From positions 1-37,323 of IMG/VR virus record IMGVR_UViG_3300008113_008039: a DNA stretch of 37,323 nucleotides; one strand, given 5' to 3'. The notes under the pieces are model-generated. The model made no database searches. It worked only from the letters and a program-made list of their open reading frames with translations, and was not told where the DNA came from. This DNA is from a virus. Below, piece after piece: positions 1 to 37,323 of the stretch (its first letter is position 1; each line of letters opens with the position of its first letter). The position numbers and the translations under genes were made by a program.

Positions 1-414
1 ATAGTCAATACCAACGGTGCTAAGATAGATCGACTTTTGGCTCCACAAGCAGGCCTAAGTGATTTACAAAATACTATCTACACATTTGTCAACGCACAAA
101 GCAAGGCCAAAGCCTTAGATAATATTAACACTAAATCTTTCTTTGAATGGTTATCAACTTCTAAGGTTTCTGCACCCAAACAGAAAAAAATCTCAGATTT
201 AAATGTTGCCAACGCAGGAGTAATGGATTCTTTGTTTATACTAGTAGCAGAACTAATGAAGGCCAAGAATGAAGTTATTGCTGAATTAGATCAAGCCGAA
301 GGAGACATCACTGCTAACACCGGAGGAAAGCCTGGTGGCGAAGGTTATGTCAGCACCAAAGACGCTGTAAAACTAGTGCCTAGAGATCGTTGGACTCCAT
401 TTAGAGCCGATTAA
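1..414 (+). CDS. C-terminal part of an unidentified phage protein (5' partial)
   Basis: The reading frame is open from the first base, so this is the 3' end of a longer gene; an internal TTG at 37 could be mistaken for a start but has no ribosome binding site. The 137 visible residues are mostly helical and end with a glycine-rich turn, an EGYV motif, and KLVPRDRWTPFRAD. The EGYV...KLV pattern resembles the end of the nucleotidyltransferase/RNA-ligase-like domain of some large T4-like phage proteins, but the fragment is too short to assign. A late promoter and a hairpin leader for the next gene follow the stop. Confidence 0.6.
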   Translation: MVNTNGAKIDRLLAPQAGLSDLQNTIYTFVNAQSKAKALDNINTKSFFEWLSTSKVSAPKQKKISDLNVANAGVMDSLFILVAELMKAKNEVIAELDQAEGDITANTGGKPGGEGYVSTKDAVKLVPRDRWTPFRAD

Positions 415-445
415 CGCATCAATCCGCTTGGTTTTTCTTCCAAAA

Positions 446-453
446 TATAAATA
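446..453 (+). promoter_or_regulatory. T4-type late promoter, perfect TATAAATA
   Basis: This is an exact match to the T4 late promoter consensus read by gp55-type sigma factors. It lies about 50 bases ahead of the 507 start and is followed at once by the stem-loop leader at 463-477. Confidence 0.75.
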
Positions 454-462
454 CTAATGCCG

Positions 463-477
463 GTCCCGGAGCGGGAC
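463..477 (+). promoter_or_regulatory. 5' UTR hairpin with GGAGC pentaloop
   Basis: GTCCC (463-467) pairs with GGGAC (473-477) around a GGAGC loop. It sits between the late promoter and the AAGGAG ribosome binding site of the next gene. The same loop on a shorter stem occurs at 1402-1414, and AYAGG pentaloop hairpins occur in the leaders of dnaK and hsp20. A role in mRNA stability or translation is inference. Confidence 0.5.
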
Positions 478-506
478 TGAGATATTAGAGATAAGGAGAA
501 AATATC

Positions 507-872
507 ATGGCAGCAGTAACAAGAGTAAACCCCACAGCAGTGGCATTAGGTACACTACAAAGTACCCTACAACTAAAACTATTCAAATGCGTTTTGAATA
601 ACAGCGGCGTTGCAACAGCACGTGATGCTACATCTGCAGCATTTTTAACTGACGAAATTGGTACAACAGGCGCTTTAATGCAAATGAAGGCTAACGGTCT
701 TGAGTTGGCATTTATTGGTGACGGTCACGCACTTGATGTTGACACAGTTGCAACACGTTTAGGTCGTATCGTTGGTGCAGGTTCTGTCACTTCTTCAGGT
801 GTATGGACATTCACAGGCGGCGGTACATTGACTGTAACTAACCCAACAACTTTTGTTGGTTTACAGACCTAA
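507..872 (+). CDS. Small putative virion protein, unknown function
   Basis: This 121-residue protein is not recognised. It is rich in Ala, Thr, Gly and Val, has few charges, and has alternating small and hydrophobic residues in its second half (SSGVWTFTGGGTLTVTNPTT), which suggests beta structure. The start is secure: AAGGAG lies 8 bases upstream, behind a perfect late promoter and a hairpin leader. The gene is a single transcription unit closed by a strong terminator, the arrangement expected for an abundant late product such as a capsid decoration or tail protein. That role is inferred from composition and expression signals only. Confidence 0.7.
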   Translation: MAAVTRVNPTAVALGTLQSTLQLKLFKCVLNNSGVATARDATSAAFLTDEIGTTGALMQMKANGLELAFIGDGHALDVDTVATRLGRIVGAGSVTSSGVWTFTGGGTLTVTNPTTFVGLQT

Positions 873-900
873 TTAAAAATTTCCTAGGGATGGGAAGTGG

Positions 901-927
901 GGGCGGATTTATTCCGCCCTTTTTTTA
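901..927 (+). terminator. Rho-independent terminator
   Basis: GGGCGG (901-906) pairs with CCGCCC (914-919) around a 7-base loop and is followed by a run of eight T. It closes the 507-872 unit. Confidence 0.85.
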
Positions 928-949
928 TTGTTGTAAATAGTAGCATATT

Positions 950-1345
950 ATGGAACGCTACAGAATTATTTCCCTTGTTGATATAACTAGAAGCCGCGCT
1001 TCTAGATCAGAACACGACAAAGTAAAAATTGGACAACAGGCTAATTTTAACAGCCTTATACAGGCCATTGGGATTAGAGCCAACATTGATTGGGATCAGG
1101 ATCCCAAAGAGCATGATGGTAGATTTCCTGATCCTATAGAAGGTGCAGGCACCTATTGGACTTGGGAATTCGTTACAGAAAGATACAGTGTGTTTCTCAA
1201 AGACAATGATCCGGTTTTTCTAGTAAAAGAAGACATACACGGTGTTCCTGTGATAGATCAATTAAATAACACAGTAGAACTGATGCCACCGGCATTTCAA
1301 ACCAGAGGCGACAAGCAAAACATCTGGATATCTAAGATCAACTAA
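950..1345 (+). CDS. Conserved-type phage hypothetical protein
   Basis: This 131-residue soluble protein begins MERYRIISLVDITRSRA and has a tryptophan-rich middle (GTYWTWEFVTERYSVF). No signal peptide or membrane segment is visible. It looks like the small hypotheticals of marine T4-like genomes, but I recognise no domain. A weak late-promoter-like TGTAAATA lies about 12 bases before the start and no good ribosome binding site is visible, so the transcript might have almost no leader. Confidence 0.65.
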   Translation: MERYRIISLVDITRSRASRSEHDKVKIGQQANFNSLIQAIGIRANIDWDQDPKEHDGRFPDPIEGAGTYWTWEFVTERYSVFLKDNDPVFLVKEDIHGVPVIDQLNNTVELMPPAFQTRGDKQNIWISKIN

Positions 1346-1349
1346 ATTG

Positions 1350-1357
1350 GATAAATA
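1350..1357 (+). promoter_or_regulatory. Late promoter motif GATAAATA
   Basis: This NATAAATA octamer lies in the gap just after the preceding stop codon and about 86 bases upstream of the gene at 1444. Confidence 0.6.
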
Positions 1358-1401
1358 AAATTTACAAAGGCAAATAATTAGGCATTCTAACTTAGGCACA
1401 T

Positions 1402-1414
1402 GTCCGGAGCGGAC
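1402..1414 (+). promoter_or_regulatory. 5' UTR hairpin with GGAGC pentaloop
   Basis: GTCC (1402-1405) pairs with GGAC (1411-1414) around GGAGC, the same loop as at 468-472. It lies downstream of a late promoter and upstream of the AGGAG ribosome binding site at 1430-1434. Confidence 0.45.
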
Positions 1415-1443
1415 CTTGACTTAATATACAGGAGATAGCCTAA

Positions 1444-1764
1444 ATGGCCACAGTGGTAGAGCGAGTCGGCGTACTTGAGACAAAAGTACAGCACATAGAC
1501 GAAAAGATTGACGACCTAAAGATAGGAGTCAAAGACATGCACGATTGCTTAGACAATACTAGAGACACACTAACGCAAACTCTAGCGGTCATGCGTGAAG
1601 AATCAACGAAACAACACAATGAACTGGCTGGCAAAGTTGCAGATGTGGAAAAGGCCAAAGATAAATTAATGCTGTATGGTATGATAGGAGCAGCGTTTGT
1701 TGCAGGTGCAGGTTGGAGTGGCGCAATTAATTTTCCAATGATTGTCAAGTTCTTAGGTATCTAA
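1444..1764 (+). CDS. XhlA-like coiled-coil protein with one membrane anchor
   Basis: The 106 residues comprise an N-terminal coiled coil (about residues 5-75, heptads such as VGVLETKVQHIDEKIDDLKI) and one hydrophobic segment near the C terminus (about 77-100, MLYGMIGAAFVAGAGWSGAI). This layout matches hemolysin XhlA/holin-associated small proteins of phages, which sit in the inner membrane and assist lysis. The start follows AGGAG by 9 bases. The gene has its own late promoter, leader hairpin and terminator. The lysis role is inferred from architecture; a tail or membrane-scaffold role is possible. Confidence 0.6.
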   Translation: MATVVERVGVLETKVQHIDEKIDDLKIGVKDMHDCLDNTRDTLTQTLAVMREESTKQHNELAGKVADVEKAKDKLMLYGMIGAAFVAGAGWSGAINFPMIVKFLGI

Positions 1765-1783
1765 AATATACGCAGTTAAATAA

Positions 1784-1804
1784 GGGTCATAAGACCCTTT
1801 TTTT
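1784..1804 (+). terminator. Rho-independent terminator
   Basis: GGGTC (1784-1788) and GACCC (1793-1797) pair around ATAA, followed by seven T that run directly into the ATG of the next gene at 1805. Confidence 0.8.
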
Positions 1805-2245
1805 ATGACTGATATTTCTAAGCGTCTCGAGCAGTTTGTAAACTCAGCGCAAAAAAGATTACTACAAAAGAATCAAATTCTCCCTGTGCGAACAGAGGAA
1901 GGTATCCTTGTAGGCGATGTATTGATTATCAGCGAAGGGAATATCAAACATATTAAAAAAAGAAATGACATGCTGTATGTAAACGTTTATCTAAACGCTA
2001 CTGCTATCAAATTAGCCAATATCAGTCATGAAAATCCTACCAGTGTCCAAGCAAAGAAACTCTATGATGCTGATCAGGAGTACGGTAAATGGTTTGTAGA
2101 TAGTCAGATATTACGTTCACAGTATCAAAAAGCCCTAGATAAAAAAGACTATGATCGAGCCGATATGCTGTATTCTAGATATTGTGTAAGTAGAGATAGA
2201 GCAGAAAATGCCAAAAATATTGCTAGGGCTTTGGCAGGCGATTGA
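1805..2245 (+). CDS. Phage hypothetical protein
   Basis: This is a 146-residue soluble protein. The first half reads as a small beta domain (ILPVRTEEGILVGDVLIIS, then DMLYVNVYLNATAIKLANIS). The second half is a charged helical hairpin with many Tyr, Asp and Arg residues (residues about 85-140). The ATG abuts the T-run of the preceding terminator and has no Shine-Dalgarno sequence, so the start is either leaderless or translated from readthrough. Function is unknown; position suggests a virion or assembly role. Confidence 0.65.
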   Translation: MTDISKRLEQFVNSAQKRLLQKNQILPVRTEEGILVGDVLIISEGNIKHIKKRNDMLYVNVYLNATAIKLANISHENPTSVQAKKLYDADQEYGKWFVDSQILRSQYQKALDKKDYDRADMLYSRYCVSRDRAENAKNIARALAGD

Positions 2246-2252
2246 ATAAATA
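2245..2252 (+). promoter_or_regulatory. Late promoter motif AATAAATA
   Basis: This octamer overlaps the end of the preceding gene and lies 24 bases upstream of the ATG at 2277. A second weaker CATAAAT copy follows at 2256-2262. Confidence 0.55.
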
Positions 2253-2276
2253 TATCATAAATCCGGATTTGACAAT

Positions 2277-3101
2277 ATGAAAACAACAGACCTATTTGCA
2301 ATTAACAGATCAAGCCAAAGGCTAAATGAAAGTTTATTAAAGATGTTTGGTAAACGAGTAAACCTAGAAAATTTTGATCTACACCAATTACAGGATGCTA
2401 GAAACAAACTACGCACCCAAGTAAGCCAGATGCGTAGCAGTTCAGGATTTAACGAAAATTTAGAAAATGATGCTTTTCATCAAGCACAGTGGATTTTAGA
2501 TGCTATCAACAGTGAAATAGCAGAGAGAGAAGAATTCACAGTGGAAGACGAAGAAGAATTATCAGAAGCCACAGAACAAGAACCCCAAGGAGAAGAAATG
2601 GCAACATTACAGGAAGGCGAAGTACAACAGGCCAGTGCTATCGTCACAGCAAAAACAATGGTAGATAGAGTAGGTCGTTGGATTGAAGAACTTTCTGGCA
2701 TGGAGAACGATACCTTATTGCAATTAGGTGATTCTATCCGTGACGAAATGGGATCCGAGCAGGCTAAGAATTTTATTTCAGCAGTTGCTCCAGCCATTCA
2801 GCAAGCATTAGAAAATCTCAAGACCACACGCGAAACATTATCCACAGGTGTACGTCAACTTACCGGCGAAGAACAAGCAGCAGGTATGCTTGGTGCTGAA
2901 CCAGAAGCAGGTGCTGAAGATGACATGCCTGCGGCAGCACCAGATGAAATGAACATGCCTGCTGATGAGCCACTAGCACCAGAAGCAGACGACGAGTTTG
3001 GCGCTGCTGATGCAGCAGCAGGTGGATTAGAAACTGCAGGTCGTGAGCAGAGAGAATCTATTAATTATCAAAGTCGTTTACTTAAAGTTCTAGCAGGATA
3101 A
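2277..3101 (+). CDS. Acidic phage protein, possible head or assembly factor
   Basis: This is a 274-residue strongly acidic protein. Residues 1-80 are helical (HQLQDARNKLRTQVSQMR), followed by a Glu-rich linker (about 80-115), a helical region (about 115-200), and an Ala/Glu/Asp/Pro tail ending in a basic segment (RESINYQSRLLKVLAG). Acidic, low-complexity helical proteins with a basic C terminus are common among T4-like scaffold or core proteins, but no family is recognised. Its stop overlaps the next ATG by one base (TAATG), so it is translationally coupled to the two genes that follow. Confidence 0.6.
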   Translation: MKTTDLFAINRSSQRLNESLLKMFGKRVNLENFDLHQLQDARNKLRTQVSQMRSSSGFNENLENDAFHQAQWILDAINSEIAEREEFTVEDEEELSEATEQEPQGEEMATLQEGEVQQASAIVTAKTMVDRVGRWIEELSGMENDTLLQLGDSIRDEMGSEQAKNFISAVAPAIQQALENLKTTRETLSTGVRQLTGEEQAAGMLGAEPEAGAEDDMPAAAPDEMNMPADEPLAPEADDEFGAADAAAGGLETAGREQRESINYQSRLLKVLAG

Positions 3102-3373
3102 TGAGATTTACAGATTTTATCAATGCCGGTGACTTTTTACAGGTCAAAGAACTTGCACCTGCACTAGCACCGGCTGCCCCTGGATCTGCACCAGCACCAG
3201 GACAAGCACAACCTCCTGCACAATCAGGACAAGCGCCAGGGGGCATAAATCCTCAACAAGCAGCCACAATGGTTAAACAACGGGCTGACCAGAAAAAACA
3301 AATTCAAGATCAAATCAAACAACTTGAACAACAATTAGCAGATGCTAGAAAACAATTAGCGAGCCTAGGATGA
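3101..3373 (+). CDS. Small Pro/Ala-rich coiled-coil phage protein
   Basis: The 90-residue protein has a short N-terminal helix (MRFTDFINAGDFLQ), a flexible Ala/Pro/Gln/Gly linker (about residues 22-55) and a C-terminal coiled coil (about 58-88, QKKQIQDQIKQLEQQLADA). It starts inside the stop of the previous gene and overlaps the next start by 4 bases (ATGA). Its opening MRF-x-x-F resembles those of the next gene and of the gene at 31348 (MRAFEF), suggesting a shared short N-terminal motif. Function is unknown. Confidence 0.6.
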   Translation: MRFTDFINAGDFLQVKELAPALAPAAPGSAPAPGQAQPPAQSGQAPGGINPQQAATMVKQRADQKKQIQDQIKQLEQQLADARKQLASLG

Positions 3374-3756
3374 GATTTTTTGAATTTGCAGGTGATGACG
3401 GTGTAGACAAATTCGTTATGGTTCTTCGCAACTATATTGGACGAGCAGCATCAAAAAAAGCACCAGCAAAACTAAATTGGAATGGACTACAACAGATCCT
3501 TAGAAGCAACGGATTTGAAGTATCTGCTGATTACGAAACATTCAAAGCCATGTATGATGCTAGTCCTGCTATTCAAAATTTAGTTAAGAATTTCAACGAC
3601 AAAGGCATAGAACTTAATGTACCTGGAGCACCAAACGAAGAACCAAAAGGCGACGGTACCAAAGGTCCAGAAGACAGCCAAGCAGCAGTGGATCAAACAG
3701 CAGCCTCTGCCGCCGCAGGGCAGTTAGCCAAATCACAGGCCACACCCCAGATTTGA
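3370..3756 (+). CDS. Phage hypothetical protein
   Basis: The 128 residues form an ordered domain (about 1-90: DKFVMVLRNYIGRAASKK, then WNGLQQILRSNGFEVSADYE and FKAMYDASPAIQNLVKNF) and a disordered Gly/Pro/Gln/Ala tail. It is the last of three coupled genes (2277-3756) and probably works with them. No enzyme motif is visible. I recognise the style of protein from T4-like marine phages but cannot name a function. Confidence 0.6.
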   Translation: MRFFEFAGDDGVDKFVMVLRNYIGRAASKKAPAKLNWNGLQQILRSNGFEVSADYETFKAMYDASPAIQNLVKNFNDKGIELNVPGAPNEEPKGDGTKGPEDSQAAVDQTAASAAAGQLAKSQATPQI

Positions 3757-3789
3757 CAAATACAAAATAATCCTGTAATATATACAGGA
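3753..3789 (+). promoter_or_regulatory. Sigma70-type promoter overlapping a hairpin at the start codon
   Basis: TTGACA (3753-3758), a 17-base spacer and TAATAT (3776-3781) place transcription start at about 3788, next to the ATG at 3789, so the mRNA could be leaderless. The same bases also form an inverted repeat, TCCTGTA (3771-3777) with TACAGGA (3783-3789). The palindrome could be an operator or, on a read-through transcript, could sequester the start. Confidence 0.45.
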
Positions 3790-4487
3790 TGACACAATAC
3801 ACTCCTCCCCCATTCGTTGAACGTTTTCAATATAAAAACTGTACTCAGGTCAATGATCCTGTAACTCGTAAACGAGTATATCTAACTCCTGACGGAGAAA
3901 GTCTTCCTTCAGTTACTACTATTCTTAGTGCTACCAAAGATATGACAGCACTAAACGAATGGAAGAAACGTATAGGTGAAGAAAAAGCCAAACAGATTAC
4001 CACTGAGGCTGCAGGCGTTGGCACAGCCATGCATAGTAACCTTGAACGATTTATTGCAGGTATACAACGTCAGCCTGGTAACAATCCAGTCCACGTACAG
4101 GCCAATGCAATGGCAGATATTATCATACAACAGGGACTTAGCAATGTCAACGAAGTGTGGGCTATGGAACAGAGTCTTTACTTTCCAGGTTTATACTCCG
4201 GTACTACAGACCTAGTAGCAGTTTACAAAGATAATCCTTCAGTCTGCGATTACAAACAAACCAACAAGCCTAAAAAAGAAGAGTGGGTAGACGATTACAA
4301 ACTTCAATTAGTTGCCTATATATTAGCACATAATGAAGTCTACGGCACAGACATTCGTGAAGGTCATGTTTTTATGTGCAGTCGTAACTGTGAATACCAG
4401 CAGTTTGATCTATGGCCTAGCGATTTTAACAAATATCAAGATCTTTGGCTGAACAAAGTAGAAGAGTACTATATGCTGAACGGATAA
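3789..4487 (+). CDS. PD-(D/E)XK superfamily nuclease (phage exonuclease type)
   Basis: This 232-residue protein has the signatures of the RecB/Cas4-like PD-(D/E)XK fold: a His in GTAMHSNLERF (about residue 80), an Asp in YSGTTDLVAVY (about 143), the D-Y-K catalytic triplet in VCDYKQTNKPKKEEW (about 153-157), and the following QLVAYILAHNEVYG helix. Such nucleases in marine T4-like phages are annotated as exonucleases and likely act in recombination or DNA recycling. No iron-sulfur cysteine cluster is apparent. A sigma70-type promoter lies directly upstream, and the gene has no Shine-Dalgarno sequence. Confidence 0.8.
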   Translation: MTQYTPPPFVERFQYKNCTQVNDPVTRKRVYLTPDGESLPSVTTILSATKDMTALNEWKKRIGEEKAKQITTEAAGVGTAMHSNLERFIAGIQRQPGNNPVHVQANAMADIIIQQGLSNVNEVWAMEQSLYFPGLYSGTTDLVAVYKDNPSVCDYKQTNKPKKEEWVDDYKLQLVAYILAHNEVYGTDIREGHVFMCSRNCEYQQFDLWPSDFNKYQDLWLNKVEEYYMLNG

Positions 4488-4506
4488 ATACCCTATAACG
4501 AGGGTA
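4483..4506 (+). promoter_or_regulatory. Late promoter GATAAATA with leader hairpin
   Basis: GATAAATA (4483-4490) overlaps the end of the nuclease gene. TACCCT (4489-4494) pairs with AGGGTA (4501-4506) around ATAACG, forming a hairpin immediately before the tailspike start at 4512. Confidence 0.55.
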
Positions 4507-4511
4507 TTTCA

Positions 4512-6104
4512 ATGGCTGTTGTTCAGATATCTAAAATACAAGTCCGAAGAGGACAAAAGAATACAGGTATAGGTATTCCGCAATTAAGTTCTGCAGAGTT
4601 TGCGTGGGCTATCGATTCACAAGAACTTTTCATAGGTAATGGTGCAGTAGCGGAAGGTGCACCGTATGTTGGAAATACCAAAATATTAACCGAGCACGAT
4701 AATATTTTAGAATTGGCGGCAAGTTATAGATATGCGGAACCAGAGCCATCTATATTTTTAAGTGTGCCTCGCAGCCTACAGTCTAAGTTAGATGAATATG
4801 TTTCTGTAGTAGACTTCGGTGCAGTGCCCGATGGCAGCACTGACAACGTGGCAGCGTTTGAGGCTGCATTTACACAACTATTTAGAAATCAAGACAGCAA
4901 ATTTAAGAAAGTGTTGTATATACCAAATGGTGTCTATATATTCGCTAGTAGTTTAAAAATTCCTAACACAGCCATAATCCGCGGTGAGACCAAGGAAGGA
5001 GTGGTTTTAGAAATAAACACCAACAGCATATCGTTCACCGGAGTAAATGGTGAACTAGAAATAGATTTTAACAGTACTAATAGACCTAGAAATATTAGTA
5101 TTTCTAATCTTACTATCAGCAGAAGCATAGGTGAAACTAATATTACTGGTATCGCAGACTCTGTATTTGACAATGTACAATGGATATCTGAATACGAATT
5201 AGGCGATCCCTTTACTGGAAGTATCGGCGATCAGCCGTCGGCAGTAAGATGGGAAAATAGTCTACCAGGCACAAAGGTTACCGATGTGACATTTAAAAAT
5301 TGCACATGGGAATCTAACATTTTATCAGTTAAATCAGATCAGGTTGTTATAGATCCTAGCCAGCCTCCTATCTATGATACTTTTGTGAATTTTGAAAACT
5401 GTGATTTTTCTGTAGGTCACACTGCTATACTAATAAATGGTATTTCTGATCAAGGAAATCGTTGGACTATCAATGATAGCAAATTTGAAGAAATATATTC
5501 TAGAGCCTTTGCTGCTAACTTTGGTATAGGAACTAAAATACAAAGATCAAAGTTTATCAACTGCGGAAATCAAACTAACACCGCAGCCAATCCTGTTACA
5601 GACATTGTATCGTTTGGTCAGTCTATGGAAAACATTGTAGTCCAGTGTTCTAGCAATAGACATCAACAGGGCGGATTTACCAGTGTAAGTACCAAAGGTG
5701 TTGAGGTTGAAGTTTTGGGCTCAGCCAGAACTAGTTTGATAGACATGAATCGCAGCGACATATTCTTGTCTAATAGTTTTAGACCATTAGCAGTATTCAG
5801 CGCCTATAACAGATATACTTACATAGATTATATTCTTAATCTAGGAGTACATTCTAGGTCAGGACAGATAGTAATAATGGTGCCTGAGGATCAAGGCAGT
5901 ATTTCATTTACTGATAATTACGCATATTCAACACCATTCGTCTCAGAACCAGGAGGATTATTGATGACAAATTTCCAATTCAACGTAGAACTAAAAGACA
6001 ATAACGGAGACAGCGGTTTGGAAACTATATTATTGTCATATCAAAATCCTCTGGCTACTGGTGCCACCGGAAACCTATCTTACACGATAAGTTACGGTGT
6101 TTGA
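4512..6104 (+). CDS. Tailspike / receptor-binding protein with pectate-lyase-type beta-helix
   Basis: The 530-residue protein has two parts. Residues 1-70 are the attachment domain seen on many phage fibres (IQVRRGQ, LSSAEFAWAIDSQELFIGNG, TKILTEHDNIL). From about residue 95 it has the pectate-lyase-3 entry motif VSVVDFGAVPDGSTDNVAAF, then YIPNGVYIF and a long run of short beta-strands with stacked Asn residues (NISISNLTISRS, FKNCTWESN, FENCDFSVG) typical of a right-handed beta-helix. It likely binds or degrades a surface glycan of the host. Its stop lies inside the next gene. Confidence 0.85.
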   Translation: MAVVQISKIQVRRGQKNTGIGIPQLSSAEFAWAIDSQELFIGNGAVAEGAPYVGNTKILTEHDNILELAASYRYAEPEPSIFLSVPRSLQSKLDEYVSVVDFGAVPDGSTDNVAAFEAAFTQLFRNQDSKFKKVLYIPNGVYIFASSLKIPNTAIIRGETKEGVVLEINTNSISFTGVNGELEIDFNSTNRPRNISISNLTISRSIGETNITGIADSVFDNVQWISEYELGDPFTGSIGDQPSAVRWENSLPGTKVTDVTFKNCTWESNILSVKSDQVVIDPSQPPIYDTFVNFENCDFSVGHTAILINGISDQGNRWTINDSKFEEIYSRAFAANFGIGTKIQRSKFINCGNQTNTAANPVTDIVSFGQSMENIVVQCSSNRHQQGGFTSVSTKGVEVEVLGSARTSLIDMNRSDIFLSNSFRPLAVFSAYNRYTYIDYILNLGVHSRSGQIVIMVPEDQGSISFTDNYAYSTPFVSEPGGLLMTNFQFNVELKDNNGDSGLETILLSYQNPLATGATGNLSYTISYGV

Positions 6105-6522
6105 TCTCCACGGCACAGAGAGATTAATAGAATGGAAAAAGTTCAGAGATAGTTTAGAAACGGACGAATCACCTTTGATTCGAGTTGCTGATCTTTGGTC
6201 AAAAGCACCATTCGTTAACTCTTACCTCAATCCAAAAAACCCTACCGAATGGCCCGATCCATGGCAGTTAATTCTTGATCTTAAACTAGATGATCTTGCT
6301 ATCTGTCTAGGAATGCTGTATACTATTAAATTAACACAGCGGTTTATGGATATTGAATGCGAGATACATACGTCTATGCTATCTAAAGAGTTTAATAAAA
6401 AATTCTTTTTAGTAGTAGATAATAAGCACGTTTTAAATTATACATTCGGTTCTGTAGATAGTTTAAACGTACTTGATCGGGCCCTGACTGACAAAATTTG
6501 GTCAGGCCACAAATTGCCATAA
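6097..6522 (+). CDS. Phage hypothetical protein (GTG start)
   Basis: This 141-residue protein starts at a GTG inside the tailspike gene (8-base overlap), so it is probably translated by coupling and could be a tailspike partner or chaperone. It has a Trp-rich N-terminal half (LIEWKKFRDSLE, TEWPDPWQLI), a central helix (LDDLAICLGMLYTIKLTQRF) and a short beta-like C-terminal half. No catalytic motif is recognised. Confidence 0.65.
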   Translation: MFDLHGTERLIEWKKFRDSLETDESPLIRVADLWSKAPFVNSYLNPKNPTEWPDPWQLILDLKLDDLAICLGMLYTIKLTQRFMDIECEIHTSMLSKEFNKKFFLVVDNKHVLNYTFGSVDSLNVLDRALTDKIWSGHKLP

Positions 6523-6525
6523 ATA
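6518..6525 (+). promoter_or_regulatory. Late-type promoter motif CATAAATA
   Basis: This NATAAATA octamer overlaps the preceding stop and lies 20 bases upstream of nrdA. nrdA would usually be an early or middle gene, so the site may only add late expression. Confidence 0.45.
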
Positions 6526-6545
6526 TCAGACTTCGAGAGACATAG

Positions 6546-8885
6546 ATGATTACAGTAATAAAAAGAGATGGAAAAAAAGAACCACTAATGATTGAAAAGT
6601 GGCAAGCACAAGTAGCAAAGGTCTGTAAAGGCATAGCAGATGTTAGCCAGTCAATGATAGAAATCAAAGCGCAGTTACATTTTTATGATGGCATCACTAC
6701 ACGAGAAGTTGATGGTATTACACTTAGAGCGATTGTAGATTTAATTGATGTCGAACACAATCCAGACGTAGGTCATACTAACTATCAGTATGTGGCTGGC
6801 AAGCAACGTTTAAGTATGTTGCGTAAAGATGTTTATGGTTCATATGAACCTCCTCGATTATTTGAAATCGTAAAACGAAATGTAGATGTAGGATTGTATA
6901 CTCCGGAATTACTTAATTGGTATTCCGAAGACGACTGGAACAAAATGGACGATATCATCGACCATGAGAAAGATGAGCAGTACGGTTATGCATCTATTGA
7001 ACAGTTGATTGAAAAATATCTAGTACGAAATCGTGCTACCAAAGAAATCTACGAAACACCACAAGTTAGATATATGATTGCGGCTGCAACGGTGTTCCAT
7101 AAAGAAGAGCCAAATTCGGCTCGTATGAAATATATTAAGGAATATTATAATGCTGCTAGTGACGGCCTTTTTACTCTTGCTACTCCTGTCCTTGCTGGTC
7201 TTGGCACTCCGACGAAACAATTTTCTTCTTGTGTTCTCATACGTAGCGATGATGATCTGGATAGTATATTCGCTAGTGGGGAGATGATGGCCAAGTATGC
7301 CAGCAAACGTGCAGGCATTGGTTTAGAGATTGGACGTCTACGTCCGTTAGGCAGTCCCATCAGAGGTGGTGAGATTATGCACACAGGTATGATACCATTC
7401 CTGAAAAAATGGTTCGGTGACTTAAGGAGTTGTTCACAAGGTGGAATTCGTAATGCATCTGCTACTGTCTTTTATCCCATTTGGCATCATCAGTTTGATG
7501 ACCTCATCGTGCTCAAGAACAACCAAGGTACAGAAGAGACACGAGTTAGACACATGGACTACGGGGTCGTCTTGTCGGCCTTCTTCTGGAGACGATTTAA
7601 AAACAAAGAAGACATAACCTTCTTTGATCCTAACGAAGTACCTGAACTATATGAAGCATTCTACAAAGACGCTACTTTGTTTGAAGAGTTGTATGTAAAA
7701 TATGAAAAGCGTAAAGACCTACGCAAAAAGGTCATGAATGCTGAAGATGTTTTCAAGGGTGGTATACTGAAAGAACGCACAGATACGGGTCGCATCTATT
7801 TGGTGTTTATTGATAATGTAATGAATCAAGGACCATTCGATCCTGAATATCATACGATATATCAGAGTAACCTGTGCTGTGAGATCCTATTACCCACACG
7901 TCCATTTAAACGATTAGACGACGCTGATGGTCGCATAGCGTTATGTACACTGGGATCTATCAACTGGGGATCGTTCCGAAATCCAGAGGATATGCGTAGA
8001 GCCTGTAGGATTCTACAGCGTAGCCTGTGTAACATCCTTGATTACCAAGACTTCTTATCTATCCAATCTAAGTTAAGCAATGATGAAATTCAACCATTAG
8101 GCATTGGAGTTACTAACCTTGCCTACTGGCACGCCAAGCGTGGTTTCAAGTATGGCGAGAAGGATGCACTAGCAGATGTTAAGAGTTGGATGGAACATCA
8201 GGCCTACTATCTAACCGAGGCCACTGTTGAGTTAGCCAAAGAAAGAGGCAGATGTATAGACAGTGATAAAACACGATATGGTCAAGGCATTTTTCCCTGG
8301 GAACTAAGAAGCAAAGGTGTAGACGATTTAACCAGTTTTAAACCTGAACTGGATTGGGAAACATTACGCAAGGAGATGAAAGAGTATGGAGTACGAAACG
8401 CTACTCTTATGGCTATTGCTCCTGTTGAATCTAGTTCTGTTGTTATCAATAGTACTAATGGTATAGAAATGCCTATGAGTTTAATTTCAACAAAAGAAAG
8501 CAAGGCAGGATCCTTTACACAGGTTGTGCCTGAATACCATAAGTTAAAAAACAAATATCAATTAATGTGGGATCAGAAAGACTGCGAAGGATATATTAAG
8601 ACTGCGGCAGTTCTAGGTGCATTTGTTGATCAAAGTATATCGACAAATACATTTTATAATCCAGCACATTTCCCAGGCCGCAAGGTTCCAACAACATTAA
8701 TTGCTAAGAATTTAATGTTGGCCCATTATTGGGGTATTAAAACTTTCTATTATAGTTTGATCAATAAGGCAGGAGCCAAACAAGAAGAGATTACCCATAG
8801 CAACGGTCATCATGAACAAAGCAATGGATATCATATCGAACCAGAACAACTATTAGACGATGACTGCGAGGCATGTAAACTATGA
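6546..8885 (+). CDS. nrdA: Ribonucleoside-diphosphate reductase, alpha subunit (class Ia)
   Basis: This 779-residue protein reduces ribonucleoside diphosphates to deoxy forms for phage DNA synthesis, in complex with NrdB encoded next door. An ATP-cone-type domain is at the N terminus (MITVIKRDGKKEPL, residues about 1-95). Active-site features are the redox Cys in FSSCVLI (Cys229), the thiyl-radical Cys in SNLCCEI (around 444-445), the phosphate-binding loop ending in NSTNGIEMP, and the C-terminal redox pair CEACKL. The length is normal for the family. The last four bases overlap nrdB (ATGA), so the subunits are coupled. Confidence 0.96.
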   Translation: MITVIKRDGKKEPLMIEKWQAQVAKVCKGIADVSQSMIEIKAQLHFYDGITTREVDGITLRAIVDLIDVEHNPDVGHTNYQYVAGKQRLSMLRKDVYGSYEPPRLFEIVKRNVDVGLYTPELLNWYSEDDWNKMDDIIDHEKDEQYGYASIEQLIEKYLVRNRATKEIYETPQVRYMIAAATVFHKEEPNSARMKYIKEYYNAASDGLFTLATPVLAGLGTPTKQFSSCVLIRSDDDLDSIFASGEMMAKYASKRAGIGLEIGRLRPLGSPIRGGEIMHTGMIPFLKKWFGDLRSCSQGGIRNASATVFYPIWHHQFDDLIVLKNNQGTEETRVRHMDYGVVLSAFFWRRFKNKEDITFFDPNEVPELYEAFYKDATLFEELYVKYEKRKDLRKKVMNAEDVFKGGILKERTDTGRIYLVFIDNVMNQGPFDPEYHTIYQSNLCCEILLPTRPFKRLDDADGRIALCTLGSINWGSFRNPEDMRRACRILQRSLCNILDYQDFLSIQSKLSNDEIQPLGIGVTNLAYWHAKRGFKYGEKDALADVKSWMEHQAYYLTEATVELAKERGRCIDSDKTRYGQGIFPWELRSKGVDDLTSFKPELDWETLRKEMKEYGVRNATLMAIAPVESSSVVINSTNGIEMPMSLISTKESKAGSFTQVVPEYHKLKNKYQLMWDQKDCEGYIKTAAVLGAFVDQSISTNTFYNPAHFPGRKVPTTLIAKNLMLAHYWGIKTFYYSLINKAGAKQEEITHSNGHHEQSNGYHIEPEQLLDDDCEACKL

Positions 8886-9982
8886 GTTTAGAACAATATA
8901 ATTTAACACAAAACACAGACTATCTTAATCGAAAGATGTTTCTAGATCCTGCAGGACCTGTTACCATTCAACGATTTGAGGAAGTAAAATATAAAAAAGT
9001 TGCAGACTTTGAAACTACCGCACGTGGATTCTTTTGGGTTCCTGAAGAAATCAGTCTAGCCAAAGATGCAAATGATTTTAAGGAAGCCAGCGATGCAGTT
9101 AAACATATCTTCACTAGCAACCTACTTAGGCAAACTGCTCTTGACAGTCTGCAAGGTCGCGGCCCAAGTCAAATCTTTACTCCGGTCGTGAGTCTTCCAG
9201 AATTAGAAGCACTAGTCTATAACTGGACATTCTTTGAAACAAATATACACAGTCGTAGTTACAGTCATATTATCCGCAACATTTATAACGTGCCTAAGGA
9301 AGTGTTCAATACCATTCACGATACACAACCTATCGTGGATATGGCATCTAGTATAGGACTGTATTATGAAAAATTGCACATGATCAACTGTCGTAAGGAA
9401 CTAGGTGAAAAGTTTGCTGAACACGAACATATCAAAGCCATCTGGTTAGCCCTTAATGCCAGTTACGGACTAGAAGCATTTCGCTTTATGGTATCATTTG
9501 CTACATCATTAGCAATGGTAGAGAACAAGATCTTTATTGGCAATGGCAATATTATCAGTTTAATTCTACAAGACGAGTTGTTACACAAAGGTTGGACTGC
9601 TTGGATGATTAATCAAGTAGTCAAAGAAGATGAACGATTTGCTCGGGCTAAAGCAGAGTGTGAAGCAGAAGTATATCAAATGTACACAGATGTGATTCGT
9701 GAAGAAAAAGAATGGGCTGACTATCTGTTTAAGAAAGGTCCAGTTATTGGATTGAATGCCAATATTCTAAGAGACTTTGTTGATTATACAGCCGCAGTGG
9801 CTCTAAAAGAAATTGGAATTAAATATAATAATCCTGCACCAAAGTCTACTCCAATACCCTGGTTTAACAAGCACAGTGACACCAGTAAGAAACAGACTGC
9901 TTTGCAAGAAAGCGAAAGCACTAATTATGTTATTGGTGTGATGAGTGAAAATATTGATTATGAGGCTTTGCCGACTATATAA
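8882..9982 (+). CDS. nrdB: Ribonucleoside-diphosphate reductase, beta subunit (class Ia)
   Basis: This 366-residue radical-generating subunit holds the di-iron site and tyrosyl radical that activate NrdA. Family signatures are FWVPEEISLAKD (residues about 44-55), FFETNIHSRSYSHII (about 117-131, with the candidate radical Tyr127) and MVENKIFIGNGNIISLILQDELLHKGW (about 210-236) with C-terminal-half Glu and His ligands. The first Glu is four residues before His123 rather than the usual three, which is reported as a finding. It overlaps nrdA by 4 bases. A small ORF and a glutaredoxin that can reduce the enzyme follow. Confidence 0.95.
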   Translation: MSLEQYNLTQNTDYLNRKMFLDPAGPVTIQRFEEVKYKKVADFETTARGFFWVPEEISLAKDANDFKEASDAVKHIFTSNLLRQTALDSLQGRGPSQIFTPVVSLPELEALVYNWTFFETNIHSRSYSHIIRNIYNVPKEVFNTIHDTQPIVDMASSIGLYYEKLHMINCRKELGEKFAEHEHIKAIWLALNASYGLEAFRFMVSFATSLAMVENKIFIGNGNIISLILQDELLHKGWTAWMINQVVKEDERFARAKAECEAEVYQMYTDVIREEKEWADYLFKKGPVIGLNANILRDFVDYTAAVALKEIGIKYNNPAPKSTPIPWFNKHSDTSKKQTALQESESTNYVIGVMSENIDYEALPTI

Positions 9983-9984
9983 TT

Positions 9985-10155
9985 ATGAACTACAAAGCAC
10001 AGTATAAAATGCGTAGCCCTTTTGATTCATGGAAGAATGCTAGTTCTTTTGGTAATGAATCTGCGGCTATAGCAGAAGCACTAAGAAAAAAACGTGCCGG
10101 TGCTTTGTTAGTTAGAGTAGTTGACAGCAAAGGTAAAGTAGTTTATTCAGCATAG
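9985..10155 (+). CDS. Small basic protein between nrdB and glutaredoxin
   Basis: This 56-residue ORF begins MNYKAQYKMRSPFDSWKNAS and ends GALLVRVVDSKGKVVYSA. It lies 2 bases after nrdB and 11 bases before the glutaredoxin gene. No Shine-Dalgarno sequence is obvious. The spacing, the dense gene packing and the beta-hairpin-like C terminus support a real gene. Position suggests a role with ribonucleotide reductase, but no family is recognised. Confidence 0.6.
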   Translation: MNYKAQYKMRSPFDSWKNASSFGNESAAIAEALRKKRAGALLVRVVDSKGKVVYSA

Positions 10156-10166
10156 AAAGGAAAAAA

Positions 10167-10406
10167 ATGAGAGCGGTTGTATGGAGCAAGTATCACTGCC
10201 CCTATTGTGATCAAGCAAAAGCATTGTTATCACAGAAGGGCATTCAATTTGAAGAGCGCAAGATAGGCGACGGTTATACCAGAGAAGAATTATTAGAAGC
10301 GGTACCGAATGCAAGAACAGTCCCACAGATTTTTCTAGATGATAAATTGATCGGTGGATTTACAGAACTAAAAAAATTCTTTGATCAAGGAGACGGAAGT
10401 CTTTAA
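10167..10406 (+). CDS. Glutaredoxin
   Basis: This 79-residue thioredoxin-fold protein has the dithiol active site CPYC (Cys11, Cys14), the cis-Pro motif RTVPQIF and the glutathione-binding GG in KLIGGFTEL. It matches class I glutaredoxins and phage Grx in length. Placed after nrdAB, it most likely supplies electrons to ribonucleotide reductase. The start follows AAAGGAAAA. Confidence 0.95.
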   Translation: MRAVVWSKYHCPYCDQAKALLSQKGIQFEERKIGDGYTREELLEAVPNARTVPQIFLDDKLIGGFTELKKFFDQGDGSL

Positions 10407-10415
10407 CCGTAATCT

Positions 10416-12572
10416 ATGGGATGGTTCAGCGAGTTTCACAAGAAAAACAAACAAAAACCAGTAAGGGCAGTCAATGATCACGACAAGCATCAGGCCATGC
10501 TTGATGCCATTGCTCCTTACGCAAAATTAAAAGTCCAGTCAAACTTAACAGAAGTTAAGATATCTAAATCAACAAAAAATACCAAAGTATGTTTTATATT
10601 GATGCCAGAGTGGGCCACAAACTTTCCTCCTTATAACCTCGCTAGATTAAATTCTGTGGTTAAGGAATCAGGATACGATTCTAAATGTATAGATTTAAAT
10701 GTTAAATCTTGGAATTATTATAAAAATAATTTAGAAAAAAAGATAGATTTCGATCCTTGGAGCGGACCTAGAGATTGGTGTTGGGTAGGGGACGACTACT
10801 ATAAAAATATTCATCAACACCTAGAACCGTTTTATAGACAACAAATAGAAGAAATTAAAAAATTTAAGCCTGATGTTATAGGCTTTACCATCTACTATTG
10901 TAATTTTGAATCAGTGAAGTGGATGGCAGCAGAACTAAGAAAAGAACTCCCTGATATCAAAATCGTAGTTGGCGGCCCACATATGCAGGCAAGACCAATA
11001 GTAGATGAAATTTTTGATTTTGGTGTTGCAGGAGAGGGAGAACTATTGATTCTAGAAATATTAGAAGAAATAGAAAACGGAAATATTAATGCTGAATATA
11101 GATTGCGTTATCAACCCGAAGAACAGAGACTTAATCTCAACAGTCTTCCTCTACCAGATTACAGCGATATAGATTTTAACGAATATGCTGTACCTAACGG
11201 TATCAATAGCGAACTCAGCAGAGGATGTACTGCTAAATGTACCTTCTGTGAAGAAACACATTTCTGGAAATACAGACAGCGTCAAGCAGTAGACGTTATA
11301 CAAGAGATAGAAACACTGTATTATACTAAAGGCACAGATGTTGTATGGTTTCTAGACAGTCTTGTTAACGGTAATCTTAACGAATTAAGAGCGTTTGCTA
11401 AAGGAATAATCGCTAAAGGTATCAAAATAAAATGGGTAGGATATTGCCGCAATGACGGAAGGATGGATGCAGACTATTATAAAGATCTAGCAGACAGCGG
11501 ATGTTTCATGTTGAGTTATGGATGCGAATCTGCCAGCCAACGAGTGCTAGACGATATCGCCAAAGGTACTACCACAGCCGATATGGAACAGAATTTTAGG
11601 GATGGATCTGCTGTAGGAATAAAAGCACATACTAATTGGATTGTAGGATTCCCTACAGAGGACTATCAAGATTTTGCAGATACTATGACATTCATATGGC
11701 GTAATAGAAATAATGGTATTGTTGATATTTCTCCAGGGTTTGGATTTGGTCTTTCTGTATCAACTATTGCAGGGCAGAACCCAGCAAAATTTAATTTACT
11801 TGATCACAAATACATGGACACATGGATTACCAAAGATTTTAAACTTGGTAAATTGCATGTATTGTCTAGAGTAAAATCTTTTGCTATATTCTTACAGAAT
11901 TTAGTCAGCGAAACTGATATCGCAATATCTCATAGACCCAACCTTCCTAGATTACACTATAAGTTGAATTGGAAAAATCGTAAAACTATTAAAGAAATAG
12001 AATACGAACAATTTGATTACAATATTATTAAATCCGATATCAACCCTTTTGCTGACACCTTGGTCAATGAAATGTTTGTGTTGTTCCGAATGCTATGGAG
12101 AACACGTGGTGCTTATGATATTGAAGTGATCTTTGATGAAGATCTAGATATGAAAGAATTTGGAGATCGAAATGCCGGACCGTTTTGGGCTAAACAAAAA
12201 TTTGAAATAGACGAACAGGGTCTATGGCAAGCACATTTTACGTTTAAATTTAAGCAGCCTGAAAGTTTAATAGACCCCCCTGATCCGCTTACTCCTAGAA
12301 GACCTTTTTTTGCACAAGACTATTCTAGAGTTGAAACCAACAACGCAAAGAGGGCTAGAAAATTAGCCAAACCAAGTTGGGGAGATGAGGGCCGATCTCA
12401 TGAAGAATTTCATGCCTTACTAGAAGAAGAAAAATTCCTAAATTCCACAGTCGATCTATCTTTCGAATATGAGTGGCAGGGTCAGGGCGATTGGTCTAAT
12501 CCGGAAAGATTTAGCGTAGAGCCATCTAAAGGCAAAATTAAAAAAATCACCCCCATAATTCCCATAACATAA
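10416..12572 (+). CDS. B12-binding-domain radical SAM protein
   Basis: This 718-residue protein has an N-terminal Rossmann-like cobalamin-binding-type domain (about residues 55-215: VCFILMPEW, NLARLNSVVKESGYD, KPDVIGFTIYY, IVVGGPHMQARP, GVAGEGELLILEIL). The radical SAM core follows, with C-x3-C-x2-C at Cys271, Cys275 and Cys278 (SRGCTAKCTFCEE) and family motifs such as VWFLDSLVNGN and LSYGCESASQRVLDDI. The last 200 residues are an extra domain of unknown role. Radical SAM enzymes of this architecture perform methylations and other modifications of unreactive carbons. The substrate is unknown. It starts 9 bases after the glutaredoxin stop. Confidence 0.88.
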   Translation: MGWFSEFHKKNKQKPVRAVNDHDKHQAMLDAIAPYAKLKVQSNLTEVKISKSTKNTKVCFILMPEWATNFPPYNLARLNSVVKESGYDSKCIDLNVKSWNYYKNNLEKKIDFDPWSGPRDWCWVGDDYYKNIHQHLEPFYRQQIEEIKKFKPDVIGFTIYYCNFESVKWMAAELRKELPDIKIVVGGPHMQARPIVDEIFDFGVAGEGELLILEILEEIENGNINAEYRLRYQPEEQRLNLNSLPLPDYSDIDFNEYAVPNGINSELSRGCTAKCTFCEETHFWKYRQRQAVDVIQEIETLYYTKGTDVVWFLDSLVNGNLNELRAFAKGIIAKGIKIKWVGYCRNDGRMDADYYKDLADSGCFMLSYGCESASQRVLDDIAKGTTTADMEQNFRDGSAVGIKAHTNWIVGFPTEDYQDFADTMTFIWRNRNNGIVDISPGFGFGLSVSTIAGQNPAKFNLLDHKYMDTWITKDFKLGKLHVLSRVKSFAIFLQNLVSETDIAISHRPNLPRLHYKLNWKNRKTIKEIEYEQFDYNIIKSDINPFADTLVNEMFVLFRMLWRTRGAYDIEVIFDEDLDMKEFGDRNAGPFWAKQKFEIDEQGLWQAHFTFKFKQPESLIDPPDPLTPRRPFFAQDYSRVETNNAKRARKLAKPSWGDEGRSHEEFHALLEEEKFLNSTVDLSFEYEWQGQGDWSNPERFSVEPSKGKIKKITPIIPIT

Positions 12573-12575
12573 ATA
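12568..12575 (+). promoter_or_regulatory. Late promoter motif CATAAATA
   Basis: This octamer overlaps the stop of the radical SAM gene and precedes the ATG at 12595 by 19 bases. It would drive the Sm-like and PAAR genes late. Confidence 0.55.
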
Positions 12576-12594
12576 TTTCAAAATAGGACAACAT

Positions 12595-12888
12595 ATGTTA
12601 ATAGACAAAGGATTAAGTGTCGGATCAGTAGTAACTATGAAATTAATCAATGGTGAAGAAATCATGGCCAAATTAGTTGAAGAGACTGCTGTAGGATTTA
12701 AGATTTCAAAACCTCTATCTCTAAATGCCGGTCCAAAAGGACTAGGAATGATTCCATTTTTGTTTACTGTAGATCACGAAAAAGATATCGTAATCAATAA
12801 ATCAGCAGTGATGGCTATCACTACCACTGAACAAGAGTTTGCCAATCAATATACTCAGGGTACCACAGGTATCGCTATTGCAGGTTAA
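12595..12888 (+). CDS. Sm-like-fold phage protein
   Basis: This 97-residue protein begins with a strand pattern seen in Sm/LSm domains (VGSVVTMKLINGEEIMAKLVEETAVGFKISKP: two strands around a Gly-Glu turn), a second glycine-rich loop (AGPKGLGMIPFL) and later strands (DIVINKSAVMAI). It ends in a flexible Gly/Thr tail. Sm-like small proteins are common in marine T4-like genomes and are of unknown function. It has a late promoter and is directly followed by the PAAR gene (2-base gap), so a virion or baseplate link is as likely as RNA binding. Confidence 0.6.
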   Translation: MLIDKGLSVGSVVTMKLINGEEIMAKLVEETAVGFKISKPLSLNAGPKGLGMIPFLFTVDHEKDIVINKSAVMAITTTEQEFANQYTQGTTGIAIAG

Positions 12889-12890
12889 TC

Positions 12891-13154
12891 ATGCCAGGAG
12901 TCAGCAGAGTAGGAACAGATAAAGCAGGTGGCACTATTGTCGGTAACCTTGCCCCTACAGTCTTTGCCAATGGTTCACCAATCGCCGTAAAAGGCGCAGC
13001 AGTAGCAGGACACGGTCGAGCACCGCACTCGGGACCTGTGATGAGCGGCAGCAGTGGCACAGTTAAAGCCAATGGTATTTCTATTTGTCGTGCAGGCGAC
13101 TCTGCCACCTGCGGTCATGCTGCTTCGGGCAGCGGTAATGTTATAGCAGGTTAA
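12891..13154 (+). CDS. PAAR-motif spike-tip protein
   Basis: This 87-residue protein has the repeated Gly/Pro/Ala-rich strands of PAAR proteins (MPGVSRVGTDKAGG, NGSPIAVKGAAVAGHG, NGISICRAGDSATCGHAASG) with several His and Cys residues that can bind the metal at the cone apex. PAAR proteins cap the central spike of contractile tails, as T4 gp5.4 does, and sharpen it for membrane piercing. The length is normal for a single-domain PAAR protein. The late promoter at 12568 fits a structural role. Confidence 0.9.
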   Translation: MPGVSRVGTDKAGGTIVGNLAPTVFANGSPIAVKGAAVAGHGRAPHSGPVMSGSSGTVKANGISICRAGDSATCGHAASGSGNVIAG

Positions 13155-13155
13155 T

Positions 13156-13566
13156 ATGAAAAAATTATTTTGGAACATTTTAGGATTCTTAAGTTTAGGT
13201 ATGGCCTATATTGGAATCATCACTCCCGGCATACCCTACAGTATCTTTGTAGTATTTGCTGCCTATTGTTTTAGCAAGGGCAGTGAGCGTATGCATCGTT
13301 GGATCTACAATCATAAGATATTTGGGCCGTTCTTAACTAATTGGAATGAAAGACGTGTATTCCCACAAAAGATGCGTTACCTAATGTTAGGTATGATGAC
13401 ATTGAGTTTGTGTATTATGTTTTTCACAGGTGTGAAACCTATAGGAATTTTATCTACCGCAGTGTTTATGGCTCTAGTGGCTGTATGGGCATGGCGCTTC
13501 CCAAATTCAGTAGAAGAACACGATCGCCGCAAAGCAGAAGGTAAGAGGATTGGATGGCTGAAGTAA
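13156..13566 (+). CDS. DUF454 (YbaN-type) inner-membrane protein
   Basis: This 136-residue protein has the DUF454 signature: an N-terminal LGFLSLGMAYIGIITPGIPYS segment, FVVFAAYCFSKGSERMHRWI, the FGPFLTNWNERR motif, and two more hydrophobic segments (about residues 73-92 and 95-112). The C-terminal tail is charged. Cellular homologues are small inner-membrane proteins of unknown function, often near heme, DNA-repair or respiration genes. It starts one base after the PAAR stop and overlaps the oxygenase gene by 13 bases. A phage copy could modify the host inner membrane; no role is known. Confidence 0.8.
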   Translation: MKKLFWNILGFLSLGMAYIGIITPGIPYSIFVVFAAYCFSKGSERMHRWIYNHKIFGPFLTNWNERRVFPQKMRYLMLGMMTLSLCIMFFTGVKPIGILSTAVFMALVAVWAWRFPNSVEEHDRRKAEGKRIGWLK

Positions 13567-14201
13567 ACTATACTGTACATAAATTATTTCCTACTCCAGT
13601 ATATAGAAGTAAAGTAAATGTTGATACACTGACGTATCATAAGTTGACTAATGGGTTTGAATGGGAAACCAATGACAAGTATCGCGGTGACATTATCACT
13701 CACAAAGAAACCAAAGAACGTCATATACTAGATCTTCCACAGTTTGCCGGATTAAAAAAACAAATTCAAAATCACGTAAACACATTTGCATTTGAAGTAC
13801 TAGCCTGTCAAAAAGATATTTCGTGGCAGATTACCACATCGTGGGTTAACGAAGTAGTTAAGGGCGGTTACAGTTCAATGCACACTCATGCTAATAGTCT
13901 AATCAGTGGTGTTATGTATCTTAACGTAGACGAAAAATCTGGAGGATTGGCCTTTCACAAAGAGCCGTCTTACAAACCGTTATGGCACGATACTATAAGA
14001 ATTGACTTTGACGACATTACAGATTTTACTACAGATGCTAGTGTCTTTATTCCTGCTCAAAATGATATATTAATATTTCCCAGTATTCTGGCACATAGCG
14101 TTTTAATCAATGAATCAGATATCGTCAGATACAGCCTGGCATTCAACGTGTTTCCTAAAGGCGTGTTTGGTAAGGGCGGAAACAGCGAACTGACATTATG
14201 A
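13554..14201 (+). CDS. 2OG-Fe(II) oxygenase-type phage protein, copy 1
   Basis: This 215-residue protein belongs to the phage/bacterial putative 2-oxoglutarate-Fe(II) oxygenase family that opens with LFPTPVY. It has SSMHTHANSLISGVMYLN (first metal His near residue 107), a central GGLAFHKEP strand, and a C-terminal IFPSILAHSV...RYSLAFNVFPKG block holding the distal His and the Arg for 2OG. Members probably hydroxylate proteins, nucleobases or small molecules. The adjacent downstream gene is a paralogue. Their 4-base overlap suggests coupled expression. Confidence 0.82.
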   Translation: MAEVNYTVHKLFPTPVYRSKVNVDTLTYHKLTNGFEWETNDKYRGDIITHKETKERHILDLPQFAGLKKQIQNHVNTFAFEVLACQKDISWQITTSWVNEVVKGGYSSMHTHANSLISGVMYLNVDEKSGGLAFHKEPSYKPLWHDTIRIDFDDITDFTTDASVFIPAQNDILIFPSILAHSVLINESDIVRYSLAFNVFPKGVFGKGGNSELTL

Positions 14202-14839
14202 AACATAATCTTACACCATTGTTTGCTATCCCATTATATCAAGCAAACATAGGAAAAGATAATCAAGAAATAGAGTTTATTAAAAAACAAGAGTTCTTGC
14301 GCATGCCGGCTGACAACGGCAATTACACTGTAAATAAACGGATTTTAGATCTTGTAGAATTAAAAAATCTTAGAGAAAAAATACAATCTCACATTGACCA
14401 TTTTATGCACGAAGTCTTAGACTGTGATGATCAATTATCTTTTGAAATACAGAACAGTTGGGTAAATCAACACAGCAAGAATGATTTTGCCGGTTCTCAC
14501 AGACATTCAAATAGTATTATCAGCGGAGTATATTATCCAGAGGTTGATGATCAAAGCGGTGCTATAGTTTTCCAAAAAGACAAAAGTTATTACAATCTTT
14601 GGACTGATACTATAGAAATAGGATTTAACTATCAAAAGCACAACAGACAAGATAAGTTAAATGTTTTTAATGCCGATGCTTGGGGAATATACCCCCAACC
14701 CGGAGATATTGTTCTGTTTCCTAGCCTATTGTACCATTCTGTCACAGAAAACCAATCAAATAACATTAGGTACAGTTTGGCCTTTAATGTGTTCCCCAAA
14801 GGCGAATTTGGTGATCATATTAACAATTTGAAATTATAG
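14198..14839 (+). CDS. 2OG-Fe(II) oxygenase-type phage protein, copy 2
   Basis: This 213-residue paralogue of the preceding gene aligns with it over its whole length: LTPLFAIPLY start, SWVNQHSKNDFAGSHRHSNS metal site, ISGVYYPEVDDQSGAIVFQ, and LFPSLLYHSV...RYSLAFNVFPKGEFG. Identity looks moderate by eye, so the duplication is not recent. Both copies keep the His and Arg positions expected for activity. The two enzymes may form a heterodimer or act on different substrates; neither target is known. Confidence 0.82.
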   Translation: MKHNLTPLFAIPLYQANIGKDNQEIEFIKKQEFLRMPADNGNYTVNKRILDLVELKNLREKIQSHIDHFMHEVLDCDDQLSFEIQNSWVNQHSKNDFAGSHRHSNSIISGVYYPEVDDQSGAIVFQKDKSYYNLWTDTIEIGFNYQKHNRQDKLNVFNADAWGIYPQPGDIVLFPSLLYHSVTENQSNNIRYSLAFNVFPKGEFGDHINNLKL

Positions 14840-14842
14840 ATA

Positions 14843-14872
14843 TTGACATCTCTGCTTAAAGATGCTTAAATA
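14843..14872 (+). promoter_or_regulatory. Sigma70-type promoter for cspA and the ssrA unit
   Basis: A perfect TTGACA (14843-14848) is followed after 17-18 bases by TTAAATA (14866-14872), a weak -10. It lies after the oxygenase stop and about 110 bases before cspA. No terminator is seen until 15753, so it may drive cspA, both tmRNA pieces and the small ORFs between them. Confidence 0.5.
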
Positions 14873-14985
14873 GCATATATGAAGATTTTGTTAGATAGAG
14901 TAATTGAGACAGGCAGTAACCTTTGTGTTAGTACCGTTAGATGAAATTGGCAGATCAGTAATATACAACACAAAGGAAAAGTAAA
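14873..14985 (+). promoter_or_regulatory. Leader of cspA
   Basis: This is an untranslated region of about 110 bases, long for this compact genome; cold-shock genes often have long regulatory leaders. It contains a 21-codon ORF (14879-14944, MKILLDRVIETG...) without a clear ribosome binding site, which I do not call as a gene. AAAGG at about 14973 serves cspA. Confidence 0.35.
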
Positions 14986-15189
14986 ATGGCAACAGGAAAA
15001 GTAAAATGGTTCAACGACGCCAAGGGTTTTGGTTTCATTACACCGGACAATGGCGGCAATGATTTATTTGCTCACTTCTCTCAAATCCAAACAGGAGGTT
15101 TCAAATCATTACAAGAAGGACAAAGTGTAAGATTTGATATCACTGTAGGACCAAAGGGAGAGCAGGCTAGCAACATTCAGCCTGCTTAA
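14986..15189 (+). CDS. cspA: Cold-shock domain protein (CspA family)
   Basis: This 67-residue single-domain protein has the RNA-binding motifs RNP1 (KGFGFITP) and RNP2 (DLFAHFSQI) and the canonical opening [14 protein letters not shown]. It binds single-stranded RNA or DNA and prevents inhibitory mRNA structure; phage copies may favour translation of viral mRNAs. The length is normal for the family. It is the first gene of a unit that runs into the ssrA region. Confidence 0.95.
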
Positions 15190-15204
15190 TTGTAAGGAAT
15201 AAAA

Positions 15205-15273
15205 ATGAAAGCGTATGAATTTATTGTAGCAATTTTAATTGTTACATTTCTAGTAATACATTTTGTTTTTTAA
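15205..15273 (+). CDS. 22-residue single-pass membrane peptide
   Basis: The ORF encodes MKAYEFIVAILIVTFLVIHF plus two residues, nearly all membrane-spanning. AAGGA lies 6 bases upstream of the ATG. Small membrane peptides of this size are hard to prove from sequence. The ribosome binding site and its place between cspA and the tmRNA acceptor piece support it. The ORF might overlap the precursor RNA of the acceptor piece. Confidence 0.4.
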   Translation: MKAYEFIVAILIVTFLVIHFVF

Positions 15274-15341
15274 GGAATTGTTGTAATCCCTTCAAAGTGA
15301 AGGCATTCTGGACGCGGGTTCGACTCCCGCCAGGTCCACCA
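15274..15341 (+). ncRNA. ssrA: Permuted tmRNA (ssrA), acceptor (3') piece
   Basis: The end of a tmRNA lies here upstream of its own 5' half. The T-arm GCGGG (15314-15318), TTCGACT loop and CCCGC (15326-15330) follow the conserved TGGAC. Acceptor strand CAGGTCC (15331-15337), discriminator A and encoded CCA (15339-15341) come next. CAGGTCC pairs over 7 bp with GGGCCTG at 15480-15486, with one G-U pair. This order, acceptor piece first, is that of circularly permuted two-piece tmRNAs known from Alphaproteobacteria, some Betaproteobacteria and cyanobacteria. The 5' boundary is uncertain. No matching 5' acceptor strand or D-arm upstream makes it an ordinary tRNA. Confidence 0.85.
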
Positions 15342-15352
15342 AAAAAGGTTTT

Positions 15353-15478
15353 ATGCTTAACATATTATTGCTGATTTTTATTGTTTATTGTGTTTGCCAC
15401 TGGGCTTATGCATTAGCAACATATGATTGGACAAAGTTTGATGAAGATCAGGAACAAGCAAAGAAAGACTTTTTTTGA
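15353..15478 (+). CDS. 41-residue membrane protein in the ssrA intervening segment
   Basis: The ORF lies wholly between the two tmRNA pieces, 11 bases after CCA and ending 1 base before the coding piece. It encodes one hydrophobic segment (MLNILLLIFIVYCVCHWAYA) and an acidic/basic tail (WTKFDEDQEQAKKDFF). AAGG lies a few bases before the ATG. In two-piece tmRNAs this spacer is normally removed from the precursor, so a coding spacer would be unusual. The ORF could be chance; the composition is that of a real membrane peptide. Confidence 0.45.
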   Translation: MLNILLLIFIVYCVCHWAYALATYDWTKFDEDQEQAKKDFF

Positions 15479-15479
15479 T

Positions 15480-15725
15480 GGGCCTGCCATGGTTTCGACA
15501 GGGTGAGATAATAGAGACGGCAACACGGTAAAGCAGAAACCGTAGGGTTGGGGGAACTCGGCCGAAGAAGCAAAAAAAGTAAAAGCAAACGCTGATACAT
15601 TTGAGTTTGGCGCACTAAACTTCACAGGTAATACCGTTCGCGGTGCTGCCAATGAAGGTAGATTCGTCCTAGCAGCCTAAGAAACTGCAACTCCGAGGTA
15701 GTTATACCTTGTCATCCAAAATAGC
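15480..15725 (+). ncRNA. ssrA: Permuted tmRNA (ssrA), coding piece with tag reading frame
   Basis: The piece begins GGGCCTGCCATGGTTTCGACAGGG in segments GGGCCTG (acceptor 5' strand) and GGTTTCGACAGGG, the conserved tmRNA D-loop-like block. An A-rich stretch precedes the resume codon, as in E. coli. The tag frame runs from GCA at 15585 to TAA at 15678-15680 and ends VLAA. A small hairpin (AGGTA 15696-15700 with TACCT 15705-15709) follows the stop. With SmpB, tmRNA frees stalled ribosomes and tags the nascent chain for proteolysis. The 3' end is uncertain; a terminator follows at 15728. Confidence 0.88.
15585..15680 (+). other. tmRNA tag reading frame (31 codons)
   Basis: Starting at the GCA AAC resume position, 105 bases from the 5' end of the coding piece, the frame reads ANADTFEFGALN..., then ...GAANEGRFVLAA and stop. 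Known tags are mostly 8-15 residues. The final ten residues, ANEGRFVLAA from 15648, look like a normal tag by themselves. Either the tag is long, or the true resume codon is the GCC at 15648, or about 63 bases were inserted. Confidence 0.6.
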
Positions 15726-15727
15726 AG

Positions 15728-15753
15728 AAAGCACCTTCGGGTGCTTTTCTTTT
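15728..15753 (+). terminator. Rho-independent terminator of the ssrA unit
   Basis: GCACC (15731-15735), a TTCG tetraloop and GGTGC (15740-15744) are followed by TTTTCTTTT. The flanking AAA/TTT extends the stem. Confidence 0.9.
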
Positions 15754-15817
15754 GGCTATATCTTCAATATTTCGCATCGAAGTTGTGCGTACACGCACAT
15801 GTTTTGTTTGAAAGTCT

Positions 15818-16627
15818 ATGTATAATTGTAAGATCATATTAGGAGTGTACTCTGTAGTTCTTGACAGCCTAGCCGCAAGTGCTGGTACAGGTTACTTAGC
15901 AGGCGACACTATTACTCTTGCTGGAACAGCATTGGGTGGTACTGTGGCTAACAATCTAATTGTTACTGTGGCCACAGTTGGCGCTGCTGGTAAAGTTGCT
16001 ACGTTTGGTGTAGTAGGTACAGGTCGCATCGGTGACGGCACAGTTGATGTTCAAGTTGATGTTACTGGTACGGACAATACTGATACCTATACACTGATTG
16101 GTAATAGCACAGACTACACTATCACAAAAACAGATGATAGTATCACTGCTGTTAGCACAGTGGCTACTAACGTAACTTTTAATCTAGCAGATCATGACCG
16201 AGTAGTTTTTGACGACAAAGCCTTTGCATTTGACGCTGATGGCCGCGCAGGAGATGTCTATGCATTATTGGCAGCCGCACTTGGTGAAAATGACGTCACT
16301 GCCGGCTTCCAAGGTATTGGTATCTATCTTGCTGACGCAGGGTGGACAACTAAACAACTAGCAGAAGCACTTTTGGCTACAGATGTTTATAAAACAGATG
16401 CTGGCGGTGTCAGCAATGAAACATTCATCAAGCACGTTTACAAAAATGTATTTGGCACAGATGCTACATTGGCACAGGTCACAGACTACACAGCATGGAT
16501 GACCAATAGCAAGTTGTCACAGGCCGATGTATTAGTAGCCGCAAGTGAATTGGCAGCATTTGAAACATCTATTGATTTGGTAGGTCTGGCTACTACAGGA
16601 ATCGAATACACTCCGGTTGTATTATAA
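15818..16627 (+). CDS. Virion-appendage-like protein with DUF4214-type C terminus
   Basis: The 269-residue ORF has an N-terminal glycine/threonine-rich repeat style common in phage tail fibres (GTGYLAGDTITLAGTALGGT, NNLIVTVATVGAAG). Its C-terminal 70 residues (FIKHVYKNVFGTDATLAQV, YTAWMTNSKLSQADVLVAAS) resemble DUF4214, found in secreted and surface repeat proteins. The start is doubtful: the ATG at 15818 overlaps a TATAAT sequence, and the AGGAG at 15841 would fit a start further in, where no ATG is available. It may be a rearranged or 5'-truncated gene. Confidence 0.55.
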   Translation: MYNCKIILGVYSVVLDSLAASAGTGYLAGDTITLAGTALGGTVANNLIVTVATVGAAGKVATFGVVGTGRIGDGTVDVQVDVTGTDNTDTYTLIGNSTDYTITKTDDSITAVSTVATNVTFNLADHDRVVFDDKAFAFDADGRAGDVYALLAAALGENDVTAGFQGIGIYLADAGWTTKQLAEALLATDVYKTDAGGVSNETFIKHVYKNVFGTDATLAQVTDYTAWMTNSKLSQADVLVAASELAAFETSIDLVGLATTGIEYTPVVL

Positions 16628-16658
16628 TTTTTTTCTGTTATAATTGTTTTAATAGGAG

Positions 16659-16682
16659 AGGCTCTTCGGAGTCTTTTCTTTA
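16659..16682 (+). terminator. Rho-independent terminator
   Basis: AGGCTC (16659-16664), a TTCG loop and GAGTCT (16669-16674, one G-U pair) are followed by a T-rich run. Confidence 0.7.
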
Positions 16683-16729
16683 TTGATTTTTCCTATAAGC
16701 GTCATTAAAAAATATTTAGGAAAAACCTA

Positions 16730-16759
16730 TTGATTTTGTATTTTAATAGGATATATAAT
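16730..16759 (+). promoter_or_regulatory. Sigma70-type promoter for peroxiredoxin-ahpD
   Basis: TTGATT (16730-16735), an 18-base spacer and a perfect TATAAT (16754-16759) lie 54 bases ahead of the peroxiredoxin ATG, which has AAGGAG at 16801-16806. Confidence 0.65.
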
Positions 16760-16812
16760 ATACACATAGAACAGCAGTTCTTAGAAGTTTTCAACACACA
16801 CAAGGAGAAGAT

Positions 16813-17346
16813 ATGAAAACAGTTGGTGATAAATTAGCCCCATTCGCAGTAACAGGGGTCAACCCAGGTAGTGATAATTTTTTTACTATCACAGAAAATA
16901 GTTTTGAAGGCAAATGGAAAGTAATTGCATACTATCCAAAAGACTTTACATTTGTTTGCCCTACAGAGATCGTAGCCTACGATAAACTGTTTCAAGATTT
17001 TGCCGATCGTGATGCTATTCTATTAACAGGTAGCACAGACAATGAGTTCTGCAAACTGGCATGGCAAGCCTCACACGAAGATTTGAAAAAAATCAAGCAC
17101 ATTCAATTCGCAGATACACAGCGCGGTGAGTTGTCATTGATTGAACAACTTGGTGTATTTTACGCACCAGCAGGCGCCGCACTTCGTGCCACATTCATTG
17201 TTGATCCTAACAATGAAATTCAACACGTAACTGTCAACAACTTGAATGTTGGTCGTTCATCAGATGAAACACTTCGTATTCTTGATGCACTTCAAACAGG
17301 AGAGAAGTGTGCCTGCAACCGTACAGTAGGCGGGGAGACTCTATAA
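16813..17346 (+). CDS. 2-Cys peroxiredoxin (AhpC/Prx1 family)
   Basis: This 177-residue enzyme reduces hydrogen peroxide and organic hydroperoxides. The peroxidatic Cys49 lies in DFTFVCPTEIVAYD; the later RATFIVDPNNEIQH and the C-terminal GEKCACNR (resolving-Cys region, about 165-172) are family features. The length is close to AhpC. Its stop overlaps the ATG of an AhpD-like gene by one base. In bacteria AhpD-type proteins re-reduce AhpC, so the pair can be a self-contained peroxide defence. It has its own sigma70-type promoter and a terminator after ahpD. Confidence 0.93.
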   Translation: MKTVGDKLAPFAVTGVNPGSDNFFTITENSFEGKWKVIAYYPKDFTFVCPTEIVAYDKLFQDFADRDAILLTGSTDNEFCKLAWQASHEDLKKIKHIQFADTQRGELSLIEQLGVFYAPAGAALRATFIVDPNNEIQHVTVNNLNVGRSSDETLRILDALQTGEKCACNRTVGGETL

Positions 17347-17861
17347 TGACTGCTTGGGTAGATCAACTTAAAGACACTATTCCTGACTATGCCAAAGACA
17401 CACGTCTTAACATCGATGCAGTAGTTAAGCGTTCAACTCTACCCCAAGAAGAAGCAGAAGCCGTTGCTTTGGCAGCGGCTTTTGCCACAGGCAATACTAA
17501 ATTGTGGACTTGGATGCAGACTCAGATCGCTGATCAGAAAGAAGCAGAAGCCGCGATTACCGCTGCCAGTTTGATGGCTATGAACAATGTATGGTACCCA
17601 TATGTTGAAATGGCTGAAGATGCTAATCTCAGCGGGTTGCCACCCCAGTTGCGTATGAATGCTATTTCGACGCACGGCGGCACTACACAAGAAAGATTTG
17701 AAGCATACGCTCTGTCTGCTTCGATCGTAGGCAAGTGTCACTTCTGTGTCAAGGCACATTATGAAACATTAAAAAAAGCAGGTTATACAGTAGAACAACT
17801 TCGCGATATTGGGCGAATTGCCGCAGTTATTACGGCTGTAGCAAGAGTTCTTAATAGTTAA
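17346..17861 (+). CDS. AhpD-like alkylhydroperoxidase
   Basis: This 171-residue all-helical protein carries the AhpD active-site block GKCHFCVKAHYE with Cys131, Cys134 and His138, at nearly the positions of E. coli-type and mycobacterial AhpD. AhpD has weak peroxidase activity and reduces AhpC. The frame is open upstream, but the start is the ATG inside the peroxiredoxin stop (TAATG), giving the usual N terminus MTAWVDQLKDTIPDYAKD. The tight coupling to the peroxiredoxin supports a joint function. Confidence 0.92.
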   Translation: MTAWVDQLKDTIPDYAKDTRLNIDAVVKRSTLPQEEAEAVALAAAFATGNTKLWTWMQTQIADQKEAEAAITAASLMAMNNVWYPYVEMAEDANLSGLPPQLRMNAISTHGGTTQERFEAYALSASIVGKCHFCVKAHYETLKKAGYTVEQLRDIGRIAAVITAVARVLNS

Positions 17862-17881
17862 TTTAACGTAGTTAATTTGAG

Positions 17882-17907
17882 GCCCGGTTTATCCGGGCTT
17901 TCTTTTT
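17882..17907 (+). terminator. Rho-independent terminator after ahpD
   Basis: GCCCGG (17882-17887), loop TTTAT and CCGGGC (17893-17898) are followed by TTTCTTTTT. Confidence 0.88.
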
Positions 17908-17939
17908 GGCTGAGATAATTAATATACAGAGAGGATATT

Positions 17940-18362
17940 ATGTTAATAACAGAATTGAAATTACAAGATTGGTTCAAACTTGAATTTAAGGAATGCTATT
18001 ATGGGAATGGCATAGGTCTCGAAGCAGATATCATAGACTATGATAAATCGCTAGGTGAACTACCTGACGTTGCAAAAAAACTATATTTTAGAGTAGGTAT
18101 GGGTCCTTATAATTATGCCTTTCCTGCAAATTCGGGCTGGGGCTCACCGGAACCTGCATTAGATAAAGGATTTCCAGTTCCGCCACCAGAAGTGCAAATA
18201 ACTAGACCAGACAATTACGTATGTTGGAGACTACCCCAGCATGAACGTCGACTTTGGCAAGCGGGCGATCCAGTATATTTTGGGTACTATTTCAAAGACA
18301 ATCCTGTGGAATTTGAATTAGATCCAAAAACAGCAGAAATACTACAAAAAGATTTTGATTGA
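17940..18362 (+). CDS. Phage hypothetical protein
   Basis: This 140-residue soluble protein is rich in aromatic residues, Pro and Gly (MGPYNYAFPANSGWGSPEP, RPDNYVCWRLPQHERRLW, PVYFGYYFKDNPVEF). AGAGGA lies 7 bases before the ATG. No family or catalytic motif is recognised. Its stop lies against the -35 box of the next promoter. Confidence 0.6.
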   Translation: MLITELKLQDWFKLEFKECYYGNGIGLEADIIDYDKSLGELPDVAKKLYFRVGMGPYNYAFPANSGWGSPEPALDKGFPVPPPEVQITRPDNYVCWRLPQHERRLWQAGDPVYFGYYFKDNPVEFELDPKTAEILQKDFD

Positions 18363-18391
18363 TTGACAACCTCTAAACTTGATGCTATAAT
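18363..18391 (+). promoter_or_regulatory. Perfect sigma70 promoter
   Basis: TTGACA (18363-18368), a 17-base spacer and TATAAT (18386-18391) match the consensus at all twelve positions. Transcription would begin near 18398, ahead of GGAGG at 18412-18416. Confidence 0.9.
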
Positions 18392-18422
18392 ACTAGCATT
18401 GTTTAAAGTTTGGAGGTTTCTT

Positions 18423-18818
18423 TTGAGTATGCATCTTGAAGGCCCGTGGCTCAGTACCACCGGCAAGAAAAAAGGCAAAAAGAAATTCGCATCTTCTGCA
18501 CACGCAAGAAAAGCCAGAGAATTGGCCGAATTGTGGGAACAGAAACAGAAAGAATGGAATCAACTTTCTCCTAAGTTTAGCGGGAAGCCCGTTAAATCTA
18601 TAAAAGTAGAAAAGCCATTTCCTATATATTCTCCTCCACCTGGTAGAGAATCAGTTAAGATCCCCAGCCTGCCATTTACTGCTGGCCCTTGTACTAAACC
18701 AGAACAAAAAGTATATACAGGTACCAAAGTTAAAGGTATTGGAACAATGCACAAATCAAATGCAGTACCTATCTTTTCGGACGAAGAAGCCGTAGATATT
18801 TCCAAAATGCGTCGATAA
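18423..18818 (+). CDS. Conserved-type phage protein ending in SNAVPIFSDEEA motif
   Basis: The frame opens at 18363, but that part is the promoter; GGAGG at 18412-18416 selects the TTG at 18423 or the ATG at 18429 (131 or 129 residues). The protein begins MHLEGPWLSTTGKKKGKKKF, is very basic near the N terminus, has a Pro-rich middle, and ends GTMHKSNAVPIFSDEEAVDI. I recognise this ending from many environmental phage genomes, where the function is unknown. The basic patch suggests nucleic-acid binding. The perfect promoter marks it as an early gene. Confidence 0.7.
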   Translation: MSMHLEGPWLSTTGKKKGKKKFASSAHARKARELAELWEQKQKEWNQLSPKFSGKPVKSIKVEKPFPIYSPPPGRESVKIPSLPFTAGPCTKPEQKVYTGTKVKGIGTMHKSNAVPIFSDEEAVDISKMRR

Positions 18819-18820
18819 TC

Positions 18821-18849
18821 TTGCATTTTGCCGCTGGTTGTTGTATAAT
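18821..18849 (+). promoter_or_regulatory. Sigma70-type promoter
   Basis: TTGCAT (18821-18826), a 17-base spacer and TATAAT (18844-18849). It precedes a stretch of about 260 bases without a large gene, then the endolysin. Confidence 0.7.
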
Positions 18850-19111
18850 GAGATATATAAATTACGTTTCGCAAAGAAACTAAGATAGTAGGTCTGAAGT
18901 ATGTCACAAGCAGAAAAGGATCCGCGAGTCTTGGCCTATGAGAAACCCGTGAGATTCGGGCGGTCAAGGCTCCAAAGGCATATGAGTTATGAGATCATGT
19001 GTCCAATGGAGACAACTACACGAACCCAGGGTTCTTTTTTAGAGCCTCGTGAAGTTACTCCCTTAATGTAATGTTACAGAAAACTCGTAACACCAAGTGA
19101 AAGGAGGACTT
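18850..19111 (+). other. Transcribed gap upstream of the endolysin; possible leader RNA or small ORF
   Basis: This stretch begins at a good promoter and has no ORF above 60 codons. It holds a 56-codon ORF (18901-19071, MSQAEKDPRVLAYEKPVRFG...EVTPLM) with a poor ribosome binding site and several short inverted repeats, such as CCCG/CGGG at about 18945-18960. It could be a small gene, a structured leader of the endolysin transcript or an independent small RNA. The sequence does not decide. Confidence 0.4.
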
Positions 19112-19663
19112 ATGGAAAAGTCAATTAAGTTTTTATCCTACCTCGTAGGATTATTAGCAGTGGCCTATTTGGTCCAAGGTATTACCACAACCAAATTTGC
19201 TACTCTAAAAGAAAAGAATGGTTATTACAGCCAGGATGTTGTTTCGATCAAAACTCGTGAACAACAATTAGACTGTCTAGCGATCAATATCTATCGCGAA
19301 GCAGGTTACGAACCTTTTGAAGGCAAAGTAGCAGTAGCCCAGGTTACTATGAATCGAGTAGCCGCTGGTCAATTTGGTAATGATGTCTGCGGAGTTGTTT
19401 ACCAAAAGAATGTTGTTATGGAGCGAGTCGTTTGTCAATTCTCATGGGCATGTGATTCTGTTCATAAAAGCCGACCAGTGAATCAAGCCGCTTACAAAGA
19501 AAGTTATGAAGTAGCCAAAAAAGTTCTGCTAGAAGGATTTAGGCTCAGTGTATTAAAAGATGCATTGTATTATCATGCCAACTACGTGAATCCAAGATGG
19601 TCCTTAGAAAAGATTGGACAGATTGGTAATCACATTTTTTATAAACCTAAAGAAAGGTCGTAA
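19112..19663 (+). CDS. SleB-type cell-wall hydrolase (endolysin) with signal anchor
   Basis: This 183-residue protein has an N-terminal hydrophobic signal or signal-anchor (about residues 7-27) followed by a Hydrolase_2/SleB-like domain: LAINIYREAGYEPFEGKVAV with the catalytic-type Glu, VTMNRVAAGQFGNDVCGVVY, CQFSWACD and ALYYHANYVNPRW. Such enzymes cut peptidoglycan and serve as endolysins. The start is the ATG at 19112 behind AAGGAGG (19101-19107), not the upstream GTG. A secretion signal implies SAR- or Sec-dependent release. A small membrane gene follows by 2 bases. Confidence 0.85.
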   Translation: MEKSIKFLSYLVGLLAVAYLVQGITTTKFATLKEKNGYYSQDVVSIKTREQQLDCLAINIYREAGYEPFEGKVAVAQVTMNRVAAGQFGNDVCGVVYQKNVVMERVVCQFSWACDSVHKSRPVNQAAYKESYEVAKKVLLEGFRLSVLKDALYYHANYVNPRWSLEKIGQIGNHIFYKPKERS

Positions 19664-19665
19664 TC

Positions 19666-19968
19666 ATGAAATTTGATGTCACTAATTTAAAAACTTTAAT
19701 CACAGAAAAACTCAGTCATCTATCTGCAGAGACTATGGGGTGGTTGGCTGTAATCGTACTTCATGCATCTACAGTTCCTAGTCTTTTGGCCGTCATGGCC
19801 GGACTTACAGATCGCTTACCTGGTGTTGATTTGGTATTGCTAGTTTGGACAGGATTGACTCTATTGTTTATCAAAGCCGCAGTCCAAAAAGACATGCTGA
19901 ATGTCGTGACCATTGGTGTTGGATTTATCATCCAGGCTGTAATGATGGCATTGATCTTCTTCAAATAA
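19666..19968 (+). CDS. Small multi-pass membrane protein, putative holin
   Basis: The 100-residue protein has three hydrophobic segments (about residues 23-45, 51-70 and 78-98) with few charges between them (MGWLAVIVLHASTVPSLLAV, VDLVLLVWTGLTLLFIKAA, VVTIGVGFIIQAVMMALIFF). The size and topology match class I holins, and it begins 2 bases after the endolysin stop. No sequence family is recognised, so the call rests on architecture and position. Confidence 0.6.
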   Translation: MKFDVTNLKTLITEKLSHLSAETMGWLAVIVLHASTVPSLLAVMAGLTDRLPGVDLVLLVWTGLTLLFIKAAVQKDMLNVVTIGVGFIIQAVMMALIFFK

Positions 19969-19985
19969 ATTGGTAAACATCGTTG

Positions 19986-20014
19986 TTGACTTTGGTTGGC
20001 AACGGTGTTATACT
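19986..20014 (+). promoter_or_regulatory. Sigma70-type promoter for the lipoprotein cluster
   Basis: TTGACT (19986-19991), a 17-base spacer and TATACT (20009-20014) lie 35 bases before the ATG at 20050, which has AAAGG at 20038-20042. Confidence 0.8.
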
Positions 20015-20049
20015 AATACAGTCGTAATTCACACACAGAAAGGCAGTTT

Positions 20050-20529
20050 ATGAAAAAGGCACTAGCAGTTGGTTTATTGGCAGCCGCCATCACTGGTTGT
20101 TCGTCAATGAAAGAAATCGATAATCGCAAAACTTACGCACAGCCTGGTTGGTATCAAAGTTGTGCTCAAAGTGGTACAGAAGGTTTGTTCTGGTGGACTA
20201 AAGAAATGGCGTATGCCTGCGGTGCAGGTGAATCCATTCACGCACAAGCCGCAGAAGAACAGATGTATGCTATCGCTATGAATAATTTTGCGAAACGTAT
20301 TAATTCTGAAGTTAATTCGGAAACTAAGATCGAGTTTAATAACGATAAGAAAACCACTAGAACTGTGATTTCCTATCAGGTCAAGAACACTGTGATTCGT
20401 GAGCACCTACAGAGAGAATCTGGACATTTTACAATCGGTGATCGTCATTACACTTTCGTTCGTTTGAAGATGCCTAAGACTACTTTTGATCAATTAGTAT
20501 CTGAAGCCAAAGCACAGAAAGCACAGTAA
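20050..20529 (+). CDS. Lipoprotein, LPP20-like
   Basis: This 159-residue protein has a lipoprotein signal (MKKALAVGLLAAAITGC, acylated Cys17) and a mature domain with helical and strand segments (EEQMYAIAMNNFAKRINSEV, TTRTVISYQVKNTVIREHL, HYTFVRLKMPKTTFDQLV). That pattern is reminiscent of LPP20-type outer-membrane lipoproteins. With Ser at +2, outer-membrane sorting is expected. A phage lipoprotein expressed from a host-type promoter suggests alteration of the infected-cell envelope, for example superinfection exclusion. That role is inference. Confidence 0.7.
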   Translation: MKKALAVGLLAAAITGCSSMKEIDNRKTYAQPGWYQSCAQSGTEGLFWWTKEMAYACGAGESIHAQAAEEQMYAIAMNNFAKRINSEVNSETKIEFNNDKKTTRTVISYQVKNTVIREHLQRESGHFTIGDRHYTFVRLKMPKTTFDQLVSEAKAQKAQ

Positions 20530-20882
20530 TGGACGACTACAAAGTCAAAGAACTGTTTTGGCTGATCATTTTAGGCTTTGTCATTGTTATCTTTATAACA
20601 GGGTGTAGTTCTGCACCCAAGGCACAGGCAAAGAAACCACAGTACTGCCACACCAATCAAGCCATACTGATGCAAAATGGTAAGACTGTGGAAAGTGCTA
20701 CTTTGGTAGAGTGTTCAGACGATCAAGTCAAACGCCTTACAGCATCAAGGGCAGGATTTAGTCCTTACTGCGGTGAGTTTACATATTGGATGAGAATTGG
20801 AGGACAAGATGTCCAACGCAAAGGCATTAGTTGTCAAAAGCCTGATGGTAGTTGGGAAGTTGTCGATGTTATTGGCCGTTAA
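20529..20882 (+). CDS. Second exported lipoprotein of the cluster
   Basis: This 117-residue protein has one hydrophobic segment ending in a lipobox (VIVIFITGCSS, Cys about 26). The mature part carries an even number of cysteines (YCHTNQA, LVECSD, PYCGEFTYW, ISCQKPDGSWEVVD). The C-terminal C...G-x-W pattern resembles the 17-kDa surface-antigen type domain. Its ATG overlaps the previous stop by one base (TAATG), and the next gene begins 74 bases before its own stop. Confidence 0.65.
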   Translation: MDDYKVKELFWLIILGFVIVIFITGCSSAPKAQAKKPQYCHTNQAILMQNGKTVESATLVECSDDQVKRLTASRAGFSPYCGEFTYWMRIGGQDVQRKGISCQKPDGSWEVVDVIGR

Positions 20883-21240
20883 TACCGCACAGGCTACAGA
20901 CATCAACAATCCCCGATTCTTCGAATATCGTAGTGAATCATTCGTGAATGAAATGGTTCATATGACATTCGGCTGGTTTAAAACACTAAACGTAGATCAA
21001 AAATCAGCCTATTCGCAATCATTGACACACGCAGTAATGTTTGCCGAAAACGGCCAGAAAGTAGAATGGTATAAAGATTCAGCGAGCGGTTATGCAGTAC
21101 CGGTTCTGACCTGGCCCACTGGATCTGGTTATTGCAGACGTATTCACGTGCAGGCTATTGCACATAATACAGAAAAAACAATGACACAAACTGCCTGTTT
21201 TGATAATGCGCACACAAATTGGCGCTGGATAAAGCAATAA
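20809..21240 (+). CDS. Exported surface-antigen-like protein
   Basis: This 143-residue protein starts at the ATG behind GGAGG (20799-20803), inside the preceding gene in another frame. It has a signal peptide (about residues 1-29, ending NTAQA). The C-terminal half reads ASGYAVPVLTWPTGSGYCRR, then CFDNAHTNWRW, resembling the 17-kDa surface antigen/RT821-type domain in which a Cys pair and W-x-W motif close the fold. It is the third envelope protein of one unit. An outer-membrane or periplasmic location is inferred. Confidence 0.65.
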   Translation: MSNAKALVVKSLMVVGKLSMLLAVNTAQATDINNPRFFEYRSESFVNEMVHMTFGWFKTLNVDQKSAYSQSLTHAVMFAENGQKVEWYKDSASGYAVPVLTWPTGSGYCRRIHVQAIAHNTEKTMTQTACFDNAHTNWRWIKQ

Positions 21241-21243
21241 ATA
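21236..21243 (+). promoter_or_regulatory. Late promoter motif AATAAATA close to a start codon
   Basis: The octamer overlaps the previous stop and ends 7 bases before the ATG at 21251. If it is used, the transcript would begin at or next to the start codon (leaderless). Confidence 0.45.
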
Positions 21244-21250
21244 TTTGCTC

Positions 21251-22720
21251 ATGGAATACAAATACGGACTATCTGATAAAATAATTGCGTACCTTACACT
21301 GGTCAGCGGATTGGCTATTTCTGCTGTGGCTGTATGGTATTCTGTTGCAGGCCTTGTTTCTATCTTCGCCGCGGCTGCCTCTTCTATTATAATTATGGGA
21401 GTGGCTCTAGAAGGAAGTAAACTAGTTGCCACGGTTTGGCTAAAATGGAATTGGAATCGTGCGCCTAGACTAATAAAAATATATCTTATCACTGCCATTT
21501 CAATTTTGATGTTGATAACCAGTATGGGAATTTTTGGTTATCTATCCAAAGCCCACTTAGATCAAAATCTTGTTGGTGGAGATGTTGTTGATAAAGTTGC
21601 CATCCTCGACGAAAAGATCAAGACACAGCGAGATAACATTGAAGCATCCCGCAAGGCATTAAAACAGATGGACGAGGCTGTTGATCAAACGATGGCACGT
21701 TCAACTTCAGAACAAGGTGCAGACAAAGCCGCTAATCTACGTAGAGCACAACAGAGAGAAAGAACTCAGTTACAGGCTGACATCAGCAAGTCACAAAGCG
21801 AAATCGCTAAACTAAATGCGGAAAGAGCACCAATTGCCAAAGAACTTCGTGCAGTTGAAGCCGAAGTCGGTCCTATAAAATATATTGCTAAATTAATCTA
21901 CGGTGATAATCCAGATGCTAATCTATTAGAAAAGGCAGTAACTTGGGTCATTATAATTATTGTTTTGGTATTCGATCCGTTAGCAGTTGTTCTACTGTTG
22001 GCCAGCCAATATTCTTTCCAGTGGTTCCGTAAACAGGAAGAAGAAAAATCTGAGTCTATCGATGACGGTGCCCCTCAATCACAGGAACCCGCTGAAGAGG
22101 AAGAACCCGCTGAAGAGGAAGAACCTAAACCATTTATCAGTAAAGCCAATGAATTTTGGCCTTTTCCTGCAAAAACTAATTCAGACCAACTAGATCTATT
22201 TGAGACTATAAAACATCAAGACAAGGTCCAAGAGGCGCCGTATCATCCCGGCTATGAAGATGTTACGATCAACTACGAAGATGTCACTATCAAAGACGAT
22301 GCTGGCATGGAAGAAGAAGAAATTATCGATCAAGCGGCCGAATCTGAAAAGGCTGCGATGAAACTTTGGAAGTCAGAAAATCCTGAGAAGAATAGTGTTA
22401 AACATCAGCGCCATCTTTTAGAAAAAGGTGTGATTAAAAAACTACCTTGGGAAGATTATCTAAAACCTCATGCGGACTTCGGTGATGAAGAAGCAGCCAT
22501 CGAAGCGGCTAAGTGGGCGCAAGAACAATTAGATAGAAGTACCGACCGTCCTGGAGACTATCTACCAGAACCAGAATCTAAAAAAAAAGATAACCAAATG
22601 GATGGAGAGGGAAGGGAATCAGCAGATAATTCGATCCAAGGAGGAATAGCGGGTTATCAACAAAATGCTGAACAAAATGAAAGTACTATTTGGCAAAGAA
22701 TCAAGAAAGGTCAAGCATGA
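21251..22720 (+). CDS. Large membrane coiled-coil phage protein
   Basis: This 489-residue protein has three N-terminal membrane segments (about residues 10-30, 33-55 and 75-98), a long coiled coil (about 120-210, rich in Gln, Lys, Glu and Ala), a fourth membrane segment (about 228-253, AVTWVIIIIVLVFDPLAVVL) and an acidic disordered cytoplasmic tail of about 230 residues. The tail carries a perfect 18-bp tandem repeat (22085-22102, 22103-22120). Similar membrane/coiled-coil proteins occur in marine T4-like phages without known function. No ribosome binding site is seen before the ATG. The stop overlaps the next gene by 4 bases. Confidence 0.7.
   Translation: MEYKYGLSDKIIAYLTLVSGLAISAVAVWYSVAGLVSIFAAAASSIIIMGVALEGSKLVATVWLKWNWNRAPRLIKIYLITAISILMLITSMGIFGYLSKAHLDQNLVGGDVVDKVAILDEKIKTQRDNIEASRKALKQMDEAVDQTMARSTSEQGADKAANLRRAQQRERTQLQADISKSQSEIAKLNAERAPIAKELRAVEAEVGPIKYIAKLIYGDNPDANLLEKAVTWVIIIIVLVFDPLAVVLLLASQYSFQWFRKQEEEKSESIDDGAPQSQEPAEEEEPAEEEEPKPFISKANEFWPFPAKTNSDQLDLFETIKHQDKVQEAPYHPGYEDVTINYEDVTIKDDAGMEEEEIIDQAAESEKAAMKLWKSENPEKNSVKHQRHLLEKGVIKKLPWEDYLKPHADFGDEEAAIEAAKWAQEQLDRSTDRPGDYLPEPESKKKDNQMDGEGRESADNSIQGGIAGYQQNAEQNESTIWQRIKKGQA
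22085..22120 (+). repeat. Perfect 2 x 18-bp tandem repeat inside a gene
   Basis: GAACCCGCTGAAGAGGAA occurs twice in direct tandem, encoding EPAEEE-type acidic repeats. The perfect match indicates a recent expansion in the disordered tail. Confidence 0.9.
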
Positions 22721-23106
22721 GTGACCATGTAGTGATTGTAACATCGCCGGATGACTTTTTACCTGACAGTTTTAGATTCATGCTCGTAGATCTTAATGAC
22801 GAGCAGACCCAACTAGTTTCGTCAGCATTATTGAAACTCAACAACGTAGGAAATATCGTTGTTTACTCTTATAAATCTTCCGATCCTGTAGAATGGCTTC
22901 TTGATAAACGAGTCAAGAGCAATTTCGTTATTTTCAATGCAGAATCTAATAATGATATATTAATAGGGTATCTGACAGCACATAAAAATTCTTACTATTT
23001 TGGTACATTAAAAACTTTGTCTCAGGCCAACAGATCTGCTATATATTCAGTAGAAGATGTATTAAATTTAATTACAGCAAGAATGGAGAATGATGAAACA
23101 ATTTAA
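22717..23106 (+). CDS. Phage hypothetical protein
   Basis: The 129-residue protein starts at the ATG in the ATGA overlap with the preceding membrane-protein gene; the frame is open further upstream, but that start would lie well inside it. It reads as an alpha/beta domain (HVVIVTSPDDFLPDSFRFML, NVGNIVVYSYKSSDPVEWLL, SNFVIFNAESNNDILIGYL) of the kind seen in nucleotide-binding or sensor folds. No catalytic motif is recognised. It overlaps the bS21 gene by 17 bases. Confidence 0.6.
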   Translation: MSDHVVIVTSPDDFLPDSFRFMLVDLNDEQTQLVSSALLKLNNVGNIVVYSYKSSDPVEWLLDKRVKSNFVIFNAESNNDILIGYLTAHKNSYYFGTLKTLSQANRSAIYSVEDVLNLITARMENDETI

Positions 23107-23332
23107 TAATCAATTTCACGGTAGGACCGTGGTCTTCAAAGAGCACGAAAACGTTAATCAAGCACTGAGAAGATTTAAGAAAAAAATTGAGGAATCTGGA
23201 ATTTTAGATGATCTTAGAAAACATGAATTTTTTGAAAAGCCAACTACAGAACGTAAACGCAAAAAATCTGCAGCCAAAGCCCGCTGGCAGAAAAAATTAA
23301 GAGAAAATCAACTGCCTAAGAAACTATTCTAA
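23090..23332 (+). CDS. rpsU: Ribosomal protein bS21 homologue
   Basis: This 80-residue, very basic protein has the bS21 pattern: a short N-terminal strand (RTVVFKEHENVNQALRRFKK), the LRRFKKKIEESGILDDLRKH helix, EFFEKPTTERKRKKSAAKAR and a basic tail. bS21 sits by the 3' end of 16S rRNA next to the anti-Shine-Dalgarno sequence and affects initiation. Phage bS21 proteins are known from marine phages and are thought to enter host ribosomes. Two ATGs (23090, 23093) are in frame; GGAGA lies upstream. The gene starts inside its neighbour. Confidence 0.85.
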   Translation: MMKQFNNQFHGRTVVFKEHENVNQALRRFKKKIEESGILDDLRKHEFFEKPTTERKRKKSAAKARWQKKLRENQLPKKLF

Positions 23333-23344
23333 GAAAGGTATTAT

Positions 23345-24364
23345 ATGCGTATCGAAGATGAAGTCAAACTAGACTTCCGTGATGTGCTAATTCGTCCCAA
23401 GCGTTCTACTCTTTCAAGTCGCAAAGAGGTAGATCTTAAAAGAACATACAAATTTAAACACAGTAAGTTCGAATGGACTGGTATTCCTGTTATGGCTTCA
23501 AACATGGATGGAGTTGGAACATTGGAAATGGCCAAAGCATTATATGAACATGAAATGTTTACCTGTCTTGTTAAATCCTATGATGAAGATGATTTGTTTA
23601 ACCTAATAGGAAATTTTGGTGGCAATTATTTTGCTGTCAGCACAGGTACCAGCGACAGTGACTTTTTAAAGTTGCGTCGAATTATAAATGCTTATCCAGA
23701 GATACATTTTATCTGTATTGATGTTGCTAATGGGTATCAAGAACGATTTGGAGATTATGTTCAAAAAGTTCGCGAAGCATTACCGCATTGTACAATTATA
23801 GCGGGTAATGTTGTAACTGCGGACATGACGCAGGAATTAATTTTAAGAGGAGCAGATATTGTTAAAGTGGGGATTGGTCCTGGTAGCGTTTGCACTACTC
23901 GTATACAAACTGGTGTTGGGTACCCTCAACTTAGTGCTATTATTGAATGTGCCGATGCCGCTCACGGTATTGGTGGTCATATTATTGCTGATGGCGGATG
24001 TGTATGTCCTGGCGATGTTGCTAAGGCTTTTGGTGCGGGTGCTGACTTTGTAATGCTAGGCGGTATGTTGGCAGGTCACGATGAAGGCGGCGGCGAAATC
24101 AAAGACGGCACAGTTACATTCTACGGTATGAGTTCGGATACGGCCATGAATAAACATCATGGTGGTATTGCTGAATATCGTAGCAGTGAAGGTCGCACAG
24201 TAGAAGTAAAATATAAAGGTGCTGTAAAAAATACAATTTTAGACTTATTGGGCGGTCTAAGAAGTACATGTACCTATGTAGGTGCTCAAACTCTAAAACA
24301 GTTATCCAAATGTACAACTTTTATCCGTGTTAGTAGACAAATTAATGACATTTTTGTAAAATAA
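23345..24364 (+). CDS. guaC: GMP reductase / IMP dehydrogenase family enzyme
   Basis: This 339-residue TIM-barrel enzyme has the GuaC opening ([20 protein letters not shown]), [10 protein letters not shown], the catalytic-cysteine loop [37 protein letters not shown] in segments, and the GGMLAGHDE and YGMSSDTAM motifs. No CBS domains are present, and the length matches GMP reductase (about 345). It would convert GMP to IMP using NADPH, shifting purines toward adenine nucleotides. AGAAAGG lies before the ATG. It is one of several nucleotide-pool genes in this phage. Confidence 0.92.
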
Positions 24365-24367
24365 TTC

Positions 24368-24396
24368 TTGACTATTACAACAAAAGAAAGTATAAT
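24368..24396 (+). promoter_or_regulatory. Sigma70-type promoter giving a leaderless start
   Basis: TTGACT (24368-24373), a 17-base spacer and perfect TATAAT (24391-24396) lie only 6 bases before the ATG at 24403. Transcription would begin at or one base from the start codon. No Shine-Dalgarno sequence exists. Confidence 0.8.
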
Positions 24397-24402
24397 AGTA
24401 AT

Positions 24403-24984
24403 ATGAATACAGACGTAATGATTGATTTAGAGACCTTAGATGTTCTCCCCACAGCAACTATTTTATCAATTGGAGCAGTTAAATTTGATCCTTTTGGTGA
24501 TGAAGTTAACGAACCCTCTGCTATCAAATTCTACACTCGTGTAGACGTTGACAGTTGCGATCGAATAGGAGCAACCGTTAGTCAAAGCACATTAGATTGG
24601 TGGTCCAACCAAAGTAAAGAAGCACAAGACGAAGCATTTAATCCCAACGATAGGATTGATGTGCATATTGCTATGGACCAATTATACAAATTTTGCTGGG
24701 GTGCAAAACGTGTATGGAGTCACGGTGCTGGATTTGACGTTACAATTTTAGAATGGTACTTCCGTAAAATTGGTAAAGCAATTCCTTGGCAGTTTTGGGA
24801 AGTGCGAGATACCCGTACTATTTTTGATGTGGGTATTAATCCTAACCGTCCTCCTGTGCTTAAACATCATGCATTAGAAGATGCGTGGAATCAGGCTGTG
24901 GGTGTTCAAAACGTATATAAAACACTGCGTTCAGCCAGCGGTATTAACGGTAAGATGTTTACACCGTTATCCGGCCAAAGATAA
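24403..24984 (+). CDS. DEDDh 3'-5' exonuclease (DexA-like)
   Basis: This 193-residue protein has the DnaQ-fold motifs: DLETLD (ExoI), the SHGAGFDVTILEWYF block (ExoII Asp) and HHALEDAWNQA (ExoIII, His and Asp). The opening MIDLETLDVLPTATILSIGA and DWWSNQS are typical of phage DexA/exonuclease-VIII-type 3'-5' exonucleases that degrade host DNA or trim ends. It is shorter than T4 DexA (227). It is preceded by a near-perfect promoter and appears leaderless. Confidence 0.9.
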   Translation: MNTDVMIDLETLDVLPTATILSIGAVKFDPFGDEVNEPSAIKFYTRVDVDSCDRIGATVSQSTLDWWSNQSKEAQDEAFNPNDRIDVHIAMDQLYKFCWGAKRVWSHGAGFDVTILEWYFRKIGKAIPWQFWEVRDTRTIFDVGINPNRPPVLKHHALEDAWNQAVGVQNVYKTLRSASGINGKMFTPLSGQR

Positions 24985-25062
24985 ATAAAAAAGTAAACTG
25001 TACCAAATATGGGCAGTTTATAGGGCACAGGGCCCAAAAATAGATCTTACTTTATAAGGAGA
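24980..25062 (+). promoter_or_regulatory. dnaK leader: late promoter, two hairpins, CTTA/TAAG element
   Basis: GATAAATA (24980-24987) overlaps the preceding stop. TAAACTG (24994-25000) pairs with CAGTTTA (25014-25020), and GGGC (25023-25026) pairs with GCCC (25032-25035) around ACAGG. Then CTTACTTTATAAGGAG (25046-25061) can fold CTTA with TAAG and hide the first half of the ribosome binding site. The same last element precedes groES and hsp20. Confidence 0.6.
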
Positions 25063-25068
25063 TAGACA

Positions 25069-26964
25069 ATGTCTAAGATCATCGGTATTGACCTCGGCAC
25101 CACCAACTCATGCGTGGCTATCGTCGAGAATGGAACTTCCAAAGTTATTGAAAATTCAGAAGGTGCTCGTACTACACCTAGTATCGTTGCCTATGCCAAC
25201 GACGAAATCCTTGTAGGCGCTAGTGCCAAAAGACAATCAGTTACTAATCCCAAAAACACAATCTATGCTGCCAAGCGGTTGATTGGTCGCAAGTTCAAAG
25301 AAAAAGAAGTACAAAAAGATTTAGATCTTATGCCTTACGAAATCGTTGAAAGCAAAAACGGTGATGCATGGGTAAAGGCACAAGGCAAAGAATTAGCCCC
25401 TCCACAAATTTCAGCAGAAGTTCTTCGCAAGATGAAAAAGACTGCTGAGGACTATTTAGGTTACGAAGTAACACAGGCAGTTATCACTGTACCTGCTTAC
25501 TTCAACGATCAACAACGTCAAGCAACTAAGGATGCTGGTGCGATTGCAGGACTAGAAGTTTTGCGTATCATCAATGAGCCAACAGCAGCCGCGCTGGCCT
25601 ATGGTGTTGATAAAGCAGATAAAAAAGATCGAAAGGTCGCAGTATACGATCTAGGTGGTGGCACATTTGACGTATCAATCATTGAGATTGCTAACGTAGA
25701 TGGCGACAAACAAATTGAAGTACTAAGTACCAACGGAGACACATTCTTAGGTGGTGAAGACTTTGACCAACGTATCATGGATTACTTGGTTGAAGAGTTT
25801 AAGAAAGAACAAGGTGTCGATCTAACCAAAGATGTTCTAGCCTTACAGCGTTTGAAGGAAGCCTCTGAAAAGGCCAAAATTGAACTTTCTAGTTCTGCAC
25901 AGACTGATGTCAATCTTCCTTATGTTAGCGCAGATGCCAGCGGTCCTAAACACATGAACATTAGATTGACCAAGGCCAAATTAGAAAGTCTAGTTGAAGA
26001 TCTTATTAATCGTTCTTTGGCTCCATGCCGTACTGCCATGCAAGATGCAGGTGTTACTGCTGCCGACATTGATGAAGTTATTCTTGTTGGTGGTCAGACT
26101 CGCATGCCCAAAGTACAAGAAGAAGTTGAAAAATTATTTGGCAAAGCACCACGTAAAGATGTCAACCCAGATGAAGCAGTGGCTGTTGGAGCCGCAATCC
26201 AGGGTGCAGTACTAGGCGGTGATCGCAAAGACGTTTTACTGTTAGACGTTACTCCATTGAGCCTTGGTATTGAAACACTTGGCGGTGTGATGGCTAAGAT
26301 CATCCAAAAGAATACAACTATTCCTACCAAAGGACAACAGACATTCTCAACTGCCGAAGACAATCAACCTGCTGTAACAATCAAAGTGTTTCAGGGTGAG
26401 CGTGAACTGTGTCAGCATAATAAACTTCTAGGTGAATTTAATCTTGAAGGTATTGCTCCGGCACGTAGAGGTATGCCGCAAATTGAAGTTACCTTTGATA
26501 TTGATGCTAACGGCATTATGAATATTAGTGCCAAGGACAAGAGTACAGGTAAAGAAAATAAAATCACAATCAAATCTGATTCTGGCCTAAACAAAGAAGA
26601 AATTGAACGCATGATCAGAGAAGCAGAAGCCAATGCCGAATCAGATAAAAAGGCTCGAGATTTAATCGAAGCCAAGAATCAGGCAGAGTCTACTATACAC
26701 GAAGTAAAGCGTGACATAGAAGAATTCAAAGACACACTCACAGATACAGAAAAGTCAGAAATTGAAACTGCTGTCGCTGCTGTAGAAGAAGCGGCTAAAG
26801 GCGAAGATGCAGATAAGATTAAATCTGAACTTGAGAAAGTATATCCTGCGATGAAAATCTTGTTAGAAAAGAGAACTGCTAAAGAACAGGCCTCTCAACA
26901 ACAGGCACCACAATCACAGGAAGATAATGTAGTTGACGCTACATACACAGAGAACAAGAATTAA
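25069..26964 (+). CDS. dnaK: Hsp70 chaperone DnaK, full length
   Basis: This 631-residue protein has a complete ATPase domain ([17 protein letters not shown], residues about 4-20; [59 protein letters not shown]), the [11 protein letters not shown] interdomain linker region near 390, the substrate-binding beta domain and the helical lid. The tail ends ENKN rather than with the EEVD-like acidic end of many DnaK proteins. Length is normal. Neither DnaJ nor GrpE is encoded in the window, so host co-chaperones would be needed. It heads the chaperone island and has a late promoter. Confidence 0.97.
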
Positions 26965-26968
26965 TTAA

Positions 26969-27013
26969 AGAGGCACCTTAAGGGCCTCTCGTTAATCTTA
27001 CTTTATAAGGAGA
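26969..27013 (+). promoter_or_regulatory. dnaK-groES intergenic hairpin and shared leader element
   Basis: AGAGGC (26969-26974) pairs with GCCTCT (26984-26989); the loop holds the palindrome CCTTAAGG. No T-run follows, so it is not a convincing terminator. CTTACTTTATAAGGAG (26997-27012) follows and is identical to the dnaK leader element. No NATAAATA is present here, so groES is probably cotranscribed with dnaK. Confidence 0.6.
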
Positions 27014-27021
27014 AAAATACG

Positions 27022-28936
<1,915 letters not shown>

Positions 28937-28940
28937 TAAT

Positions 28941-28963
28941 CAATGGGGGCCAGTCCCCCATTG
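28941..28963 (+). other. Strong hairpin after groEL, no T-run
   Basis: CAATGGGGG (28941-28949) and CCCCCATTG (28955-28963) form a perfect 9-bp stem with a CCAGT loop. Without a following T-run it probably protects the groESL mRNA 3' end or attenuates rather than terminating fully. Confidence 0.6.
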
Positions 28964-28988
28964 ACACACACTGACAGAGATACTAAAA

Positions 28989-29065
28989 TATAAATATTTT
29001 GCAGAGTACCTAAATGGGCTCAGCGAACGGACATAGGGTCCAAACATTCTTACTTTTTAAGGAGA
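28989..29065 (+). promoter_or_regulatory. hsp20 leader: perfect late promoter, hairpin, CTTA/TAAG element
   Basis: TATAAATA (28989-28996) is exact. GGAC (29029-29032) pairs with GTCC (29038-29041) around ATAGG, matching the ACAGG loop of the dnaK leader. CTTACTTTTTAAGGAG (29049-29064) keeps the CTTA/TAAG stem while the loop differs by one base. Confidence 0.65.
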
Positions 29066-29072
29066 TTATAAA

Positions 29073-29510
29073 ATGACACAAATACAACGCTTTGATGCAG
29101 CCGCTCTAAACAGAGCACTTGTTGGTTTCGACCAAATGTTTAACGACATGGAACGTCGATTTGCAAACCAACTTTCCAGTAACTATCCCCCTTTCAATAT
29201 CGCTAAAATAGCAGAAAATATCTATGATATTTCTATAGCAGTAACTGGTTTTGAAAAGGATGAAATTACTGTTCAAGTAGAAGCCAATGAACTTACTGTT
29301 CGCGGAGAAAGAAAAACTTCTGATCAATTAGAACCAGAATATCTACATAGAGGTCTGGCTCTTCGTGATTTTGAAAAGACTTTCACTCTTGCAGAACATA
29401 TGAAAGTCAAAAAGGCTGAAATTAAAAACGGCATCCTTTTGATCCAGATCGAAAGGCATATTCCGGAAGAACTCAAGCCACGAGTTATTGATATCGTAGA
29501 AGTAAAATAA
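29073..29510 (+). CDS. Small heat-shock protein Hsp20 (IbpA-like)
   Basis: This 145-residue protein has an N-terminal arm (FDQMFNDMERRFANQL), the alpha-crystallin domain (about residues 35-130: YDISIAVTGFEKDEITVQVE, NELTVRGERK, EYLHRGLALRDFEKTF) and the GILLIQI strand with an IxI-like C-terminal region. It prevents aggregation and feeds DnaK/GroEL. Hsp20 genes are frequent in marine T4-like phages. This one has its own perfect late promoter and the leader shared with dnaK and groES. Confidence 0.95.
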   Translation: MTQIQRFDAAALNRALVGFDQMFNDMERRFANQLSSNYPPFNIAKIAENIYDISIAVTGFEKDEITVQVEANELTVRGERKTSDQLEPEYLHRGLALRDFEKTFTLAEHMKVKKAEIKNGILLIQIERHIPEELKPRVIDIVEVK

Positions 29511-29520
29511 GTATAATTAT

Positions 29521-29541
29521 AGTCGGGGGATTCCCCCGACT
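29521..29541 (+). other. Strong hairpin between hsp20 and clpS
   Basis: AGTCGGGGG (29521-29529) and CCCCCGACT (29533-29541) form a perfect 9-bp stem around ATT. No T-run follows. AAAGGAG for clpS begins 3 bases later, so the hairpin may also affect clpS translation. Confidence 0.6.
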
Positions 29542-29555
29542 TCAAAGGAGAGACT

Positions 29556-29858
29556 ATGACCACAGAAGCGCGAATCGATGAAAAAGTTATAACTGGTCTA
29601 CAACCACCTAAAATGTGGAAAGTTATATTCTTAAACGACGATAAAACGCCTATGGAATTCGTTATTGATCTGTTAACTCAGGTATTCAAGCACGATGAAT
29701 CTACAGCCAAAAAAATCACTTTAGAAATACATGAAACTGGTAGCGCAGTGGCTGGTGTCTACACACATGAAATAGCAGAAACCAAAGGTATCGAATCTAC
29801 TACGATCGCTAGAAGTCAAGGTTTCCCCTTGCAGATCACTCTTGAAATGGAACAATGA
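29556..29858 (+). CDS. clpS: ATP-dependent Clp protease adaptor ClpS
   Basis: This 100-residue protein has the ClpS core: WKVIFLNDDKTPMEFVIDLL (substrate-binding Asn-Asp-Asp loop), the following helix, and IHETGSAVAGVYTHEIAETK. ClpS delivers N-degron substrates to ClpAP and alters ClpA specificity, including against SsrA-tagged proteins. That matters here because the phage also encodes an ssrA RNA. It lies 45 bases after hsp20 and overlaps the next gene by 4 bases. Confidence 0.93.
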   Translation: MTTEARIDEKVITGLQPPKMWKVIFLNDDKTPMEFVIDLLTQVFKHDESTAKKITLEIHETGSAVAGVYTHEIAETKGIESTTIARSQGFPLQITLEMEQ

Positions 29859-30115
29859 CATTTGACGATGTCAAATTAGTTAAACACAAATCAACAGGGG
29901 CAAAGCGATTTGGATATTGGGTTCAATTCAGAGATCGCAGACCTTTAGCAGAATCCTGCGGTATAAGAGGTCGAAAAATAATGTTAAAGTTTTTTGAGCA
30001 GAGCCTTGGACCCTTAGGTGGAAAGTGGCAATACCAAAAATATGATCAAGAATATATCATCAAATTAAATGACGAAAAGGATCTTTTATTTTTGCTGCTA
30101 CGATTCGAGAATTAA
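29855..30115 (+). CDS. Small basic phage hypothetical protein
   Basis: The 86-residue protein starts in the ATGA overlap with clpS. It reads MTFDDVKLVKHKSTGAKRFG, then RRPLAESCGIRGRKIMLKFFEQ and ends in a helix. It has no signal or membrane segment. Coupling to clpS suggests joint expression, but no function can be assigned. Confidence 0.6.
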   Translation: MTFDDVKLVKHKSTGAKRFGYWVQFRDRRPLAESCGIRGRKIMLKFFEQSLGPLGGKWQYQKYDQEYIIKLNDEKDLLFLLLRFEN

Positions 30116-30126
30116 ATACAAACATT

Positions 30127-30666
30127 ATGAGCCTAAAAGAACTAACCTACGAAGAACACAGACACGCCGAAACAAGACCTTTTGTAAAAGTCTTGTTCAA
30201 GGGCGATATCGACCCTCAGATCTACGCAATCTATCTCTATAACCAATTTCCCATGTACGAAATACTAGAGGTATGCGCTATGCCACACGGTATTCTCAAT
30301 GATGTGCCTGGAATTTTAAGAAGCAAATCTATTAGATTAGACTTTGAAGAATTATGGCAAGGAGAAACTAAACCTACCACATGTCCAGTAGTTGATGATT
30401 ATATCAAATATATCCTAAGCATCAAAGATGATCCTAAGAGATTAATGGCACATATCTATGTAAGACACATGGGTGATTTGGCAGGCGGCCAAATGATTGC
30501 AAAGAGAGTTCCCGGAAACGGAAAATATTATCAGTTTGATAATGTTGATAATCTCAAAGAAAAAATCAGAGCCAAAATTGACGACTCGATGGCTGATGAG
30601 GCCAAAGTATGTTTTGGTTATGCTGCCAGACTATTTGAAGAGATGATGCAGCATGTCAAACAGTAA
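30127..30666 (+). CDS. Heme oxygenase
   Basis: This 179-residue enzyme opens heme to biliverdin IXalpha, carbon monoxide and iron. The proximal ligand is His11 in TYEEHRHAE, the equivalent of His25 in HO-1, and the distal-helix signature is HIYVRHMGDLAGGQMIAKR with the catalytic-type Asp. It is shorter than plant and cyanobacterial Ho1 (about 235). The next gene, overlapping by 14 bases, is a bilin reductase that uses biliverdin. Ferredoxin would have to come from the host or elsewhere in the genome. Confidence 0.92.
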   Translation: MSLKELTYEEHRHAETRPFVKVLFKGDIDPQIYAIYLYNQFPMYEILEVCAMPHGILNDVPGILRSKSIRLDFEELWQGETKPTTCPVVDDYIKYILSIKDDPKRLMAHIYVRHMGDLAGGQMIAKRVPGNGKYYQFDNVDNLKEKIRAKIDDSMADEAKVCFGYAARLFEEMMQHVKQ

Positions 30667-31339
30667 AGTTTGGGATACTCTAATAGGTGTACAGCATCTA
30701 TTAGAACAATCATTTGAAAGAACTGGTATAGAAGTACAAGAACCCGGTATGGGGAGATTTAATCAGCCGGGTTGGATAAATCGCGTCTGGAGCAGCGAAA
30801 ATTATCGTAGAGCCCATATCGATGTAGTCGATGCCCGATCCACAAAGGGCCTCTGGATGATGCATTGCTGTGTCTTTCCGCATATCCATAACCCGGCACC
30901 CATATTTGGTTTTGATGTTATAGCAGGTAAAAACAAGATCACAGGCTGTTTCATAGATTATAGCCCTACTACAGATCGCGAGCATCCTATGATAGAATAT
31001 TTTGCTGAAGAAGTCAGCAGATACGATTGGATTAAAAAGCGTGAATTGCCAGAGTGGGCACAACGTATTTTCAGTTCTAGCATGGTGGCTGCAGGTAATG
31101 TCAGCGATGAAACTGAACTATCTCAAATCACTAGCCTAGCAGGTATTATGGTAAATCACTACGTAGAAACTGTAGGTGAAACCAACCACAAAGTAGCAGA
31201 TACAACTTTTGAACAAAATTACTATGCTCAAAATCAGAAGCAAAACCCACATACACCGCGTGTTATGGTTAGTTTAGGGCTTTCTGAAGAGGATGTTAAG
31301 ATTTTTATTCAAGATTGCCTGTTCCCGGAAATACGATAA
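30653..31339 (+). CDS. Ferredoxin-dependent bilin reductase, PcyX/PebS/PcyA-like
   Basis: This 228-residue protein has the FDBR fold motifs: YRRAHIDVVDARSTKGLWMM, the CCVFPHIHNPAPIFGFDVIA strand in segments, ITGCFIDYSP with a candidate catalytic Asp, and a C-terminal RVMVSLGLSEEDVKIFIQD helix. FDBRs reduce biliverdin to phycobilins. Phage members include PebS in cyanophages and PcyX in other ocean phages, the latter making phycoerythrobilin. Coupling to heme oxygenase and the non-cyanobacterial surroundings favour PcyX; subfamily assignment needs a tree. Confidence 0.85.
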   Translation: MSNSKVWDTLIGVQHLLEQSFERTGIEVQEPGMGRFNQPGWINRVWSSENYRRAHIDVVDARSTKGLWMMHCCVFPHIHNPAPIFGFDVIAGKNKITGCFIDYSPTTDREHPMIEYFAEEVSRYDWIKKRELPEWAQRIFSSSMVAAGNVSDETELSQITSLAGIMVNHYVETVGETNHKVADTTFEQNYYAQNQKQNPHTPRVMVSLGLSEEDVKIFIQDCLFPEIR

Positions 31340-31342
31340 ATA
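31335..31342 (+). promoter_or_regulatory. Late promoter motif GATAAATA close to a start codon
   Basis: The octamer overlaps the bilin reductase stop and ends 5 bases before the ATG at 31348. Any transcript from it would start at or just after the ATG region. Confidence 0.45.
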
Positions 31343-31347
31343 CTCTT

Positions 31348-32277
31348 ATGAGAGCATTTGAATTTGAAAAAGACATAGACTTACGACAAGTGCAGACTAC
31401 ATTATCAAAAGCAATTGTCGATGTTAAAGCACCATTTGATCAAAAAATGGCGTTTGCCAAAGAGATCGTAAGCACTGGCATTATAGATGTAGAAGCGTTA
31501 TTAACTCCTGGTGTTACTAGAAAAATTACAGACCTAGTTGTTACTAAGTATCCTGAAATTTATCAAGGTGTTGCAAGCGAGTTGATGAATATCTCTGGAG
31601 CATTTAAAAGCGGCAAGGTTAAGACAAATAGAGGCAAGGGAGAATTCTTTCTTGCAATTCTAAGTCCTCAAATCATGCTCAGTAAAGAAGGGCACGGCGA
31701 TTTAACTATCAACGGGCAGGGATACGAAGTTAAAGATAATCAGGCTCGTATAAAAGGACGCAAAGGCTACGGAACTGTTGATCAATCTAAACAGGCAGTT
31801 ATTAAAGATGTTACTAGGTTTGTAGATCAACAGGTGGCCAAAAATCCTAATAGTCCATTATCTGGAAAAACCTTTAGTGTAGGAGTTGGTGCTCAACAAA
31901 ACTTTTGGACTGAATTTGGTCCGTTAGCAATAGAAGGCGGTGCCGATCCAAAAGCGGTTACTAAGTTTGTAAAAGACATGTGGTCTAAAACAATCAAAGC
32001 CTTATACCTAAATATAACCAATCAACAACTAGCATCAATAAGTCCATTTAATGAACAAGGCGTGCTCGACTTTAAAGCAATTCATGCTCCTATGAAAGCG
32101 TTGGCGTTTGACTATTATAAAACCGCGGATGGATTTAACGGCGTACTTTTTGTAAATAGTGCCAAAATGACTATCACCTATGTTGACACTGCTGAACAAT
32201 TTATTTCTTTAATTGGCGTTAAGAAATATGGTTTCGAAACAGGCGCTCAAAACGGCATGCAAGTTGCCACTCCATAA
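31348..32277 (+). CDS. Phage protein with restriction-nuclease-like core
   Basis: Start ATG at 31348 (309 residues); the upstream in-frame TTG is inside the bilin reductase gene. It opens MRAFEFEKDIDLRQVQTTLS. The middle has GKGEFFLAILSPQIM, then GDLTINGQGYEVKDNQARIK: an acidic residue, a Gly-Asp strand and an E-x-K motif in the spacing of PD-(D/E)XK nucleases. The C-terminal half is unassigned. Proteins with this pattern occur in marine T4-like phages and may process DNA during packaging or neck assembly. The nuclease call is by motif only. Confidence 0.55.
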   Translation: MRAFEFEKDIDLRQVQTTLSKAIVDVKAPFDQKMAFAKEIVSTGIIDVEALLTPGVTRKITDLVVTKYPEIYQGVASELMNISGAFKSGKVKTNRGKGEFFLAILSPQIMLSKEGHGDLTINGQGYEVKDNQARIKGRKGYGTVDQSKQAVIKDVTRFVDQQVAKNPNSPLSGKTFSVGVGAQQNFWTEFGPLAIEGGADPKAVTKFVKDMWSKTIKALYLNITNQQLASISPFNEQGVLDFKAIHAPMKALAFDYYKTADGFNGVLFVNSAKMTITYVDTAEQFISLIGVKKYGFETGAQNGMQVATP

Positions 32278-32341
32278 TAATATCTTTTAATTTCTCATCG
32301 ATTTGCTTTAAATAATAATACCGGATACCGGGAGCGAATCG

Positions 32342-32762
32342 ATGAAAAAAATAGTAGCAGCATTATTACTAGTGCCTTCTGTTGCCTTAGCATCAGTTTT
32401 CTGGAATAGGTTACAGTTCTCACATAATGACTATCTATAGTCAAGAATTGAGTCGTAAACTGGCCCTTGCAGCAGAGCAAAAAGCAGAGTTACTAAAAGC
32501 CGAACAAGATGCTAAAAACACCACACAGGCCAAATTTATAGCCAATCTAGAAAGTCGTGTTTATAACGAATTAGCCAGACAGATAACAGAAAAATTGTTT
32601 GAAGGTCAAGGCACACAAGCATCTGGATCGTTTGCCTTTAATGGTGGTACGATCACTTATACCAAAACTGGTAATGAAATAACCATAACAATAAGAGGTG
32701 CAGACGGTAGTGTAACTACTATGACTGTGCCCATAGGAGACTTCGGATGGCTAGCACCTTAA
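32342..32762 (+). pseudogene. csgF: CsgF-like curli assembly factor with a frameshift
   Basis: Two overlapping frames make up one gene. Frame A (32342-32440) encodes a signal peptide, MKKIVAALLLVPSVALAS, then runs out of frame. Frame B carries ...FSGIGYSSHIMTIYSQELSR from about 32397, the helix ESRVYNELARQITEKLFEG and the C-terminal strands GSFAFNGGTITYTKTGNEIT and SVTTMTVPIGDF, as in CsgF. The switch lies at GTTTTCT (32396-32402). The mature N-terminal segment expected before SGIGYSS also appears missing. CsgF binds CsgG and couples nucleation to the cell surface. A sequence error, a real deletion or recoding are all possible. csgG overlaps the end by 16 bases. Confidence 0.7.
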
Positions 32763-33925
32763 AAAGATTAACTCCTATAGCGTTGGCTATCGCCCTAACA
32801 GGCTGCGGAACTTTAGGCAATTCTGTAAGATCCTTTGACGATCCTGTAGTTACTAAACCGCAGTTAAAATCAGAACCAAATTTAAAAGAACCTTCAGCAG
32901 GAGCCATTGCTGTAGCAGTCTATAATTTTAGAGATATGACTGGCCAACGTAAAGCCAGTCAGAATATTGCTAGTTTAAGTTCAGCAGTGACACAGGGTGC
33001 CGATGCTTATCTAGTGAAGAGTCTACAAGAAGTAGGTAACGGTCGTTGGTTCAAAGTATTGGAACGAGGCGGGTTAGACAACCTAGTTAAAGAGAGACAA
33101 CTTATTCGTCAAATGCGTGAACTATATCAAGGTAAGGATGCACAACCTTTACCTCCTATGTTGTTTGCGGGAATGATTTTAGAAGGCGGTATCATTGGCT
33201 ACGACAGTAACACTATAAGTGGTGGTTCTGGTGCTAGGTTATTAGGCATTGGTGGTAGCACTGAATATCGTCAAGACGAAGTTACTATTAGTCTTCGTGC
33301 AGTTTCCGTGGCCACTGGCGAAGTATTAGCGGCTGTGAATATTAGTAAAACTGTATATTCTTTCCAGGATAAATTGGGTGTATTAAGATTTTACGAGTCC
33401 GGAACTAAAAGTTTAGAATTAGAAACAGGTTCGGCAACTAACGAATCTATGAACAAGGCTGTTCAATTGGCTATTCATGCCGCAGTCATTGAATTGATTA
33501 ACGAAGGTGTCAAAAAAGGTCACTGGGCATTCAAATCTGATCAGGTAACTTCAAAACCAGCACCGCAACCTGCACCGGTTATCAGTAGCGAAATCAAAAA
33601 AGAAGTTAAAGTAGAGGAGAAGAAAGATGTCGTGGTTCAACCACAAACCAAATCCGAAACGAAAACAGAAGCCGCACCCAGTGCCGCCACCGAAGTAAAG
33701 AAAGAAGAACCAAAAAAAATAGTAGAATTATTTGATCCTAGATTTTTAAAACAAGATTCTTTTGTATATAAAGAAGCAAACGAAAAAAGTCAAAGAACTT
33801 GGCAATTAAAGAAAGGAACTGAATTAAAAATTATTACGCCTGGACCCGAAGGTTGGCACTATGTTTCAGACTCTCAGGGACGCAAGGGATTTGTTAAACA
33901 GGATGCACTGTCTGACAAACCTTAA
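32747..33925 (+). CDS. csgG: CsgG-like outer-membrane secretion pore with C-terminal SH3-like extension
   Basis: The 392-residue lipoprotein begins with a lipobox (ALTGCGTLGN, Cys about 20). Residues about 45-260 are CsgG: VAVYNFRDMTGQRK, SSAVTQGADAYLVKSL, RWFKVLERGGLDNLVKERQL, GGIIGYDSNTISGGSGAR, DEVTISLRAVSVATGEVLAA and SKTVYSFQ. CsgG forms the nonameric curli export channel. Past the usual end (E. coli 277 residues) come a Lys/Glu/Pro/Ala linker (about 265-325) and a 40-50-residue SH3-like module (WQLKKGTELKIITPGPEGWH, then RKGFVKQDAL). The gene overlaps csgF by 16 bases and precedes curlin-like genes. Confidence 0.92.
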   Translation: MASTLKRLTPIALAIALTGCGTLGNSVRSFDDPVVTKPQLKSEPNLKEPSAGAIAVAVYNFRDMTGQRKASQNIASLSSAVTQGADAYLVKSLQEVGNGRWFKVLERGGLDNLVKERQLIRQMRELYQGKDAQPLPPMLFAGMILEGGIIGYDSNTISGGSGARLLGIGGSTEYRQDEVTISLRAVSVATGEVLAAVNISKTVYSFQDKLGVLRFYESGTKSLELETGSATNESMNKAVQLAIHAAVIELINEGVKKGHWAFKSDQVTSKPAPQPAPVISSEIKKEVKVEEKKDVVVQPQTKSETKTEAAPSAATEVKKEEPKKIVELFDPRFLKQDSFVYKEANEKSQRTWQLKKGTELKIITPGPEGWHYVSDSQGRKGFVKQDALSDKP

Positions 33926-34124
33926 AGTGTTGATTTTTTTACATGTTAATTTTTTTACATGTTGAAATTTTAACAGCGGTATTTAATTTGATACACTTAC
34001 AAATTAAATAAAATTATAAGTTTTAAATCTACTCGAGGGGGAAAGTAGATAGAGAAAGAGTATTATAATTATAGGTCACTGACCAAGGACTTGCCGGTGA
34101 ATAATAAACTGGCATTAGAATAAA
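33926..34124 (+). promoter_or_regulatory. AT-rich intergenic region upstream of the curlin-repeat gene
   Basis: It contains a direct repeat of TTTTTTTACATGTT (33934-33947 and 33950-33963, 16-bp period; each holds the palindrome ACATGT). Three stem-loops follow: ATCTACT/AGTAGAT (34027-34033, 34044-34050), GGTC/GACC (34074-34084) and GCCGGT/ACTGGC (34093-34098, 34108-34113). A TATAAT lies at 34064-34069 without a good -35 box. No Shine-Dalgarno sequence is visible before the ATG at 34125. The repeat looks like an operator; the leader looks structured. Confidence 0.5.
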
Positions 34125-34829
34125 ATGAAATATAGAAAGACAGGCGTTAGCGAGTTGCCGAGTAAATTACTCGCTGTTCTGATATTGGCTTCAATGCCTC
34201 TAACAGCGGCGTTGGCAGAAAATAAGGTTTATATAGAGCAGGTGGGTAGTTCAAATACCGTAAATATAACGCAAGTCGGTAGTACTAACCGTGTAGGAAA
34301 TAGTGGTTTAAATCAAGAAAGTAAAATCACCGGTTCTAGCAATACACTAACCACATCTCAAACAGGTAGTAGCAACATAATAGATTACACAGTGATGGGA
34401 AGCAGTAATACTATTACTAAGACTGTAACTGGTGATACTAATCAAATCACATTTACCTGCGGTGATGGCCAATCAGCCTGTACCAATGTCACTAGCACAA
34501 TGACTATCGCAGGTGATACTAATACTGTAACAAGTACAATCAAAGGTAGTAATATCACCAACACCTTGAGTATTACTGGTGATAGTAATACTGTAACACA
34601 AAGTATTCTAACAAATAACAGTACAAGTAACATTACCATAGTAGGTGATAGTAATACATTCACTAGTTCTATGACTGGAGCCAGTGCCGGTTCGGGACAC
34701 CAGTTACTAGCACTAGTAACAGGAACAAGTAACACACATGCTGTCACACAGAGCGGTACTGTAAACACCACAGTAAATGTTACAACTAATGGAAGTTCTA
34801 ATAGCGTAACTGTTAACACAGGTAACTAA
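34125..34829 (+). CDS. Curlin-repeat-like secreted protein, candidate fibre subunit
   Basis: This 234-residue protein has a long signal peptide (about residues 1-31, ending LTAALAENK) and a mature chain with only a few charged residues. It is made of short repeats of the type G-[SD]-[ST]-N-T-[VI]-[ST] with alternating hydrophobic residues. It begins YIEQVGSSNTVNITQVGSTN, which matches the curlin consensus Q-x-G-x-x-N-x-x-x-x-x-Q-x-G. Later repeats lose the Gln and are Ser/Thr/Asn rich. Curlin subunits CsgA and CsgB are exported through CsgG and form amyloid. The csgG gene lies immediately upstream. It overlaps the FecR gene by one base. Confidence 0.8.
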   Translation: MKYRKTGVSELPSKLLAVLILASMPLTAALAENKVYIEQVGSSNTVNITQVGSTNRVGNSGLNQESKITGSSNTLTTSQTGSSNIIDYTVMGSSNTITKTVTGDTNQITFTCGDGQSACTNVTSTMTIAGDTNTVTSTIKGSNITNTLSITGDSNTVTQSILTNNSTSNITIVGDSNTFTSSMTGASAGSGHQLLALVTGTSNTHAVTQSGTVNTTVNVTTNGSSNSVTVNTGN

Positions 34830-35908
34830 TGAAGTATGCATGGCTTTTACTGACAATATTTGCCCTGGACGCGAATGCCGCTATTGGCACTATGAACGAA
34901 GTCCAGGGCACAGCCATTGAAATACAGAGAAGTAAAAATTCTATCTTAGGTAAAATCAATACTGCTGTTGAATCTATGGATTCTGTGTCCGTAGGATCAA
35001 GATCACAAGTTAACATCACATTTAACGACAATACCAAGGTTAAAATCACAGAGAACTCAAAGTTAGTTATAGATGATTTTGTATTTGATCCTAAAAAATC
35101 AGATGCTGGTAAATTAGGCATGAAAGTTGCTCTTGGAACAGTTAGATATGCATCAGGGCAGGTAGCAAAAAATAATCCACAAAATGTCAATATAAAAACC
35201 CCAACAGCATCTATCGCTGTACGAGGTACAGATTTCGCCATGACTGTAGATGAAGTAGGTCGCAGCCTAGTTGTATTATTACCTAGTTGTGACGATCAAA
35301 CCAAAGTTGGCAACTATCAAGTATCGGGTAATTGTACAGTTGGGGCTATTGATGTAACAACTGATGCTGGTATGGTAAGTTTGACTACTGCCTTTACTGC
35401 TACCTATGTCACTGATTCTGCACAGCCTCCGCTTCCTCCTGTGAAAGTAGATCCAGTGGCTGTGGGAAATGACAGTAATCTAAAAAAACCAGAAACTATT
35501 GCTAGAGTAGAAAACGATCGAGAAGATAAAAAAGATCGAGAAAAAGATAAATCAAAATCTAATGATGACGAAAAGAAACTAGCCAAAGACAGCACAGAGA
35601 AAAACGTGTCTGATAAGAAAGCACAGGCCGAAGAAGTTACTAGGTTATACGGAATAAACTCAGAAGGCGGTCAACAATTAGGTAACGCAGGTTCAAATCC
35701 TTGTTACCCATTCAATGACTGCGGAAATGAAAAGGGTATGAATTGGTATTACAGAAGAGATGATGATAGGGGAAATACCATAGTTGTAAAAAGCGGTGAA
35801 AAGATGGATAACACCACTTATAACATTTCCATAAATTCCAATGATGTAGAAACTAGAGTAGTAGGTGATGGTAATAATAAAGTTACAGTAAGAATATGGA
35901 ACAAATGA
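34829..35908 (+). CDS. Exported FecR-domain protein
   Basis: This 359-residue protein has a signal peptide (MKYAWLLLTIFALDANA). A FecR domain spans about residues 25-145: VESMDSVSVGSRSQVNITF, TKVKITENSKLVIDDFVFDP, LGTVRYASGQ and KTPTASIAVRGTDFAM. A highly charged Lys/Asp/Glu segment (about 225-275) follows, then a domain with a C-x6-C pair (NPCYPFNDCGNE). The tail ends YNISINSN...GDGNNKVTVRI, which is Asn-rich like its neighbours. FecR domains in secreted proteins bind envelope components. It is coupled to the curlin-repeat gene (TAATG) and to the adhesin (ATGA). Confidence 0.85.
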   Translation: MKYAWLLLTIFALDANAAIGTMNEVQGTAIEIQRSKNSILGKINTAVESMDSVSVGSRSQVNITFNDNTKVKITENSKLVIDDFVFDPKKSDAGKLGMKVALGTVRYASGQVAKNNPQNVNIKTPTASIAVRGTDFAMTVDEVGRSLVVLLPSCDDQTKVGNYQVSGNCTVGAIDVTTDAGMVSLTTAFTATYVTDSAQPPLPPVKVDPVAVGNDSNLKKPETIARVENDREDKKDREKDKSKSNDDEKKLAKDSTEKNVSDKKAQAEEVTRLYGINSEGGQQLGNAGSNPCYPFNDCGNEKGMNWYYRRDDDRGNTIVVKSGEKMDNTTYNISINSNDVETRVVGDGNNKVTVRIWNK

Positions 35909-37323
35909 AACGTATTTTACAGATTCTTTTAGTCTACATTGCTACAGCAGTATCTAACAGTTATGCACAAGACATGTATAACAGCATCGCTACTGCCTAT
36001 GTTACAACTACTATCAGTCAGAACGTTGTGTTTAACAGTGCTATGCAAGCAGGCGGCACTTTTGAACTCAGCGTGTTGGCACATAACGGCGGCGGTCGTG
36101 CAGGGCAAAGCGACACAGCCAACGTAAGGATACAGTTTTACACAGCAGGTGGATCATTGGTATCGCAGGTACAGACTAATCATTCTGCTAACTTGCCTAA
36201 CCCCAACAACGTCTGTGGCAATCCCTGTATTGATCCAGCAGTACCTTGGACGACTCTAACTATTAGTTCTACATTAACTCAAGCACAGGCTTCGACAGTG
36301 GCCTATGCTAAAATAAGTTTTTATGGTATTGACGGCAGTTATTGGGCTGGTGACTACGGTCCTTGGTATCGTGCCCCTACATTTACATTTAACGGTGGAA
36401 CCAATATGGCCTACAACCCAGAGTTTGGTCCTTACAATAACATAGCCGCACAGGGTTGGACCATCAGTCCAGCATTAGGTGCTTGTCAAGGTGCATGGGG
36501 TGGATCAAATCCCTGTATCGCCAACAGTTCAGGAACACCTGGTACAAGTACAACAGGCTTAGTTGCTAACCAAAACGGTGGAGGCCCCGACACCAACGGT
36601 GGTACGACTAGCGGTACTGCTGGCGGCTATAACTCAACAATGACTACATCAAGTCCTACAGGTGCTCCTGCAACTCCAACTCCTAGTTATCAAAATATTA
36701 GCACCTCTAGTACCAACGTTTATATTACCAACATCTATCCAACTAGTCTTAATAGTCCTGCAGGTGAAGGCGCAGAAAATGCCTTTGACGGTAACCCTAA
36801 TACCAAGTACCTTAACTTTGACAAATACAATGCCGGGGTTACTATCAAATTAAGTTCTGGTAGAGTTGTCAAGGGTTTTACATTAACAACTGCTAACGAT
36901 TTTCCTGGCAGAGACCCAACTAGTTACAAACTCTACGGCAGTAACAATGGTACTACTTGGACATTGCTCAGTGAAGGTGCTCTTAATTTAAGTAATGATC
37001 GATTTACTACCAGTTCTGAAATAACTGTAGCCAATACCAATGCCTATGTCTATTACTACATCTTCTTTCCTACTACCAAGGCAGGAGATGGCTGTGGACA
37101 AGATTGTAATTCAATGCAGATTGGAGAGATTACATTTATCTATGATGCTAATAACCCAACAACATCCTCGGACGCAGGCAGCGGAAGTGTATCTAACCCC
37201 GGCAGTTTTTGCTGTGGTGGAACTAATGCACCGTTTAACGCTAACACACAATTTACTAATAGAGTGACAGCATTCAGTATCAGACCTTTACAAGATACTG
37301 TGGTCATTATAACACAGATAGGC
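35905..37323 (+). CDS. Secreted discoidin-domain adhesin with curlin-like motif at the window end (3' partial)
   Basis: The frame is open to the last base (473 codons). It begins in the ATGA overlap with the FecR gene and has a signal peptide (MKRILQILLVYIATAVSNSYA). Residues about 23-165 form an unassigned beta domain with a C-x3-C pair (VCGNPC). A Gly/Thr/Ser/Pro linker follows (about 205-270). Residues about 272-414 resemble an F5/8 type C (discoidin) domain: ENAFDGNPNTKYLNFDKYNA, GFTLTTANDFPGRDPTSYKL and YGSNNGTTWTLL. The last visible residues are VVIITQIG, the start of a curlin-like repeat. A surface or fibre-linked carbohydrate-binding adhesin is inferred. Confidence 0.8.
   Translation, partial: MKRILQILLVYIATAVSNSYAQDMYNSIATAYVTTTISQNVVFNSAMQAGGTFELSVLAHNGGGRAGQSDTANVRIQFYTAGGSLVSQVQTNHSANLPNPNNVCGNPCIDPAVPWTTLTISSTLTQAQASTVAYAKISFYGIDGSYWAGDYGPWYRAPTFTFNGGTNMAYNPEFGPYNNIAAQGWTISPALGACQGAWGGSNPCIANSSGTPGTSTTGLVANQNGGGPDTNGGTTSGTAGGYNSTMTTSSPTGAPATPTPSYQNISTSSTNVYITNIYPTSLNSPAGEGAENAFDGNPNTKYLNFDKYNAGVTIKLSSGRVVKGFTLTTANDFPGRDPTSYKLYGSNNGTTWTLLSEGALNLSNDRFTTSSEITVANTNAYVYYYIFFPTTKAGDGCGQDCNSMQIGEITFIYDANNPTTSSDAGSGSVSNPGSFCCGGTNAPFNANTQFTNRVTAFSIRPLQDTVVIITQIG

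Follow-up and report, generated by a model that had tools for sequence, protein, structure and literature searches.

The window analysed here, a single linear IMG/VR virus record of 37,323 bases (IMGVR_UViG_3300008113_008039), ends in what its sequence indicates is a real and strongly conserved phage curli operon (type VIII secretion system, T8SS) of known type, placed in a distinct clade. The operon carries its own cargo, and we consider it rather probable that it serves to display fibres and an adhesin on the infected cell. A phage system of this basic kind had been described before; what seems to be new is the presence of sugar-binding-type heads on curlin tails, together with a re-reading of the FecR-domain protein.

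Organization of the operon in the window

The window is a phage fragment whose contig end lies inside the fifth gene of the operon. Ribonucleotide reductase, tail-fibre-like, chaperone and tmRNA genes were all carried by it, while a search for T4 portal and capsid genes within the window found neither. T4-type major capsid genes were present in the records of three operon-bearing relatives (L011, L017 and L018; 214-358 kb), indicating large T4-like phages as carriers of the operon. The chaperone block (25069-29510) contains full-length DnaK, GroES, GroEL and an HSP20. A permuted tmRNA (15225-15750) with an unusually long predicted tag best matched the betaproteobacterial family RF01850 (119 bits), a sequence-based hint to the phage host. 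Genes for heme oxygenase and ferredoxin-dependent bilin reductase (30127-31339) lie just upstream of the operon, as in about 17 loci of the window clade and none of the marine clade. The conserved protein immediately 5' of csgF (31315-32277) gave no confident match in a Pfam/PHROG family search; its GDLxxNGxxYEVK stretch resembles a PD-(D/E)XK nuclease motif. The features of the operon are:

32309-32314, plus strand: TAAATA, a T4-late-promoter-like element, 33 nt before the csgF ATG
32342-32440, plus strand: 5' piece of csgF, signal peptide only (32 aa), from the sequence and an alignment with 7 relatives
32427-32762, plus strand: remainder of csgF, out of frame with the signal peptide (Pfam CsgF, 2.6e-11; phrog_35372, 5e-23)
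32747-33925, plus strand: csgG, outer-membrane secretion pore lipoprotein with lipobox LTGC (Pfam CsgG, 1.2e-50; 74 viral relatives)
33761-33913, plus strand: bacterial SH3-like tail of CsgG (Pfam SH3_4, 4.9e-5, just under the cut-off)
34125-34829, plus strand: first curlin-repeat fibre subunit, predicted to be exported (Pfam Curlin_rpt, 3.6e-4, just above the cut-off)
34829-35908, plus strand: FecR-domain protein with a signal peptide and without an anti-sigma domain (Pfam FecR, 3.8e-12)
35771-35905, plus strand: C-terminal curlin-like strands of the FecR protein, by terminal motif comparison; the structure model has low confidence here
35896-37323, plus strand: fifth protein, variable head and discoidin/CBM32-like domain, cut by the contig end (Pfam F5_F8_type_C, 2.2e-10)
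37309-37323, plus strand: ITQIG, first motif of the curlin tail, aligned with the tail start of complete relatives

An earlier note on this DNA had read the five genes as csgF-like, csgG-like, a curlin-repeat protein, a FecR-domain protein and a discoidin-domain protein. Profile searches detected all five domains, and the last four assignments hold as they were made; the CsgF domain was also found, but in a broken frame. Overlaps of 16 nt (csgF/csgG), 1 nt (curlin/fecR) and 13 nt (fecR/fifth gene) join the genes, and a gap of 199 nt separates csgG from the curlin gene. TAAATA occurs 22 times on the plus strand of the window and 4 times on the minus strand. The window-clade loci that were examined have it near the start of csgF, and in the marine clade, L061 excepted, it is absent upstream of csgF. 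From this pattern the element may act as a promoter, and the operon may be expressed late.

Conservation of the operon in viral relatives

A CsgG scan collected 74 viral loci, and the order csgF-csgG-curlin-fecR was kept in nearly all of them where the contig permits. In the 72 locus entries with fecR, counting the window and its fragment L001, a curlin-tail protein followed fecR in 64; 7 ended at that point and L021 had an autotransporter. Expressed for loci extending past fecR, 64 of 65 encode a curlin-tailed protein next and one (L021) the autotransporter. The would-be substrates that the earlier note placed downstream of the pore are therefore present and conserved, with near-complete retention of the operon order, and loss of the downstream genes where csgGF is retained was not seen in the relatives. 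They are not the distinguishing mark that the note took them for, because curlin, FecR and a second curlin had already been reported in pelagiphages (PMC9599517). A CHASE2 cyclase is encoded downstream in relatives, beyond the point where the window's contig ends. In L003 it is followed by a D-alanyl-D-alanine carboxypeptidase (S11) gene (15893-16600), and similar-looking ORFs ending in KTRIPEA occupy the matching place in L008, L009 and L010. In some marine relatives fecR and the second curlin are separated by a gene for a protein of about 495 aa that has no Pfam match (L031:8940-10433).

This conservation bears on a rival proposal, in which the CsgG/CsgF pore serves for pinholin-like lysis or depolarisation, or for uptake, and the downstream genes are passengers. 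For phage Melnitz a lysis pore was proposed on the basis of modelling and of the proximity to thyX and ssrA, csgA/B being stated as absent (Buchholz 2022; PMC9004378). The gating protein CsgE, typical of T8SS though not essential, had no match in 11 viral records while the E. coli control was positive, and a pore without it may be ungated. Passengers, however, would be lost, and curlin, FecR and the fifth gene accompany the pore genes almost without exception. Pinholins moreover work at the inner membrane, and CsgG is a lipoprotein of the outer one. The premise that csgA/B are absent conflicts with the deposited record of Melnitz, in which two proteins are annotated as carrying curlin repeats. 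We regard the lysis or uptake pore as improbable.

The first curlin-repeat protein

The identity of the first curlin, proposed in the earlier note, was supported by periodicity and structure profiles besides the Pfam match. The 12 GxxN motifs of the protein recur with a period of 11/22 residues, a signal that none of 2000 shuffles equalled. The profile of the first-curlin family matched solved curli structures (8c50, 4e-12; 8enq CsgA, 2e-4), and 28 of 38 relatives matched Pfam Curlin_rpt. The Q ladder typical of CsgA is mostly gone from the window curlin except in the first repeats, and S, T and N make up 51% of its residues. The SH3-like CsgG tail encoded before it is common to the window, L011, L015, L018 and L021.

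Sugar-binding-type heads on curlin tails

The earlier note took ITQIG, at which the window stops, for a curlin-like motif, and intact relatives of this last gene indeed end in a curlin-repeat tail. The L003 fifth protein, 90% identical to that of the window where the two overlap, runs on past ITQIG as a curlin tail of 14 strands. Of the note's expectation that both products would bear curlin repeats, the part on the 34125 product thus holds directly, and that on the fifth product holds in complete relatives (L003). In the AlphaFold model of the L003 protein, the discoidin domain reached a pLDDT of up to about 90, and the tail formed 14 short strands, mostly at about 75-88 and lower at the very end. 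Foldseek returned CBM32 sugar-binding modules as the best folds for the discoidin part, and from this likeness the head is a putative sugar binder.

The N-terminal part of the fifth protein is strongly variable among relatives. Pfam searches on 46 non-redundant fifth proteins detected curlin repeats in 25, discoidin in 10, PA14 in 2, and GLEYA and an autotransporter in 1 each; in many marine relatives the protein is curlin-only, without a recognisable head. The PA14 cases include gp018 of the cultured pelagiphage HTVC008M, a combination of PA14 and curlin annotated merely as hypothetical. No discoidin-curlin chimera was found in a limited sample of 398 proteobacterial genomes, in which the matches fell on the discoidin part, and 10 large bacterial curlins that were checked carried no extra domain. 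We found no report of headed curlin subunits in the open-access literature. The fifth protein frequently joins a head of sugar-binding type (CBM32-like discoidin or PA14) to a curlin tail, a combination that seems to be new.

In L021 the slot of the curlin-tailed protein is taken by a head and discoidin domain fused to an autotransporter barrel (11053-13404; E = 1.2e-14). This exchange of the curlin tail for a barrel argues for surface display, and two unrelated mounts for the same type of head are the strongest argument for it. The swap also fits envelope export of the fifth protein, as do its signal peptide, the 13-nt overlap with fecR and the curlin tail. Discoidin domains occur in phage tail proteins too (phrog_17517 'tail protein', 2.8e-5), and the fifth protein might accordingly be sought in the virion or tail as an adhesin instead of among secreted subunits; given these signs of passage through the host envelope, we consider this very improbable.

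The FecR-domain protein

The earlier note had assigned no role to FecR. The FecR domain (PF04773) was present in 43 of 43 non-redundant homologues. Its N-terminus is signal-peptide-like, and hydrophobic segments elsewhere are few. A search for the anti-sigma domain DUF4880 in 11 records found none, while the control worked. The confident part of the structure model has a fold like the PupR periplasmic domain (6ovk) and also matches, more weakly, a cell-surface adhesin anchor domain (5ix9).

A curlin-like strand was found at the C-terminus of 42 of 43 phage FecR homologues, including those of Melnitz and HTVC008M, and of 3 of 3 T8SS-linked FecR proteins on genome contigs. The background of the terminal motif was 2 of 67 in unlinked FecR proteins, 4.8% at internal positions and 7.6% in shuffled tails. 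A profile test of the FecR tail concurred, with a modest margin over shuffled tails. No report of such a tail was found in the open-access literature. Because of the signal peptide, the lack of DUF4880 and the curlin-like C-terminal strand, we infer that FecR is an exported nucleator, anchor or sensor and not a cytoplasmic iron regulator.

The published view, suggested in 2022, is that FecR is regulatory (PMC9599517), and in its strict form FecR and the CHASE2 cyclase would be a circuit over the operon (iron or envelope sensing to cAMP) in which FecR has no fibre role. The likeness to the PupR signalling domain favours a circuit of this kind, as does the recurrence of FecR next to a CHASE2 cyclase in T8SS-free bacteria, at about 16 of 76 unlinked loci. 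Since the pair is common in curli-free bacteria, it is probably the older unit, with the curlin-like end as an apparent adaptation to curli. This end is confined to T8SS-linked FecR, and the protein has a signal peptide in place of the anti-sigma N-terminal domain. The two roles are also compatible, as FecR could sense the fibre. A purely regulatory FecR seems to us rather unlikely, and an exported, curlin-ended FecR would weaken the basis of the iron-regulation idea.

A frame break in csgF

The earlier reading of csgF as one gene from 32342 passed over a break in its frame. The frame from the ATG at 32342 stops early at TAG 32438-32440, and alignment with 7 relatives showed that about 32-35 nt are absent after the signal peptide, with loss of the frame. 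The absent segment encodes the conserved mature N-terminus (ELVHQFNSPAF). A programmed frameshift was ruled out, because conserved coding sequence is gone and not the frame alone. Of the claim that all five proteins are exported, four cases hold; CsgF as read does not, its signal peptide being out of frame with the CsgF body.

The break may have impaired this copy, or it may have arisen in assembly. The whole locus of the window could accordingly be decaying, or the break be an artefact, so that the copy says nothing about function. The deletion is unique to the window contig, and its junction 27-mer was absent from all other viral contigs searched. The remaining operon genes in the window are nevertheless all intact and conserved, and csgF is unbroken in every relative whose contig covers the gene. 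An uninformative copy is thus unlikely in our estimation.

Origin of the phage operon

In the CsgG tree, the phage proteins and two proteins from Caulobacteraceae MAGs formed one group (SH-aLRT 98), consistent with the published alphaproteobacterial link (PMC9599517). The window clade is separate from the marine clade, which the Caulobacteraceae MAG proteins adjoin. The contigs of these two proteins bear ordinary chromosomal (housekeeping) genes and also link FecR to T8SS, by which a phage-only linkage was ruled out. Among 39 proteobacterial T8SS loci, FecR was near csgF in one Caulobacteraceae MAG only. A T8SS contig in a Planctomycetaceae MAG (L078) falls among the marine phages in the tree, and was probably misbinned from a phage.

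Proposed function and comparison with known systems

Surface display is the best-supported reading of the module on the present sequence evidence. In the infected cell CsgG would form a pore in the outer membrane, through which the phage curlin-repeat protein would leave to build a beta-solenoid fibre. The second exported subunit, a sugar-binding-type head on a curlin tail, would mount its head on the fibre or the cell surface. FecR would be an exported structural or sensing partner attached to the fibre via its curlin-like end, and is probably also coupled to the CHASE2 cyclase of the relatives. Late in infection the cell would be coated with adhesive fibres, which might retain new hosts, siblings or particles close to the bursting cell, or block competing phages. 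Several observations count against display: the broken csgF, the failure to find CsgE, the largely lost Q ladder of the curlin, the lack of clumping of Melnitz under the culture conditions of Buchholz et al. (PMC9004378), and a FecR tail profile scoring only modestly above shuffled tails.

More tentatively, and as a possibility we hold at less than even, phages of at least two lineages may equip the infected cell with curli-like fibres bearing swappable lectin heads (CBM32-like, PA14) and with an exported FecR protein that nucleates or senses the fibre and is connected to a CHASE2 cyclase, forming a virus-encoded adhesive organelle that catches cells or particles.

Proposals for the curli genes of these very abundant aquatic phages have ranged from a lysis pore to 'sibling capture', the idea put forward when the operon was reported (Zaragoza-Solas 2020; PMC7029224). 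That the pore is almost always accompanied by a curlin-tailed, often headed protein, and that the cultured phage HTVC008M has a PA14-curlin chimera, points to adhesion and opens the question to experiments with available phage-host pairs.

The pelagiphage module of Wittmers 2022 (csgF-csgG-curlin-FecR-second curlin-cyclase; PMC9599517) resembles that of the window in the order CsgF-CsgG-CsgA/B-FecR-(second CsgA/B)-adenylate cyclase, where the cyclase position of the window is taken from relatives, and in its alphaproteobacterial affinity and conserved FecR. The window differs in its separate CsgG clade, the SH3-like tail of its CsgG, the large sugar-binding-type heads of its fifth protein, and the upstream heme oxygenase and bilin reductase in place of a histidine kinase. 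That paper called FecR a regulator and did not mention signal peptides, lectins, PA14 or CHASE2. HTVC008M gp014-gp019 and Melnitz gp99-gp104 share the five-gene order, followed there by the cyclase. Both curlins and FecR are annotated in the Melnitz record; that of HTVC008M annotates the first curlin and leaves FecR and the second curlin hypothetical. The head of the HTVC008M fifth protein is PA14, in contrast to discoidin in the window, and a Pfam search for a head in the Melnitz protein found none.

The Caulobacteraceae MAG operon (L076/L166 and L077) is csgF-csgG-curlin-curlin-fecR-CHASE2 cyclase on a chromosomal contig. Its FecR has a curlin-like end like phage FecR; unlike the window, it lacks a headed fifth subunit and its CsgG adjoins the marine phage clade. 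The csgBAC/csgDEFG system of E. coli shares with the window the CsgG pore, CsgF (frame-broken in the window) and curlin-repeat subunits. Compared with it, the phage loci, in which CsgE was not found, add FecR and a CHASE2 cyclase, and the phage locus places a lectin-type head on a subunit.
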